A stretch of 64,000 nt of DNA from Gilliamella sp. ESL0405 (lineage in GTDB: Bacteria; Pseudomonadota; Gammaproteobacteria; Enterobacterales; Orbaceae), in contig NZ_CP048265.1 in assembly GCF_019469205.1 (NCBI RefSeq), positions 1,984,001-2,048,000 of the forward strand, in the 5' to 3' direction. Numbering within the stretch: position 1 is the stretch's first letter; each line of letters opens with the position of its first letter. This document shows, in pieces, positions 1-64,000 of this stretch. Under the pieces are notes generated by a model. The model ran no database searches. It had not been told where the DNA came from and was given only the letters and a program-made list of their open reading frames with translations. A program made the position numbers and the translations under genes.

Positions 1-1052
1 ATAATCGCTGGTGTATGGGAAACTTAATTAACCTAAGATTAATTTTTAAAAGTGGTATCAAACTGACGCATCGCGTGATGTTTATAACCAGTGGCATGGC
101 TTATATCTCGTCACTACTGTGGTTAGTGTTTTTAATATTTTCTACCCTTTTATTGCTGGTATTTAATATTTCTGAACCCCAGTATTTTTTCCAATCGAAT
201 CAGTTTTATCCTACTTGGCCTCGGTGGAATGAACAATTAGCGATACAGCTTTTATCGACAACAATGGTATTACTGTTTGCACCTAAATTTTTTAGTTACG
301 GCATTATTATCGCCAGAACAGGGGCAAAAGATGTCGGTGGCATTTTCAAATTAACCTTATCAATACTGATCGAAATGCTTTGGTCGATGATTCTTGCGCC
401 TATTCGCATGATTTTCCATAGTAAATTTGTATTAAAAGCATGGCTTGGCAGCAAAATACAGTGGAAATCGCCTTCACGAAATGATGATGCGTTAACATGG
501 GGTGAATCATTCTATTTCTGCTGGCCACTATCACTATTAGGCATCGTTTGGCTTGCAATTATTATTTGGTTAAATCCGCAATTTACTTATTGGTATATCG
601 CCATACTTATACCACTAACTATTTCGCCGTTAGTCATTCGAGTATCGGGATTATCAAGTTTAGGAATAAAAGCCAAAAAGGCAGGACTATTTTTAACACC
701 GGAAGAAACTCATCCGGCAAAAGCAGTGCGTTTAACTGGCGAATATTTAGTCCAAACTCGAGCTGCTTTTGTCGAGCATGGTTTTGTTATGGCGCTTGTC
801 GATCCTGTTTATAATGCGCTTACTTGCGCATTGTCGACATCAAGGCACTTACCTAATAGCAAAAATCAACAAAAACGCGCCGAACTTATCGAGCACTATC
901 AACAAGTTGATTTAGAAAAAATAAGTCAAGAACAGCAATTAATGATTTTAGAAGATCCTATTATACTTTCTGCACTACATCGCCATATTTGGCTACAACA
1001 AGAAAAATACGACAATTTGTTCACATTGTGGCAAAATGAACGCCAACAATAA
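1..1052 (+). CDS. opgH: Glucan glucosyltransferase OpgH (MdoH), C-terminal part
   Basis: The reading frame is open from the left window edge, so this is the 3' part of a longer gene; the ATG at 15 is internal. The translated fragment begins with N-R-W-C-M-G-N-L and continues with an RMIFHS-like stretch, a pattern I recognise from the end of the glycosyltransferase domain and the following membrane segments of OpgH. About 350 residues are visible, against a family length near 850. Several hydrophobic segments are seen (near residues 22-50, 75-95, 165-185 and 190-210 of the visible part). OpgH is an inner-membrane enzyme that polymerises UDP-glucose into osmoregulated periplasmic glucans. The gene is followed by a strong hairpin terminator, so it is probably the last gene of opgGH. 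Family call is confident; the N-terminal catalytic part lies outside the window. Confidence 0.9.
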   Translation, partial: NRWCMGNLINLRLIFKSGIKLTHRVMFITSGMAYISSLLWLVFLIFSTLLLLVFNISEPQYFFQSNQFYPTWPRWNEQLAIQLLSTTMVLLFAPKFFSYGIIIARTGAKDVGGIFKLTLSILIEMLWSMILAPIRMIFHSKFVLKAWLGSKIQWKSPSRNDDALTWGESFYFCWPLSLLGIVWLAIIIWLNPQFTYWYIAILIPLTISPLVIRVSGLSSLGIKAKKAGLFLTPEETHPAKAVRLTGEYLVQTRAAFVEHGFVMALVDPVYNALTCALSTSRHLPNSKNQQKRAELIEHYQQVDLEKISQEQQLMILEDPIILSALHRHIWLQQEKYDNLFTLWQNERQQ

Positions 1053-1090
1053 GAGATAGGGTGAGTAACACCCTATTTCTCTTCTTTTTT
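1053..1090 (+). terminator. Rho-independent terminator after opgH
   Basis: GAGATAGGGTG at 1053-1063 pairs with CACCCTAT plus TCTC at 1069-1081 across a 5-nt loop, followed by a T-rich tract (CTTCTTTTTT). It starts directly after the opgH stop codon. Confidence 0.85.
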
Positions 1091-1120
1091 AGTAACTGAT
1101 CAATTCCATGGATATTTTTT

Positions 1121-2095
1121 ATGACTTGGCAACCTACTGCATCTATAAATAATTTACTTAAGCGAGCTAAAATTGTTTCTCAAATAAGACAATTTTTTAC
1201 CGATCGCTGTATATTAGAAGTTGAAACACCGATTTTAAGTCAATATGCAGTAACAGATGTTCATTTAAGTTCTTTTCATACACAATATTTAAAACCTGGG
1301 GAAGATGAAGGGCAACAAGGGCGTAAGATGTCATTAATTACTAGCCCTGAGTACCATATGAAACGCCTACTAGCTGCTGGTAGTGGACCGATTTATCAGC
1401 TGGTTAAATGTTTTCGTAACCATGAAGAAATTAGCCGAATTCATAATCCGGAATTCACTATGCTTGAATGGTATCGAATTCAGTTTGATATGATGCAAAT
1501 GATCAATGAAGTTGATGATCTGCTACAAACAGTTTTAGATTGTGAACCGGCTGAACGAATTAGCTACCAAAAAGTTTTTCAACGTCATCTTAACATCGAT
1601 CCGTTAGAAGCTGACCATGCAACTTTAGTTAATGCGCTGACTCAACTCAATGTTGAAATTGATGCTAATAATTTTGACAGAGATACACTACTACAATGCT
1701 TGTTCTCCTTCGGGATTGAACCTCACATTGGTCAAGATAAGCCTGTTGCAGTGTTTAATTTCCCTGCATCACAAGCGGCACTTGCCGCCATTAGTTCAGA
1801 AGATCATCGTGTAGCCAGCCGTTTTGAGTTTTACTACAAAGGGGTCGAACTTGCTAACGGCTTTAAAGAGCTGACAAATCCACAAGAACAAAGAATGCGT
1901 TTTGAGCAAAACAACATTGATCGTGCTAATCAAAATTTACCACCTCAAAATATTGATATTGAACTACTAGCGGCCATGGAATCAGGTCTACCTGATTGTG
2001 CTGGGGTTGCAGTCGGTTTAGATCGATTAATCATGTTAGCACTCAACGCTGATAGTTTAGATGATGTCATGTCATTTACTTTTGAAAGGGCTTAA
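1121..2095 (+). CDS. epmA: Elongation factor P beta-lysine ligase EpmA
   Basis: This 324-residue protein is a class II lysyl-tRNA-synthetase paralogue without an anticodon-binding domain (PoxA/GenX/YjeA). It activates beta-lysine and attaches it to a lysine of EF-P, which helps ribosomes through polyproline stretches. Class II motifs are visible: motif 2 around residues 95-115 (CFRNHEEIS followed by [11 protein letters not shown]) and motif 3 near residues 296-308 ([12 protein letters not shown]). Length matches the E. coli enzyme (325). It is followed after two bases by rmuC, so the two are probably co-transcribed. The partner genes epmB and efp are not in the window. Confidence 0.95.
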
Positions 2096-2097
2096 TT

Positions 2098-3447
2098 ATG
2101 CTAGAAACGTTAAGCTCAATTGACTGGATTTTAGTAACAATCAGTGCAGTAGCACTGATTTTATTGATTCTGGTTATTAAACTTAAATTATCTTTAAATA
2201 ATTTAGATCAAATATTTGAGCTGCAATTCACGCAAAAAAACCAAGAAAATCAAACATTAATTTTACAAGTTAAACAGCTTGATGCGCAATTGAATCAGTA
2301 TCGTGAACAACATATTGCCCAAAATATCAAAATAAGTGAGCTAAAAACCCGGTTAGAAGAGACGTTAAGTTCTGCCCATGAAAAGCAAATCCTGCTTGAA
2401 CAAAGTGAACAGCGTTTAACCACCCAATTTGAAAATCTGGCTAATCGTATTTTTGAAAGCAGTGGTAAAAAAATTGAGCAACAAAATAAGCAAAGTTTGG
2501 ATTTTCTGCTTTCACCACTAAAAGAGCAATTAGAAGGGTTTAAAAAGCAAGTTCAAGACAGTTTTGGACAAGAAGCCAAAGAGCGCCATACCTTAACCCA
2601 CGAAATTCGTAACTTGCAACAACTTAATGAGCAGATGACCAAAGAGGCAACTAATCTTACCAATGCTCTAAAAGGTAATAATAAAACGCAAGGTAATTGG
2701 GGTGAGTTTATTCTAAGCCAAATTTTGGATAATTCCGGATTGCGAATGGGGTATGAATATGAAACTCAAGTCAATTTAACCAATGAAAATAAGCAACGTC
2801 TACAACCGGATGTGATTGTTCACCTTCCTCAAGGAGGTGATGTGGTTATCGACTCTAAAGTAACGCTGGTTGCTTATGAGCGCTTTTTTAACAGTGACGA
2901 TGAGGTAGCTCGCGCTAAAGCCATGAGCGAACATTTAACCGCAGTACGAAATCATTTAAAACAGTTAAGTCAAAAAGATTATCATAAATTAATTGGTATC
3001 AATTCGCTTGATTACATTTTAATGTTTATTCCGGTTGAGCCTGCGTTTTTATCCGCAATTGATAACGATCCGGCATTAATCAACGATGCACTAAAAAATA
3101 ACATAATGATAGTTAGCCCAACAACGCTGTTAGTCGCACTACGGACTATCCATAATTTATGGCGATACGAATATCAAAATCGAAATGCCGAACTGATTGC
3201 CGATAAAGCAAGTAAATTATATGACAAAATGCGAGGCTTTATTGAGGATATGGAAGGATTAGGCAATTGCTTAGATAAAGCACAACAGACCTATCAAAGC
3301 TCAATGAACAAATTAGCAAAAGGTCGTGGCAATGTTATTGGTCAAATCGAACGCTTTCGAGAGTTAGGCATCGAAGTAAAAAAACCAATAAACCCGGATA
3401 TAGCACTATTATCGATAGATGAACTGGAGCAAGAAAACGAAAATTAA
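2098..3447 (+). CDS. rmuC: DNA recombination protein RmuC
   Basis: The 449-residue product has a single N-terminal membrane segment (about residues 10-27), a long coiled coil (about 35-190) and the RmuC domain (about 190-420), which contains the conserved GNWGE and DVVIDSKVTL stretches typical of this PD-(D/E)XK-like family. RmuC limits DNA inversions at short inverted repeats and is thought to act as a structural protein or nuclease on rearranged DNA. It begins two bases after epmA. The dispersed 40-bp repeat (copy A) starts seven bases after its stop codon. Family assignment is secure; the exact biochemical role of RmuC is unresolved in general. Confidence 0.93.
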   Translation: MLETLSSIDWILVTISAVALILLILVIKLKLSLNNLDQIFELQFTQKNQENQTLILQVKQLDAQLNQYREQHIAQNIKISELKTRLEETLSSAHEKQILLEQSEQRLTTQFENLANRIFESSGKKIEQQNKQSLDFLLSPLKEQLEGFKKQVQDSFGQEAKERHTLTHEIRNLQQLNEQMTKEATNLTNALKGNNKTQGNWGEFILSQILDNSGLRMGYEYETQVNLTNENKQRLQPDVIVHLPQGGDVVIDSKVTLVAYERFFNSDDEVARAKAMSEHLTAVRNHLKQLSQKDYHKLIGINSLDYILMFIPVEPAFLSAIDNDPALINDALKNNIMIVSPTTLLVALRTIHNLWRYEYQNRNAELIADKASKLYDKMRGFIEDMEGLGNCLDKAQQTYQSSMNKLAKGRGNVIGQIERFRELGIEVKKPINPDIALLSIDELEQENEN

Positions 3448-3453
3448 CTATTT

Positions 3454-3497
3454 TTGTCAAGAAGTTTCAGAAAATACCTACGTTTCAGTATAAAATA
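3454..3497 (+). repeat. Dispersed intergenic repeat, copy A
   Basis: An AT-rich unit beginning TTGTCAAGAAGTTTCAG and ending ACGTTTCAGTATAAAA. Near-identical units occur at 33771-33812 (inverted) and 63882-63927, with a diverged one at 63832-63872. All lie between genes. Function unknown; it contains TTTCAG twice, 21 bases apart. Confidence 0.8.
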
Positions 3498-3503
3498 TCG
3501 TAA

Positions 3504-3532
3504 TTCACCATGATTAAAAATACGTGTATACT
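3504..3532 (+). promoter_or_regulatory. Putative sigma-70 promoter for xseB-ispA-dxs
   Basis: TTCACC at 3504-3509 and TATACT at 3527-3532 are separated by 17 bases, about 30 bases upstream of the xseB start at 3564. Only the -10 is a good match, so this is a suggestion. Confidence 0.45.
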
Positions 3533-3563
3533 CATTTAGCAAAGCAAAAAGAAGGAGTACATT

Positions 3564-3809
3564 ATGGCAAAAAAACAGGATAAAGAACCGAGTTTTGAAG
3601 AAACAATCAAACAACTCGAAACTATCGTGACTCAACTGGAAAATGGTGATTTACCATTAGATGAGGCGTTAAACGAATTCGAGAAAGGCATAAAACTGGC
3701 TAGAGCCGGGCAAAAACAGCTCAGCCAAGCTGAACAACGTATTCAAATTTTACTGTCTGAAAATAGTGAAGCACAATTATCAGAATTTGAACTTGATGAT
3801 AATGAATAA
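3564..3809 (+). CDS. xseB: Exodeoxyribonuclease VII small subunit
   Basis: This 81-residue protein carries the XseB signature ([18 protein letters not shown] followed by [13 protein letters not shown]), forming two helices that assemble around the large subunit XseA. ExoVII degrades single-stranded DNA from both ends. A strong ribosome-binding site (GAAGGAG) precedes the ATG. The gene opens the xseB-ispA-dxs operon, an arrangement known from E. coli. xseA is not in the window. Confidence 0.95.
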
Positions 3810-4671
3810 TCTTAAGCCTTTGCAGCAACGAATCAATTCCTTCTTAACCGATTATATATCGCAGTGTGAACACTCAAACCTACAACAAGCAATGAGTTAC
3901 AGCCTGCTAGCCGGCGGTAAGCGCATTCGACCTGTGTTAGTCTATTTAACCGGTCAGATGTTTAACTGCCCACTGACTAAGCTTGATTCAGCTGCGGCGG
4001 CAATTGAAGCAATTCACACTTACTCATTAATACATGATGATTTACCGGCAATGGATAATGATGATCTTCGGCGAGGAAAGCCAACTTGCCATATCCAGTT
4101 TGGTCAAGCCCAAGCTATACTTGCCGGCGATGCATTACAATCGTTGGCCTTTAGTTTAATATCAGAGTGTGAAAATATTAATGATCAAATCAAAGTCAAT
4201 ATGATAGCAGAGCTTGCTCGTGCAAGCGGTTTATCGGGGATGTGCTTAGGTCAGTCACTGGATCTGCAAGCAGAGCACCAAACTATTTCACTTGAACATC
4301 TACAGCAAATTCACCGATTTAAAACTGGTGCCCTTATCAAAGCTGCTGTACGCTTAGGTGCTTTTGCCAGTGGTGATATTGCCCTACCCTATTATTCGAT
4401 GCTGGATAACTATGCTCAAGCGATTGGATTAGCTTTTCAAATTCAAGATGATATTTTAGATGTCATCGGCGATCAATCTATCATGGGAAAACCTCAAGGA
4501 TCGGATATTGCACTTAAAAAGAGTACTTACCCGGCACTTGTTGGTTTACAAACTGCGACTAACATGACTAAAGCGCTACATACTCAAGCTATCGATAGTC
4601 TGAAGAAAATACCTTATAATAGTCAACCACTGCAAGATCTTGCTGATTATATTATTAATCGAAATAGTTAA
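3802..4671 (+). CDS. ispA: Farnesyl diphosphate synthase (geranyltranstransferase)
   Basis: IspA condenses IPP with DMAPP and then geranyl diphosphate to make farnesyl diphosphate, the precursor of undecaprenyl phosphate and quinone side chains. Both aspartate-rich motifs are present: [10 protein letters not shown] near residue 80 and [12 protein letters not shown] near residue 220. I chose the ATG at 3802 (289 residues), which overlaps the xseB stop by eight bases and suggests translational coupling; an upstream in-frame ATG at 3766 would read deep into xseB. It is followed after 11 bases by dxs, the entry enzyme for the same pathway. Confidence 0.95.
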
Positions 4672-4682
4672 CCAATAACTTA

Positions 4683-6548
4683 ATGGCAAAAATGAATTTA
4701 GACAATTACCCGTTATTAAAACACATTAACTCGCCTGAGGATCTCAGACGATATCCGCTATCGCAACTAGCGGCTATCTGCCATGAGTTAAGACAATACT
4801 TGCTTGCCAGTGTCAGCCAGTCTAGTGGTCATTTAGCATCGGGACTTGGAGTCGTTGAGCTAACTACCGCTTTACATTATGTCTATCTCACACCATTTGA
4901 TAAAATTATATGGGATGTAGGGCACCAAGCTTATCCACATAAGATCTTAACCGGACGCCGTGATCAGATGTTAACCATACGTCAAAAAGACGGTTTACGT
5001 CCCTTTCCACATCGTGATGAAAGTGAGTATGATGTCCTTACAACCGGTCACTCCTCCACCTCAATTAGTGCGGCTTTAGGCATTGCCATTAGTGAACAAA
5101 AAAAACAGTCTGGACAAAAAGTTGCTGCCATTATAGGTGACGGCGCATTAACTGCCGGTATGGCTTTTGAAGCGATGAATCACGCAGGACATATTAAGCC
5201 CGATATGCTGGTTATTGTTAATGACAATGATATGTCGATATCTGAAAACACTGGCGCACTGAATCAACATTTAACTCAAATTTTAGCCAGCAGAACCTAC
5301 GCATCTTTTCGTGAGAGCGGAAAACGCGTGCTTGAAAATATTCCGCCATTAAAAGAACTTTTTAAAAAGACCGAGGAGCATTTAAAAGGTTTAGTCACAC
5401 CGGCAATACTTTTTGAAGAGCTAGGATTTAACTATATTGGACCAATTGATGGCCACGATATTGAAAATTTAGTCAGCACGTTACAAAAAGTTAAGCAGTT
5501 AAAAGGCCCACAGCTACTTCATGTGATCACTCAAAAAGGCAAGGGCTATGCGCCGGCTGAAAAAAATCCCACTTTGTGGCACGGTGTTCCTAAATTTAAT
5601 CCTGTTGACGGTGTATTACCAGCCGCCGATAAAATTACTCCAACCTATAGTCAAATCTTTGGCGATTGGTTGTGCGAAGTGGCAAAAACGGATAAACGCT
5701 TAATGGCAATCACACCGGCTATGAGTGAAGGTTCCGGCATGACTGAATTTGCCCGCCTTTATCCCGAACAATTTTTCGATGTTGCCATTGCCGAGCAACA
5801 TGCCGTCACACTCGCAGCAGGTTTTGCTATTAGTGATTTAAAGCCTGTTGTGGCAATTTATTCAACCTTCTTACAGCGGGCTTATGATCAGCTTATACAT
5901 GATGTTGCCATTCAAAACTTACCGGTACTATTTGCGATCGATCGAGCCGGTATTGTTGGTGCCGACGGTGAAACACATCAAGGTGCTTTTGACTTAAGTT
6001 ATTTGCGCTGTATCCCAAATATGGTCATAATGACACCGAGTGATGAAAACGAATGTCGGCGAATGCTAAATACCGGTTATTTGCATAATGGACCTTCTGC
6101 TGTGCGTTATCCTCGAGGAGAAGGAACAGGCGCTAGTTTGACACCACTTACAACAATTCCAATAGGTGAGTCGAGATTATGCCGAACAGGTGAAAACATT
6201 GCTTTACTCAACTTTGGCACATTATTGCCTGAAATTTTACAAGCCGCTGAGCAAATTAATGCTACAGTCATTGATATGCGTTTTGTCAAACCATTGGATG
6301 AAAAAGTCCTTTTGCACATTAGCCAAAGCCATAATATACTTGTTACTGTTGAAGAAAACAGTATTAAAGGTGGCGCCGGAAGTGGCGTCAATGAATTTTT
6401 ATTATCGAAAAAAATAAAATGTGATATTTTAAACATCGGTTTACCTGATGAGTTTATCCCACAAGGCTCACAAAATGAGATCCGTTCAGAAATGGGATTG
6501 AACTGTGAACATATAATCGAAAAAATTAATGAATTTAAAAAACGATAG
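4683..6548 (+). CDS. dxs: 1-deoxy-D-xylulose-5-phosphate synthase
   Basis: The 621-residue enzyme condenses pyruvate and glyceraldehyde 3-phosphate using thiamine diphosphate, the first step of the MEP isoprenoid pathway (also feeding thiamine and pyridoxal synthesis). Visible motifs are [14 protein letters not shown] near residue 80, the cofactor-binding [18 protein letters not shown] near 155-172 with the following NDNDMSIS, and the transketolase-type [13 protein letters not shown] near 370. Length matches E. coli Dxs (620). It is third in the xseB-ispA-dxs operon. A second in-frame ATG lies three codons downstream, so the start is uncertain by 9 bases. Confidence 0.97.
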
Positions 6549-6555
6549 GTTAAAT

Positions 6556-6840
6556 ATGGAAACTCAAGCTGTCACGATTCAAATTTTTGGACGAACTTTA
6601 AAGTTTAACTGTCCGGTAGATGAAGTTGACGCATTAAAAAGTGCCGCTCAAGATCTTGAAACCCGATTAACAAATTTACGAGAAAAATCGCCCCAGATTG
6701 GTAGCGATCAACTTATCATGACTGCAGCACTCAATATTTCTTATGAATTGACTAAAGAAAAAGAAAAAAGCAATGAATTTAGTAATCGTTTAAAAATGTT
6801 ACAACAATTGCTTGATTCAGCTCTTAATACCAACATCTAA
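6556..6840 (+). CDS. zapA: Cell division protein ZapA
   Basis: The 94-residue product begins METQAVTIQIFGRTL and has the ZapA layout: a short beta-rich head followed by a long C-terminal coiled coil (about 50-90). ZapA binds FtsZ and bundles protofilaments at the Z ring, acting through ZapB. The start at 6556 was preferred because it is preceded by an AGGT ribosome-binding site and matches family length; a longer frame starting at 6529 lies inside dxs. It stands directly upstream of 6S RNA and fau, as in E. coli (zapA-ssrS-fau). Confidence 0.92.
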   Translation: METQAVTIQIFGRTLKFNCPVDEVDALKSAAQDLETRLTNLREKSPQIGSDQLIMTAALNISYELTKEKEKSNEFSNRLKMLQQLLDSALNTNI

Positions 6841-6904
6841 CCAAATAATTTGTAAATTTAACACAAATACTATTGTATGATTTTCTAAATTTTGTATTAT
6901 GTTA

Positions 6905-7090
6905 ACCATCTCTGAGATGTTCGCGAGAAGGGTTAGTCCCCTGAGCCGATATTCTTTATTTTAGAACGGTGTGATTTTTAATTGGTGTGTATGCCTTATT
7001 TATAAGGAAACCTAAAAATTAAAACATATTGTTCACCTTGAACCTTGGGTTCAAGGGTTACAACCTTAACGACATCTTGGAGTGTTTTAC
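6905..7090 (+). ncRNA. ssrS: 6S RNA
   Basis: The region shows the hallmark blocks of gammaproteobacterial 6S RNA: CTCTGAGATGTTCGCGAG near 6910, AGTCCCCTGAGCCGATATT near 6935, TTCACCTTGAACC and GGGTTCAAGGGTTACA around 7032-7061, and the closing-stem strand ACATCTTGGAG near 7072-7082. It folds as a long rod with a central bulge that mimics an open promoter and sequesters sigma-70 RNA polymerase in stationary phase. Its position between zapA and fau is the conserved one, and fau is normally co-transcribed. Ends are estimated to within a few bases. Confidence 0.95.
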
Positions 7091-7114
7091 CCCTTACGTT
7101 GCTGAAGATTAATC

Positions 7115-7660
7115 ATGAATATTCGTCAGTTCATCCGTCAAAAAAGACGCCAATTGTCTAACCATGAACGCCAACTTGCTCAGCAAGCGATTTATCAGAA
7201 AATTGCTAATCATGATGTAATTAAAACAGCTCAAAATATCGGTATCTTTCTGTCGTTTGATGGCGAAGTTGACACCAAACCGATTATTGAATATTTATGG
7301 CAACAAAATAAATCGGTCTACTTGCCAGTAATTCACCCTTTTGTGCCTTACCATTTATTATTTTTGAAGTTTACGCCCGATACGCCACTTAGCCAAAATC
7401 AATATGGCATTTTACAACCTGCCTTAAATGTATCAAACGTTTTACCCTCCCCACAGCTTGATGTTATTTTTACACCACTGGTAGCATTTGACGACCGAGG
7501 ATTTCGTATCGGTATGGGGGGTGGCTATTATGATCGCTTGCTTGAAAACTACCAACAACAGCAAATTTATCCTATCGGGTTGGCATTTGCCTGCCAAAAA
7601 ATTGATCATGTTGATAATCAGCATTGGGATGTTCAATTACCGGAAATCATTTATGCTTAA
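7115..7660 (+). CDS. fau: 5-formyltetrahydrofolate cyclo-ligase
   Basis: The 181-residue protein (YgfA/FAU1 family) converts 5-formyl-THF with ATP into 5,10-methenyl-THF, returning a storage folate to the one-carbon pool. The family signature GMGGGYYDRLL is visible near residues 133-143, with an N-terminal basic helix (KRRQLSNHERQ) typical of the family. It lies immediately downstream of 6S RNA, the conserved context linked to persister formation and stationary-phase physiology in E. coli. Confidence 0.94.
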   Translation: MNIRQFIRQKRRQLSNHERQLAQQAIYQKIANHDVIKTAQNIGIFLSFDGEVDTKPIIEYLWQQNKSVYLPVIHPFVPYHLLFLKFTPDTPLSQNQYGILQPALNVSNVLPSPQLDVIFTPLVAFDDRGFRIGMGGGYYDRLLENYQQQQIYPIGLAFACQKIDHVDNQHWDVQLPEIIYA

Positions 7661-7894
7661 TCTAGTTAACGAGTCATTCTCATATTCATTACCGCTCATA
7701 GCGAGATTAAAAAATAATTAATTTGTTTTTTCTACAATTAAAAGCCAATTTAGTTATATAATAAATCGAGCAATATCTTTTTTTACACGCATCACCGTCT
7801 TTATCTTATTCCTTAATAAATTAATTTTTCAATAAAATCAGTCACAACTCTTTAACTATAAAGGTACGATCTAATAACCAGAAGGAGTGTTGCA

Positions 7895-9355
7895 ATGTCA
7901 GAAAAAAAAGAACTCACCACCAATAATGGTGCCCCTATTGCCGACAATCAAAACTCTCGCACTGCAGGCCCTCGTGGACCAGTATTGATTGACGACTATC
8001 AATTGATCGAAAAACTCGCTCAGTTTAACCGTGAAAATATTCCGGAAAGACGAGTGCATGCCAAAGGCTCCGGTGCACATGGAACATTCACCGTCACCAA
8101 TGATATTACTCAATATACCTATGCCAGTATCTTTGCCAAAGTAGGCAAACAAACTCCCGTTTTTGCTCGATTTTCAACTGTTGGCGGTGAACGTGGTTCA
8201 TCTGACACGGCACGTGATCCACGTGGATTTTCAGTAAAATTTTACACAGATCAAGGTAACTGGGATATCGTCGGTAATAACACGCCAGTATTTTTTATTC
8301 GTGATGCACTCAAATTCCCGGACTTTATTCATACGCAAAAACGCGATCCTAAGACCAACTTAAAAGATCCGCAAATGATGTGGGACTTTTTTTCTTTATC
8401 GCCAGAATCACTTCATCAGGTAACGATTCTATTTTCTGACCGAGGCATTCCGGACGGGTTTCGGCATATGCATGGTTTTGGTAGCCATACTTATAGTTTA
8501 ATCAACAAAGACAATGTACGAACTTGGGTAAAATGGCATTTTAGAACGGAACAAGGTATTAAAAATATTCATCCTAAAAAAGCCGCAGAACTCGACGGTA
8601 GCAATCCTGATTCAGCACAAGAAGATCTCTTTAATGCCATTGAACAAGGTGACTATCCTAAATGGCGACTTTATATACAAGTGATGAGTGAAGAACAAGC
8701 GAATAACCACCCGGAAAACCCATTTGATGTCACTAAAGTTTGGTCGCAAAAACAGTTTCCACTTATTGAAGTCGGTGTTATGGAGCTTAATCGTAATCCG
8801 GAAAACTATTTTGCTGAAGTAGAACAAGCCGCATTTGAACCAAGTAATCTCGTACCCGGTACCGGCTTATCACCGGATAAAATGTTACAAGGGCGGGTTT
8901 TTGCTTATGCCGATGCGCACCGTTATCGAATTGGTACAAACTACCAACAATTACCAATCAATGCACCTAAATGTCCGGTACACAATTATCAACGTGACGG
9001 AGCTATGCGCTTTTATACGCCGGATAATGCACCAAACTATGAACCAAATAGTGTTGATAGCGCACCTAAACAACAACCGCAGTATGCTGAGCCACCGATG
9101 CATGTCCCTGCTGGTACAATGGATAGACACGATCATCGTGTTGACGGTGATTACTACTCCCACCCACGTGCATTATTTAATTTGATGCGTCCGGATCAAA
9201 AACAACTGCTTATTGATAATATTGTCACTTCAATGAAAAACGTCGATCGTGATATTCAAATTAGACAGCTTAAACATTTCTATAAAGTACATCCCGATTA
9301 TGGTTCAGGTGTAGCAAAAGGGTTAGGTGTTGAAGTTGATCTAATCAAAAGCTAA
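7895..9355 (+). CDS. katA: Catalase (monofunctional haem catalase, KatA type)
   Basis: The 486-residue protein disproportionates hydrogen peroxide. It belongs to the small-subunit catalases: the distal histidine lies in [11 protein letters not shown] (about His54), the distal asparagine in VGNNTPVFF (about Asn127), and the proximal tyrosine haem ligand in [12 protein letters not shown] (about Tyr338). A good Shine-Dalgarno (AGAAGGAG) precedes the ATG. The gene is monocistronic, with about 230 bases of upstream DNA and a hairpin after the stop. No OxyR site could be identified by eye. Confidence 0.97.
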
Positions 9356-9370
9356 AAAGCCAAATAATAG

Positions 9371-9392
9371 TGCCGACACCATTGTGTCGGCA
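9371..9392 (+). terminator. Hairpin after katA
   Basis: TGCCGACAC at 9371-9379 pairs perfectly with GTGTCGGCA at 9384-9392 over a CATT loop. The following T-tract is poor, so termination strength is uncertain. Confidence 0.6.
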
Positions 9393-9429
9393 TTGGCCTT
9401 TGTCTTGATAGAGATAAATGTTAATACCC

Positions 9430-9840
9430 TTACTGTATCTCCTCACATGTTTCATAGACCTTGTCAAACTTATCGGGCTGATTAGTCATTACAAGAGAAA
9501 ATGAATGGTATAAATGCCAAATTAAAGTATTTTCAGCCTTAACTTCATAACTTATGCTATCAGAGTAGCTACATTTTGGTTCTAACTCGATAAAATATTT
9601 GACGTCTTTAAAGTAGCTTGATTTTATCTCACATGAAATCATTTCTTGCCCGGTATAATCATCCAGTTTACCTTTTTGATAATTGATAAACCGATTACCG
9701 GAATAACAAGGCTCATCAATCACATTTTTATTATTTAATTCGGTCAACATCACCCACTTGCCATAATTTTCATGCTCCAAATGAGGCTTAGCATTTACCA
9801 CAAACATAAAAACGATAAAAATAAATAGCAGTCTTTTCAT
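9430..9840 (-). CDS. Small secreted protein of unknown function
   Basis: I do not recognise this 136-residue protein. It begins with a basic pair and a hydrophobic stretch (residues 4-15) ending in VVNA-K, a plausible Sec signal peptide cleaved near residue 17, so the mature protein is probably periplasmic or exported. The mature part has four cysteines (roughly residues 45, 69, 89 and 132), which could form two disulphides, and many aromatic and charged residues. It stands alone between katA and the PTS operon, converging with katA. No lipobox is present. Nothing in the surroundings indicates a role. Confidence 0.6.
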   Translation of the reverse strand: MKRLLFIFIVFMFVVNAKPHLEHENYGKWVMLTELNNKNVIDEPCYSGNRFINYQKGKLDDYTGQEMISCEIKSSYFKDVKYFIELEPKCSYSDSISYEVKAENTLIWHLYHSFSLVMTNQPDKFDKVYETCEEIQ

Positions 9841-10034
9841 GGTTTAGCTCATTGAACTTGATTGATTAGAAATGGCTTATTAAAATCTTTAATTGCTATA
9901 TTGAAAGAATTTTTTGTATTTAAAATGTTATTGAGAAGATAAACGAAAAATAAAACTAAGCTATTTCACTATTGATCCATAACTGCCTATTCCTACAATC
10001 AAATCTGATCCATTTGCTTTGTCACCCTAAATAT

Positions 10035-10060
10035 AATGCCGATTAACGTTAATCGGCATT
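10035..10060. terminator. Perfect palindrome at the end of the PTS operon
   Basis: A 26-bp perfectly self-complementary sequence with half-site AATGCCGATTAAC lies 16 bases past the last PTS-operon gene on the minus strand. It is probably a terminator, although the following tract on the minus strand is A/T mixed and not a T run. Confidence 0.55.
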
Positions 10061-10075
10061 GATTATCTGATGAAG

Positions 10076-10699
10076 CTATTGTTTAATGATTTGTTTCAGT
10101 TTTGCCAATAAACCCGAATAATCAACTTGATTAAAATGGGTAACATCCACTTCGATCAACTGCCCCAAAGCAAACTCGTCGTACTGTCTAGTTTGACAGA
10201 TTTGATAAAATTGTGATTTAGTGACTAAATCGTCGGCCAAACTACGATCTTCAAGTTTATCGCCATAGTGATAGTGCTGCATAATATGACTCAAATGCCG
10301 TTCCGGCGAGCGGTCTCGTTGATAGCGACGTTGCCATAACACATCAAAATCAGCAATTAGGCGGATTGTGATGACTTGATAATGATACTTTTGCGCCAAC
10401 TCACTCAGTCGCTTTTTTTGCTTATCACTAAAGGGGTATTCAGAAATAATAATGCGTTTACCGGCATCCATATACAGTTGTAAAACACCATAATAAAAAT
10501 GCCAAACTTTGTGCTCAAGTGCCTGCTTTTCAGCTTTCGAATTAAAACCAACTGAGTCAGCATATAAAACTTTCGCTTCATCGGGTGTTATCACGAAACT
10601 ATCTTTAAATTGTTGTTGCAATTTATTAACCAGATAAGTCTTTCCTGTACAAGGGCAGCCAGCGAGTAAAATTAAATATTTACGCATACTCACGCTCAC
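10076..10699 (-). CDS. P-loop kinase of the PTS operon (AAA-type, small)
   Basis: The 207-residue protein has a Walker A motif GCPCTGKT at residues 14-21 after a beta-strand (YLILLA), and an arginine-rich lid region (QRRYQRDRSPERH near residues 125-140), the layout of small nucleotide/sugar kinases and zeta-toxin-like phosphotransferases of the P-loop class. It starts on the base following the stop codon of the aldolase gene, so translation is coupled. Context suggests it phosphorylates a sugar phosphate delivered by the PTS, giving a bisphosphate for the aldolase; this is inference. An alternative start at 10687 is possible. No specific substrate can be read from the sequence. Confidence 0.7.
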   Translation of the reverse strand: MSVSMRKYLILLAGCPCTGKTYLVNKLQQQFKDSFVITPDEAKVLYADSVGFNSKAEKQALEHKVWHFYYGVLQLYMDAGKRIIISEYPFSDKQKKRLSELAQKYHYQVITIRLIADFDVLWQRRYQRDRSPERHLSHIMQHYHYGDKLEDRSLADDLVTKSQFYQICQTRQYDEFALGQLIEVDVTHFNQVDYSGLLAKLKQIIKQ

Positions 10700-11557
10700 T
10701 TAGTTTACACAATTATTGGTATTGAGAAATAAACGCATTTTATGCTTCACTATCTCTTTAACCGCCTCATTAGCTGGAATAATATTATGGCGTAATGATT
10801 GATTAATTTCAGTCTGGGAAAATTTATCTTTTGCAACTTGTGTCCAGTTAACTAATAACTCTGTGCCAACATTAAATTTACGTATACCGTTATTAATCAG
10901 TTCCGGATAATCCTCCTCTTTGACTCCTGTTCCGCCGTGAATGACCAAAGGAATATCAACCTTAGCATGAATTTCTTTCAATAACGGTATATTTACCTCT
11001 GTTTTTGACTTAAATTGCCCATGATTGGTACCTATAGCAATGGCTAAAGCATCAATTCCCGTTGCTTTTACAAATGCCAGTGCATCTTCAGGTTTGGTAT
11101 AAACTTTATCGTTAGCATCAACATGAACACCTTCCTCTGTTCCGCCGATTGTCCCTAATTCGCCTTCAACTGATACGCCATGAGCATGGGCATATTCCAC
11201 CACCGCGCGGGTTTTTAAAATGTTTTCTTTAAATGGTAGTGAAGATCCGTCAAACATGACCGAAGTAAATCCGCTATCAATCGCCTGCTTTATATCATCA
11301 AAATTTTTAGCATGATCGAGGTGCAATACCGCATCGACTATCTCTTCATCGGCAATAGCTTTTACGGCATTGACTAAAACTTTAAAGCCAATATACCTTG
11401 CGGTATCAACGCTTGTTTGGATGATAATTGGTGCGCCAACCTCTTTTGCCGCCCGTAACATCGCAGGTAACATTTCTAAATTATGCGTATTAAACGCACC
11501 AACAGTGAAATTTAATTTTTGAGCTAATAAAGTCACATCTTTAAGTGTGGTGTACAT
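10700..11557 (-). CDS. Class II ketose-bisphosphate aldolase (GatY/KbaY/Fba-like)
   Basis: The 285-residue zinc-dependent aldolase carries the class II signatures: HLDHAK (catalytic Asp81, zinc ligand His82), EGELGTIGGTEEG (131-143), the zinc ligand in GTNHG (His179) and the phosphate-loop HGGTG (His207 zinc ligand). Length matches tagatose/fructose-bisphosphate aldolases. It should split a ketose 1,6-bisphosphate or 1-phosphate into dihydroxyacetone phosphate and an aldehyde. It lies in a PTS operon between a small TPR-like gene and a P-loop kinase. The exact sugar cannot be deduced; it differs from the housekeeping Fba context. Confidence 0.88.
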   Translation of the reverse strand: MYTTLKDVTLLAQKLNFTVGAFNTHNLEMLPAMLRAAKEVGAPIIIQTSVDTARYIGFKVLVNAVKAIADEEIVDAVLHLDHAKNFDDIKQAIDSGFTSVMFDGSSLPFKENILKTRAVVEYAHAHGVSVEGELGTIGGTEEGVHVDANDKVYTKPEDALAFVKATGIDALAIAIGTNHGQFKSKTEVNIPLLKEIHAKVDIPLVIHGGTGVKEEDYPELINNGIRKFNVGTELLVNWTQVAKDKFSQTEINQSLRHNIIPANEAVKEIVKHKMRLFLNTNNCVN

Positions 11558-11568
11558 AATTATTTCCT

Positions 11569-11976
11569 TTAATCTCGTTGAATAGTCATCTGTTTAGCAA
11601 TATTGCGCATAGCATCCATTTTATTCATCCAAATATCGATATCAGCCAATGAGCCATGCTGAGCGGCATAAGCTCGCTTAGCGTTATACAAATTCATTAA
11701 TGTTTTATAACCCTCGCCAATTGATTTCTTATGCTGTTGGCTCTTTTCTAAATACTCAATAGCCAAATCAATATGATTTAATTGATGATAAAGCAAGCCG
11801 ATTTGTTCACATGATGAGGCTAATATCAGCAAATCATCGGTCTTTTCGATCTGCGCCAATAATGGGCTAATCTTTAGCTCAATCTGTTCAATTTGCTGAG
11901 CTGTCAGACTGCTTTTAACCTCTGAATCGGGAGCGAGATTTGTTTTAGGTGCCTTTTTTTTAAAAAAGTTAAACAT
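11569..11976 (-). CDS. Small TPR-like cytosolic protein in PTS operon
   Basis: This 135-residue protein has a basic N-terminus (FNFFKKKAPK), then helices resembling one or two tetratricopeptide repeats (residues about 55-115, including EQIGLLYHQLNHIDLAIEYL). It has no signal peptide or enzymatic motif that I recognise. It sits between the EIIC and aldolase genes with short spacings (14 and 11 bases), so it is part of the operon. A scaffolding or regulatory role is possible, but I have no evidence for one. Confidence 0.6.
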   Translation of the reverse strand: MFNFFKKKAPKTNLAPDSEVKSSLTAQQIEQIELKISPLLAQIEKTDDLLILASSCEQIGLLYHQLNHIDLAIEYLEKSQQHKKSIGEGYKTLMNLYNAKRAYAAQHGSLADIDIWMNKMDAMRNIAKQMTIQRD

Positions 11977-11990
11977 GTCAAACTCCTAAA

Positions 11991-13280
11991 CTAAAAGTGC
12001 TTCAATATCGGGCTTAATATCCACGCATAAAGCAGTGCCACGGTGACAGTATCAACATCAGTTGCCGTTGCATTGATAAACCCCATTTGATTAAAGATAG
12101 TAACAAGCAAAGCAGGCAGCAAAGTAATAAATATCCCATGCGCAATACCGCCGATAAGCGCACCACGGCGACCACCAACTGCATTACCAAAGATCCCTGC
12201 CGTACCGCCGGCAAAAAAGTTGGTTAACATTCCCGGTAAAATCATCGCCAGACCAAAGGCAGGTAGCGTTAACATGGCAATTACGGTACCTATAGAGGTG
12301 GTAATAAAACCTAAAATCACCGCATTTGGGCTATAAGGGAAAAATACCGGGCAATCAAGCGCCGGAATTGCATTCGGTACAACTTTCATTGCGATACCTC
12401 TAAATGCCGGAACAATTTCACCGAGTAATAACCTCACGCCAGCAAGTAACACATAGATTCCAACGACAAATATTATCGCTTGGGTAAAGGCATAAATGAC
12501 GTAATTTTGACTACCGGATAAGGTTGAAGCATACGCTTCACCAGCGAAAAGAGCGGTAATAATATAAAGCGGGATCATAACCACCATGACGGATAAATAA
12601 GTATCTTGCAAAAATTCAAATGATTTAGGCAACTTCATATCTTCAATAGAACGCTTGTTTTCACCTCGCTCCCCTACCAGATAAGCTACGCCAGCCTCGA
12701 ATAAATAGCCAATTGTACAAAAGTGCCCTAATGCAATGTCATTGGATCCGGTCACTTTACGAATAATGGGTTGGGCAATGGCAGGCATAAATACAGCAAA
12801 AAGTGCACCAATAAACCCGCCAACCAAAATTAGTGTTATTCCGGACAGTCCGGCAAAACTACCAAATACCGTTGTCATTGTTGCCATCCATAAAATAGCC
12901 TGCCCAGTTAAAAAAATGTATTTCCAACGTGTAAAACGAGCAATAAGAATATTGAAGATAAAGATCATCAAAAACGTTAGAGCAATATCACGACCTAATC
13001 CTAACTGATTCATTGCTTGCCCGTTAATTGCTTCAATTGAGGGAATAATGCCTTGCATATCAAAGCCAGCGGTAAAGATATGCCCAAAATAGGTCAAACT
13101 TCCCACAATGATACTGGATCCGGCATTGAGTACTTGAAAACCCAATAAGGTTTTCAGTGAGCCGGAAATAATTTGTCCAACGGATTTACGTTGCAAAATC
13201 AACCCAAACATAGCAATTAAGCTAATGGTTATCGAAGCTTGAGTTAAAATATTGTCGATAATAAAGTTAATCACATTCAT
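11991..13280 (-). CDS. PTS EIIC permease, ascorbate/galactitol (UlaA) family
   Basis: The 429-residue membrane protein has about ten hydrophobic segments and resembles UlaA/SgaT: an N-terminal RKSVGQIISGSLKTLLGF segment and a C-terminal ALDCPVFFPYSPNAVILGF segment match that family's conserved regions. It transports its substrate while the partner EIIB phosphorylates it. UlaA homologues move L-ascorbate, but the family is wider and the rest of the L-ascorbate pathway (UlaG lactonase, UlaD-F) is absent here, so the substrate is probably different. It follows the EIIB gene by 21 bases. Confidence 0.85.
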   Translation of the reverse strand: MNVINFIIDNILTQASITISLIAMFGLILQRKSVGQIISGSLKTLLGFQVLNAGSSIIVGSLTYFGHIFTAGFDMQGIIPSIEAINGQAMNQLGLGRDIALTFLMIFIFNILIARFTRWKYIFLTGQAILWMATMTTVFGSFAGLSGITLILVGGFIGALFAVFMPAIAQPIIRKVTGSNDIALGHFCTIGYLFEAGVAYLVGERGENKRSIEDMKLPKSFEFLQDTYLSVMVVMIPLYIITALFAGEAYASTLSGSQNYVIYAFTQAIIFVVGIYVLLAGVRLLLGEIVPAFRGIAMKVVPNAIPALDCPVFFPYSPNAVILGFITTSIGTVIAMLTLPAFGLAMILPGMLTNFFAGGTAGIFGNAVGGRRGALIGGIAHGIFITLLPALLVTIFNQMGFINATATDVDTVTVALLYAWILSPILKHF

Positions 13281-13301
13281 GGTAGTCTCCTTTTTGTGGA
13301 T

Positions 13302-13604
13302 TTAAAGCAATCCCTTTTGTTGCAATACTGGACTTAACTTCTCATCAATTTCCGCTTTTGATACTATATTTTTAAGATAGACCACTGCGGTTTGTTCACT
13401 GATATTGAATTTAGCAAACTGAGGGCGGAAATTTTCAGCTGTGATGATAATATCGGCCTTGGTTGAGGCCGCAGATGAAATATCGGTGTGATCTAACTTG
13501 GCTTCGATACCTTTTGCTTTTAATACATCTTCGGTTGCCATTTGTGCAGCAAAACTACTGCCTAACCCTGCACCACATACAAATAAAATGGTTAAATTAC
13601 TCAT
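13302..13604 (-). CDS. PTS EIIB component (ascorbate/lactose-type fold)
   Basis: The 100-residue protein has the phosphorylatable cysteine Cys10 in LFVCGAGLGSS, the P-loop of UlaB/SgaB-type EIIB proteins. It accepts phosphate from an EIIA domain and donates it to the sugar bound by the EIIC. No separate EIIA gene is seen; an EIIA-like domain is fused to the regulator encoded upstream and may fill that role. It is the first structural gene after the regulator. Confidence 0.88.
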   Translation of the reverse strand: MSNLTILFVCGAGLGSSFAAQMATEDVLKAKGIEAKLDHTDISSAASTKADIIITAENFRPQFAKFNISEQTAVVYLKNIVSKAEIDEKLSPVLQQKGLL

Positions 13605-13631
13605 GTTCTATTCTCCTTCGGATTTAACTAT

Positions 13632-15719
13632 TCAATCCGATTTTGCTTCATTAAATAAAATTGACTTAAATTGCGTTATGCTTTGACATTTGGTTAAGTG
13701 CTCCAGTTTTTGTTCATCATTAATTAATTCAATCAAACTGCGCATAATGTTGAGATGAGAAAACGAATCGATAGCGGCTAAACAAAATATAATTTTCACT
13801 GGCCCCATATCATCATTACCAAAATCAACCGGTTGACGCATCGTCACTACGCTCAGACCTAATTGGTTTACCCCGTCTTCAGGGCGAGCATGCGCTAGGG
13901 CTAAATTTTTACCAATCACAATATAAGGGCCATACTGTTCAACCGATGTGATCATGGCATCGACGTAAGAAGGTAAAATAAACTGTTTGTTTAATAGTGG
14001 TTCAGCAGCGATTTGGATAGCCTTTCGCCAATCATGGCAGTCTTGATGTAATAAAATGTCATCATCAGTAAGAATATCTTTCAACATAGGCTGGATTTTC
14101 CTTTTATTGATTTTAAGATTATTAAGCGCTAAACACTTTTCAAGTTGGTTATAGATAGGCTCGGACACAATACCGCCACTTTCTTTAATTAAATTAACAA
14201 GTGAATAGAACAGATCCGTTGCATCTGTTAGGTGATTGATACGCCGATTAGCACGATGTTTAGTTAAAAAGTCTTTAATGATTGGATGATTTTTTTCTTT
14301 TAATATGGGTTCTAACACTAAAACCGGATGAGCAAAATGCTGCAAAGGGAAAGTAGAAAATATTAAATCAAAATCAAGCTGATCCAATAAATTTAAATCA
14401 TTGCGACCCAAAATCGCTAAAACATCTATACTAAAAAACTCTTTGAGTGTCTGTGCAAGTAGATTAGAAGTTGCTATACCATGACAACACAACACCACAG
14501 CTTTAAAATAGTAACTGCGATCTTGATTAATGGCGCTGGCAAAGGTTGAAAAATGAATTGTCAAAAAAGCGATTTCATCATCAGAAATCTTATGGCTTAG
14601 TTTTGTTTCAAGCTCATGCATAAAAGTGGTAATAGCTGCATGAATTTCACCGTAATTTTGTTTAATACTATCAAGCAATGGATTAATAATGTGAATATTA
14701 TTACTCACTCTGGCAATTAACCCGGCTAAGTGCTTGCAAAGGTTTTCATATAACTGTTCTTGTTTGGTCGAAAATGGGATTTGCGTTTTTTCTTCAACAT
14801 AATTAACCAATTTAATCGCTAATAACTGTGCATTGAGCCATTCGACATAGTTATTAATATCCTTAGTATTAAATGCCTCCAGCATGTAAATGATATATTG
14901 GCGCTCTTGCCAATTTACCTGCAATGCGAAATGCTTGCACACCAAATGAATAAAGTTAGCTATTTGTCCCTGTTCGTTATTATTAAAATCAGATCTGACC
15001 ATTGTCAGATGATGTTGATGCTGATTACGAACAATCCAAATAGCGGTAAAAATAACAATTTGTTGAACATAAATTTCATCATGTATCTGACTGATAGTTC
15101 GGTGCGCTAACTGCAATAAGTTATCAATCAATAATTGAGGAATATAATTAAACAAATGTTGTTGTATCGAACTGAGTTCATGTAGAGGCTTATCTAGATC
15201 TAAATTTGCGGCAAATTGGTTAATAGCTTCATACATCATTAAGCGAATCGAGCGCTCTAATCCGACAAATTGCATCCCTTGTTTAGGTTGGCTAATTAAT
15301 TCAATATCATATTTTTTTAATCGTGCTCTGATTTTACGAATATCTTCATCTAACACACTTTTTGAAACAAAATAGACTGCTTCTTTATGGCTTAAAATAA
15401 CGGGTGTTTTAGCAAAAGCAATTGACAATAACAAATCAAACTGGCGCTCATCTTTGCTCAAAACGGCTGATGTGGGCAAGCCAAGTAATGCATGTTGAAT
15501 AAGCTGTTTTTGATCTTGATCGGCATGGATAATAAATCCTTTATTACGCACAGTGGTGATTAAAGTGAAATGTCTTTGGGATAAGAACTCATTAATTTCT
15601 TGAATTTCATTACGAATAGTTCGAGCGCTAATTTGAAACTCTTCTGTAAGCATTTCAATGGTTAATGGGTAGTCGACTGAAATGAATTTTTTAAATAATT
15701 CAATGGTTCTACTTCGCAT
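13632..15719 (-). CDS. PRD-containing transcriptional activator with fused EIIB- and EIIA-like domains (MtlR/LicR type)
   Basis: The 695-residue protein has an N-terminal helix-turn-helix (about residues 5-60), a second HTH-like segment, PTS regulation domains (about 175-395, with conserved histidines such as KHLAGLI and TIHFSTF), an EIIB-like domain (about 405-490, with CCHGIATSN) and a C-terminal EIIA domain (about 550-690) with the phospho-histidine in ALAHARPEDGV. Such proteins sense PTS phosphorylation and activate a sugar operon. It lacks the RNA-binding CAT domain of BglG, so it should act on DNA. It sits 27 bases upstream of the EIIB gene and probably controls the operon downstream. 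Confidence 0.87.
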   Translation of the reverse strand: MRSRTIELFKKFISVDYPLTIEMLTEEFQISARTIRNEIQEINEFLSQRHFTLITTVRNKGFIIHADQDQKQLIQHALLGLPTSAVLSKDERQFDLLLSIAFAKTPVILSHKEAVYFVSKSVLDEDIRKIRARLKKYDIELISQPKQGMQFVGLERSIRLMMYEAINQFAANLDLDKPLHELSSIQQHLFNYIPQLLIDNLLQLAHRTISQIHDEIYVQQIVIFTAIWIVRNQHQHHLTMVRSDFNNNEQGQIANFIHLVCKHFALQVNWQERQYIIYMLEAFNTKDINNYVEWLNAQLLAIKLVNYVEEKTQIPFSTKQEQLYENLCKHLAGLIARVSNNIHIINPLLDSIKQNYGEIHAAITTFMHELETKLSHKISDDEIAFLTIHFSTFASAINQDRSYYFKAVVLCCHGIATSNLLAQTLKEFFSIDVLAILGRNDLNLLDQLDFDLIFSTFPLQHFAHPVLVLEPILKEKNHPIIKDFLTKHRANRRINHLTDATDLFYSLVNLIKESGGIVSEPIYNQLEKCLALNNLKINKRKIQPMLKDILTDDDILLHQDCHDWRKAIQIAAEPLLNKQFILPSYVDAMITSVEQYGPYIVIGKNLALAHARPEDGVNQLGLSVVTMRQPVDFGNDDMGPVKIIFCLAAIDSFSHLNIMRSLIELINDEQKLEHLTKCQSITQFKSILFNEAKSD

Positions 15720-15786
15720 AAACTTCTCACCTATTTACTTCTTAATTTAAGTATAAGTGAGATGAATTTGCTTACCTAGTTGGTAT

Positions 15787-15809
15787 TTTTGCAAAGATAA
15801 ATTGCAAAA
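15787..15809. promoter_or_regulatory. Inverted repeat upstream of the PTS regulator gene
   Basis: TTTTGCAA at 15787-15794 and TTGCAAAA at 15802-15809 form perfect 8-bp arms seven bases apart, about 70 bases upstream of the regulator start. It is a candidate binding site for that regulator or another factor. Confidence 0.4.
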
Positions 15810-15911
15810 TTGTTGGTAATAAATGATGTTATTTTGGAAGGGAGTAAATTACGCTAACGAAATTGATTAAGTGCATCGATCTTGTGGCTTCAACCCAATC
15901 AACCACTAACG

Positions 15912-16520
15912 TTAGCGCTTTTTGCGACGCTTAATAGCAACCAATAATGAACGATGACACTTATAAATCATATCCGGTGGCAGCATAATTAATTCAGCTA
16001 ACGGCTCTGTCCAATTTGGAATGATAGTATTTTCATGATTATTTTCATCAATAGGGTTATCAATTGAGTATCGCTCATGGCTGGCAAATAGCGCCTGTTT
16101 TTTGGCAACATCTTTATCATCTTCATCACTTAGCATATTGCAGCAATTAAGAACTTCTTGGGCAAAAAGGTCTGGCCAGTTATCAGGAACGTTTCTAATT
16201 TTTACAAATTCAGCAAGATAGCGAAGCATATCGCGGAATAGTAACAGATAAACCATTTGTAAATTTCGCCCGGACAGTTGTGCTAATTGTTCATCAGATA
16301 ATTTATCGTTAATTACACTCGGTATCCATTTAAAAAACAGGGTATCTTTATACATATCAATAACGGGCTTAATTGATTTAAATTTCGGTTTAACTAACTT
16401 ATCAATCTCACGAGAAATCTGCATAGTAGGATAACCTACATTATTACGCCCGTTAAGATCACGCCCGGTTAAGGGCTGAACTTTTTTCCGTATGAATAAT
16501 TTTTTAAGCAATCCTAGCAT
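15912..16520 (-). CDS. Conserved-looking hypothetical protein downstream of rlmB
   Basis: I do not recognise the family of this 202-residue protein. It starts at 16520, chosen for the ribosome-binding site AAGGAAGGT and because a longer frame would enter rlmB. Residues 1-20 are basic (LLKKLFIRKK), the middle (about 60-130) is helical, an acidic cluster (DEDDKD) lies near residue 140, and it ends RRKKR. No membrane segment or signal peptide is seen. It begins 13 bases after the rlmB stop codon, so it is probably co-transcribed with rnr-rlmB, which hints at an RNA or ribosome link without proving it. Confidence 0.65.
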   Translation of the reverse strand: MLGLLKKLFIRKKVQPLTGRDLNGRNNVGYPTMQISREIDKLVKPKFKSIKPVIDMYKDTLFFKWIPSVINDKLSDEQLAQLSGRNLQMVYLLLFRDMLRYLAEFVKIRNVPDNWPDLFAQEVLNCCNMLSDEDDKDVAKKQALFASHERYSIDNPIDENNHENTIIPNWTEPLAELIMLPPDMIYKCHRSLLVAIKRRKKR

Positions 16521-16533
16521 ATAACCTTCCTTG

Positions 16534-17280
16534 TTAGCGGTTTTTCTGACGAACAATCTCAAATAAGCAAACACCTGTTGCAACTGACACATTAAGCGAT
16601 GACACAATGCCAGCCATTGGAATACTCACTAACTCATCACAATGCTCTTTAGTTAAGCGACGCATACCTTCACCTTCTGCCCCCATAACTAAAGCGAGTG
16701 AAGTTGCATTTTTAAAAAAGTCTGTTTGGTATAGCGTGCTTTGCGCTTCACCGGCCGTTCCAACTATCCATACTTGATATTCATCTTGTAACATACGCAT
16801 AGTGCGGGCTAAGTTGGTGACTCGTACCACCGGAACACTTTCCGCAGCGCCACAGGCAACTTTTTGAGCGGTAGAATTCAGTGGCGCAGAACGATCTTTC
16901 GGTACAATAATAAAATCAACACCAGCAGCATCAGCTGTACGAATACAAGCACCTAGATTATGTGGATCAGTTACGCCATCTAAAATTAGAATCACCGCAT
17001 TAGGCTGCTTATCCATAAGTAAAGGAATATCATTTTCTTGATAACGGCGGCTTGGTTTAACCATTGCCAAAATTCCTTGATGCACACCATTGTTCGATTT
17101 TTCATCTAACCATTGGCGATTGGCGATTTTAATAGTCAAACCGAGCTGTTCCAACTCGTGTACCAACCCATTTAAGCGTTTATCATCACGCCCTTTAGTA
17201 ATATATACTTCAATAATTCTTTCTGGTGCTCGTGTTAATAATGCTTCAATGGCATGGATACCATATACTGTTTCACTCAT
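16534..17280 (-). CDS. rlmB: 23S rRNA (guanosine-2251-2'-O)-methyltransferase
   Basis: The 248-residue protein has an N-terminal substrate-binding domain (about 1-80) and a SpoU/SPOUT knot domain with the three family motifs: [21 protein letters not shown] (motif 1, near 100-120), [12 protein letters not shown] (motif 2, near 200) and [18 protein letters not shown] (motif 3, near 218-236). It methylates Gm2251 in the peptidyl-transferase P loop. Its start codon follows the rnr stop directly, the conserved rnr-rlmB arrangement. Confidence 0.95.
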
Positions 17281-19680
17281 CTATTTTTTACTCTTTTGTT
17301 TTTTGCTACTCGATTTTGACTTAGTCCGTTTTTTATTTTTAGCTTTACTATTGATTTTCTTTGCTTCACCGGCACTATTTTTGGTACTCGTTTTTTTAGT
17401 ACTCGCTTTTCTACTTTTGCGTTTTACCGGTAAATCAATGTCCTTGCTTTTGTCAGTTTGTTTGGATTTATCTTTAGCCGTTTTGCCTTGACGTTTTGGC
17501 TTATTATTACTGCCAACCAAAGAAAAATCAATTTTGCGCTCTTCAGGATTCACATTATCGACTTTGACTTGTACCTTATCGCCTAAACGATAACTAAAAC
17601 GGGTATTTTCGCCGATTAACCGATTTCGGGCTGCATCATAAAAATAGTAATCATTTTCTAAGGAAGAAACATGCACAAGCCCGTCAATGAATAAATCATC
17701 AAGTCGAACAAAGAAACCAAAATTCACCACACTGGAAATGGTACCGTTAAATACCTCACCAACATGATCTTGCATATAATCACATTTTAACCAATCAACT
17801 ACATCTCGAACGGCCTCATCTGCTCGGCGCTCAGTCATCGAACAGTGTTCACCAAAATAGAGCATTTCACTGGTAGTGTAACAATGCCCACCAGTTTTAC
17901 TGGTTTTGTGTTTTTCATTTGCCAAAATCCATTTGATTGTACGATGTAATAATAAATCAGGATAGCGACGAATTGGTGAAGTGAAATGGGCATACTCTTG
18001 TAGCGCTAAGCCAAAATGCCCACGATTTTCAGGATCATAAATTGCTTGTTTCATTGACCGTAAAATAACCGTTTGTAACATTTCGTGATCCGGCCTTGCT
18101 TCGACAGCAACCATTAACTGAGCAATATCTTTCGGTGTTGGTGTTGCGCCACCATTAAGGCTTAGACCCAGCTCACTTAAAATACTGCGTAAGTTGTTTA
18201 TTCGGTCTTCATCTGGTCGGTCATGAACACGAAACAGAGCCGGAACTTGAGCACTAATCACAAATTTTGCAGCCGCAACATTCGCTAAAATCATACACTC
18301 TTCAATGATCTTATGCGCATCATTGCGCTCAGCAAATTCAATACTCTCGATTCTTTTATCTGCATTAAATATAAATTTTGGTTCCTGTGATTCAAAACCG
18401 ATTGCTCCACGTGCAATTCTTGCCTTATCTAATACCTTATATAAGCCATTTAGATTCTCCAGATGAGGGACTAAATCTTGGTAATGTTGGCGTAACTCAG
18501 TATCGCCTTCTAATATTTTAGCTACTTTTGTATAAGTTAATCGTGCATGTGAATTCATCACCGCTTCATAAAATTGGTAGCTCGTCAAACGCCCTCTATT
18601 TGATACCGTCATTTCACAAACTAAACATAACCGATCAACTTGAGGATTTAATGAACAAAGTCCATTAGATAACTCCTCCGGCAACATAGGGACAACACGA
18701 GAAGGAAAATAAACAGATGTACCACGCAAACACGCTTCTTTATCGATAGCTTTGCCTGGTCTGACGTAATAACTCACATCAGCTATCGCCACCCACAAGC
18801 GATACCCGCCACCACGATTTTTTTGACAATATACTGCATCATCAAAATCACGAGCGTCCTCGCCGTCTATGGTAACTAAAGGTAAATTTCTCAGATCCTG
18901 CCGACCTTTTTTGGCACTTTCCGGCACCTGATCCTTAAATTTATTGACCTCCTTTACTACCGCTTTAGGTAATTCATAAGGGATTTCATGATTTCGCAAT
19001 GCAATATCGATTGCTAAATTTGTTCCCATGATTTCACCCAGTACTTCTTTTATTATTCCGACAGCTTTTTTACCACGTTCCGGACGTTGTTGTAACTCGA
19101 CAACAACCACTGCCCCCATACGAACGGTGCGATCGGGTTTGCCTGCAATTAAAATATCAAAATTTAAACGGCTGTCATCGGGCACCACAAACCCAACGCC
19201 TTGTTCAATAAAATAACGTCCAACTATTTGATTGGTTCGTGGTTCAAGTATCCGAACGACTCGTGCTTCTGTTTTCCCTCGATATTGATTACCCAGAGGC
19301 TGAGCTAAAATCACATCGCCTTGTAAGACTTTTTTCATCTGTTCCGGCGATAAGAAATAATCTTCGGGTTTTCCTTCAACACGTAAAAAACCAAAACCAT
19401 CACGGTGTGCAATCACCTTACCTTTGACCATATCTAATTTTTCGGGAAGTGCATAACATTTACGGCGCGTAAATACAACTTGACCGTCTCGTTCCATTGC
19501 ACGCAAGCGGCGATGTAGCGCTTCTTTTTGTTCTTGATTTTTAATAGAGACTGCTTGGGCAATTTTTTCTAAATTAGCAGGCTTGGCTTCTTTGGTTAGG
19601 TAATCTAATATTAATTCGCGGCTAGCTATTGGAGAGTCATACTTTTTCGCTTCTCGTTCATAAAATGGATCGTTTATCAT
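17281..19680 (-). CDS. rnr: Ribonuclease R
   Basis: RNase R is a processive 3'-5' exoribonuclease that degrades structured RNA and takes part in rRNA and tmRNA-linked quality control. Order of domains: helix-turn-helix (about 10-70), two cold-shock domains (about 75-220), RNB catalytic domain with the metal-binding [14 protein letters not shown] near residue 270, S1 domain (about 630-715) and a lysine/serine-rich tail of about 65 residues. I chose the ATG at 19680 (799 residues), where the protein aligns with the E. coli start ([12 protein letters not shown]); an in-frame ATG at 19716 adds 12 residues. It is first of rnr-rlmB-hypothetical. Confidence 0.95.
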
Positions 19681-19844
19681 ATGCAATATCCAGTGATCAT
19701 ATATAGTCGGTAGCATAACATAGAGTCATGTAACTTAAAATAAACATTGCTTTTGACGACGAATCTTTATCGATATAATTTACCTTGCTAAACAAAATTG
19801 AATGATTAATTGTATTTTTTAATATTCTTGAAATTGATTATTTT

Positions 19845-19873
19845 TTGTCAACGATTCTTAGCAGCTTTATATG
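19845..19873 (+). promoter_or_regulatory. Putative promoter for the small RNA at 19.9 kb
   Basis: TTGTCA at 19845-19850 and TATATG at 19868-19873 are 17 bases apart. The predicted start near 19880 gives a transcript of about 130 bases ending at the terminator at 19975-20009. Confidence 0.45.
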
Positions 19874-19925
19874 TTTCATCCGCTGCCCCCATTTTCTAAG
19901 TGCTTTATCGTATAGGAGTACATTG

Positions 19926-19979
19926 ATGAGGAAATGTTATCCGCTTTCATACAGAAAGCTTTGTGACCCGTTGGGTTAA
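19926..19979 (+). CDS. Candidate 17-residue peptide MRKCYPLSYRKLCDPLG
   Basis: The ATG is seven bases after an AGGAG ribosome-binding site, and the frame ends in TAA. The peptide is basic with two cysteines and two prolines. Its stop codon lies inside the left arm of the terminator hairpin (19975-19984), so a terminating ribosome would compete with hairpin formation, as in attenuators. No downstream gene is present on this strand, so it may instead be a dual-function RNA. Too short for statistical support; the ribosome-binding site and terminator are what make it credible. Confidence 0.4.
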   Translation: MRKCYPLSYRKLCDPLG

Positions 19980-20009
19980 ACTCATCATAAGTGAGTTGGA
20001 CGATTTTTT
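19975..20009 (+). terminator. Terminator of the candidate small RNA
   Basis: GTTAAACTCA at 19975-19984 pairs with TGAGTTGGAC at 19992-20001 (one mismatch, one G-U), followed by GA and six T residues at 20004-20009. The minus strand has no T run, so it acts on plus-strand transcripts. Confidence 0.6.
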
Positions 20010-20205
20010 GATAAGACGGTTTTTCACAAGCTATTATTAGTAAACTGCCTAATGTTATTAATCATAATTTTTGTCAATGTACAACACTAATTCATGCTGA
20101 TTGAGTCATATAAAAAAATATGAATGATTAAAAACATAAACGAATATAATTCGGCACTTTTAAGCCGGTAAAAAACCGATATAAATCAAGTTATTGTTTA
20201 CCCAT

Positions 20206-21498
20206 CTATTTAGTGTTATTTTCTCGCTCAATGGCTCGATAACCTATATCATGACGATAAAAACAGCCATGCCAATGGATTTTATCAACTTGTTGATAAG
20301 CACGTTGTTGAGCTTCCAACACCGTATTTCCTAAAGCGGTAACACAAAGCACACGACCACCATTGGTTAACACATGCCCTTTTTCAAAACTGGTACCCGC
20401 ATGGAACACTTTACAATCAGGTGTCGATTCGTTAGGTAAACCAATGATTGTATCTTGGGTGTTATATTCACCCGGGTAACCACCGGCAGCCATAACCACA
20501 CCTAATGCAGGTCTTCGATCCCAGCTGGATTTAACTGTATTTAATTTACCATTTATCGCCGCCAAACAGAGTTCAATCAAGTCTGACTGCATGCGCATCA
20601 TAATGGGTTGGGTTTCGGGATCACCAAAACGGCAATTAAATTCAATCACTTTTGGATTACCCTGTTTATCAATCATTAAGCCTGCATACAAAAAGCCAAC
20701 ATAAACATTGCCTTCATGAGCCATGCCATTTACAGTTGGATAGATAATTTGTTCCATGACTTTAGTAAATACTTCATCTGTCACAACAGGCGCTGGAGAG
20801 TAAGCGCCCATACCACCAGTATTTAGACCCGTATCACCGTCACCGACTCGCTTATGATCTTGGCTTGTTGCCATTGGCTCGACATGCTTGCCGTCAACCA
20901 TGACAATAAAACTGGCTTCTTCACCCTCTAAAAACTCTTCAATCACTACTCGATGACCGGCATCACCAAATGCATTACCCGCTAGCATGTCACGTACGGC
21001 ATCTTCCGCTTCTTCAAGGGTCATGGCAACAATAACACCTTTACCAGCCGCCAACCCGTCGGCTTTAATCACAATTGGGGCGCCTTTGTCACGGATATAG
21101 GCAAGAGCAGGATCAATTTCAGTAAAATTTTGATATTCAGCAGTTGGTATGTGATGACGTGCTAAAAAATCTTTCGTAAAAGCTTTAGAGCCTTCTAGCT
21201 GAGCTGCCGATTTAGTTGGTCCAAAAATTTTTAATCCGGCTTTTTGAAAACTATCAACCACGCCAAGAACCAATGGGACTTCTGGCCCTACTATGGTTAG
21301 ATCAATTTGCTGTTGCTGGGCAAAATTAAGTAATCCACTAATATCATTTGCTTTAATATTAATATTTTCTAAATTAGGCTCAAGTGCTGTACCTGCATTA
21401 CCCGGTGCGACAAAAACTTTTGTTACCAAGGGTGACTGTGCCGCTTTCCATGCTAAAGCATGCTCACGACCACCATTACCAATAATTAATACTTTCAT
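20206..21498 (-). CDS. purD: Phosphoribosylamine-glycine ligase (GAR synthetase)
   Basis: PurD joins glycine to phosphoribosylamine with ATP in the second step of purine synthesis. The product (430 residues) begins MKVLIIGNGGREHALAWK and has the ATP-grasp layout, including GADG-type loop KADGLAAGKGVI (about 143-154) and EFNCRFGDPETQ (about 288-299). I chose the ATG at 21498 because an AAAGGA ribosome-binding site is correctly spaced from it and it matches E. coli PurD; an ATG two codons earlier is in frame. It lies 44 bases downstream of purH, the conserved purHD operon. Confidence 0.96.
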   Translation of the reverse strand: MKVLIIGNGGREHALAWKAAQSPLVTKVFVAPGNAGTALEPNLENINIKANDISGLLNFAQQQQIDLTIVGPEVPLVLGVVDSFQKAGLKIFGPTKSAAQLEGSKAFTKDFLARHHIPTAEYQNFTEIDPALAYIRDKGAPIVIKADGLAAGKGVIVAMTLEEAEDAVRDMLAGNAFGDAGHRVVIEEFLEGEEASFIVMVDGKHVEPMATSQDHKRVGDGDTGLNTGGMGAYSPAPVVTDEVFTKVMEQIIYPTVNGMAHEGNVYVGFLYAGLMIDKQGNPKVIEFNCRFGDPETQPIMMRMQSDLIELCLAAINGKLNTVKSSWDRRPALGVVMAAGGYPGEYNTQDTIIGLPNESTPDCKVFHAGTSFEKGHVLTNGGRVLCVTALGNTVLEAQQRAYQQVDKIHWHGCFYRHDIGYRAIERENNTK

Positions 21499-21542
21499 AC
21501 CCAATCCTTTAACATGTTCTCAAATAACTCTTAATACAAAAA

Positions 21543-23138
21543 TCAATGGCGAAAATGACGCATATTGGTAAATATCATCGCAATATTATGCTCATTTGCG
21601 GCTTGAATGACCTCATCATCACGAATAGAGCCACCTGGTTGAATGACACAAGTTACCCCAACTTTAGCAGCGGCATCTATACCATCTCTGAATGGAAAAA
21701 ATGCATCAGATGCTACCACACAACCTGCAACTTCAAGATTTTCATCTTGCGCCTTTATCCCAGCAATTTTAGCGGAATAAACACGACTCATTTGACCAGC
21801 GCCTATGCCAATGGTCATATTATCTTTGGCATAAACAATCGCATTAGATTTCACAAATTTCGCCACTTTCCAACAAAATAACGCATCAGCTAGCTCTTTA
21901 TCCGTCGGCTTACGTTTGGTTACTACCGTTAAATTATCTTCAGTAACCATCCCCAAATCACGCTCCTGGACTAAAAGTCCACCATTCACACGTTTAAAAT
22001 CCAAACTCGTGTCAAAAGAAGAGTGTGACCACTCACCACTTTCAAGCACACGTACATTTTTTTTAGTTTCAGTAATGGTCAGTGCATCTTGATCAATTGA
22101 AGGGGCGATGATGACTTCAACAAATTGATTATCTATAACGGTTTTGGCAGTTTTGGCATCTAACGGGCGGTTAAATGCAATAATGCCACCAAAAGCAGAA
22201 GTCGGGTCGGTTTTAAAAGCATTTAAGTAAGCATCTAAAATATTATCACGGACTGCAACACCGCAAGGGTTTGCATGTTTGACAATAACGCAGGCAGGGT
22301 CTTGAAATGATTTTACACATTCAAGGGCTGCGTCTGTATCGGCGATATTGTTATAAGATAAGGCTTTACCTTGCAACTGCTTAGCCTTCGCAATTGACGC
22401 TGGAGCGGCATTTTCTTCAATATAAAAGGCTGCTTGCTGATGCGCATTCTCACCGTAACGCATATCTTGTTTTTTAATAAATTGAAGATTTAACGTGCGT
22501 GGAAATTCGCCAGACGGCTTATCGGTTTGTCCATAATAAGGTGGCACTAATTGCCCAAAATAGTTAGCAATCATTCCATCATATTTGGCAGTATGCTCAA
22601 AGGCCTTAATCGCCAAATTAAATCGGTATTGAAAAGGAAGTGCATTTTGCTGCTCATCCATGATATTAATGATATCTGCATAATCATGGTAATCGACCAC
22701 TATTGCGACATCTTTATGATTTTTCGCAGCAGAACGAACCATAGTTGGTCCACCTATATCGATATTTTCAACAGCTTCTTCCAATGTGCAGTTTGGCTTG
22801 GCAACCGTTTGGGCAAATGGATATAAATTAACAACAACCATATCAATAGGCTCAATATGGTGTTTAGCCATTATCTCATCATCAACGCCACGCCGTCCTA
22901 AAATTCCACCATGAATTTTGGGATGTAAGGTTTTTACACGCCCATCCATCATTTCAGCAAATCCCGTATAATCCGAAACTTCAGTGACAGGGATATGATG
23001 TTCAATTAATAATTTAGCGGTACCGCCAGTTGAGAGAAGTTCGACATTTCGTTCTGATAGTGCTTTGGCAAATTCGATGATGCCAGTTTTATCAGACACG
23101 CTTAATAAAGCTCGACGGATAGGACGAAACTGCTGCAT
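21543..23138 (-). CDS. purH: Bifunctional AICAR formyltransferase/IMP cyclohydrolase
   Basis: PurH carries out the last two steps of IMP synthesis. The 531-residue product has the N-terminal MGS-like cyclohydrolase domain ([12 protein letters not shown], then [11 protein letters not shown] near residue 35) and the C-terminal formyltransferase domain (KHANPCGVA near 265-273, [17 protein letters not shown] near 450). Length matches the family (529 in E. coli). A GGAG ribosome-binding site precedes the start. It heads purHD. No clear PurR operator was visible in the 160 bases upstream. Confidence 0.97.
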
Positions 23139-23262
23139 GAGAAAGCTCCGAGTTGATATTCTACATCCAATTTAATGAGTGGCTATTATATATAAAACAG
23201 GGATAGATGTTTAGTACAAACTTACCAAAAAAAATCCTAAAAAAAACATTAGTTCGGTAATA

Positions 23263-23278
23263 TTTGACTTGGATCACA
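23263..23278 (+). promoter_or_regulatory. CRP-like site upstream of idnO
   Basis: TTTGA-CTTGGA-TCACA differs from the TGTGA-N6-TCACA consensus by one base. It lies about 70 bases upstream of the IdnR-like operator. Confidence 0.5.
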
Positions 23279-23337
23279 AAATTCATATTTTCATATAAAG
23301 TGTGACTTGCGTCTCTTTCTTTTTTGAATTTTTCAGC

Positions 23338-23372
23338 ATAATGTTATGCGTAACAGTTACGCATAACATTAT
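23338..23372. promoter_or_regulatory. Perfect 17-bp inverted repeat: IdnR/GntR-type operator
   Basis: The arms ATAATGTTATGCGTAAC (23338-23354) and its exact reverse complement (23356-23372) flank a single central A, 22 bases upstream of the idnO start. Within it TGTTA-N4-TAACA matches the half-sites bound by GntR/IdnR regulators of gluconate genes. A CATAAT hexamer at 23337-23342 could be the -10 element it covers. Confidence 0.75.
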
Positions 23373-23394
23373 TTTATTTAAAAAGGAGAAAACA

Positions 23395-24159
23395 ATGCAG
23401 TCATTATTCGAACTCAAAGGTAAACGTGCTTTAATCACTGGTTCAGCACAAGGTATTGGTAATTTGTTAGCTAAGGGGTTGGGGCAATATGGCGCCAGTA
23501 TCATTATTAACGATATAACGCAAGAAAGAGCCGAACAAGCCGCCAATCATTTAAACAAGCAAGGTATTGATGCTATCGGTATAGGATTTGATGTAACCAA
23601 TTTAAATTCAGTCACCCAAGCTATCGAGCATATTGAAAAAGAGATCGGCCCAATTGATATCTTAATAAACAATGCCGGCATCCAACGTCGACACCCTTTC
23701 ACAGAATTTCCGGAAGCTGATTGGGATGCGGTAATTAATGTAAACCAAAAAGCAGTCTTTTTAGTATCGCAACAAGTGGCTAAGTATATGGTAAGTCGCA
23801 AACAAGGCAAAATCATTCATATATGCTCGATGCAAAGTGAGCTAGGTCGAGACACGATAACCCCTTATGCCGCGTCTAAAGGTGCAGTAAAAATGTTAGT
23901 GAAAGGAATGTGCGTCGAACTTGCTCGCTATAACATACAAGTCAATGGTATCGGTCCTGGTTATTTCGACACTGAAATGTGTAAAGCACTTGTTGAAGAT
24001 AAAGCATTTACCAAATGGTTGTGTCAACGAACTCCTGCCGCGCGTTGGGGTAAACCTGAAGAGTTGATCGGTGCGGCGGTATTTTTATCTTCGGCTGCAT
24101 CAAATTTTGTCAATGGACATATTCTTTACGTCGATGGCGGTATGTTAGCTGCAGTTTGA
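23395..24159 (+). CDS. idnO: Gluconate 5-dehydrogenase / 5-ketogluconate reductase (SDR family)
   Basis: The 254-residue short-chain dehydrogenase is strongly IdnO-like: cofactor loop TGSAQGIG near residues 15-22, NNAGIQRRHPFTEFPE near 93-108, catalytic serine region ICSMQSELGRDTITPYAASK with the Tyr-X3-Lys pair, and a C-terminus ending YVDGGMLAAV. It interconverts 5-keto-D-gluconate and D-gluconate. The start at 23395 has an AAGGAG ribosome-binding site; a longer frame from 23302 would cross the operator. It is followed by an MFS transporter and idnR, but idnD, idnK and idnT are not here. Confidence 0.93.
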   Translation: MQSLFELKGKRALITGSAQGIGNLLAKGLGQYGASIIINDITQERAEQAANHLNKQGIDAIGIGFDVTNLNSVTQAIEHIEKEIGPIDILINNAGIQRRHPFTEFPEADWDAVINVNQKAVFLVSQQVAKYMVSRKQGKIIHICSMQSELGRDTITPYAASKGAVKMLVKGMCVELARYNIQVNGIGPGYFDTEMCKALVEDKAFTKWLCQRTPAARWGKPEELIGAAVFLSSAASNFVNGHILYVDGGMLAAV

Positions 24160-24261
24160 CGATGTTTGACGGTAATGTCATTTGATTCATCGTTAAAACG
24201 GTTAAATGGCTAAATACATTACCTCTTTAATATTTACTAAAATTTCGTAATGAGAATACAT

Positions 24262-25515
24262 ATGAATACCACAAATAAACTTGCGCCTTCTCGTTGGTGG
24301 CGTTTGATCCCGATCATTTTTATCACTTATAGTTTAGCCTATTTGGATCGGGCAAATTATGGCTTTGCAGCCGCGGCTGGGATCAATGATGATCTGGGAA
24401 TAACAAAAGGGACTTCATCATTAATTGGAGCTTTATTCTTTTTAGGCTACTTTTTTTTTCAAGTCCCCGGATCGATTTATGCAGTAAAGAAAAGTGTAAG
24501 AAAACTTATTTTTGTTTGTTTAATTTTATGGGGACTGTGCGCCGCTTTAACCGGAATGGTAAGCAATATTGCCTCACTCATGGTTATTCGATTTGTTTTG
24601 GGCGTTGTAGAGGCCGCTGTGATGCCATCGATGCTTATTTATATTAGTACATGGTTTACCAAAGCAGAACGTTCTAAAGCCAACACCTTTTTAGTTTTAG
24701 GAAATCCGGTCACCGTGTTATGGATGTCCATTGTCTCAGCTCACCTGATCGACCTTTATGGTTGGCGTGAGATGTTTATTATCGAGGGTTTGCCTGCCGT
24801 ATTATGGGCTTTTATCTGGTGGGTTTTAGTAAGAGATAATCCTTCAGAAGTAACTTGGCTTACCGCGAAAGAAAAAGCCGACTTCAAAGCCGTGATGGAT
24901 AAAGAACAACAAAATATTAAACCTATGCGCAATTATGGCGAGGCTTTTCGTTCAGCCAATGTTATCAAACTTTGTGCAGTACATGCCTTGTGGAGTATAG
25001 GTGTTTATGGTTTTATTATGTGGATGCCTTCAATTATAAAATCGGCAGGTAATGTTGATATTGTTTCAGTAGGTTGGTTTGCCGCTATTCCTTACTTTGT
25101 TGCGATAGCAATGATGATAATTGTCTCTTTTTTCTCAGATAAACTTCAAAACCGCAAATTATTTGTTTGGCCATTATTATTGATTGCCACAATTGCCTTT
25201 TTTACTTCCTATGTACTTGGCTCAGAACATTTTTGGATCTGCTTTATCTTATTATCTATTGCCGCAGGTTGTATGTATGCCCCATACGGACCATTTTTCG
25301 CATTAATTCCGGAGCTTTTGCCTGCTAATGTCTCCGGCGTTTCAATAGGTTTGATAAACAGTTTTGGCGCACTAGGGGCATTTATTGGAGCTTGGTTAGT
25401 GGGTGTAATCAATGCAGTTACGGGTAGTGCGGGAGCTTCTTATATTTTTATGGGTATGGCTTTAGTGTTATCTGTAATACTCATGGCTAGCGTAAAAGCG
25501 CCTAAAAACGAATAG
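24262..25515 (+). CDS. MFS transporter, anion:cation symporter (ACS) family
   Basis: The 417-residue protein has about 12 membrane segments and ACS-family features: an early YSLAYLDRANYGFA stretch in TM1, the RFVLGVVEAAVMPSM segment in TM4 and a cytoplasmic central loop near residues 190-230. ACS carriers take up organic anions such as hexuronates, galactonate or ketogluconates with protons. Adjacent idnO and idnR suggest a sugar acid such as 2- or 5-ketogluconate, in place of the GntP-type IdnT of E. coli; this is inference from context. The start could also be 24250, which adds four residues. Confidence 0.85.
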   Translation: MNTTNKLAPSRWWRLIPIIFITYSLAYLDRANYGFAAAAGINDDLGITKGTSSLIGALFFLGYFFFQVPGSIYAVKKSVRKLIFVCLILWGLCAALTGMVSNIASLMVIRFVLGVVEAAVMPSMLIYISTWFTKAERSKANTFLVLGNPVTVLWMSIVSAHLIDLYGWREMFIIEGLPAVLWAFIWWVLVRDNPSEVTWLTAKEKADFKAVMDKEQQNIKPMRNYGEAFRSANVIKLCAVHALWSIGVYGFIMWMPSIIKSAGNVDIVSVGWFAAIPYFVAIAMMIIVSFFSDKLQNRKLFVWPLLLIATIAFFTSYVLGSEHFWICFILLSIAAGCMYAPYGPFFALIPELLPANVSGVSIGLINSFGALGAFIGAWLVGVINAVTGSAGASYIFMGMALVLSVILMASVKAPKNE

Positions 25516-25564
25516 CGACTATTTTGACATAAGAAGGTAAAGGTTATTGTTTTTACTTTTAGAT

Positions 25565-25708
25565 AAAAGTTAAAGCCGGCTAGGCAGATGATGAGCGAGC
25601 TTTACCAAGTTTAGGTTATAGTGATGACGAATCACAAACACTATCTAACTTACTATCAGGCATAAATAATGCCTGATTATTTTATAAATTAGCCTACCAA
25701 ATCAACAT
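25565..25708 (+). pseudogene. Inverted duplicate of the 3' end of era plus its terminator
   Basis: This 144-base stretch matches, in opposite orientation, the end of era and its downstream hairpin at 26823-26966 (about 90% identical by eye). It is not functional coding sequence: the Trp codon of the KAGW stretch is TAG here and the era stop codon has become GAA. It still carries a terminator-like hairpin. Together the two copies bracket idnR. Confidence 0.85.
25655..25685 (+). terminator. Terminator after the MFS gene (derived from the era duplicate)
   Basis: ATCAGGCAT (25655-25663) and ATGCCTGAT (25669-25677) flank a 5-nt loop and are followed by TATTTTAT. The hairpin kept its complementarity while its sequence diverged from the copy at era. 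Confidence 0.65.
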
Positions 25709-25811
25709 TTTTCAATCTGACTTAAAACAACTAATGTTATTGATTTTCTTCTTTTACTGGTAAAATGCTTCAATCCTAACTAAATTCTTTTCTTACATTA
25801 CATCATAAAGT

Positions 25812-26804
25812 ATGAAAGATAAACGCATTAGTTTACAAGATATCGCTGATTTAACGGGCGTAACTAAAATGACGGTGAGCCGCTATTTTAGAAATCCAGA
25901 TCAGGTTTCCGATAAAAATAAGCAAAAAATTGCCCAAGTTTTAAAAGATATTCATTATATTCCAAATCTAGCACCACAAATTATGTTAGGCTCTCGTAGC
26001 CATTGCATAGGCATTGTTATTCCTTCTTTTAAAAATCAAATCTTTTTAGAGGTACTGGCTGGTATAGAATCAATTGCCTCAGCCAATAATTATCAAACTA
26101 TTATTACCAACTATAATTATGATAAACAGCTTGAAGAAGAAAAGATCATCAATTTACTATCTTATAATATTGATGCCTTAGTACTAATGGAAAAAGCGCA
26201 TACCGATACGACATTCGAATATTTAAAAGCAGCCAATATACCGGTAATTGAATTAATGGATATCAGCAAAGATTACTTTGATATTCAAGTGGGTTTTGAT
26301 AATGAGCAAGCTGCATTTGATATGACAAGGGAGATGATTGCATCGGGTAAAAAAAATATTATCTATTTCAATTCGGTTGACAATGCTCGTGATACGCAAC
26401 GTTATCAAGGTTATCAACGAGCAATGAAACAGTCAGGATTAAAACCTCACCAAATTGTGCCGGATCAAATCTCATCGATTGATTTAGGTAAAAGCTTATT
26501 TTATCAAGCGGTACAACTTTACCCTGATATGGACGGTGTTTTATGTACTAATGATGATATCGCTGTAGGGGTGCTGTTAGAGTGCCAAAATTATAGCATT
26601 CCTGTTCCGGCACAAATCGCCATTGCCGGGTTTCATGGTTTAGAGGTTGGACGAGCTAATAGTCAAAAAGTCGCAACGGTTATCACACCACGTTTTGAAA
26701 TGGGTAAAGTAGCCATAGAGCTGTTACTTCAAAAATTAGATGGAAAGCAAGTTAAAACCAGTGTTAATTTAGGCTATAAAATCGATAAAGGGCAAACAAT
26801 TTAA
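25812..26804 (+). CDS. idnR: LacI-family regulator, IdnR/GntR-like
   Basis: The 330-residue protein starts with a LacI helix-turn-helix (ISLQDIADLTGVTKMTVSRY, residues 6-25) followed by a hinge and a periplasmic-binding-protein-like core. It resembles E. coli IdnR throughout (for instance NYNYD, INLLSYNID, IELMDI, CTNDDIA and GFHGLEVGR). In E. coli IdnR activates idn genes and represses gnt genes in response to 5-ketogluconate or idonate. The perfect palindrome upstream of idnO is its probable target. The gene lies between the two inverted copies of the era 3' end, with its own promoter region of about 100 bases. Confidence 0.9.
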   Translation: MKDKRISLQDIADLTGVTKMTVSRYFRNPDQVSDKNKQKIAQVLKDIHYIPNLAPQIMLGSRSHCIGIVIPSFKNQIFLEVLAGIESIASANNYQTIITNYNYDKQLEEEKIINLLSYNIDALVLMEKAHTDTTFEYLKAANIPVIELMDISKDYFDIQVGFDNEQAAFDMTREMIASGKKNIIYFNSVDNARDTQRYQGYQRAMKQSGLKPHQIVPDQISSIDLGKSLFYQAVQLYPDMDGVLCTNDDIAVGVLLECQNYSIPVPAQIAIAGFHGLEVGRANSQKVATVITPRFEMGKVAIELLLQKLDGKQVKTSVNLGYKIDKGQTI

Positions 26805-26822
26805 TATTAAATCAAGTCAGGG

Positions 26823-26966
26823 ATGTTGATTTGGCAGGCTAATTTATAAAATAATCGGGCATTATTGATGCCCGATTATAAGTTGAAAAGGATTTGTGAT
26901 TAGTCATCACTATAACCTAAACTTCGTAAAGCTCGCTCATCATCTGCCCAGCCGGCTTTAACTTTT
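26823..26966 (-). repeat. Inverted repeat partner: 3' end of era and its terminator
   Basis: This is the functional copy, containing the last 22 or so codons of era and its terminator; the degraded inverted copy is at 25565-25708. Confidence 0.85.
26853..26877. terminator. Bidirectional terminator between idnR and era
   Basis: AATCGGGCAT (26853-26862) pairs with ATGCCCGATT (26868-26877) over a 5-nt loop. On the minus strand it is followed by TATTTTATAAATT, suitable for ending the lepA-lepB-rnc-era transcript. Confidence 0.8.
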
Positions 26967-27805
26967 ACCCAAAGCTCTAAATGAACTTTGTTATCAAAAA
27001 ATGATTGCATATCTTTACGCGCTTCAATGCCGATTTTTTTAATTTTTTCACCTTTGTTGCCGATAACCATTTTCTTTTGGCCGTCTCGTTCAACTAAAAT
27101 TAATCCATTGATGCGATACATTCCATTACGTTCATCAACTTTGAATTGTTCAATTTCAACAGTCACTGAATAAGGTAGCTCATCGCCTAAAAAGCGCATG
27201 AGTTTTTCACGAATGATTTCTGATGCCATAAAACGTTGTGAGCGATCAGTAATATAATCTTCCGGGAAATGGTGCTCCCCTTCCGGTAAATGTTTTTTGA
27301 CAATATCTTTAATAATGTCAACACCTTCACCTTTTTCGGCGCTAATAGGTATCACATCAAGAAAGTTAACTTTTTGGCTGATTGCTTCAATATGCGGTAA
27401 AAGCTGAGTTTTATCGGCGACATTATCGATTTTATTAATGACCAATAATACCGGAGCTTTACAACCTTTAAGCTTATTGGCAACCATTTCATCATCGTCA
27501 GTCCAGTGTGTACCTTCAACAACAAAGATAACTAATTCAACATCACCAATCGAGCTACTAGCAGCACGATTCATTAAGCGGTTAATTGCTCTTTTTTCCT
27601 CGATATGTAAACCCGGCGTATCAATATAGATGATTTGATCATCTCCTTGAGTATCAATACCAACGATGCGATGACGTGTGGTTTGGGCTTTGCGTGATGT
27701 AATTGAGACTTTTTGGCCAAGTAATTGGTTTAAAAGTGTTGATTTGCCTACATTTGGTCGGCCAACAATGGCAACAAATCCACAATGTTGTATTGTATTT
27801 GTCAT
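26900..27805 (-). CDS. era: GTPase Era
   Basis: Era is an essential GTPase that binds the 3' end of 16S rRNA and aids 30S assembly. The 301-residue product has G1 GRPNVGKST (about 15-23), G3 DTPG (about 62-65), G4 NKID (about 123-126), and a C-terminal KH domain with [13 protein letters not shown] near residue 243-255. It overlaps the rnc stop by four bases, so it is translationally coupled. Its 3' end is duplicated in inverted orientation 1.1 kb away. Confidence 0.97.
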
Positions 27806-28476
27806 TTTATACCTAATTGATCTAATGCTTCTTGAGCTGCGGCCTGCTCCGCCTTACGACGGCTTAAGCCACGCCCTAAATATTGATGATCATCGTTTTC
27901 AATTTTACATTGTATTAAAAACTCTTGTTCATGATTATCGCCTGTCACTTCGAGAATTAAGTAACAAGGTCTCTCATGGCGAATCCCCTGTAAATGCTCT
28001 TGTAAACGTGTTTTAGCATCTTTTTGTCTGATACCGGGTTTAATCTCGTTTAAGCGAGATTGATACCAGGATAAAATTAACTGGCGGATAGTTTCAATAT
28101 CACTATCTAAGTAGATAGCGCCAATAATTGCCTCTACCGCATCGGAAATGATCGATTCACGGCGGTATCCACCACTTTTCAGTTCACCTTGACCTAAAAT
28201 GAGATAATCGCCTAATTTAAAATCTTTGCCGATTTCAGCTAACGTTTGACCACAAACTAAACTTGCTCGCATTTGACTTAAATCACCTTCATCTTGTTGT
28301 ATAAAGCGGTGATAAAGTTCGTCGGCAATGACAAAACTAAGGATAGAATCCCCTAGGAATTCTAAACGCTCATTATGTAACTTATTAGCACTTCGATGAG
28401 TAAGTGCTAATTCAAGATAGGATAAGTTTTTAAATTGATAACCAATTGATTGTTGTATTTGACTTAATTTTTTCAT
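27802..28476 (-). CDS. rnc: Ribonuclease III
   Basis: RNase III cleaves double-stranded RNA in rRNA precursors and mRNA leaders such as that of pnp. The 224-residue product has the signature [12 protein letters not shown] near residues 35-46, a second catalytic region ([13 protein letters not shown] near 112-124) and a C-terminal dsRNA-binding domain ending in [18 protein letters not shown]. The start at 28476 gives MKKLSQIQQ, matching family length (226 in E. coli); the longer frame to 28533 would overlap lepB. Order lepA-lepB-rnc-era is conserved. Confidence 0.96.
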
Positions 28477-28487
28477 AACTATGATAA

Positions 28488-29489
28488 TTAATGTATTCCA
28501 CCAATACGGCTGAATCGAATACCTGTCGGCCATTCATCTGGTTGTTTTTCAAAACTGACCCAAATTGCAGTTGCCCGCCCTACAAAGTTTCCTTCCGGAA
28601 CAAAACCGAAATAACGGCTATCACCGCTATTATCACGATTATCACCCATCATAAAATAGTGTCCTTTAGGAACAACCCAAGTCGCTTCAGGCTGACCATT
28701 TTGATGATAAAAATAGCGAGGATCTTCTTCAATACCTTGAGTAGTTAAAATATCGTGAGGCTTATCACCCAAAGTCTCTTGCTGTATATTAACATCGAGT
28801 ACCATTGTCGTTGTCGAATCAACAATACCCTTATTGGCAAACTGTTCTAATGTGTAAAAAATAGGGCTTGATATACCTTTTTGATGCACTTCTTTCCAGT
28901 TACTTTGCTTTAGCTCAGTATAGTGCAGATTAAGTGGTTCAGCTTGATGCCCGACACAATGAGTATCACTGGTTTGACAGGCCGGATAAATCAAGATTTT
29001 CTTCTCTTTTATCAGATAAACAATTTTATCGCCCGGCATACCAACAACTCGTTTAATAAGATCCATTTGTGGAATACTAGGATGTTTAAATACCGCAACA
29101 TCACCACGTTTTGGATGACCTGTTGGTATGATTACTGTATTGGTGATTGGATCTTTTAAACCATATGAGTATTTTTGCACCGCAATAAAATCACCTACTA
29201 ATAGTGTTTGCATCATTGATCCAGACGGAATTTGAAAAGGTTCAAATAAAAATGAACGAATTACAAATACCACAAATAAAACCGGGAAAAACGATGCCAA
29301 GCTTTCTATCCAGCCTTTTGGTTTACCTACTTCAGCAAGAATTTTTCCGTCAATATCGCCGTTGTGCTGTTGGCGAACTTCTTCAACTTTACGTTGTCTT
29401 GCTGGTTTCCATTTAAATTTTTCCAGAAACCAAAAGATGCCGGTAATTAATGTCGCTAATGTCAATATGATGGCAAATGATCCAGCCAT
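28488..29489 (-). CDS. lepB: Signal peptidase I
   Basis: LepB removes signal peptides from exported proteins. The 333-residue protein has two N-terminal membrane segments (about 5-20 and 65-85), the catalytic serine in [15 protein letters not shown] (about Ser98), the general-base lysine in [10 protein letters not shown] and the [14 protein letters not shown] box near residue 282. A GAGGAAA ribosome-binding site precedes the start. It lies 20 bases after lepA and 11 before rnc. Confidence 0.97.
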
Positions 29490-29509
29490 TTTGTTTCCTC
29501 TTTAACTGA

Positions 29510-31306
29510 TTAATCTTTTCCTACATGCAAAATAGCTAAAAAGGCCTCTTGTGGTAACTCAACATTACCGACTTGTTTCATGCGCTTTTTACCTTCTTTT
29601 TGCTTCTGTAAAAGTTTCTTCTTACGACTAACGTCACCACCATAACATTTGGCTAACACGTTTTTGCGTAGTTGTTTTACGGTTGAACGTGCAATTATAT
29701 GATTTCCAATAGCCGCCTGAATTGCGATGTCAAATTGTTGACGTGGAATAAGATCTTTCATTTTTTCAACAAGTTCACGTCCACGATAAGGTGCATTATC
29801 TTTATGCGTAATTAAAGCTAGTGCATCAACACGCTCACCATTAATGAGAACATCTAATCTGACCATGTCAGCATCCTGGAAGCGCTTAAAGCTATAATCT
29901 AATGAGGCATAACCTCTTGAAGTTGATTTTAACTTATCAAAGAAATCCAGCACAACTTCAGTCATTGGAATTTCATAGGTTAAGGCAACTTGATTACCAT
30001 GATAAACCATATTGGTCTGAACACCGCGTTTTTCAACACATAAAGTAATCACGTTACCCAAATAAGTTTGGGGAACTAAAATATTACACTCTGCAATCGG
30101 TTCACGCAATTCTTGAATATTATTTACCGCAGGAAGTTTTGCCGGACTGTCGACATAAATAACTTCGTTCGAGGTTGTCAACACTTCATAAACAACCGTA
30201 GGCGCAGTTGTAATAAGGTCAAGATTATATTCACGTTCTAAACGTTCTTGAATGATTTCCATGTGTAATAATCCAAGAAAACCACAACGGAAACCAAATC
30301 CTAATGCCCCTGAGTTTTCTGGTTCATAAAACAGTGAGGCATCATTTAAACTCAATTTACCTAAGGCATCACGGAAAGCTTCATAATCATCAGAACTGGT
30401 TGGGAATAAACCCGCGTAAACTTGTGGTTTAACCTTTTTAAAACCCGGTAATGGTTTTTCCGCAGGCGCTTTTGCAGAGGTTAATGTATCACCAACCGGT
30501 GCACCTAAAATATCTTTAATCGCACACACTACCCAGCCAACTTCACCACAATGTAAACATGTTTTATCAACTTGTTTAGGCGTGAAAATACCTAACCTGT
30601 CGACATTATAAGTCATGCCGGTACTCATCACTTTGATCTTGTCGCCTTTATGTAATTCGCCATTTTTAATACGAATTAAAGACACAACACCTAGATAGTT
30701 ATCGAACCATGAATCAATAATTAATGCTTGTAATGGCGCATTTGAATCACCTTCAGGCGCTGGTATGTCATTAACAAGCTGCTCTAGCACATCAACAACC
30801 CCAACCCCTGTTTTAGCAGAACATCTTACCGCATTACTTGCATCAATGCCGACAATGTCTTCGATCTCTTCGGCAACACGCTCTGGCTCCGCAGCTGGCA
30901 AGTCAATTTTGTTAAGAACTGGGACAACTTCAAGATCCATATCTAACGCAGTGTAACAATTGGCTAACGTTTGCGCTTCGACACCTTGTCCGGCATCTAC
31001 AACCAATAAAGCACCTTCACAAGCAGCTAGCGAACGAGATACCTCGTAAGAAAAGTCAACATGTCCTGGTGTATCGATAAAATTAAGCTGATATGTTTCA
31101 CCATTTTTAGCATGGTAATCTAATGTAACACTCTGTGCTTTAATTGTGATACCACGTTCACGTTCGAGATCCATTGAGTCAAGAACTTGTGCTTCCATTT
31201 CACGATCTGAAAGCCCGCCACAAATTTGGATAATTCGATCAGAAAGTGTAGATTTGCCATGGTCAATATGAGCAATAATTGAAAAATTGCGGATATTTTT
31301 ATTCAT
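29510..31306 (-). CDS. lepA: Elongation factor 4 (LepA)
   Basis: LepA is a translational GTPase that acts on ribosomes during initiation or stress. The 598-residue product has G1 AHIDHGKST (about 11-19), DTPGHVDF (about 77-84) and NKIDLP (about 131-136), then EF-G-like domains and the LepA-specific C-terminal domain ([14 protein letters not shown] near 555). Length matches E. coli (599). It heads lepA-lepB-rnc-era, 134 bases downstream of rseB. Confidence 0.97.
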
Positions 31307-31440
31307 ATCAATAAGTTATAATTTGTGTTTTAGTTATATACTGTTAACCATCTGAAATGTTAATGCTTAAAATAACAATTTAGATAATCACGAAAATAGA
31401 AAATGGACATTTTACACTTTAATAGTCACTAAGCATAGTG

Positions 31441-32442
31441 TTATCGAGATGTTTCCTTTGGTTTCTCAACAATATTTTGTGCAATTCGTTCAACTGTATT
31501 TTGGGGAAGATTGCCGATAATAATAATGTTTTTATTACCTACATTGGTTGAAAAAATAGTCCGTCCACCTTGTTGGATAAGTTGATTAAGTTGGTTGGCT
31601 TGTTCTGACGAGACATTGACGGTAAAGGAAAACACACCATCAGAAAACAACTTAGTGGCGATATCGGAATTATAAAAATTAACACTGTAAGCTGCAACTT
31701 CTTTAAATCCTTTTGGCAACCAAGCTAAACGCCATGCATCAAGTACGTGATTCTGTGTTTCAATCGATAATAAAATTGGATAAGTATGACCTTCAATATA
31801 TTTTTTAAAGGCTTTTTGATCAAAGTTTTCATCCCAATCAATTACCTTAAATTGATTAATAATTTCACTATCAAGATCAAGCAGATCAATTCGAATAGGT
31901 AAAAAGTTTTCGTCATCGATCCAAATAACATAACTGTAACGATCTTTATCTTTGGCGATCATTTTCACCAATTGAGCACTTCTGTTTGCCGTTCGGGTTT
32001 TTCCTAATAAGATAAAATCATAAGTGCTTACTAGTTCATCAAAATTATTATAAATGACATCAGGAAAAGCTTCAGTTATACGAGGGCTATTGATTGAAAA
32101 CGAAGCGCTATCAGGTTGAAAATAACTCGTGATATTGTTGTGTAATATGATCTCTTTTGCAGGACCTTCAAGATAGAGCAAATGAGCGTTAACATCCTCT
32201 TTTTTTGATGCACCTAAATGGGTGTATTGGAAGGTATTAACATAATCATCTCTATCTTGCGAAAGGAAATGAATTTGATAGCTACGGGTTTGAACCGCAT
32301 CACTCATTTTATTTAATAGTTTTAAAGCTTGCTCAGTTTGGGTGGCAAATGATGAAAACGAGCACAACATAAAAAACAGAGTAATAATACAATTTTTACT
32401 CTGTTTAGAGATTGAATTTATGATATCAATTATCAGTTTCAT
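31441..32442 (-). CDS. rseB: Sigma-E regulatory protein RseB
   Basis: RseB is a periplasmic protein that binds RseA and protects it from DegS; it senses misplaced lipoproteins and LPS. The 333-residue product has a signal peptide (hydrophobic stretch about 18-33 ending SSFA), then an N-terminal LolA-like domain and a C-terminal domain. It follows rseA by six bases. The usual next gene, rseC, is missing: lepA follows directly. N-terminal start is not certain. Confidence 0.88.
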   Translation of the reverse strand: MKLIIDIINSISKQSKNCIITLFFMLCSFSSFATQTEQALKLLNKMSDAVQTRSYQIHFLSQDRDDYVNTFQYTHLGASKKEDVNAHLLYLEGPAKEIILHNNITSYFQPDSASFSINSPRITEAFPDVIYNNFDELVSTYDFILLGKTRTANRSAQLVKMIAKDKDRYSYVIWIDDENFLPIRIDLLDLDSEIINQFKVIDWDENFDQKAFKKYIEGHTYPILLSIETQNHVLDAWRLAWLPKGFKEVAAYSVNFYNSDIATKLFSDGVFSFTVNVSSEQANQLNQLIQQGGRTIFSTNVGNKNIIIIGNLPQNTVERIAQNIVEKPKETSR

Positions 32443-32448
32443 TATAAT

Positions 32449-33009
32449 TTATTGGGCATTTAACCTTTTTTGTAATTCATAATCTTGAACTAATAACCTA
32501 ATTTTATCATATTGCCTTTTATCAAGTAACTGTTGATCATTTTGCTGTTTAATGCCACCTACTGGCGCAACATTTACTCCCATAGGCACAGTATTTAATA
32601 GAGGAATACCATTAGTATCATCTGATTTACCCTGATGATACTGAACACCAGCAATAATTGCTAATGTGACACAAGCAGCTAAAGCTACTTGGCTTACTTT
32701 TCCCAGCAAATCTTTGGTACGAATCCAGAATAGATTTTCAGGTTTTGGTAATGACACTTCGTGTTGATCAGGTTGCTCAGCTAAAGGCGTATATAAATCT
32801 TCATTCGCAATAGCTTGGGCAATTTGATCGGAAAGATCTAAAGTTAATGTACTACTGTGCAGTTCTCCACGCATTGCTTCTCTTACAATGTGATAGCGGT
32901 GCCAGCAAGATTGCAAACTTTCATCATTTGATACTGCATCAATGACACGATCATCTGAAAACTCACCATCCATGAGTGATGAAAGTTGCTGTTTCTGTTC
33001 TATTTGCAT
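32449..33009 (-). CDS. rseA: Anti-sigma-E factor RseA
   Basis: The 186-residue single-pass membrane protein holds sigma-E inactive. Its N-terminal cytoplasmic part (QKQQLSSLMDGEFSDD, then CWHRYHIVREAMRGE) matches RseA; a membrane segment is seen around residues 108-125 (VALAACVTLAIIAGVQY), and the rest is periplasmic. DegS and RseP cleave it under envelope stress. It lies 42 bases after rpoE. Confidence 0.92.
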   Translation of the reverse strand: MQIEQKQQLSSLMDGEFSDDRVIDAVSNDESLQSCWHRYHIVREAMRGELHSSTLTLDLSDQIAQAIANEDLYTPLAEQPDQHEVSLPKPENLFWIRTKDLLGKVSQVALAACVTLAIIAGVQYHQGKSDDTNGIPLLNTVPMGVNVAPVGGIKQQNDQQLLDKRQYDKIRLLVQDYELQKRLNAQ

Positions 33010-33051
33010 AGTAGATACCTTAAATTTATGACTACTTATAACGATTTTAGG

Positions 33052-33627
33052 TTAACCACTAATAAGTGGCTTTATTTTTTCATCAATAGCATCACGCGCT
33101 CTAAAAATACGTGATCTTACTGTTCCAACAGGTGTATCCATGATTTCGGCTATTTCCTCGTAACTTAATCCATCGATCTCACGTAGTGTGATAGCGGTTC
33201 TTAAATCATCAGGTAATGCCTCAATAGCTTCAAATACAACTTTTTCAACTTCTTTCGAAAGCACTAAACTTTCCGGGTTATCAAAATCTCTTAACGAGTC
33301 TGCACCTTCATAAGTTTCTGCTTCACTTGCGTCAATGTCCGAAGATGGTGGTCTTCGACCTTGAGAAACTAAATAATTTTTAGCTGTATTAACGGCTATT
33401 CGATACAACCAAGTATAAAAAATACTTTCACCTTTAAATAGACTTAACGAACGATAAGCCTTAATAAAAGTTTCTTGCACAACATCGGGAACTTCCGAAG
33501 GTAAAACATAACGAGAGACCAAATGAGCTAGCTTGTTTTGATAACGAACGACAAGCAAATTAAACGCATTTTTATCTCCGTTCAAAACACGATCAACTAA
33601 AACTTGGTCTGTTAATTGCTCCCCCAT
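33052..33627 (-). CDS. rpoE: RNA polymerase sigma-E factor
   Basis: The 191-residue ECF sigma factor has region 2 (about 25-95, with DVVQETFIKAYRSL) and region 4 (about 135-185, with SYEEIAEIMDTPVGTVRSRI). It directs transcription of envelope-stress genes. A GAGGAA ribosome-binding site precedes the ATG. A well-matched sigma-E promoter stands upstream, so the operon is autoregulated. Confidence 0.97.
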   Translation of the reverse strand: MGEQLTDQVLVDRVLNGDKNAFNLLVVRYQNKLAHLVSRYVLPSEVPDVVQETFIKAYRSLSLFKGESIFYTWLYRIAVNTAKNYLVSQGRRPPSSDIDASEAETYEGADSLRDFDNPESLVLSKEVEKVVFEAIEALPDDLRTAITLREIDGLSYEEIAEIMDTPVGTVRSRIFRARDAIDEKIKPLISG

Positions 33628-33690
33628 TTAAGGCCATTCCTCATTATGTTAATAACTAATTAGTTGGCCCAAAATTGTGCTCACTAACTG

Positions 33691-33718
33691 TTAGATTCTT
33701 AAAATTGAAAAAAGTTCC
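33691..33718 (-). promoter_or_regulatory. Sigma-E promoter of rpoE-rseA-rseB
   Basis: On the minus strand GGAACTT (33718-33712) and TCTAA (33695-33691) are separated by 16 bases, matching the sigma-E consensus (GGAACTT-N16-TCTRA), with an expected start near 33685, about 60 bases upstream of rpoE. Confidence 0.85.
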
Positions 33719-33770
33719 CATTATTTTAATAGAAATTTTATTTTTTTTACCAGAAAAACAGAATCTCCAC

Positions 33771-33812
33771 TATTTTATACTGAAACGTAGTATATTTCTG
33801 AAACTTCTTAAC
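33771..33812 (-). repeat. Dispersed intergenic repeat, copy B (inverted)
   Basis: Read on the minus strand it contains AAGAAGTTTCAG, a variable middle and ACGTTTCAGTATAAAATA, nearly identical to copy A at 3454-3497. It lies just after cyaA and before the rpoE promoter. Confidence 0.8.
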
Positions 33813-33832
33813 ATGATCTTTTTAAAGATCTT

Positions 33833-36304
33833 TTAATTTAATAAAAGGATCTCTCGACAACCGTCATCATTATATATGATCTGATAAAATTGAGGTAAAT
33901 TGAAATTTACCGAACTGCTAGTGGTAAAAGTAAAACGATCATCAGATAAAACGTAAAAATCATTAATCGCTTTTACCATGTTTTCTTTGGTACCATTACA
34001 ATTACGATATATTTCAACTTGATTATGTTCATTGAGAATATAAAGGTCAAATCCTGTATCAGTATCTTCAAAAAAGAACTGAATAATCCCTACATATGCG
34101 ACAGTATCTATCTCTTTTGGCAATTCATTAGTTTCATCGAGCATATTTAGAGGTCGTCCCTGAACTTTATTATTGGATACTGCACCATAAAAATCAATAG
34201 CGTTTTCAAATTGATGAAACGAAACCCCAAGCCGTTCAAAAAATAGATACCAAGATTGACCATCGATTCTAAGCGGTTTAACTTGCGTTAGGTTATTTTG
34301 AGTTGTTGTCAAACGCAAATCAATACACTCATCCATTAATTTTTTTACCTGCGTTTTAATTTCATCACTTAAAAATTTGCTATAACAAAAGATTTCGATT
34401 GAATCAGGTAAATCAGCATCTTTATGCATGCGATTAAGTAGCGCTTTAATTGCTTCAAGTACACACAATGCACCATTAAAATGTAATACCCGTATTTCAT
34501 TCCATGAATTTCGATATAGTAAATCAATCGAACCAATCAAACTTAATTCTTCAGTGCCATAATTTAACACATTTGTGCCGATCTCATTTTCAAATGCAAG
34601 ATTTGAAGTTGGATCATTTTCAAGATTTAACATAATGGCTAAATGGCGGATTTCACAAGGCCCGTAAAGCTGCTCTTCGGTTGCTGCCGGCACATCAATT
34701 GGAAAATAAGCTTTTAGATCTGCAATTAATTGGGTAATTTTTCCATTATCTCGCTCATCACCGTCGTAATAATAAAACTCAGTCGAGTCAGAGATTAAAC
34801 CATTGAAATAGCACCAGCCGACAAGCTTAACTAAATACTTGCTATACTCTAAATATTGATGCCCAATAATCGATTCTAAAACAGGCTGTTGCTTAAAAAT
34901 ATACCAACCCGCTCGATTTATTCTATCTTCTTTAACATGAATAAAGGTTAAAACATTTTCTTGCAAATTATCAGAAATATTGAGTTTTAACGCTGTAATT
35001 TTACCCGGCAATACCTCAAATGATGCATACAGTTTGCGAGTAAGTATGGCCAAATCTTGCGGGCTTATGCGTGAATCTAAATTATTTCGACGACCAAAAT
35101 TGAGTAAGTTACGATACCCTGTCATCATTGTGTGTAAAAGCACTTCATGGACTTCACGCACTTGCTCGATTTTCCACGATTGATAAGCATCTAATTTAGC
35201 AATAAGCGGTTTTCCCCAGCCCCATTGTTTGACTAAATCATCGAGCACTTTTCGCCGCCAAGATGCCGTTTGCGTTGGAACGGATAAACTTTCATTCACT
35301 TTTAAATAAAAGCACTGTCTTACTAGTTCCAATCGTTCGAAATCTTTCAGTTCAATCAAATAATCAGAGATCCTTTCTAACAGCAATAAGTAAGAATCTA
35401 AGTAATTCCCTTTATGGGTTTGAGACTGTTGTATACACTCTCGCATTTGAAAGGCTATAGGTCTATTTTCGGGATAAATCCAAGAATAGGCTTCAAGTAA
35501 TAACGTTTTCAACACCGCTTTGAACGGCGAATCAATACTTTTATAAAGTTGCCATAAGCTAGCACCAAAATACTCTTCGGCTGATAATCCGGTTAATGGT
35601 CCAAAATCAATCCACTCTTCACGTTGAATAATTTTAGAATCAATTAAGCCTTGCACGCAGGCTTCATACGTTGGATATTTTGTATCATTGATTGTGAAAT
35701 TTGCAGGAACAGCAAACCATAATAAAAATTTACCCGCAAGCAAATTGGCAGAGCGGTAAAACTCTTCAAGCAGTAATATATGTTGTGCTGATCCACAATT
35801 TTCACCCATTAAACATTCATGATGCTTATTAATAAAACGATCAACATCAACCACAAAGAGTGTCAATTTCACATCAAGTTCTTGAGCCCATTGCTCTATC
35901 AAACGACATTTTTGGATTAAAACTTGCTTTCTTTTTTCAGATAAATTATTTTCTACACAAACCCAAATATCGAGATCAGATGTAATTGATTGACCTATTG
36001 AGCAAGTACTGCCCATTGAATATAAAGCCGATATGTCAGAACGTGGATTTATTTCTGTTGCAGTAAAATTGAAATCAACTTCAAGTTGCTCAGCCGTTTT
36101 ATCAGGAATTTGATAGTAAGTAATGCCGGACGGTACTTCTTGATTAATGTAGCCGGGTAAATTTGGATGATGATAATGAAAAAGAGCCGGTAGTAAAGAA
36201 AATACTCGTTGGAATTCCACCGACATACCACTTCGTGCTCGTTCGTGTTTCAGTAAAGCAAGATCTTTAAGTTCTTTTTTTATGTTTTTAATATAGTATT
36301 GCAT
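33833..36304 (-). CDS. cyaA: Class I adenylate cyclase
   Basis: CyaA makes cAMP for CRP-dependent control. The 823-residue product has the nucleotidyltransferase motif GSTCSIGQSITSDLDIWVC near residues 98-116 and the CyaA-specific block LSAEEYFGASLWQLYKSIDS near 240-260; the C-terminal regulatory half follows. It resembles E. coli CyaA across its length. I start at the ATG at 36304 (MQYYIKNIKK), aligning with the E. coli start; an upstream GTG at 36325 is in frame. Its presence supports CRP control of sugar genes seen elsewhere in the window. Confidence 0.96.
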   Translation of the reverse strand: MQYYIKNIKKELKDLALLKHERARSGMSVEFQRVFSLLPALFHYHHPNLPGYINQEVPSGITYYQIPDKTAEQLEVDFNFTATEINPRSDISALYSMGSTCSIGQSITSDLDIWVCVENNLSEKRKQVLIQKCRLIEQWAQELDVKLTLFVVDVDRFINKHHECLMGENCGSAQHILLLEEFYRSANLLAGKFLLWFAVPANFTINDTKYPTYEACVQGLIDSKIIQREEWIDFGPLTGLSAEEYFGASLWQLYKSIDSPFKAVLKTLLLEAYSWIYPENRPIAFQMRECIQQSQTHKGNYLDSYLLLLERISDYLIELKDFERLELVRQCFYLKVNESLSVPTQTASWRRKVLDDLVKQWGWGKPLIAKLDAYQSWKIEQVREVHEVLLHTMMTGYRNLLNFGRRNNLDSRISPQDLAILTRKLYASFEVLPGKITALKLNISDNLQENVLTFIHVKEDRINRAGWYIFKQQPVLESIIGHQYLEYSKYLVKLVGWCYFNGLISDSTEFYYYDGDERDNGKITQLIADLKAYFPIDVPAATEEQLYGPCEIRHLAIMLNLENDPTSNLAFENEIGTNVLNYGTEELSLIGSIDLLYRNSWNEIRVLHFNGALCVLEAIKALLNRMHKDADLPDSIEIFCYSKFLSDEIKTQVKKLMDECIDLRLTTTQNNLTQVKPLRIDGQSWYLFFERLGVSFHQFENAIDFYGAVSNNKVQGRPLNMLDETNELPKEIDTVAYVGIIQFFFEDTDTGFDLYILNEHNQVEIYRNCNGTKENMVKAINDFYVLSDDRFTFTTSSSVNFNLPQFYQIIYNDDGCREILLLN

Positions 36305-36414
36305 AGCATTATTCAGGTGAAACACATTTACTACTAACGAACAACTTCAATCTAATATTTGCCTATTATAACGTAAAAACAATGTAAAATTAAAAATAAA
36401 ACAAAATAAATATT

Positions 36415-37032
36415 ATGATCTCAATCGAAAAAATAGCTCACATTTTAAAAAACACCAATTTTCAAAAAGAAATCAATCATAAAGCAGCAATATTGATTCC
36501 AATTGTTGAGATCGATGATCAATTACAATTGCTGTTTCAAATTCGATCCAAAACGCTAAAATGGCAGCCGGGCGATATCTGTTTTCCGGGTGGAAAAGTG
36601 GAAAAAAACGACTTAACACCCCAAGATACCGCAATTAGAGAAACCAATGAAGAGCTCGGTATTAATACCAATCAGATCACAATTTTAGGTCAATTACCAA
36701 AATTTATAGCCAGTTTAGGAATGGTTATCTATCCCTTTGTTGGTAAAATCGATTCTATAAATAATTTACAGCTCAATACAGATGAAGTTGAAGATATTTT
36801 CACTGTACCTATTCAATGGTTTATCAATAATTCCCCGAAACAAGCAACCATGTTAGTCGGTCATAAGCCGGCTAATGATTTTCCTTTTGATTTATTACCT
36901 AATCGATCAACTGATTGGCAAAAAAGATCTGAACATCGAGTCTATTTTTATCAATTCCATAATCACGTTATTTGGGGATTAACTGCTCAGATCATCCAAA
37001 ATTTTATTCACACAATTAACACTAATCGATAA
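36415..37032 (+). CDS. nudL: Nudix hydrolase, CoA pyrophosphatase-like (NudL)
   Basis: The 205-residue protein has a Nudix box from GGKVEKNDLTPQDTAIRE to NEELGI (about 60-83), with an upstream CFPGG characteristic of the CoA-specific subfamily, and a C-terminus (VYFYQFHNHVIWGLTAQII) like that of E. coli NudL. It probably hydrolyses CoA and its derivatives to phosphopantetheine products. It is transcribed divergently from cyaA. Substrate is inferred from family resemblance. Confidence 0.85.
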   Translation: MISIEKIAHILKNTNFQKEINHKAAILIPIVEIDDQLQLLFQIRSKTLKWQPGDICFPGGKVEKNDLTPQDTAIRETNEELGINTNQITILGQLPKFIASLGMVIYPFVGKIDSINNLQLNTDEVEDIFTVPIQWFINNSPKQATMLVGHKPANDFPFDLLPNRSTDWQKRSEHRVYFYQFHNHVIWGLTAQIIQNFIHTINTNR

Positions 37033-37349
37033 AATTTGGTTGATTATTAGACAGTATTTTTCCTTGAAAATCACTTAAATTATCTGTAATTTTTTTGCAA
37101 TTTATGCGAAAAAACATTTTTTTAATATAAATATCTTGATTTTTAGCCTAATAATCATATATATATAATATAAGTTGTTTAACAATTCCCTCATGGACAA
37201 CTTATTGTCTAACGCTTTTTATAAGTAGACAAAGACAAAATCCGAGAGTACTTAAAGTAAATCTCTCTCATTTCTATGCCGTAATATCTGCCATTAAGTA
37301 AGCGTTAAAGATTGATTATAATTTTAACCTAAATATGAAGGATACTAAC

Positions 37350-38150
37350 ATGAAGCATCTTAATAAATCATCTATCGCTCTAGCCTTATTATTATCTTTA
37401 CCTGTTGCAAATCTTTATGCCGCAGAGCCTTTAACTGAGCAACAAAGTGAAAACTTAATTCCATTAAAAGAAATTTCAGTGACAGGTTCTTATTTACAAG
37501 CACAAAACGCAGCTGATGACATTTCTAGAGCAGCTGATGAAGAAGGCGCAAAATATTATCATATCAAAGCGATCGAAAGCGCATCTGCTGGCGATTCATC
37601 TGATCGAGCCATTGTGTATGCCGACATCTATTTACAAAATGCCCCTATTGCCGTTAGTAAAGAGCCAATTACACATAATAATGTCGTAGTTTATTCTCGC
37701 TCTAAAGCGCTTTATTACCTTCCATTTGAAGTTGTCAAATTCAAAGGCAATTACAACAATACATCTGAAATTATGGATGAAGCAAGTAAGCTTGCAACTG
37801 AAAAAGGTGCTTATGCATTTTATGTAGATTCAATTTCAGCGGCGGATACCAAAAACCGTGCACAAGATGTTGATGTATTACTTTATAAAAAAGATGCGCC
37901 AGTAAGAAACTTCATCGTAACTAAAGCAATTGCAGGTCAAGATGCTTACGAAATTAGCAGTGATGCATTTAAAACAATGCAACCTTATGAAACCATTACT
38001 TTCCATGGTGTCTTTAATAACACCAGTGAAATAAGCGCTGCTGCTCAAAAACATGCTATTGCTAACGGTGCCCATTTCTATTATGTCAAAGAAGTTTCAG
38101 CCAACCGCGCAGGAACTGCACAAACAGTATATTTAAATTTATATAAATAA
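37350..38150 (+). CDS. YdgH/BhsA/McbA-type protein with three repeated domains
   Basis: The 266-residue product has a signal peptide ending NLYA-AEP near residue 25, then three copies of a small alpha/beta domain (DUF1471): about 40-105, 110-180 and 190-266. Copies two and three share NNTSEI followed by A-X-GA-X-FYV patterns. The E. coli homologue YdgH is a periplasmic protein linked to envelope stress and biofilm; function is poorly known. I start at 37350 because AAGGA is well placed before it. The 317-base upstream region has AT-rich promoter-like DNA (TATATATATAAT near 37160) and nothing else obvious. Confidence 0.82.
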   Translation: MKHLNKSSIALALLLSLPVANLYAAEPLTEQQSENLIPLKEISVTGSYLQAQNAADDISRAADEEGAKYYHIKAIESASAGDSSDRAIVYADIYLQNAPIAVSKEPITHNNVVVYSRSKALYYLPFEVVKFKGNYNNTSEIMDEASKLATEKGAYAFYVDSISAADTKNRAQDVDVLLYKKDAPVRNFIVTKAIAGQDAYEISSDAFKTMQPYETITFHGVFNNTSEISAAAQKHAIANGAHFYYVKEVSANRAGTAQTVYLNLYK

Positions 38151-38166
38151 GTTTAAATAAACAAAC

Positions 38167-38207
38167 TCCACAAGCGACATCAATAAATATCGCTTGTGGA
38201 CTTTTTT
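38167..38207 (+). terminator. Strong terminator after the ydgH-like gene
   Basis: TCCACAAGCGA (38167-38177) and TCGCTTGTGGA (38190-38200) form a perfect 11-bp stem followed by CTTTTTT. The remaining 290 bases up to the tRNA cluster contain nothing I can support. Confidence 0.92.
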
Positions 38208-38496
38208 AACGCAATTTAGGTTTATCTATCAAATCCGCTCGTATATTCCTACTCACAAAGCTTCTTCATTAATTAACTTTCATCTGTCAGCCTATAAACT
38301 CAGTCCGATCATGCATCAAATCCAGATAAGTAATAATGAACTTATTCGATACCTAAGTTATTTGAACTATGCTTAGTTTGCCGAAAATTAGCGATATCCT
38401 ATTCGGACCAATACAGAAATATAAAAAGAAGGTTGAGTAATAATTGTATATTGAGAGATTCAAAGCAGATTAGAAAATATTTGCATGTGGTAAAAA

Positions 38497-38571
38497 TGGC
38501 TGGGGTACCAGGATTCGAACCTGGGCATGGCGGGATCAAAACCCGCTGCCTTACCGCTTGGCTATACCCCA
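38497..38571 (-). tRNA. tRNA-Gln (UUG), copy 2
   Basis: Reverse complement begins TGGGGTATAGCCAAGCGG and ends CTGGTACCCCAGCCA with encoded CCA; the anticodon loop TTTTGAT gives anticodon TTG. One base differs from the copy at 38754-38828. Last gene of the tRNA operon. Confidence 0.97.
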
Positions 38572-38593
38572 ATTATAATGGAGAAGAGATATC

Positions 38594-38678
38594 TGGTACG
38601 GGTAGTGAGATTTGAACTCGCACACCTTTCGGAACTAGAATCTGAATCTAGCGCGTCTACCAATTCCGCCATACCCGT
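38594..38678 (-). tRNA. tRNA-Leu (CAG)
   Basis: The reverse complement starts ACGGGTATGGCGGAATTGG and has a long variable arm; the anticodon loop ATTCAGA gives CAG. CCA is encoded. The acceptor begins with A1-U72, unlike the usual G1-C72 of leucine tRNAs. It is inserted between two Gln tRNAs. Confidence 0.95.
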
Positions 38679-38753
38679 AAAGGAATAACCAAGAATGTAT
38701 AAAGCAAAGACAAAACAGATTAGCTAATAGATATCAAAATATGCAGATTGGAA

Positions 38754-38828
38754 TGGCTGGGGTACCAGGATTCGAACCTGGGCGTGGCGGGATCAAAACC
38801 CGCTGCCTTACCGCTTGGCTATACCCCA
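38754..38828 (-). tRNA. tRNA-Gln (UUG), copy 1
   Basis: Same features as the copy at 38497: TGGGGTATAGCC acceptor start, anticodon TTG, encoded CCA. Confidence 0.97.
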
Positions 38829-38853
38829 ATAAGGATAAACATTAAGATTAAAA

Positions 38854-38938
38854 TGGTGCGGGTGAAGGGACTTGAACCCCCACGCCTCGCGGCGCCAGAA
38901 CCTAAATCTGGTGCGTCTACCAATTTCGCCACACCCGC
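38854..38938 (-). tRNA. tRNA-Leu (UAG)
   Basis: Reverse complement begins GCGGGTGTGGCGAAATTGG, with anticodon loop ATTTAGG (anticodon TAG), a long variable arm and encoded CCA. Closely resembles E. coli leuW. Confidence 0.97.
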
Positions 38939-38973
38939 ATTATATACTTTTAATAAAGTAAACTTAATCTTAA

Positions 38974-39050
38974 TGGTGGCTACGACGGGATTCGAACCTG
39001 TGACCCCATCATTATGAGTGATGTGCTCTAACCAACTGAGCTACGTAGCC
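38974..39050 (-). tRNA. tRNA-Met (CAU, elongator)
   Basis: Reverse complement begins GGCTACGTAGCTCAGTTGG with anticodon loop CTCATAA (anticodon CAT) and encoded CCA; closely resembles E. coli metT. First gene of the operon Met-Leu-Gln-Leu-Gln. Confidence 0.97.
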
Positions 39051-39088
39051 ATTTCATTCGCAACGTCATAACCAACACTGCGAGGCGC

Positions 39089-39117
39089 ATTATGCTTGTG
39101 TTAAGCCAAATCGTCAA
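39089..39117 (-). promoter_or_regulatory. Promoter of the tRNA operon
   Basis: On the minus strand TTGACG (39117-39112) and CATAAT (39094-39089) are 17 bases apart, followed by a GC-rich discriminator (GCGCCTCGC) typical of stringently controlled stable-RNA promoters. Predicted start is about 30 bases upstream of tRNA-Met. Confidence 0.85.
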
Positions 39118-39167
39118 CCCTTTTTTTTAGATATTTTAAAAAAAAGTCGCAACTGATTAAGATGCAA

Positions 39168-40265
39168 TCAAATCCAGTTTAATAACGCTTCAATTCGTCT
39201 TTTTTGTAACTCAACTTGAATAAACTTTCCTGCAAAGCCTTCTGCAATAATATCTTGCACATTGACACTACTAGCGATTTTATAAGCGTCTTTAAGATAT
39301 CGAGCTTGAGTAAACTCCTTGCTGGTTGCATAAGCTTGGCCAGCAGCAATCAGTTGATTAAGATGCGCCGGATTTCGCCAAACATCAATACTATTGAATA
39401 AATCATTAAGTTGTTGCGCTGTCAGTTTGTCAGCACAAACGGCACGATTAATGTTTTGTTGCACCATAATAGCTGTCTTAGAAAAGTTATTTGGCGCTTT
39501 AATGTGTGAACATAATGCCTCAACAGATTGACGTGTTGGCATCTTGGCACATAACACAGCAAAACGCACCACAAGTTCGTCAGTAATTAAAGCTGATTGT
39601 TTCAATGCCGCTAAATTCGCTTCAGAGAGTGTTAAAGGTGTAAACAAGATTGATAGCGCCCCACACTGTTTTAGAACTTCAAAATAGATTTGTGGATTTT
39701 GGGTCGCTAAAGCCTTTTCGGTCTCTTTCCAAACCCGTTCGGGTGTGAGGGAATTAACCTCGCCCCCCTGCACCATCTCAACCATTAAATCTTGAGTCTC
39801 TTGAGCAATGGTAAAACCTAAATGAGCATAACGAGCAGCAAAACGAGCAACACGTAAGATACGCAAAGGGTCTTCTCGAAAAGCGGGGGAAACATGGCGT
39901 AATAATTTATGATTGAGATCTTCCACACCATGGTAAGGATCAACTATATTGCCGTTTTCGTCCATTGCAATAGCATTAATGGTCAAATCCCGACGAATAA
40001 GATCTTGTTCTAGGGTAATTGTTTTATTGAAGTCACAGATAAATCCGGTATAACCTTTACCGGATTTTCTTTCGGTGCGAGCTAAAGCATACTCTTCTTT
40101 TGTGACAGGATGTAAAAAGACAGGAAAGTCTTTACCAACTTGCTGGTAACCTAATGATAAAAGTTCATCGGGTGTTGCACCTACAACCACCCAATCACGA
40201 TCCGTCACCGGTAGATTTAACAATCTATCCCGTACAGAGCCACCAACAAGATAGATTTTACTCAT
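39168..40265 (-). CDS. cca: CCA-adding tRNA nucleotidyltransferase lacking the HD motif
   Basis: The 365-residue protein builds or repairs tRNA 3'-CCA ends. It has the nucleotidyltransferase motif YLVGGSVRDRLL (5-16), TDRDWVVVG (21-29), RRDLTINAIAMD (about 112-123) and the ERVWKE element near 179. Compared with E. coli Cca (412 residues), the C-terminal region is shortened and the HDLGK phosphohydrolase motif is absent: the aligned stretch reads VLCAKMP. The closing part (KRRIEALLNWI) is conserved. The 2',3'-cyclic phosphodiesterase and phosphatase activities are therefore probably lost. It lies next to ygiM, as in E. coli. Confidence 0.95.
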   Translation of the reverse strand: MSKIYLVGGSVRDRLLNLPVTDRDWVVVGATPDELLSLGYQQVGKDFPVFLHPVTKEEYALARTERKSGKGYTGFICDFNKTITLEQDLIRRDLTINAIAMDENGNIVDPYHGVEDLNHKLLRHVSPAFREDPLRILRVARFAARYAHLGFTIAQETQDLMVEMVQGGEVNSLTPERVWKETEKALATQNPQIYFEVLKQCGALSILFTPLTLSEANLAALKQSALITDELVVRFAVLCAKMPTRQSVEALCSHIKAPNNFSKTAIMVQQNINRAVCADKLTAQQLNDLFNSIDVWRNPAHLNQLIAAGQAYATSKEFTQARYLKDAYKIASSVNVQDIIAEGFAGKFIQVELQKRRIEALLNWI

Positions 40266-40880
40266 TTAGCGCATCCACCGATCTTTATTGCGTCGACGAG
40301 GAATAATATGAGGTAAAATAAGCCCCAAAATTAAACCGCCACCGGCAACAAGCCCACCATAAGTGAACCATGTGACAATCAGATCACGGCGCTTGTCATC
40401 AACTTGATTTAACATTGATTCAAGTTGATTTTCAAGCTGTTTTGATTTTGCTTCAAGTGCTTTATTTTTATTTTGCAATGTCTCAACTAATTCATCAGAA
40501 ACTTGCAGTTTTTCAACATAGCTTTTAACCATATCTTGTTGATGTTTTTCTGCATTTTCGACTTTATCTTTATATTCAGCAAGTTGGGCTTCTAATTCAG
40601 GAAAACGCTCTTTATAACTAGGATTTTCGCTCAATTTTGCCGACTCGATCCAAGCAGAACCACCATTACGAGTCTGAATTCGTGTATATTTACCGTCAGC
40701 ACTTTTTTCTAATTCAACAACTTTATCGCCAGCTTTAACCGAACCAGAAAAAGCATAATTAGAGCTCGGTCCTCGACGTAAATAAACATCTACATTGTCA
40801 GATACATATTTATCGACAGCATTGGCACTAAAGACTAATGTTAAAAGCGAAACAAAAGTAATAATATTCTGTTTTTTCAT
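40266..40880 (-). CDS. ygiM: SH3 domain protein YgiM
   Basis: The 204-residue protein has a signal peptide (ending SANA near residue 21), an SH3b domain (about 25-85, with YLRRGPSSNY), a coiled coil (about 90-165) and a C-terminal membrane anchor (about 170-192) ending in basic residues. The function of YgiM is not established. The gene directly precedes cca with no gap, as in related bacteria. Confidence 0.88.
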   Translation of the reverse strand: MKKQNIITFVSLLTLVFSANAVDKYVSDNVDVYLRRGPSSNYAFSGSVKAGDKVVELEKSADGKYTRIQTRNGGSAWIESAKLSENPSYKERFPELEAQLAEYKDKVENAEKHQQDMVKSYVEKLQVSDELVETLQNKNKALEAKSKQLENQLESMLNQVDDKRRDLIVTWFTYGGLVAGGGLILGLILPHIIPRRRNKDRWMR

Positions 40881-40992
40881 AATATTTCTGCTATTTATTC
40901 ATAATTGTTACATAATAACATAAAAAATAGGCTTTTCGCATAACCATTTAGAATAATTATGAATAAATAGATAATAAGTTTTCACTCCAAAA

Positions 40993-41008
40993 ATGAAAAC
41001 GATTACAT
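40993..41008. promoter_or_regulatory. GalR/GalS-like operator upstream of the alpha-galactosidase gene
   Basis: ATGAAAACGATTACAT matches the GalR consensus GTGTAANCGNTTACAC at 11 of 14 informative positions. It overlaps the promoter region about 100 bases upstream of the gene. Confidence 0.65.
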
Positions 41009-41012
41009 TTTA

Positions 41013-41028
41013 TGAGATCTTAATCACA
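41013..41028 (+). promoter_or_regulatory. CRP-like site upstream of the alpha-galactosidase gene
   Basis: TGAGA-TCTTAA-TCACA deviates by one base from TGTGA-N6-TCACA and is adjacent to the GalR-like operator. Confidence 0.55.
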
Positions 41029-41107
41029 AAATTAACAATTAATAATACTATTTTAGTTCAATTTTCATTATCTTATACCCGTGATGTGATTAACTTTGGG
41101 AGAAGAC

Positions 41108-43225
41108 ATGAACTATCATCTTAGAAATAATAATATCGATATTATCTTACGCACTAAACCTTATGCAGAACTTTGTTATTTTGGTAAACGGTTACATGAC
41201 AAATCACCGGATGCGATAGATATGTTTATACCTGCGGTGCCTAATGCGCGTATTGATGTTGACGTACCTTTTACGCTTAGCCCCGAAGAAGGCTTAGGTA
41301 ATTTTAGTACCCCCGGGCTTGAAGGGCATCGAAATGGCCAAGATTGGTCACCTGTTTTTGTCACCAAAGAAGTTAAAACATCCGGTAATGACATCACCAT
41401 AATCAGTGAGGATAATATTGCAAAACTCCGGTTAACTAGCAGATTAATTTTGGATGATAGCGGCGTTTTGCAGTGTCAAAATAGTCTGACTAATTTAGCA
41501 GATGAACCCTATCAAGTTAGCCGTCTATCAGTAACACTACCTATTCCGGAACGAGCGCAGGAGCTAATGGCATTTAGTGGGCGGTGGATTAAAGAGTTTT
41601 TCCCACACCGAACAAAAATAGAACATTGTGGATATTTACAGGAAAACCGCCGTGGGCGCACATCGCACGAATATTTTCCGGGAATGGTTGTAGGCGCAGA
41701 AGGATTTAAAGAACAGACTGGCGAAGTTTGGGGAATTCATTTGGGTTGGAGTGGTAATCACCGAATTCAAGTCGCCGTAAAAAGTAATGGTAAACGTTTT
41801 ATTCAAGCAGAAGCTCTCTACTATTCAGGTGAGATATCTTTAGCTAAAGGAGAAACACTCAGCACGCCTTGGCTATATGCGACTTATAGCGATGAAGGCT
41901 TAAATAAAATGAGCCAAAATTTTCATCAATTTTTACGCCAAAATATCATTAAATTTGTACAAAATAAACCACGTCCGGTACATCTTAATACTTGGGAAGG
42001 GATCTTTTTTGACCATAACCCGGAGTATATTATGCAAATGGCAACCAAAGCAGCTCAAATGGGCGTGGAACGCTTTATTATTGACGACGGTTGGTTTGGT
42101 AAACGAGACGATGACTATCAAGCATTAGGTGATTGGTATTTAGATGAACGAAAATACCCAAATGGTTTAGAGCCTGTAATCAAACATGTGAAAGATCTCG
42201 GTATGGAATTTGGTATCTGGGTCGAACCGGAGATGATCAATAAAAATTCTGATCTTTATCGGGCTCATCCGGATTGGTTACTCGAGTTACAAGGTTACAA
42301 TCAACCAGAAGGGCGACATCAATATTTACTCGATTTACAAAATCCAGCCGTTTTTGATTACCTATTGGAAAGATTGACTTGGTTGCTCAGTAGTTATGAT
42401 ATTGATTACATTAAATGGGATATGAATCGTGAAATCGTTCAAGCTGGTCATGAAGGCTACCCGGCAATTGTCGGACAAACAAAAGCACTTTATCGATTGA
42501 TTGATATCTTACAACAAAAATTCCCTCATGTTGAAATTGAATCGTGTTCATCAGGTGGTGGGCGTATTGATTATGAGATTTTAAAACGAACTCAACGTTT
42601 CTGGACTTCAGACTCTAACGATGCCTTAGATCGACAAATTATTCAACGTGGTATGAGTTATTTCTTCCCTCCAGAGGTAATGGGGGCGCATATTGGTGGT
42701 GCATTATGCCATACAACTTTCCGTCAATTACACATGAATTTACGGGGCTTAACAGCGTTATTCGGACATATGGGCGTTGAGCTAGACCCGGTTAAAGAGT
42801 CAGACGCTGAGCAACAAGGTTTTGCGCACTATATCAAATTACATAAACAACTTCGGCCATTACTGCATAATGGTAACAGCGTTCGTTTAGATGTGGACGA
42901 TGCGCCAGCTATGCAAAGTTATGGGGTTGTCAGCCAAGACCAAAAACAAGCCGCTTTCATTGTCGCACAATTAGCACTACCAACTTATGCATTAAGTGGT
43001 AATTTACGTTTAACAGGTTTATTACCGGATAAACAATATCACATTGAAGTGTTAGATATGCCGGATAATATTGATCCAAAAATTAGTGGTCATGCAATGA
43101 AAGTATTACCAAAATGGATGGAGCAACAAACCATATTATCTGGAGATTGGTTAATGAATATCGGATTACCATTGCCAGTTCTAGATCCTGCTACGGCAAT
43201 GCTGATAAAAGTAACAGCTAAATAA
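41108..43225 (+). CDS. Alpha-galactosidase, GH36 family
   Basis: The 705-residue cytoplasmic enzyme (no signal peptide) should hydrolyse alpha-1,6-galactosides such as melibiose and raffinose. It has a beta-rich N-terminal domain (1-330), a TIM barrel with DDGWFGKRDDD (about 336-346), the nucleophile in IKWDMN (Asp438) and the acid/base in TSDSNDALDR (Asp502), and a C-terminal beta domain. The ATG at 41108 follows a GGGAGAAG ribosome-binding site; an in-frame TTG four codons earlier is less likely. It is followed by a GalR-type regulator gene and, after the porin, by lacZ. Confidence 0.95.
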   Translation: MNYHLRNNNIDIILRTKPYAELCYFGKRLHDKSPDAIDMFIPAVPNARIDVDVPFTLSPEEGLGNFSTPGLEGHRNGQDWSPVFVTKEVKTSGNDITIISEDNIAKLRLTSRLILDDSGVLQCQNSLTNLADEPYQVSRLSVTLPIPERAQELMAFSGRWIKEFFPHRTKIEHCGYLQENRRGRTSHEYFPGMVVGAEGFKEQTGEVWGIHLGWSGNHRIQVAVKSNGKRFIQAEALYYSGEISLAKGETLSTPWLYATYSDEGLNKMSQNFHQFLRQNIIKFVQNKPRPVHLNTWEGIFFDHNPEYIMQMATKAAQMGVERFIIDDGWFGKRDDDYQALGDWYLDERKYPNGLEPVIKHVKDLGMEFGIWVEPEMINKNSDLYRAHPDWLLELQGYNQPEGRHQYLLDLQNPAVFDYLLERLTWLLSSYDIDYIKWDMNREIVQAGHEGYPAIVGQTKALYRLIDILQQKFPHVEIESCSSGGGRIDYEILKRTQRFWTSDSNDALDRQIIQRGMSYFFPPEVMGAHIGGALCHTTFRQLHMNLRGLTALFGHMGVELDPVKESDAEQQGFAHYIKLHKQLRPLLHNGNSVRLDVDDAPAMQSYGVVSQDQKQAAFIVAQLALPTYALSGNLRLTGLLPDKQYHIEVLDMPDNIDPKISGHAMKVLPKWMEQQTILSGDWLMNIGLPLPVLDPATAMLIKVTAK

Positions 43226-43261
43226 TATGACTTAAAATCCATAACTTAGCATTTATGAAAA

Positions 43262-43310
43262 AAAGGGGAAATGGTGAAAATATCCACGTCCCCTTTAATA
43301 ACTTATTTTT
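43262..43310 (+). terminator. Hairpin after the alpha-galactosidase gene
   Basis: AAAGGGGA (43262-43269) and TCCCCTTT (43289-43296) form an 8-bp stem with a 19-nt loop, followed by an A/T-mixed tract with TTATTTTT. Moderate support. Confidence 0.4.
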
Positions 43311-43575
43311 ACTGAAACGATTCAGGATTAGATAGGGTTTGGCAAACTTAACGTTTTGCCTTATCATGCATAGTGAAGTCACATATTTGGAGTAATATGT
43401 TTTACAAACAGAATCAACTTTAGGATGCAAGTAAAATGATTCAAGTGCAGGTTCCCCTTCCGCTTTACTAGCCCTTTTTGTTTTTAATCGTTGGTAGTCT
43501 ACAAGCTCTATATTGACAAATAATATACATAAAAACATAATTTTATAAGAAGTAATTAAATAAAGGGTCTTTTTT

Positions 43576-44583
43576 ATGGCGACAATAAAAGATGTTGCAC
43601 AATTAGCTAAAGTATCTGTTGCAACAGTATCAAGAGTGATCAATAACGCAGACAATGTCAGTGATAAAACACGTGAAATTGTGAAAAAAGCCATGGAAAA
43701 ATTAGACTATTATCCAGATGCTAATGCACGTGCATTATCCCAGCAAAATTCAAATACAATCGGTATTGTCGTTGCGGATGTCTCTGATCCTTTTTTTGGC
43801 GCTATGGTCACAACAATTGAGAAAGTGGCCAAACGAACAGGAAACTTTTTATTAATTGGTAATGGATATCATCAAGAAGAACAAGAATACAATGCTATCA
43901 CGCAGCTCATTGAACACCGATGCTCATCACTGGTTATCCATGCTAAAGTTTTGCCAGATTCTAGATTAATAAAGTTAATGCAACAAGTGCCGGGCATGGT
44001 TTTAATTAACCGAATAGTAAAAGGTTTTGAAAAACGTTGTATCGCTCTTGATGATCGCTATGGGTCATATTTAGCGGTTAAACATTTGATCCAAAATGGT
44101 CATCGTCAAATTGGTTATTTATGTTCTAATCATGAAATATCTGACTCATCAGATCGATTACAAGGTTATAAAGAGGCATTAGCTGAACATAATATAAAAG
44201 TTGATGAAAATTTAATTACTTTTGCATCACCAAATGAAGTCGGTGGCGAGCAAGCAATGATGTCATTACTTGAACGCAATCGTCAGATTACCGCTATAGC
44301 TTGCTACAACGACTCCATGGCAGCTGGTGCAATGTCCGTACTTTATGACAACGATATTAAGATCCCTAACGAAGTTTCGATTATTGGTTTTGATGATTTA
44401 TTACTGGCAAGGTACTTACATCCAAAATTAACCACTGTTCGCTATCCGTTACAAACTATGGCTGAGCAAGCTGCTGAACTTGCCTTGTTATTAGCTAAAG
44501 GCGAAGAGCCTCCGACTAATCTAGTTAATGTATTTGTACCAACATTAACCAAACGCTATTCAGTTAATTTTATTCAAGAATAA
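43576..44583 (+). CDS. LacI-family repressor, GalR/GalS-like
   Basis: The 335-residue protein has an N-terminal helix-turn-helix (TIKDVAQLAKVSVATVSRVINN, residues 3-24), and its core is GalS/GalR-like (DVSDPFFGAMV, LLIGNGYH, VLINRIV, YNDSMAAGA, IIGFDD). GalR-type repressors bind GTGTAANCGNTTACAC sites and respond to galactose. Matching sites occur before the alpha-galactosidase gene and lacZ. It lies between the two genes with its own 5' region of about 270 bases and ends in a strong terminator. Confidence 0.9.
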   Translation: MATIKDVAQLAKVSVATVSRVINNADNVSDKTREIVKKAMEKLDYYPDANARALSQQNSNTIGIVVADVSDPFFGAMVTTIEKVAKRTGNFLLIGNGYHQEEQEYNAITQLIEHRCSSLVIHAKVLPDSRLIKLMQQVPGMVLINRIVKGFEKRCIALDDRYGSYLAVKHLIQNGHRQIGYLCSNHEISDSSDRLQGYKEALAEHNIKVDENLITFASPNEVGGEQAMMSLLERNRQITAIACYNDSMAAGAMSVLYDNDIKIPNEVSIIGFDDLLLARYLHPKLTTVRYPLQTMAEQAAELALLLAKGEEPPTNLVNVFVPTLTKRYSVNFIQE

Positions 44584-44616
44584 GTTTAAATTTTCCTATT
44601 TCCTAAAATACAAATA

Positions 44617-44677
44617 TCATCTGAACAATTTGAGCAAAGCAAATTAACCTTGTCATTGTTCAGATGAAATTTTTTTG
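44617..44677 (+). terminator. Terminator after the GalR-like gene
   Basis: TCATCTGAACAAT (44617-44629) and ATTGTTCAGATGA (44655-44667) form a perfect 13-bp stem with a 25-nt loop, followed by eight T residues. It lies between convergent genes. Confidence 0.8.
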
Positions 44678-44693
44678 ATTTTAGCCGTAATGA

Positions 44694-46421
<1,728 letters not shown>

Positions 46422-46476
46422 CTACTCATTTATTTTGCTGAACAATTAAAAGCCCCGTAAATTTGGGACAAAAAAA

Positions 46477-46510
46477 AACCTAAAGAACAGTTTTCGCTGT
46501 TCTTTAGGTT
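46477..46510 (-). terminator. Conditional terminator in the porin leader
   Basis: A perfect 14-bp stem (AACCTAAAGAACAG and its complement) with a 6-nt loop is followed, on the minus strand, by eight or nine T residues. It lies about 60 bases upstream of the porin start codon, inside the leader, so transcription must read through it to express the porin. Confidence 0.9.
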
Positions 46511-46541
46511 TTGCCCGATAATATATGCTCGGTAACAATCC
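46507..46541 (-). promoter_or_regulatory. Ribonucleic antiterminator (RAT) of the BglG/LicT family
   Basis: On the minus strand it reads GGATTGTTAC-CGA, a 10-nt loop, TC-GGGCAAAACC, which matches the bgl/LicT RAT consensus (GGATTGTTACTG ... CAGGCAAAACC). Its 3' end overlaps the terminator stem by four bases, so protein-bound RAT and the terminator are mutually exclusive. Confidence 0.87.
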
Positions 46542-46564
46542 AAATCCATTTATGGACGCTTTTT

Positions 46565-46592
46565 AATATAACGAATAAAAATGGTTATTCAA
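46565..46592 (-). promoter_or_regulatory. Predicted porin promoter
   Basis: On the minus strand TTGAAT (46592-46587) and TATATT (46570-46565) are 16 bases apart. The CRP site centre is about 60 bases upstream of the predicted start near 46558, suitable for class I activation. The start lies upstream of the RAT. Confidence 0.6.
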
Positions 46593-46609
46593 AAACTTAT
46601 TGCCAATAT

Positions 46610-46625
46610 TGTGAACTATATCACA
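46610..46625. promoter_or_regulatory. CRP site between the porin gene and lacZ
   Basis: TGTGA-ACTATA-TCACA is a perfect match to the TGTGA-N6-TCACA consensus. Confidence 0.88.
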
Positions 46626-46659
46626 GTAATAATTTTTTTGTTGTTAGCAAAAACTGGAG

Positions 46660-46675
46660 GTGTAATCGCATATTA
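46660..46675. promoter_or_regulatory. GalR-like operator half-site upstream of lacZ
   Basis: GTGTAATCGCATATTA has one good GalR half (GTGTAANCG) and a poor second half. It is 58 bases upstream of the better site at 46718. Confidence 0.45.
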
Positions 46676-46717
46676 ATTTTAAAGATAAAAAACAACAAAC
46701 AATCTTATTTAATAAAA

Positions 46718-46733
46718 GTGTATACGATTACAT
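46718..46733. promoter_or_regulatory. GalR-like operator upstream of lacZ
   Basis: GTGTATACGATTACAT matches the GalR consensus at 12 of 14 informative positions and lies 112 bases upstream of the lacZ start. Confidence 0.7.
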
Positions 46734-46808
46734 AAATGTTAAGTTGATCACTGTTTTTGAACGTTGGTTATTTATAATTAAAGAGATTTAAAAACGTATA
46801 TGAATTAA

Positions 46809-49931
<3,123 letters not shown>

Positions 49932-49958
49932 GATAAGCCGATTTTAACCAAATAAAAA

Positions 49959-49979
49959 GGCACAATTTTTGTGCCTTCT
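49959..49979. terminator. Hairpin between lacZ and recB
   Basis: AAGGCACAA (49959-49967) and TTGTGCCTT (49971-49979) form a 9-bp stem with a TTT loop. On the minus strand a TTTTATTT tract follows, so it may end the recB transcript as well as lacZ. Confidence 0.6.
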
Positions 49980-50112
49980 AACTACCTTTTACAAATCTAC
50001 CACTTGATCATAACGACGAGCAAACTATAAAAGATATTGGGAAAATTAAAAGGATATTGGTTATGTCAGCACTAAAATAATAAGTATAAATTAGTGCATA
50101 CACTCAGTTTTG

Positions 50113-53100
50113 TTAACAATGCGAATTTTGACCGTCAAATAGCTCATCGAGCTTTTCAATAAACTGTTGATGAGGTAAATGGAAGAAAACACCTTGTTCA
50201 GGCATTCCACGCAAAAAGAGATAATAAACACCACCAAAATGGTCTTGATAGCGATAATTCGGTAAACGGCTTTTTAAAAAACGGTGTAGCGCCAAACAGT
50301 AAAGTTGGTATTGCAAATCATAGCGATGTTCACACATCACTTGTTTGATAGCATTTTGATCATAAGCTTGTTCGTTTTCACCCAACCAATTTGATTTATA
50401 ATCGATGATATAATATTTCCCTTCGAACTCAAACACTAAATCAATAAAACCTTTTAGCATGCCTTTAATGGTTTCAAAATCGAGTTCGGGGCACTGCAAT
50501 GATAACTCATCATACTGTTTACATAAGTTATCAAATTGCTCGCTGGTCACCGCTTGACGTATCGGCAAATAGAACTGTAATTCATTGATGCATTTACCAT
50601 TTAATAGATTCATTAAAGTAGCACCTTTTTGATGAAGTTCAGTGGTTAACATTCGTTCAATCCAAGTCGTTATGACCGGCAACCAGTTGTCTTCTAAATT
50701 AAGTTTTTTGAGCATATCACCGCACAATTGGTTGATATTAGTGGGTGAAATATTTTCCATGATTTTATGTAACAAAGTACCAACATAGGCACCCTTAGGA
50801 AAATGGTGAATATCCAACTGCGTCTCTTCGTAAGTAAGATTGTCGATTGATTGTTCTTGATCTAAATCCCAATTACTAATCACATCTGAATTATATGGTA
50901 AAACCGTATAGTGTTTTTGCAACTCACTATAGCTAGTCACTCGCCAGTTAGTTGTAAATTTACGCTCAAAAACATTTGCGGATAATGATTCATTCAATGG
51001 TTGAGTTGAAATATATTGCTCAGTTGAAATTGGCAGTTCAACATTAACCAAATGAGCAAAATTACCTACTGCATTTAAGTCATCTTTCAATAGATAATTG
51101 ATTGCAGATTGGCTTTTTTTCAAAGGGGCTAAACCAATACTACAATGATAAACCGATCTTGTCATAGCAACATATAACAGTCGTAAATCTTCAGCTAAGC
51201 GCTCATCTTCTATCTGCTGTTTAATTTCATCGGTCAACTGCCAGGCATAGGTTGCTCGATAGTCGTTAGATTTATCATGATAAAAGCGACTGTCAGAGAC
51301 TCGAAATTGCGCAATAAACGGTAACCATACAAGCGGAAATTCTAAACCTTTAGACTTATGAATGGTAATAATTTTGACCAGATTTTCATCACTTTCCAAA
51401 CGCTGTTCATGATTTTCGATATTAAAATCCGGATTAACAATTTGTTTAGTCAGCCAACGTACCAAGGCGTAAGGGCTGTCTAATTCATCTGCGGCTTCTT
51501 GCAATAATTCGCCCAAATGCATAAAGTTAGTTAATATTCGTTCACCACCTTCACTTGCCAAAATATTTTCAGCCAAATGGCGTTTTTTCATCATACGGCG
51601 TAACATAACTAAGACGCCATAATAGTGCCAAATAATTTGGTATTGCTTAAACTCCTCAATTAAGCTTTCCCATTTATCTTGATCATCGCTAATTTGCTCA
51701 AGTTCTGCCATGGATTGCCCGAGTAATTTGGTCATTAATGCTAAGCGTAACGCTGATTCATTTTCAGGCATGAGCACTGCTTGTAATAAGCATAGAACTT
51801 GTTGCGCTTCATCGGATAGAAAAACGCTAGTGCGATTTGATAAATAGACACTTTTGACACCACTTTGATGCAACTTTTGTTGAATAATTTCAGCTTCTCG
51901 CCCGGTACGAACTAATATAGCAATATCAGCTGTCGATACTCTACGTGGTGCAGTTCCATCATGAATTGATATCGATTGATCAGTTAACCACGCCACAATT
52001 TGCTTAGCACAGCACGATGCCATATATTCCTGATATTCGGTTTTCGTTGTCACTTGTTCAGGCAATAAATAGGCAGTTAACGCATTGGTTGGTTGACTAT
52101 CGATAAGTAGCGCTTTTTGCCTATTACGCTCAGCACTATCCATGTTTAGAAATGGGATATTTTCAAAAATAAAAGGATTATCATGATTGGCAAACAGCTG
52201 ATTTACCGCTTCAACCATTGATGCTGATGAGCGATGATTGATGTGCATTGTAAAATGATTTTCACCAGTGGATTGCTTCGCTTTGAGATAGGTAAAAATA
52301 TCAGCCCCCCTAAAGCTATAAATCGCTTGTTTAGGATCGCCAATAAACAGTAAACCAGTATCTAAACTATGTTTAGGATAGATATAATCAAAAATTTTAT
52401 ATTGCACCGGATCGGTATCTTGAAACTCATCAATCAAGGCAACACAATATTTGCTGGCAATACTTAATGCTAATCGCTTACCATTTTTAGCGCGTAAAGC
52501 TCGATGAAGTTGCCATAGCAGATCATCAAAACTCATTTCTCCACGTTTAATCTTTTGGTAATAGATCCCTTTTTGAACAATTTTTACGATGTCCATTAAG
52601 ATTAAGCTACGTAAATTAAGCACACTATTGCACAGTGCTTCAATCTGTTCAAAAATTGGATGAGTCGGTGCTGTTTGGCCTTTATTGGTTTTTTCTAACA
52701 AAACAGATTGGCAAAATTTTGAAAGCTCTGTTGGTAAGCCAAAGGTTTGTGTAGCTGTTTGTGCCCAAGATGTGATCTTATTTAACCAATTAGGTAAATA
52801 TCGACTACTATAAGATTTCTTATTTACCCCGGATTGGGTAATAATATCCGACAATTGGTTAACCGAAGTAAGCCACGCTTTTTTAATAGCATCAATTTTT
52901 GCAAAATTTTGCTGATAAAACGCTTTGATCTTCTCAATTAGTTCCAGTTCTTCATCATTTGAATCATCAAACTCAACATTTAAATAAGGCGTTAAATCGG
53001 TTAATAGTGCCGTTGGATCTTGCCATGTTTCAAGCACTAAATAAGCTAGCGATTTATCTAGTGGTATAAAATATTGGCGCCAAAAATCTTGAATTACATT

Positions 53101-53586
53101 TAATTTTAGTTCGTATTCATCGGCAATCAAAGATTGTTCAAAAAGAACACCCGATTCAAAAGCATGGCTGGTTAATATACGTTGACAGAAGCTATGAATA
53201 GTATAAATAGCCGCATCATCCATCGATTGTTGCGCTTGAGTCAACTTTTCGATAGCAATATGTTTATTTTCAATAAGATCGATTAATTGTTGATAAATCG
53301 GATCTTGATGCTTGCCTTCAATTATGGCTAGTTTTAATTCCTGAATATTTTGTCTGATACGTGAGCGTAGTTCTTGTGTTGCCGCTTTGGTAAAAGTCAC
53401 CACTAATATTTGACTAACATCGAGCGGTTTAGGATAACTGTTTTCCCCAATACCAAGCAACAATCGTAAATAGATGATTGCAAGCGAATAAGTTTTACCC
53501 GTACCAGCCGACGCTTCGATCAGCGTTCGACCAGTTAAGGGTAAATCAAATAGATTGAGTTTTTTTATTCCGGTTGATGAAACCAT
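50113..53586 (-). CDS. recB: Exodeoxyribonuclease V beta subunit RecB
   Basis: RecB is the 3'-5' helicase and nuclease subunit of RecBCD, which processes double-strand ends at Chi. The 1157-residue protein (E. coli 1180) has the Walker A ASAGTGKTY (about 25-33), the helicase motif DEFQDTDPVQY (about 390-400), QAIYSFRGADIF, and the C-terminal nuclease motif DYKSNWLG (about 1082). Start at 53586 overlaps sixA by 22 bases, so coupling is possible. recC and recD are not in the window; neighbours sixA and yfcZ are unusual for recB. Confidence 0.96.
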   Translation of the reverse strand: MVSSTGIKKLNLFDLPLTGRTLIEASAGTGKTYSLAIIYLRLLLGIGENSYPKPLDVSQILVVTFTKAATQELRSRIRQNIQELKLAIIEGKHQDPIYQQLIDLIENKHIAIEKLTQAQQSMDDAAIYTIHSFCQRILTSHAFESGVLFEQSLIADEYELKLNVIQDFWRQYFIPLDKSLAYLVLETWQDPTALLTDLTPYLNVEFDDSNDEELELIEKIKAFYQQNFAKIDAIKKAWLTSVNQLSDIITQSGVNKKSYSSRYLPNWLNKITSWAQTATQTFGLPTELSKFCQSVLLEKTNKGQTAPTHPIFEQIEALCNSVLNLRSLILMDIVKIVQKGIYYQKIKRGEMSFDDLLWQLHRALRAKNGKRLALSIASKYCVALIDEFQDTDPVQYKIFDYIYPKHSLDTGLLFIGDPKQAIYSFRGADIFTYLKAKQSTGENHFTMHINHRSSASMVEAVNQLFANHDNPFIFENIPFLNMDSAERNRQKALLIDSQPTNALTAYLLPEQVTTKTEYQEYMASCCAKQIVAWLTDQSISIHDGTAPRRVSTADIAILVRTGREAEIIQQKLHQSGVKSVYLSNRTSVFLSDEAQQVLCLLQAVLMPENESALRLALMTKLLGQSMAELEQISDDQDKWESLIEEFKQYQIIWHYYGVLVMLRRMMKKRHLAENILASEGGERILTNFMHLGELLQEAADELDSPYALVRWLTKQIVNPDFNIENHEQRLESDENLVKIITIHKSKGLEFPLVWLPFIAQFRVSDSRFYHDKSNDYRATYAWQLTDEIKQQIEDERLAEDLRLLYVAMTRSVYHCSIGLAPLKKSQSAINYLLKDDLNAVGNFAHLVNVELPISTEQYISTQPLNESLSANVFERKFTTNWRVTSYSELQKHYTVLPYNSDVISNWDLDQEQSIDNLTYEETQLDIHHFPKGAYVGTLLHKIMENISPTNINQLCGDMLKKLNLEDNWLPVITTWIERMLTTELHQKGATLMNLLNGKCINELQFYLPIRQAVTSEQFDNLCKQYDELSLQCPELDFETIKGMLKGFIDLVFEFEGKYYIIDYKSNWLGENEQAYDQNAIKQVMCEHRYDLQYQLYCLALHRFLKSRLPNYRYQDHFGGVYYLFLRGMPEQGVFFHLPHQQFIEKLDELFDGQNSHC

Positions 53587-54023
53587 TCAAGTTTCCCTGC
53601 CGCATTTGAAGATAAATCAACGCAAGCAATAGCTGCTGTCGGGAACATCGGGGGCGATACTTCTGGACACAGTTCATTAACCAAATAGCCCACTAATGGC
53701 AAATGCGATACAACCATAACATTTTGACATTGAGTCGATGCAAGAGCAGTTAATAAATCAGCGATATATGACGGATTACCTCCCGGCACTAAATTCTTTT
53801 CAGTTTCATTTTTTGCCACAAAAACTTGAGAAGACAATTGTGCAAAGGTCTGCTGAGCACGTAAATACGGGCTAACTAGTCCTAGGTCAAAACTAAAGTC
53901 CTGCTGTTTAAGCCAAAGGCCAGCTTGCTTTGCTTGCTTTTGACCAAACTCGGTAAGTGCACGGCTAGCATCTGATGAAGCAGAAAAACCTGCTTCACCA
54001 TGTCTGATAATACAAACTTTCAT
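53565..54023 (-). CDS. sixA: Phosphohistidine phosphatase SixA
   Basis: The 152-residue protein is a histidine-phosphatase-superfamily enzyme with the catalytic IRHGEAG (His8) and VVSHLPLVG (His about 107). SixA removes phosphate from phosphohistidine, including that of NPr of the nitrogen PTS or ArcB. It precedes recB with overlap and follows the yfcZ-like gene. Confidence 0.92.
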   Translation of the reverse strand: MKVCIIRHGEAGFSASSDASRALTEFGQKQAKQAGLWLKQQDFSFDLGLVSPYLRAQQTFAQLSSQVFVAKNETEKNLVPGGNPSYIADLLTALASTQCQNVMVVSHLPLVGYLVNELCPEVSPPMFPTAAIACVDLSSNAAGKLEWFHQPE

Positions 54024-54033
54024 TTATATCTGA

Positions 54034-54330
54034 TTAGCGTAATTTTAATTGAAAAATTAAGCACTCAGCGCCACAACAAAAGGTGAACTTAGCTGTTAAT
54101 TTAAAACCATTTTCAACTTTATCAATGCTGCTATTGATTTCGCATGGTTCTGAGGCAACATCATTAGCAGCTTGAGTTAATGATGCCAATTTAGCTTCAG
54201 CTTCTGATTGTGTTGCAAAAACATGCTCGTACTCTGCGCTACAATCTTCATTATCAATGATTGTACCCACATCAACACAACAACACGCTGGCGTGTCGTT
54301 GGCTTTACATTTATTTAAAGAATCTGTCAT
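54034..54330 (-). CDS. yfcZ: YfcZ/YiiS family protein
   Basis: The 98-residue cysteine-rich protein (DUF406) matches E. coli YfcZ in its key elements: TPACCCVDVGTIIDNEDC near residues 13-30, the middle SEAEAKLASLT segment, and the C-terminal FCCGAECLIFQLKLR. Function is unknown. In E. coli yfcZ and sixA flank the fatty-acid genes fadIJ; here fadIJ are absent and yfcZ is next to sixA (10 bases apart), so the region looks like a deletion that kept the flanks. Confidence 0.9.
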   Translation of the reverse strand: MTDSLNKCKANDTPACCCVDVGTIIDNEDCSAEYEHVFATQSEAEAKLASLTQAANDVASEPCEINSSIDKVENGFKLTAKFTFCCGAECLIFQLKLR

Positions 54331-54596
54331 GCTATACCTCTGTTATACCGATTAATTTGCTAGTAGTATACTCTCAATCAAATCTAAGGGCAAAATTCTC
54401 AAGTATTTTACCCTATCAATTTGTTTGCTTATTAGCGTGGAAGGTTGCCAAAAATTGGCTTAATCGTGCCAACAAAAAAATAGTCCAACTAAGCGCAATT
54501 AAGTATCCTATCGTGTATAAAGAAATTAAAAATCTCGTTCTTATTACTCAAATTTTTTGTACTATATATTTATAGTTATTTTTTATTAGTGAACAT

Positions 54597-55991
54597 ATGC
54601 AGCAAAATAATCATGTCCGAAAAATGGCGATTTTAGTCGCAGCAACATTTTTTATGGAAAACTTAGATGCCACCGTCATCACAACGGCTATACCGGATAT
54701 GGCTAAATCTTTTTATGTTAACCCGCAAGCGCTTTCAATAGGCATTAGTGCTTACATGCTTGCTTTAGCTATTGGCCTACCCGCCAGTGGTTGGCTGGCA
54801 AATCGTTTTACCGCGCATCGGGTATTTTCCATTTCGATTGTTCTATTTATGTTAGCTTCATTATTTTGTGCCCTTTCAACTAACCTGACAATGTTCACCA
54901 CAGCAAGGTTATTGCAGGGATTAGGCGGATCATTAATGGTACCGGTTGGGCGAACCGTTGTTTTAAGCCGTACCGAAAAAGACCAACTCGTTAATACTAT
55001 TTCTATTTTAGTTTGGCCAGGTCTCATTGCGCCTGTTATGGGACCTTTGATTGGCGGATTTTTTGCCCAATATCTCACATGGCATTGGATTTTTATTCTT
55101 AATATTCCGCTAGGGGTTATCGCACTATTTTTTGCAAGGAAATTAATTCCTAAAGAGCGACCACAAAAGCGGGCGTTTGACGGAATCGGTTTTATATTGT
55201 GCGGTTTAGGTTTACTGCTTTTTGTTTACGGGCTGGAGATGATTTCACACACCGAAAACAGTATCTGGCTGTGCTTATCGATTGTTTTTTCCGGCAGTAT
55301 GATATTGACCATAGCTTGTTATCATTTAACCCACTCAAATAATCCATTAATAAGCTTGCATGCATTTTCAAAACGAACTTTTCGAACCAATTTTTTGGGT
55401 GGATCATTAATTCGCATTGCCCTAAGTAGTGCACCTTTTCTGTTACCGCTTATGTTTCAAGTTGCATTTGGCTGGTCACCATTATTGGCCGGATCGCTAT
55501 TATTGGTTTTATTTGCTGGTAACATCACACTTAAATTAGTCAATACAAGTTTGATCCGTCGCTATAGCTTTCGTCATATCTTAATTATAAACGGCCTATT
55601 GTTATCAATCAGTTTTGTCTTATGCGCCTTTTTTACGGCACAAACGCCAATGATATGGATGATAGCCGTATTGTTCCTATCCGGAGGGGCAAGATCAATT
55701 CAATTTACAACGCTAAATACTTTAGGCTTTTCGCAAATTGATAAAAGTGAAGTACAAAGCGCTAATATACTTTCAACTATTGCGCAACAAATCAACAATG
55801 TTTTGGGGGTAGTATTAGGGGCATTATTCTTGTTTATCGCAGCTTGTTTTCATGGACATAATAATACCAATTTAACAGTTGAAGATTTTCGTTTGGCATT
55901 ATTAATGGTTGCCGGGTTAACTCTTATCGCTATGATTGATTTTATGACACTTCCTAAAAGTGCCGGTGAAAATATTCGAGGTAATCATTGA
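54597..55991 (+). CDS. MFS transporter, DHA2 drug:H+ antiporter type
   Basis: The 464-residue protein has about 14 membrane segments and the DHA2 signatures: ENLDATVITTAIPDMAKSF in TM1, RLLQGLGGSLMVPVGR (motif A/C region near 108-123), and GLIAPVMGPLIGG in TM5. It is probably an exporter of hydrophobic compounds, similar to MdtD/HsrA. Substrate is unknown. It stands alone, 266 bases after the divergent yfcZ gene, and shares a bidirectional terminator with deaD. Confidence 0.85.
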   Translation: MQQNNHVRKMAILVAATFFMENLDATVITTAIPDMAKSFYVNPQALSIGISAYMLALAIGLPASGWLANRFTAHRVFSISIVLFMLASLFCALSTNLTMFTTARLLQGLGGSLMVPVGRTVVLSRTEKDQLVNTISILVWPGLIAPVMGPLIGGFFAQYLTWHWIFILNIPLGVIALFFARKLIPKERPQKRAFDGIGFILCGLGLLLFVYGLEMISHTENSIWLCLSIVFSGSMILTIACYHLTHSNNPLISLHAFSKRTFRTNFLGGSLIRIALSSAPFLLPLMFQVAFGWSPLLAGSLLLVLFAGNITLKLVNTSLIRRYSFRHILIINGLLLSISFVLCAFFTAQTPMIWMIAVLFLSGGARSIQFTTLNTLGFSQIDKSEVQSANILSTIAQQINNVLGVVLGALFLFIAACFHGHNNTNLTVEDFRLALLMVAGLTLIAMIDFMTLPKSAGENIRGNH

Positions 55992-55996
55992 TAAAA

Positions 55997-56024
55997 AAAA
56001 CCTCTGCCATTAAGCAGAGGTTTT
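55997..56024. terminator. Bidirectional terminator between the MFS gene and deaD
   Basis: AAAACCTCTGC (55997-56007) and GCAGAGGTTTT (56014-56024) form an 11-bp stem with T runs on both strands. Confidence 0.85.
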
Positions 56025-56029
56025 GACAA

Positions 56030-57799
56030 TTAAAACTTAGGTGCCGGCGCACGACCACGTTTTTTTGTAAAGCCTTTCTCTTTCGATTCAACTTTACTAC
56101 TACCACGACGACCACGCTTAGCATCAGAAGATGCGCCATTGACTAAACTCATCTTCATTGGTTGATTAAGGACTCTCACTTTTTCAAAGTGTTTTAAGAT
56201 ATCCTTAGGCATACCTTTTGGTAATTCAACGGTTGAATAAGTATCATAAAGTTTGATATTACCAATATAACGGCTACTAATATCCGCTTCATTGGCAATC
56301 GCTCCCACAATGTGGCGAACTTCAATACCGTTTTCTTTACCAACTTCAATACGATACATATCCATTTCACCAACATCACGACGTTCACGGCGTTTCGGTG
56401 ATTCTCGATTATCGCCACGTAAACGACGCTCGCCATTACGTCCATCACGATCACGCATATCGCGAGAAGGTTTGAACACCGGATCAGGTGGTAAAATTAA
56501 TGGGCGTTCACCTTGAGCTAATTTAAGTATAGCCGTCGAAATAGTTTGAAGATCAGCGCCACATTCTGTTTGAATCTGGCTTAATAGTGCTTGATACTGA
56601 TCCAAATCACTACTTTCAAGCTGTGCTTGTACTTGTTGAGTAAACTTAGCTAAACGACGTTTCTCTAACAACTCTTTTGACGGTAAACCCACTTCCGGAA
56701 TGGGTTTTTTAATCGTTTGTTCTATATTTTTAAGTAATCGACGTTCACGGCTATCAACAAATAAAATTGCACGACCGGCACGCCCTGCTCGACCAGTACG
56801 ACCAATACGGTGAACATAAGATTCAGAATCTAAAGTAATATCATAGTTAATCACTAAGCTAATACGTTCAACATCAAGACCTCGTGCCGCAACATCCGTT
56901 GCAATAAGGATATCTAATCGACCATTACGCAAACGATCAAGTGTTTGTTCACGTAACTGTTGCGTCATATCCCCATTTAATGCTGCACAACTATAACCGT
57001 GTTTTTCAAGGACTTCAGCAACATCTAAAGTTGCAGTTTTAGTACGAACAAAAATAATGGCAGCATCAAAATCTTCTGCCTCTAAGAAACGAATAATCGC
57101 TTCATTTTTACGCATACCACGAACTAACCAGTAACTTTGATCAATATCAGGAGCGGTTTGATTCGTACCCTTGATTTGTACCTCTTTAGGGTTATGCATA
57201 AAACGCTTAGTGATACGACGAATTGGCGCTGGCATCGTCGCTGAAAATAGTGCTGTTTGATGATCTTCCGGAATGGTTGCCATAATACTTTCAACATCAT
57301 CGATAAAGCCCATTCTTAACATTTCATCGGCTTCATCGAGTACTAATCCTTTAAGATTTGAAAGATCAAGCGTTTTACGATTTAAATGATCAAGTAAACG
57401 ACCTGGCGTACCAACGACAATTTGAGGTCCTTGTTTTAAAGCACGTAATTGCACATCATAACGTTGACCACCGTACAGTGGTAATACTTTAACGCCTTTC
57501 ATATATTTAGCGTACTCTGCACAAGCATCGGCAACTTGAATGGCTAATTCACGAGTTGGCGCTAAAACTAAAAGTTGTGGTGCCTTTAAATTGACATCAA
57601 TATTCATCAAAAAAGGAATTGAGAAAGCGGCGGTTTTACCACTACCTGTTTGTGCCATCCCTAAAACATCATTTCCAGCTAATAAAAGTGGAATACATTC
57701 AGATTGAATAGGTGATGGTTTAGTAAAACCTAGATCATTTAATGCATTAAGTATATCTTCGGATAAACCAAGATCAGTAAAAGAAACTTCTGTTGTCAT
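56030..57799 (-). CDS. deaD: Cold-shock DEAD-box RNA helicase DeaD/CsdA
   Basis: The 589-residue protein has helicase motifs AQTGSGKT (about 48-55), PTRELA, DEAD (about 153-156), SAT and [11 protein letters not shown] (about 325-335), followed by a C-terminal RNA-binding domain ([19 protein letters not shown] region) and an RG/K-rich tail. It unwinds RNA for ribosome assembly and mRNA decay at low temperature. I start at 57799 ([10 protein letters not shown]), the family start; a longer frame to 57853 exists. The 353-base gap to nlpI holds a long leader, as expected of a cold-shock gene. nlpI and pnp lie upstream as in E. coli. Confidence 0.96.
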
Positions 57800-58152
57800 G
57801 TAAACTCGCTTTGAAAATTTGAAAACCAAAACTGACTTTTTATGCAATAACAATTCCGATGATTATCAATAACGATAACCCTCAGTCAGGTTTTTTAATG
57901 ATGTATTGCTTTTAAAAAAGAAAGTTTAATCAATTTATGCCAGCTCACTAAATGGAAAATTTACAACTCACCCCAATAACTAACTGCCGATACGCTTTAA
58001 GGCTATTCGAATTTTTGCAACATAGTTATATCGGTACAATCTTTATGAAAGATAAAACGGATTAACAGCATCATCAAATAGTTGTGTATATAATTGGCAA
58101 ATCAGAACTACGCTATAACAATATTTTCACTTTTAAACTGGCATGACCCTTG

Positions 58153-59004
58153 TTACTTTTCATCAAGTAACTTTAATTCGTAAAGTGCCTGTTGATGTTC
58201 AACAAAGTTATAAATATTATTGGCTAAAGCATATTTAAATAACATTTTGGCACGCTCGTTGTCACCTTTACTCTGATAATATTTACCTAAGTAAAAGTAT
58301 GTTTCACAAAGGCGCTCAGCTAACTGCCGATTATTTTCAACGCCTTGTTGAAGATTTTGCATTAATTTAGATTGACTAATTTTACCTAAATAAAATGCAA
58401 CGATATCGCTACTATAAACAGTTTTATCACTAATTTGATCGTAACGTTTTTGTAGCATTTTTTGTGCGGCTTGTTTATCTGCCTCTTTTTCAATCAGATA
58501 TAGCCACAAAATTCGGATTGGTTCATTCACATCATATTGATGGAATTTTATTGCATCTCGTTGAGCTGTTTGATAATGTCCGGTACGATACAACGCAATA
58601 GCGCGATTGAAATAAGCAAAAGCATAAGCAGGATCGAGCTCTAAAGTCGTATTAAACAACATTATCGCAGTATCAAATTCCCCATCTCTTAAGGCATAAG
58701 TGCCTAAAAAGTTATAGAGATCTGCAACATCAGAGTTCATACTTAATAAATGATTAAAATCACTTTGTGCAAACGCTTTAAAACCTAATGAATCGTAAAC
58801 AATACCCCGTTCAAAAATAAGCTGCATTCGTGTCACAGGGTCAATATCTTTTCGTGATAACTGTTGGCTGAGCTGAGCAATTTTCAATTCGTCATCATAA
58901 GAAATTTGCTCCGGAACAGCCAATACAGTAAAAGAACTACTACAACCTGATAAAATAGCAACTGCCAATAAACAGGCTATAATTTTCAGGTTGAATAGTC
59001 TCAT
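58153..59004 (-). CDS. nlpI: Lipoprotein NlpI
   Basis: The 283-residue lipoprotein has a signal peptide with lipobox LSGC (Cys21) and a TPR-rich body (repeats around 60-95, 95-130, 130-160, then near 235-265). NlpI is an outer-membrane adaptor that organises peptidoglycan hydrolases and presents MepS to Prc for degradation. It sits between pnp and deaD, the conserved order. Confidence 0.93.
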   Translation of the reverse strand: MRLFNLKIIACLLAVAILSGCSSSFTVLAVPEQISYDDELKIAQLSQQLSRKDIDPVTRMQLIFERGIVYDSLGFKAFAQSDFNHLLSMNSDVADLYNFLGTYALRDGEFDTAIMLFNTTLELDPAYAFAYFNRAIALYRTGHYQTAQRDAIKFHQYDVNEPIRILWLYLIEKEADKQAAQKMLQKRYDQISDKTVYSSDIVAFYLGKISQSKLMQNLQQGVENNRQLAERLCETYFYLGKYYQSKGDNERAKMLFKYALANNIYNFVEHQQALYELKLLDEK

Positions 59005-59028
59005 ATTGAACTCCTGATGAATAATCTT

Positions 59029-61146
59029 TTATTCTGCTGTCGTCGGAGCAACGTCTGGTGTTGATTCGACGGCGTCTTTCATACTTAAACGAATGCGCCC
59101 TTGGCGATCTATTTCAAGAACTTTTACATTCACTTCCTGCCCAACTTTCAAATAATCTGCCACTTTTTCAACTCGGTGGTCAGCAATTTGTGAGACATGA
59201 ACAAGACCTTCTTTGCCACCGATAACAGAAACAAACGCACCAAAATCAACAATACGTGTCACTTTACCGGTGTAGATTTTGCCAATTTCGACATCAGCAA
59301 CCAGATTATTAATGCGAGCCATAGCATCTTTGGCTTTATTGCCGTCAGAAGCTGCAATTTTCACTGTACCGTCGTCCGATATCTCAATTGTTGTACCTGT
59401 TTCTTCGGTTAATGCACGAATAGTTGCGCCACCTTTACCAATGATGTCACGGATCTTATCAGGATTGACATTCATGGTGTAAATACGTGGTGCAAATTCA
59501 GAAATTTCTTGACGAGGCTTGTTAATCGCTTGCTCCATTACGCTTAAGATGTGTAAACGAGCACCTTTTGCTTGGTTTAGCGCAACTTGCATAATCTCTT
59601 TAGTGATACCTTCAATTTTGATATCCATTTGTAAAGCACTCACACCTTCACGGGTACCAGCTACTTTAAAGTCCATATCACCAAGATGATCTTCATCACC
59701 TAAAATATCAGAAAGCACAACAAAGTTATCACCTTCTTTCACTAATCCCATTGCAATACCGGCAACAGAAGATTTGATTGGCACACCTGCATCCATAAGC
59801 GCTAATGAAGCACCACAAACAGAAGCCATTGAAGATGATCCGTTTGATTCAGTAATCTCAGAAACCACACGAACAGTATATGGGAACTCTTCTTTACTTG
59901 GCATTACAGCAGCAACACCACGTTTAGCTAAACGACCATGACCAATTTCACGACGTTTCGGCGAACCAACCATACCAGTTTCACCTACTGAGTAAGGCGG
60001 GAAGTTATAGTGTAATAAGAATCGTTCAGTATACTCACCGGTTAACTCATCAATAATTTGAGCGTCACGTTCAGTCCCCAATGTTGCTGTCACGAGTGCT
60101 TGAGTTTCACCACGTGTAAATAAAGCACTACCATGCGTTCTTGGTAAAACATTGGTACGAATATCCAGCGCTCGAATCATATCTTTTTCACGACCGTCGA
60201 TACGTGGTTCACCGGCAATAACACGTTGGCGAACAATTTGGCTTTCTAAATCAACAATAATATTGAAAACTTCGTTTTCATCAAGCTCTTCATCTTGAGC
60301 CTGTAAAGTTGCTAAAACCTCTTCTTTAATCAGATCGATTTGTGCATAACGTGCTTGTTTTTCAGTAATACGATAAGCTTCACCTAAACGGGCTTTAGCC
60401 AATTGTGAAACGGCGTCATATAAAGCTTCGTTTTTAGCTGGTGCAACCCAATCCCATTTTTCACGATTTGCTTTAGCAACAAATTCGTTAATATTATCAA
60501 TTACAACTTGTTGTTGCTCATGACCAAATACCACTGCCGCTAACATTTGATCTTCAGTTAAAATATCCGCTTCTGATTCAACCATGAGAACAGCGCTTTT
60601 AGTTCCTGCTACCACTAAATCTAAACGACTGCTGGCAAGCTCTTTTACTGAAGGGTTTAAGACAAATTCATCGTTGATAAATCCAACTCGTGCAGCACCA
60701 ATTGGACCATGAAATGGTACGCCAGATAGACAAAGCGCAGCAGATGCACCAATCATAGCAACTAAATCAGGGCTTACTTCAGGATTAACTGAAACAACGG
60801 TTGCAATAATTTGAATTTCGTTAACAAATCCTTCCGGAAATAACGGGCGTAATGGACGGTCAATTAAGCGTGCAATTAAGGTTTCACCTTCACTTGGGCG
60901 TCCTTCCCGTTTAAAAAATCCACCCGGAATACGACCGGCGGCATAAGTACGCTCTTGGTAGTTAACCGTTAACGGGAAAAAGTCTTGACCTTCTTTAACT
61001 TTTTTATTCGCAACAACGGTTACAAATACAGCAGTATCATCCATATTAACCATAACGGCAGCTGTTGCTTGACGTGCCATAATTCCTGTTTCTAAAGTAA
61101 CAGTATGGCGACCATATTGGAATTTTTGATATGTCGGATTAAACAA
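59029..61146 (-). CDS. pnp: Polynucleotide phosphorylase
   Basis: PNPase is a 3'-5' phosphorolytic exoribonuclease of the degradosome. The 705-residue protein has two RNase PH domains (with [10 protein letters not shown] and [11 protein letters not shown] in the second), a KH domain ([17 protein letters not shown] near 567) and an S1 domain ([18 protein letters not shown] near 620). The start codon is TTG, as known in E. coli pnp, with an AAGAGGA ribosome-binding site. It follows rpsO and its leader carries a long hairpin. Confidence 0.97.
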
Positions 61147-61270
61147 AATAATGTCCTCTTGTTATATATGCTGAAGTTTGATATCTCGACAGGAAGCAGC
61201 ATCAAGCTGAACTTAGGGATATTCACTTCAACAATGTGGGGGTATTCAACAAAAGATTATTTCACTGTCA

Positions 61271-61313
61271 CGACTAATGACAAATCTATAAATTATAGAG
61301 CTCTCATTAGTCG
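61271..61313 (-). promoter_or_regulatory. Hairpin in the pnp leader (candidate RNase III site)
   Basis: CGACTAATGA and TCATTAGTCG at the ends of this 43-base segment are exact inverted repeats, and an inner CTATA/TATAG pair extends the stem. In E. coli, RNase III cuts such a stem in the pnp leader so that PNPase can control its own mRNA. The 309-base gap between rpsO and pnp otherwise holds only the rpsO terminator. Confidence 0.75.
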
Positions 61314-61418
61314 CGCGAAACATGGAGACAATCTTTTACCTTATTGATTTACTCTTAAAAAAATTAACTTAATTTTTTGCGCTCAGTATTATATCAGAGC
61401 CCAAACTTTTCACAACGA

Positions 61419-61440
61419 AAAAGAGGCCTAAGCCTCTTTT
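61419..61440 (-). terminator. Terminator of rpsO
   Basis: AAAAGAGGC (61419-61427) and GCCTCTTTT (61432-61440) form a 9-bp stem with a 4-nt loop between rpsO and pnp. On the minus strand T residues follow. Confidence 0.85.
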
Positions 61441-61455
61441 CAAGTAGATTAGTAA

Positions 61456-61725
61456 TTAGCGACGTAAACCTAGTCTTTGAATTAATTGGTTATAACGATC
61501 GAAATCTTTACGACGTAAATAATCTAATAATTTACGACGGCTAGAAACCATACGTAATAAACCACGACGGCTGTGGTGATCTTTTTTATGCTCAGAAAAA
61601 TGACCTTGTAAATCATTGATACGTGCAGTTAAAAGAGCAACTTGAACTTCAGTTGAACCAGTGTCGTTAGTTCCGCGACCATATTCAGCAACGATTTTCG
61701 CTTTAGCTTCTACAGTTAGAGACAT
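61456..61725 (-). CDS. rpsO: 30S ribosomal protein S15
   Basis: The 89-residue protein is nearly identical in pattern to E. coli S15, including [30 protein letters not shown] and QRLGLRR at the end. S15 binds 16S rRNA helices 20-22 and represses its own mRNA. I start at 61725 ([10 protein letters not shown]); an in-frame ATG at 61782 adds 19 residues not found in the family. rpsO-pnp is the conserved order. Confidence 0.97.
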
Positions 61726-61875
61726 AATAAACCTCTTAAAATTAAAATAAAAAATGGAATGACCGATCTCTAATTCAGACACTCCTCGGCATTCATATAA
61801 TCAATATATGAATTGTGCGCAATTATACTTGAAATTATTGAAATAGCAATGCGATTTATTCCTTTAATAGCAAGC

Positions 61876-62799
61876 TTATTTAAGTTTAAAACCGTACTCT
61901 TCTTGAATCAATTTTTTAAGTGCTTGTATATAATTTTGCGCCGACTGACTTAATTGCGCTTTTTGAGAGGTTATCCAACCTATTAATATCTTTTCTTCGA
62001 CATCAAGCGGAATCGATAAAATATCAGAACCATTTAAATCAGTACTTAAAACACCGGTACTAATTGTATAACCATTTAACCCATGCAATAGGTTAAACAA
62101 CGTCGCTCGATCACTGACATGAATGCTTTTTTTATGATAGACGGTACTTAAAATCTCTTCTGAAAAATAGAAAGAGTTATATTCACCTTGTTCAAAAGAG
62201 AGATAAGGATAATCTTCCAAATCGTTAAGCGTGAGCAATTTCATTGCTGCTAAAGGATGATGAGTACTAATAAAGACATGAGGATCAGCTTCAAAAAGCG
62301 GATTAAAAGTTAAACGATGCTCTTTAAGCAATCGTAAAATCACTTTTTGGTTAAAATCAGTTAAATATAAAATGCCTACTTCGCTACGCAAATTAGCGAC
62401 ATCGGTAATAATATCATAAGTTCGGGTTTCTCTAAGGGTAAATTCATATTCATCGGTATGATTTTTTTTGATGAGATTAACAAATGCATTAACCGCAAAA
62501 GCATAATGTTGTGTCGATATACTGCAAAGCTGTTTAGACGGCTCTTTTTTTGCATAGTGCTGTTCTAATAATTCAGCCTGATCCAAAACCTGTTTGGCAT
62601 AACCTAAAAACTCAACACCGTCGGTTGATAGCGAAACGCCTTTTGAAGTTCGCACAAAAATCTCAATGCCAAATTCAGCCTCCAACTCCTTGACCGCAGT
62701 AGATAAACTGGGTTGGGTAATATACAAATTTTTAGCCGCTTCATTAATCGAGCCTGAGCGGGCTATTTCTAAAATGTAACGTAATTGTTGAAGTTTCAT
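61876..62799 (-). CDS. LysR-family transcriptional regulator
   Basis: The 307-residue protein has the LysR helix-turn-helix (about 15-60, with SINEAAKNLYITQPSLSTAVKELE) and an effector domain (about 90-300). The start at 62799 gives MKLQQLRYILEIARSGS, typical of the family. No divergent target gene is adjacent; the next feature upstream is the CRISPR array's distal end. Its regulon cannot be deduced. Confidence 0.85.
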   Translation of the reverse strand: MKLQQLRYILEIARSGSINEAAKNLYITQPSLSTAVKELEAEFGIEIFVRTSKGVSLSTDGVEFLGYAKQVLDQAELLEQHYAKKEPSKQLCSISTQHYAFAVNAFVNLIKKNHTDEYEFTLRETRTYDIITDVANLRSEVGILYLTDFNQKVILRLLKEHRLTFNPLFEADPHVFISTHHPLAAMKLLTLNDLEDYPYLSFEQGEYNSFYFSEEILSTVYHKKSIHVSDRATLFNLLHGLNGYTISTGVLSTDLNGSDILSIPLDVEEKILIGWITSQKAQLSQSAQNYIQALKKLIQEEYGFKLK

Positions 62800-62941
62800 A
62801 ATATTACAAGCGACCGAAACTAATCTTAATTCAAAATATAAGCTACTATAATCATTGTAATAATAATTGTACAGAAAAAGCAAAATAGCATTTTTGTGCT
62901 ATCGAGCACAGAGATTTTAGAGCTTTAAAAAACTTATAACT

Positions 62942-63330
62942 CAACTTTTGGGGCTTTACAGCCCTAAGGTTACTTTACTAACTTGCTGTGCTACAGCGAT
63001 GTTTTTAAACGGCTTGTTCAGCTGTGAAGTGCCGTTCGGCATTGTTGATGTGGCATCACCGTTTTTTAAACAGCTTATGCAGCTGCAAAGAAGCTCTAGC
63101 GGCCGCAGTGGCAAATGGTATATTTTTAAACAACCTATACGGCTGCAAAGATGCCATTGCTGATGCATCAGCCGCGGTTGACTTTCTAAACAGCCTATGC
63201 GGCTGCAAAGAAACAGGCGCAAACTTACAATGGCTTTGCACTTTTCTAAACAGCCTATGCGGCTGCAAAGCTGTAAAAAAAGGTGACGAGTTGCACTATC
63301 ATTTTCTAAACAGCCTATGCGGCTGCAAAG
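62942..63330 (-). CRISPR. CRISPR array, type I-F-like, seven repeats
   Basis: 28-nt repeats lie at 63303-63330, 63243-63270 and 63183-63210 (identical, beginning TTTCTAAACAGCC on the plus strand), then with rising divergence at 63123-63150, 63063-63090, 63002-63029 and a barely recognisable one at 62942-62969. Spacers are 32 or 33 nt. Reverse-complemented, the repeat ends in GGCTGTTTAGAAA, close to the type I-F repeat (which ends AGGCAGCTTAGAAA), with a compensating change in the CAGCC-GGCTG stem. The degeneracy towards the left and identity on the right mean the leader is on the right (63331 upwards) and transcription is on the minus strand. No cas gene is in the window. Confidence 0.93.
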
Positions 63331-63460
63331 TAGAATCTTACATACTATAAACATCGTTTATAAAAACATAAAGGGCAATTTTAGGTTTAAAAACCCTTTT
63401 TTCTAACGCTTTTGCAATATATTGATTTTTAATGTTTTTATTATTAGCTAAAAAAAAGGG
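63331..63460 (-). promoter_or_regulatory. Presumed CRISPR leader
   Basis: The AT-rich DNA adjoining the conserved end of the array has the position and composition of a leader. No gene is seen in it. A terminator-like pair AAGGGCAATTTTAGGTTT... with AAACCCTTTTTT lies at about 63371-63404. Confidence 0.5.
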
Positions 63461-63461
63461 T

Positions 63462-63767
63462 TTAAAAAGTTTGTATTTTGAACTCCATTACTTTTTTCAA
63501 ACGGCTTACCATGACCTTCCACAAAAACAAACTAGTGCACCAACCCGCACCTTCACAAAGCGCCGACAACTGAGTGAGGTTAGCACGCCAAACAGGGATG
63601 TTTGGCGAGGCGCTGCTTTGTCCGGAACAAATCAGCGCCGGTGCGTTAAGACCGAACGAAGGCGGAGGGCAGTCGAAGACCGCTTTGGGTGGTGCTGCGA
63701 GAGGGTATAGGGGGATTTCGCATAAAATCCCCCTATTCGGACGCAGACACCGAAATGAAAATATCAA
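63462..63767 (-). other. GC-rich hairpin-rich element resembling Ash-family segments
   Basis: This minus-strand frame of 101 codons contains LAAPPKAVFDCPPPSFGLN and ends in a WKVMVSRLKK stretch, which reminds me of segments annotated as Ash family proteins (P4-like satellite and integrative elements). The segment 63561-63760 is about 56% G+C, far above the rest of the window. It contains three hairpins: CGCCAAAC/GTTTGGCG (63587-63608), GCGCTG/CAGCGC with inner TTTGT/ACAAA (63611-63639) and GGGGGATTT/AAATCCCCC (63710-63733). Frames are open on both strands. It may be a structured RNA or DNA element and not a protein gene. Confidence 0.45.
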
Positions 63768-63831
63768 CCAACCAACAGCGTCCGAAACCCGCAGACAAAA
63801 AACCTGTAGCTTTTAATTAAAGTATAAAACC

Positions 63832-63872
63832 TTGTCAAAAAGTTTCAGAAAATATAGGTGTTTAAGCAAAAA
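63832..63872 (+). repeat. Dispersed intergenic repeat, copy C (diverged)
   Basis: Begins TTGTCAAAAAGTTTCAGAAAA like copy A, but the second half (GTGTTTAAGCAAAAAC) has diverged. Confidence 0.6.
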
Positions 63873-63881
63873 CACAAAGTA

Positions 63882-63927
63882 TTGACAAGAACTTTCAGAA
63901 AACACCCGCGTTTCAGTATAAAAACAA
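63882..63927 (+). repeat. Dispersed intergenic repeat, copy D
   Basis: Begins TTGACAAGAACTTTCAGAAAA and ends GCGTTTCAGTATAAAA, close to copies A and B. It follows copy C in tandem, about 50 bases apart. Confidence 0.75.
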
Positions 63928-63950
63928 AAGTTTTAGATATTTCCAAAATA

Positions 63951-63978
63951 TCATAAAATCCCTTATGCAGCCGTAAAG
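63951..63978. CRISPR. Possible degenerate CRISPR repeat at the window edge
   Basis: CTTATGCAGCCGTAAAG at the end of this 28-nt stretch matches the degenerate repeat at 63063-63090 (20 of 28 positions by hand). Only 22 bases follow before the window ends, so a second array can neither be shown nor excluded. Confidence 0.3.
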
Positions 63979-64000
63979 CACCTGAATCGAATGAAATAAA

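Follow-up and report, generated by a model that had tools for sequence, protein, structure and literature searches.

A putative bgl/LicT-type attenuator in the leader of an unlinked BglH-like porin gene of Gilliamella sp. ESL0405

Introduction

The bglGFBH operon of Escherichia coli K-12 follows a RAT/terminator logic like that described here. Ribonucleic antiterminators (RATs) precede both bglG and bglF in this operon, and the RAT before bglF, GGATTGTTACCGCACTAAGCGGGCAAAACC, agrees in its core with the RAT of the Gilliamella porin gene. The porin gene bglH of E. coli lies 68 bp downstream of bglB and has no RAT match of its own, whereas the Gilliamella porin gene is unlinked and carries its own RAT. 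In Klebsiella, bglH maps apart from bglGFB, and the passages of the paper on this gene mention no RAT (PMC2646131).

The use of one antiterminator for several RAT-bearing targets, as proposed here, is known for NagY of Enterococcus faecalis and LicT of Bacillus subtilis. According to passages of a paper on NagY, a putative RAT is present at 23 of its 26 direct targets, and reports cited there put the number of E. coli targets of BglG at 12 or more (PMC12502629). The operon bglPH is named as a LicT target in B. subtilis in passages of a paper that also covers LicT of Streptococcus mutans (PMC1489936). Because these hosts of NagY and LicT are Gram-positive, an outer-membrane porin would not be expected among the targets. 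Literature searches for Gilliamella with BglG, Gilliamella with "antitermina" and "ribonucleic antiterminator" with porin found no paper.

Here we analyzed a stretch of 64,000 nucleotides of the Gilliamella sp. ESL0405 genome (the window), in which a BglG-type switch had been predicted from the letters alone in the leader of a BglH-like porin gene. The leader was compared with those of relatives in a same-genus sample of 35 genomes, own genome included, 25 of which carry the porin.

Results

As shown in Table 1, the minus strand carries a CRP-type site, a promoter, a RAT, an overlapping terminator and the LamB-family porin gene in this order. All 25 orthologous porin leaders were read, and the CRP site, the -10 element, the RAT and the terminator were present in 25/25, so that the order expected in the original prediction was confirmed both in the sequence and in the orthologues.

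Table 1. Coordinates of the features in the window.
Feature	Position	Strand	Evidence
6S RNA	6906-7086	+	Rfam
PTS EIIC-GAT permease, class-II aldolase, AAA/kinase-like protein, PRD/EIIA_2 activator	10076-15719	-	
PRD regulator	13632-15719	-	HTH_11, Mga, PRD and EIIA_2 domains
GH36 alpha-galactosidase	41096-43225	+	Pfam Melibiase and GH36 domains
GalR-like LacI-family regulator	43576-44583	+	Pfam LacI; NCBIfam GalR 557.3 bits (cut-off 557)
BglH-like LamB-family outer-membrane porin, 573 aa (start codon at 46415)	44694-46415	-	Pfam LamB 2.1e-77
Predicted intrinsic terminator, 16-bp stem (46475-46512) and T tail	46470-46512	-	fold and covariation
Putative RAT, bgl/LicT type, GGATTGTTACCG...CGGGCAAAACC	46507-46541	-	pattern match and conservation
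Small hairpin TCCAT-AA-ATGGA	46545-46556	-	fold prediction, inferred transcript 5' end
Predicted promoter, -35 TTGAAT (46587-46592) and -10 TATATT (46565-46570)	46565-46592	-	conservation
CRP-type site TGTGATATAGTTCACA	46610-46625	.	sequence match
GalR-like operator GTGTATACGATTACAT, 2 mismatches	46718-46733	+	motif search
lacZ-type GH2 beta-galactosidase, divergent from porin	46845-49931	+	Pfam
Ribosomal S15 leader	61669-61786	-	Rfam

The RAT was the sole match to strict RAT patterns in the 2,809,609-base genome, and the backward controls gave 0 matches. It agrees with the bgl/LicT consensus, as had been claimed for it, E. coli t1 and t2 being used for comparison; a search with Rfam at gathering thresholds gave no hit to the RAT. 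The terminator overlapping the RAT, with its T run, was likewise found as predicted, but the stem is 16 bp long and not 14 bp. With a loop of 6, it folded at -25.4 kcal/mol (z = -5.2), and 0/200 shuffles were as good. The letters AAAACC (46507-46512) are common to the 5' arm of the terminator and the RAT, and the two structures should therefore be mutually exclusive.

An exact TGTGA-N6-TCACA site, which we take to be the CRP motif, was present in 25/25 orthologous leaders. The distance from its center to the start of the -10 was 47 bp in 24/25 leaders and 48 bp in the remaining one. The -10 was TATATT in 23 leaders and TATAGT in 2, and it stood 29-35 nt before the RAT across the 25. The -35 is weak, and a sigma-70 promoter scan alone found 1 promoter against a shuffle mean of 3.5, which is not above chance; the promoter call is supported by the conserved CRP-to-(-10) spacing. 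Transcription of the porin gene would accordingly be expected to start near 46558.

The interval between promoter and RAT holds a small hairpin, which was predicted in 22/25 leaders (L004-L028) while its letters vary. Individually, it ranked within the best 5% of its own shuffles in 12/25 leaders, and the summed energy was -90 compared to a best shuffled sum of -50 in 300 rounds, the rows being related. The hairpin was missing in 3/25 leaders, and in a fourth (L021) it was no better than shuffles. Its role is perhaps the protection of the 5' end.

The identity of the porin was evaluated by similarity and by phylogeny. In BLASTP, 519 columns aligned with E. coli BglH at 45% identity (445 bits), compared to 60.9 bits against the maltoporin 1AF6 in phmmer, which is a different program. 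In a tree of 23 chosen porins, including 4 of the 25 from Gilliamella, it grouped with Frischella and other BglH proteins and was split from three LamB-like porins at 100/100; the porin of G061 was on a long branch beside Gilliamella, and this placement is unsure. The protein has 155 residues before the LamB domain, where Sugarporin_N (PF11471), the periplasmic N-terminal extension reported for E. coli BglH, was not reported at E 0.001. Its gene also stands outside the bgl operon, 370 kb from bglG, and a place within that operon is a usual but not a defining feature of the BglH family. Judged by its protein sequence, the porin is a BglH relative, and like that family it may transport aryl-beta-glucosides.

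The porin gene shares its intergenic region with lacZ, as the original prediction had stressed in linking two types of sugar control, and a divergent lacZ was present in 19/25 orthologous loci. A C-terminal lacZ remnant was found in 1 locus and no lacZ within 1.5 kb in 5. The remnant (L008, genome G009) lies upstream of an intact porin gene and RAT. In the window, the GalR-box motif gave 3 matches against 2.4 expected, which is not above chance. A GalR-like box with up to 3 mismatches was present upstream in 20/25 loci; it probably serves lacZ, and galactose control of lacZ through this box is plausible.

These neighbors raise the alternative that the RAT is functional while the role of the porin lies in the surrounding galactoside locus. 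BglG would then tie the uptake of galactosides to a beta-glucoside signal, and GalR-like control may act in addition. The frequent box and the joint presence of GH36, the GalR-like regulator and lacZ with the porin in 13/20 relatives' loci fetched speak for it. However, the RAT was kept in 25/25 loci, including the 5 without lacZ beside the porin and the one with the remnant, and two of the loci (L095 and L110) had the porin without GH36, the GalR-like gene or lacZ. In two Frischella genomes (L144/L222 and L223), the 13.7-19 kb of surroundings fetched for a RAT-led porin likewise contained no GH36, GalR-like or lacZ gene. The porin protein itself is nearest to BglH. In these Frischella porin leaders, a CRP-type site one mismatch off the pattern stands 71-77 nt before the RAT. 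Since the RAT and the porin persist at loci without lacZ, the lacZ link is not essential, and the claim that two types of sugar control are linked through lacZ is weak. We therefore consider the galactoside alternative unlikely and concluded that the porin, as far as the compared loci tell, follows BglG and not lacZ.

The original prediction had reported no antiterminator, and this is correct for the window, the edges of which exclude bglG, but not for the genome. The PRD regulator of the window was rejected as an antiterminator in agreement with that prediction, for it has no CAT domain beside the domains listed in Table 1. The PTS genes at its locus are probably an unrelated sugar cluster with its own DNA-binding regulator. 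A CAT_RBD profile search of the whole genome gave one match, a 280-aa CAT-PRD-PRD protein with two PRD stretches, whose gene lies at C1:1.660 Mb and is separated from the porin gene by 370 kb. It was assigned to LicT by NCBIfam (384.8 against a cut-off of 300) and is similar to the LicT/BglG-family structures 1TLV, 1H99, 6TWR and 1L1C. The histidines H100, H159 and H207 of the PRDs are common to this protein, E. coli BglG and a Pectobacterium protein, and H269 is present in Gilliamella, the aligned residue of E. coli BglG being N; these four positions, in LicT numbering, are presumably the phosphorylatable PRD histidines.

Downstream of bglG follow, in order, a RAT with its own terminator, the genes of a beta-glucoside PTS IIABC permease (TIGR01995, 714.5 against a cut-off of 614.7) and a GH1 6-phospho-beta-glucosidase, and an OprD-family porin gene. 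A looser RAT pattern matched this genome three times, namely before the porin, in the bglG-bglF interval and inside an open reading frame; the last match was set aside. The genome search that had been proposed for BglG/LicT homologues and other RATs thus returned one CAT protein with a second RAT in its operon, and this sole candidate agrees with the expectation of an unlinked antiterminator tied to a beta-glucoside PTS.

Co-occurrence of the porin and the antiterminator was counted. Among the 30 same-genus genomes that are at least 90% complete, the CAT protein was present in 21/21 with the porin compared to 5/9 without it (Fisher one-sided p = 0.0046, phylogeny uncorrected). In all 35 genomes the numbers were 23/25 and 6/10 (p = 0.043, phylogeny uncorrected). 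A short CAT match of G020, below the family cut-off, was counted as absence in both counts. A CAT match was lacking in two genomes with the porin, G024 and G031, which are 67% and 59% complete. Exactly one CAT match was found in 17 of the 25 porin-bearing genomes and two or three in 6, in which the BglG partner of the porin is uncertain.

Conservation of the leader was then considered at the level of base pairs, a check that had also been suggested. In the 25 orthologues, 5/16 pairs of the terminator stem were changed on both sides and 99.0% of the cells were paired. None of 500 shuffles reached any of five measures, and as the shuffles ignore relatedness these values are supportive and not formal probabilities. 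The RAT core was invariant in 25/25 orthologues, including the five lower-stem pairs counted, while the flanks diverged. In the upper stem of the RAT, the covariation count was not above shuffles in the 25 orthologues. Most bglF RATs have a longer upper stem than the porin RAT, and the affinity of BglG for the two may therefore not be equal.

These data bear on the possibility that the leader is a relic, inherited from a bgl operon but unread by BglG, with the terminator merely attenuating or CRP alone driving the porin. The upper stem without excess covariation would fit such a relic; but an identical core between diverging flanks, a covarying terminator and the association of porin presence with CAT protein presence make it very improbable. 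Least probable of the explanations is that the stem-loop is no antitermination switch but acts mainly post-transcriptionally, through cleavage by RNase III or through control of stability or translation, for although RNase III cuts the nagY RAT-terminator hairpin of E. faecalis according to passages of PMC12502629, a stem and T-run terminator was kept in 25/25 orthologues.

The looser RAT pattern gave 85 matches in 60 genomes compared to 2 in the backward control, and the reading as a chance match was rejected. Assigned by position and downstream gene, the 81 same-genus matches comprised 25 before the porin, 24 before bglF, 12 before an OprD-like porin gene, 12 before an exported GH3 and 8 chance or coding matches. 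These 8 were set aside: the one in an open reading frame of this genome, two without a terminator and five by match sequence and position only. Of the 43 same-genus CAT matches, 28 bglG loci were examined, one per genome. With a still looser reading, all 28 loci had a RAT 919-944 bp past the CAT-domain start, and none of them had a RAT match in the 1.5 kb upstream of that domain. Unlike in E. coli, the Gilliamella bglG genes therefore appear not to be attenuated.

A CRP site centered 68-81 nt before the RAT was found in all 28 bglF leaders examined, with an exact match in 25 and one mismatch in 3. A site at this distance was also present in all 10 GH3 leaders that were examined, 8 of them exact and 2 with a single mismatch. 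Of the OprD-like group, six leaders were examined, and none had a good CRP site (2-4 mismatches). In the bglF leader L042 (G002), the RAT ends with GCAAGACC and the 3' arm of the terminator is GGTCTTTT, a matching change on both sides.

Among G000-G020, 11 close GH3 copies were found (the query included), and 9 of them had a RAT pattern match in front. These account for 9 of the 12 GH3 matches; those of G021, G030 and G034 were assigned by N-terminal resemblance, and 2 of the 12 proteins were checked by Pfam. The GH3 of G013 has a RAT one letter off the pattern, with a terminator, and its CRP site is kept. Exported GH3 genes that stand away from bglG and carry a CRP-RAT leader each are located at L129:3057-5018 (-), L116:5905-7866 (+) and L121:4777-6738 (+). 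The GH3 leader L158 (G006) has a degraded RAT and an intact CRP site, and this target is perhaps leaving the regulon. For the 12 OprD-like matches, the gene was seen for 6 and assigned by position for the other 6, and one protein was checked by Pfam (L114). In the ESL0405 genome, the OprD-like gene has no RAT match, and the GH3 present is only 28% identical and has no RAT match there. The porin would be one of several BglG targets apart from bglG, with bglF-bglB as the linked target here.

RAT-led bglH genes are also present in other genera. In Klebsiella pneumoniae (L182 and L184) and in G356, a RAT-led, terminator-bearing bglH was found with no bglG in the fetched stretch; Klebsiella bglH has two tandem RATs, while the Gilliamella porin has one. 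The tandem RAT-terminator units, L182:3392-3514 and L184:6676-6798, resemble E. coli t1 and t2 joined. The porin match of L182 is in two pieces with no gene annotated there, and the copy of L184 is one frame. In L182 and G356, bglH adjoins phoU; downstream of bglH comes yieL (plus yieK in Klebsiella). A single RAT heads bglH in G356, the CAT proteins of which are encoded elsewhere in the genome. Frischella has a RAT-led BglH porin without bglG in the fetched stretch.

In Pectobacterium (L150, G225/L217) and G158, the porin gene follows bglB in the operon. One RAT heads bglF-bglH in G271, a RAT-led bglH faces a RAT-led bgl operon in G061, and no RAT match was found in G280 and the plasmid locus L183. 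Of 394 genomes drawn evenly across the order, 29 had a BglH-like porin at E <= 1e-60, 20 of the 29 being same-genus. A CAT protein was found in 13/13 genomes then searched, four of them without such a porin.

The view that porins with antitermination control are rare outside bgl-type operons was therefore overstated, given the Frischella and Klebsiella cases; and since the porin is a BglH relative, it is best described as a bgl-type gene sitting apart. Antiterminators with scattered targets have been published before, and this kind of switch is not new.

Discussion

The porin leader is very probably a transcriptional attenuator of the bgl/LicT type that is read in trans by a distant BglG with a dispersed regulon. 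The sequence elements of the leader are established together with their conservation and covariation, and so are the sole antiterminator gene and the RAT of its operon, whereas the binding of BglG, antitermination, the inducer and the cargo of the porin are inferred. In the proposed mechanism, CRP-cAMP would start porin transcription, and in the absence of a beta-glucoside RNA polymerase would halt when it reaches the terminator, after about 90 nt of transcript. Uptake of a beta-glucoside would lead the PTS permease BglF to dephosphorylate the CAT-PRD-PRD protein BglG. BglG would then clamp the RAT hairpin so that the terminator cannot form, and the BglH-like porin would be made. BglG may act in the same way in trans on a dispersed regulon, since the OprD-like porin and exported GH3 genes carry RATs in relatives.

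On a broader scale, we regard it as reasonably likely that the bgl attenuator of Gilliamella is a portable cassette of CRP site, promoter, RAT and terminator. This cassette would be placed at up to three promoters (PTS operon, BglH porin and exported GH3), with a RAT also at the OprD-like porin, and all copies would be read by one unattenuated BglG. Any link to amygdalin or other glycosides of nectar or pollen is speculation. In passages of a paper on amygdalin, the GH3 identified is that of Bifidobacterium, and Gilliamella strains are listed as material (PMC9897726).

If the proposed reading is true, these bee symbionts use scattered loci to induce an entire beta-glucoside pathway that runs from the surface to the cytoplasm, and RAT-led BglH porins apart from bglG arose or were kept independently in several lineages. 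The predicted regulon is compact, with one antiterminator for outer-membrane uptake, PTS import and hydrolysis, and it would serve the response of bee-gut bacteria to plant beta-glucosides. One beta-glucoside sensor can probably control several scattered genes. Moreover, unlinked genes that each carry a RAT leader can be part of antiterminator regulons in Gram-negative bacteria, and annotation by operon would overlook them.
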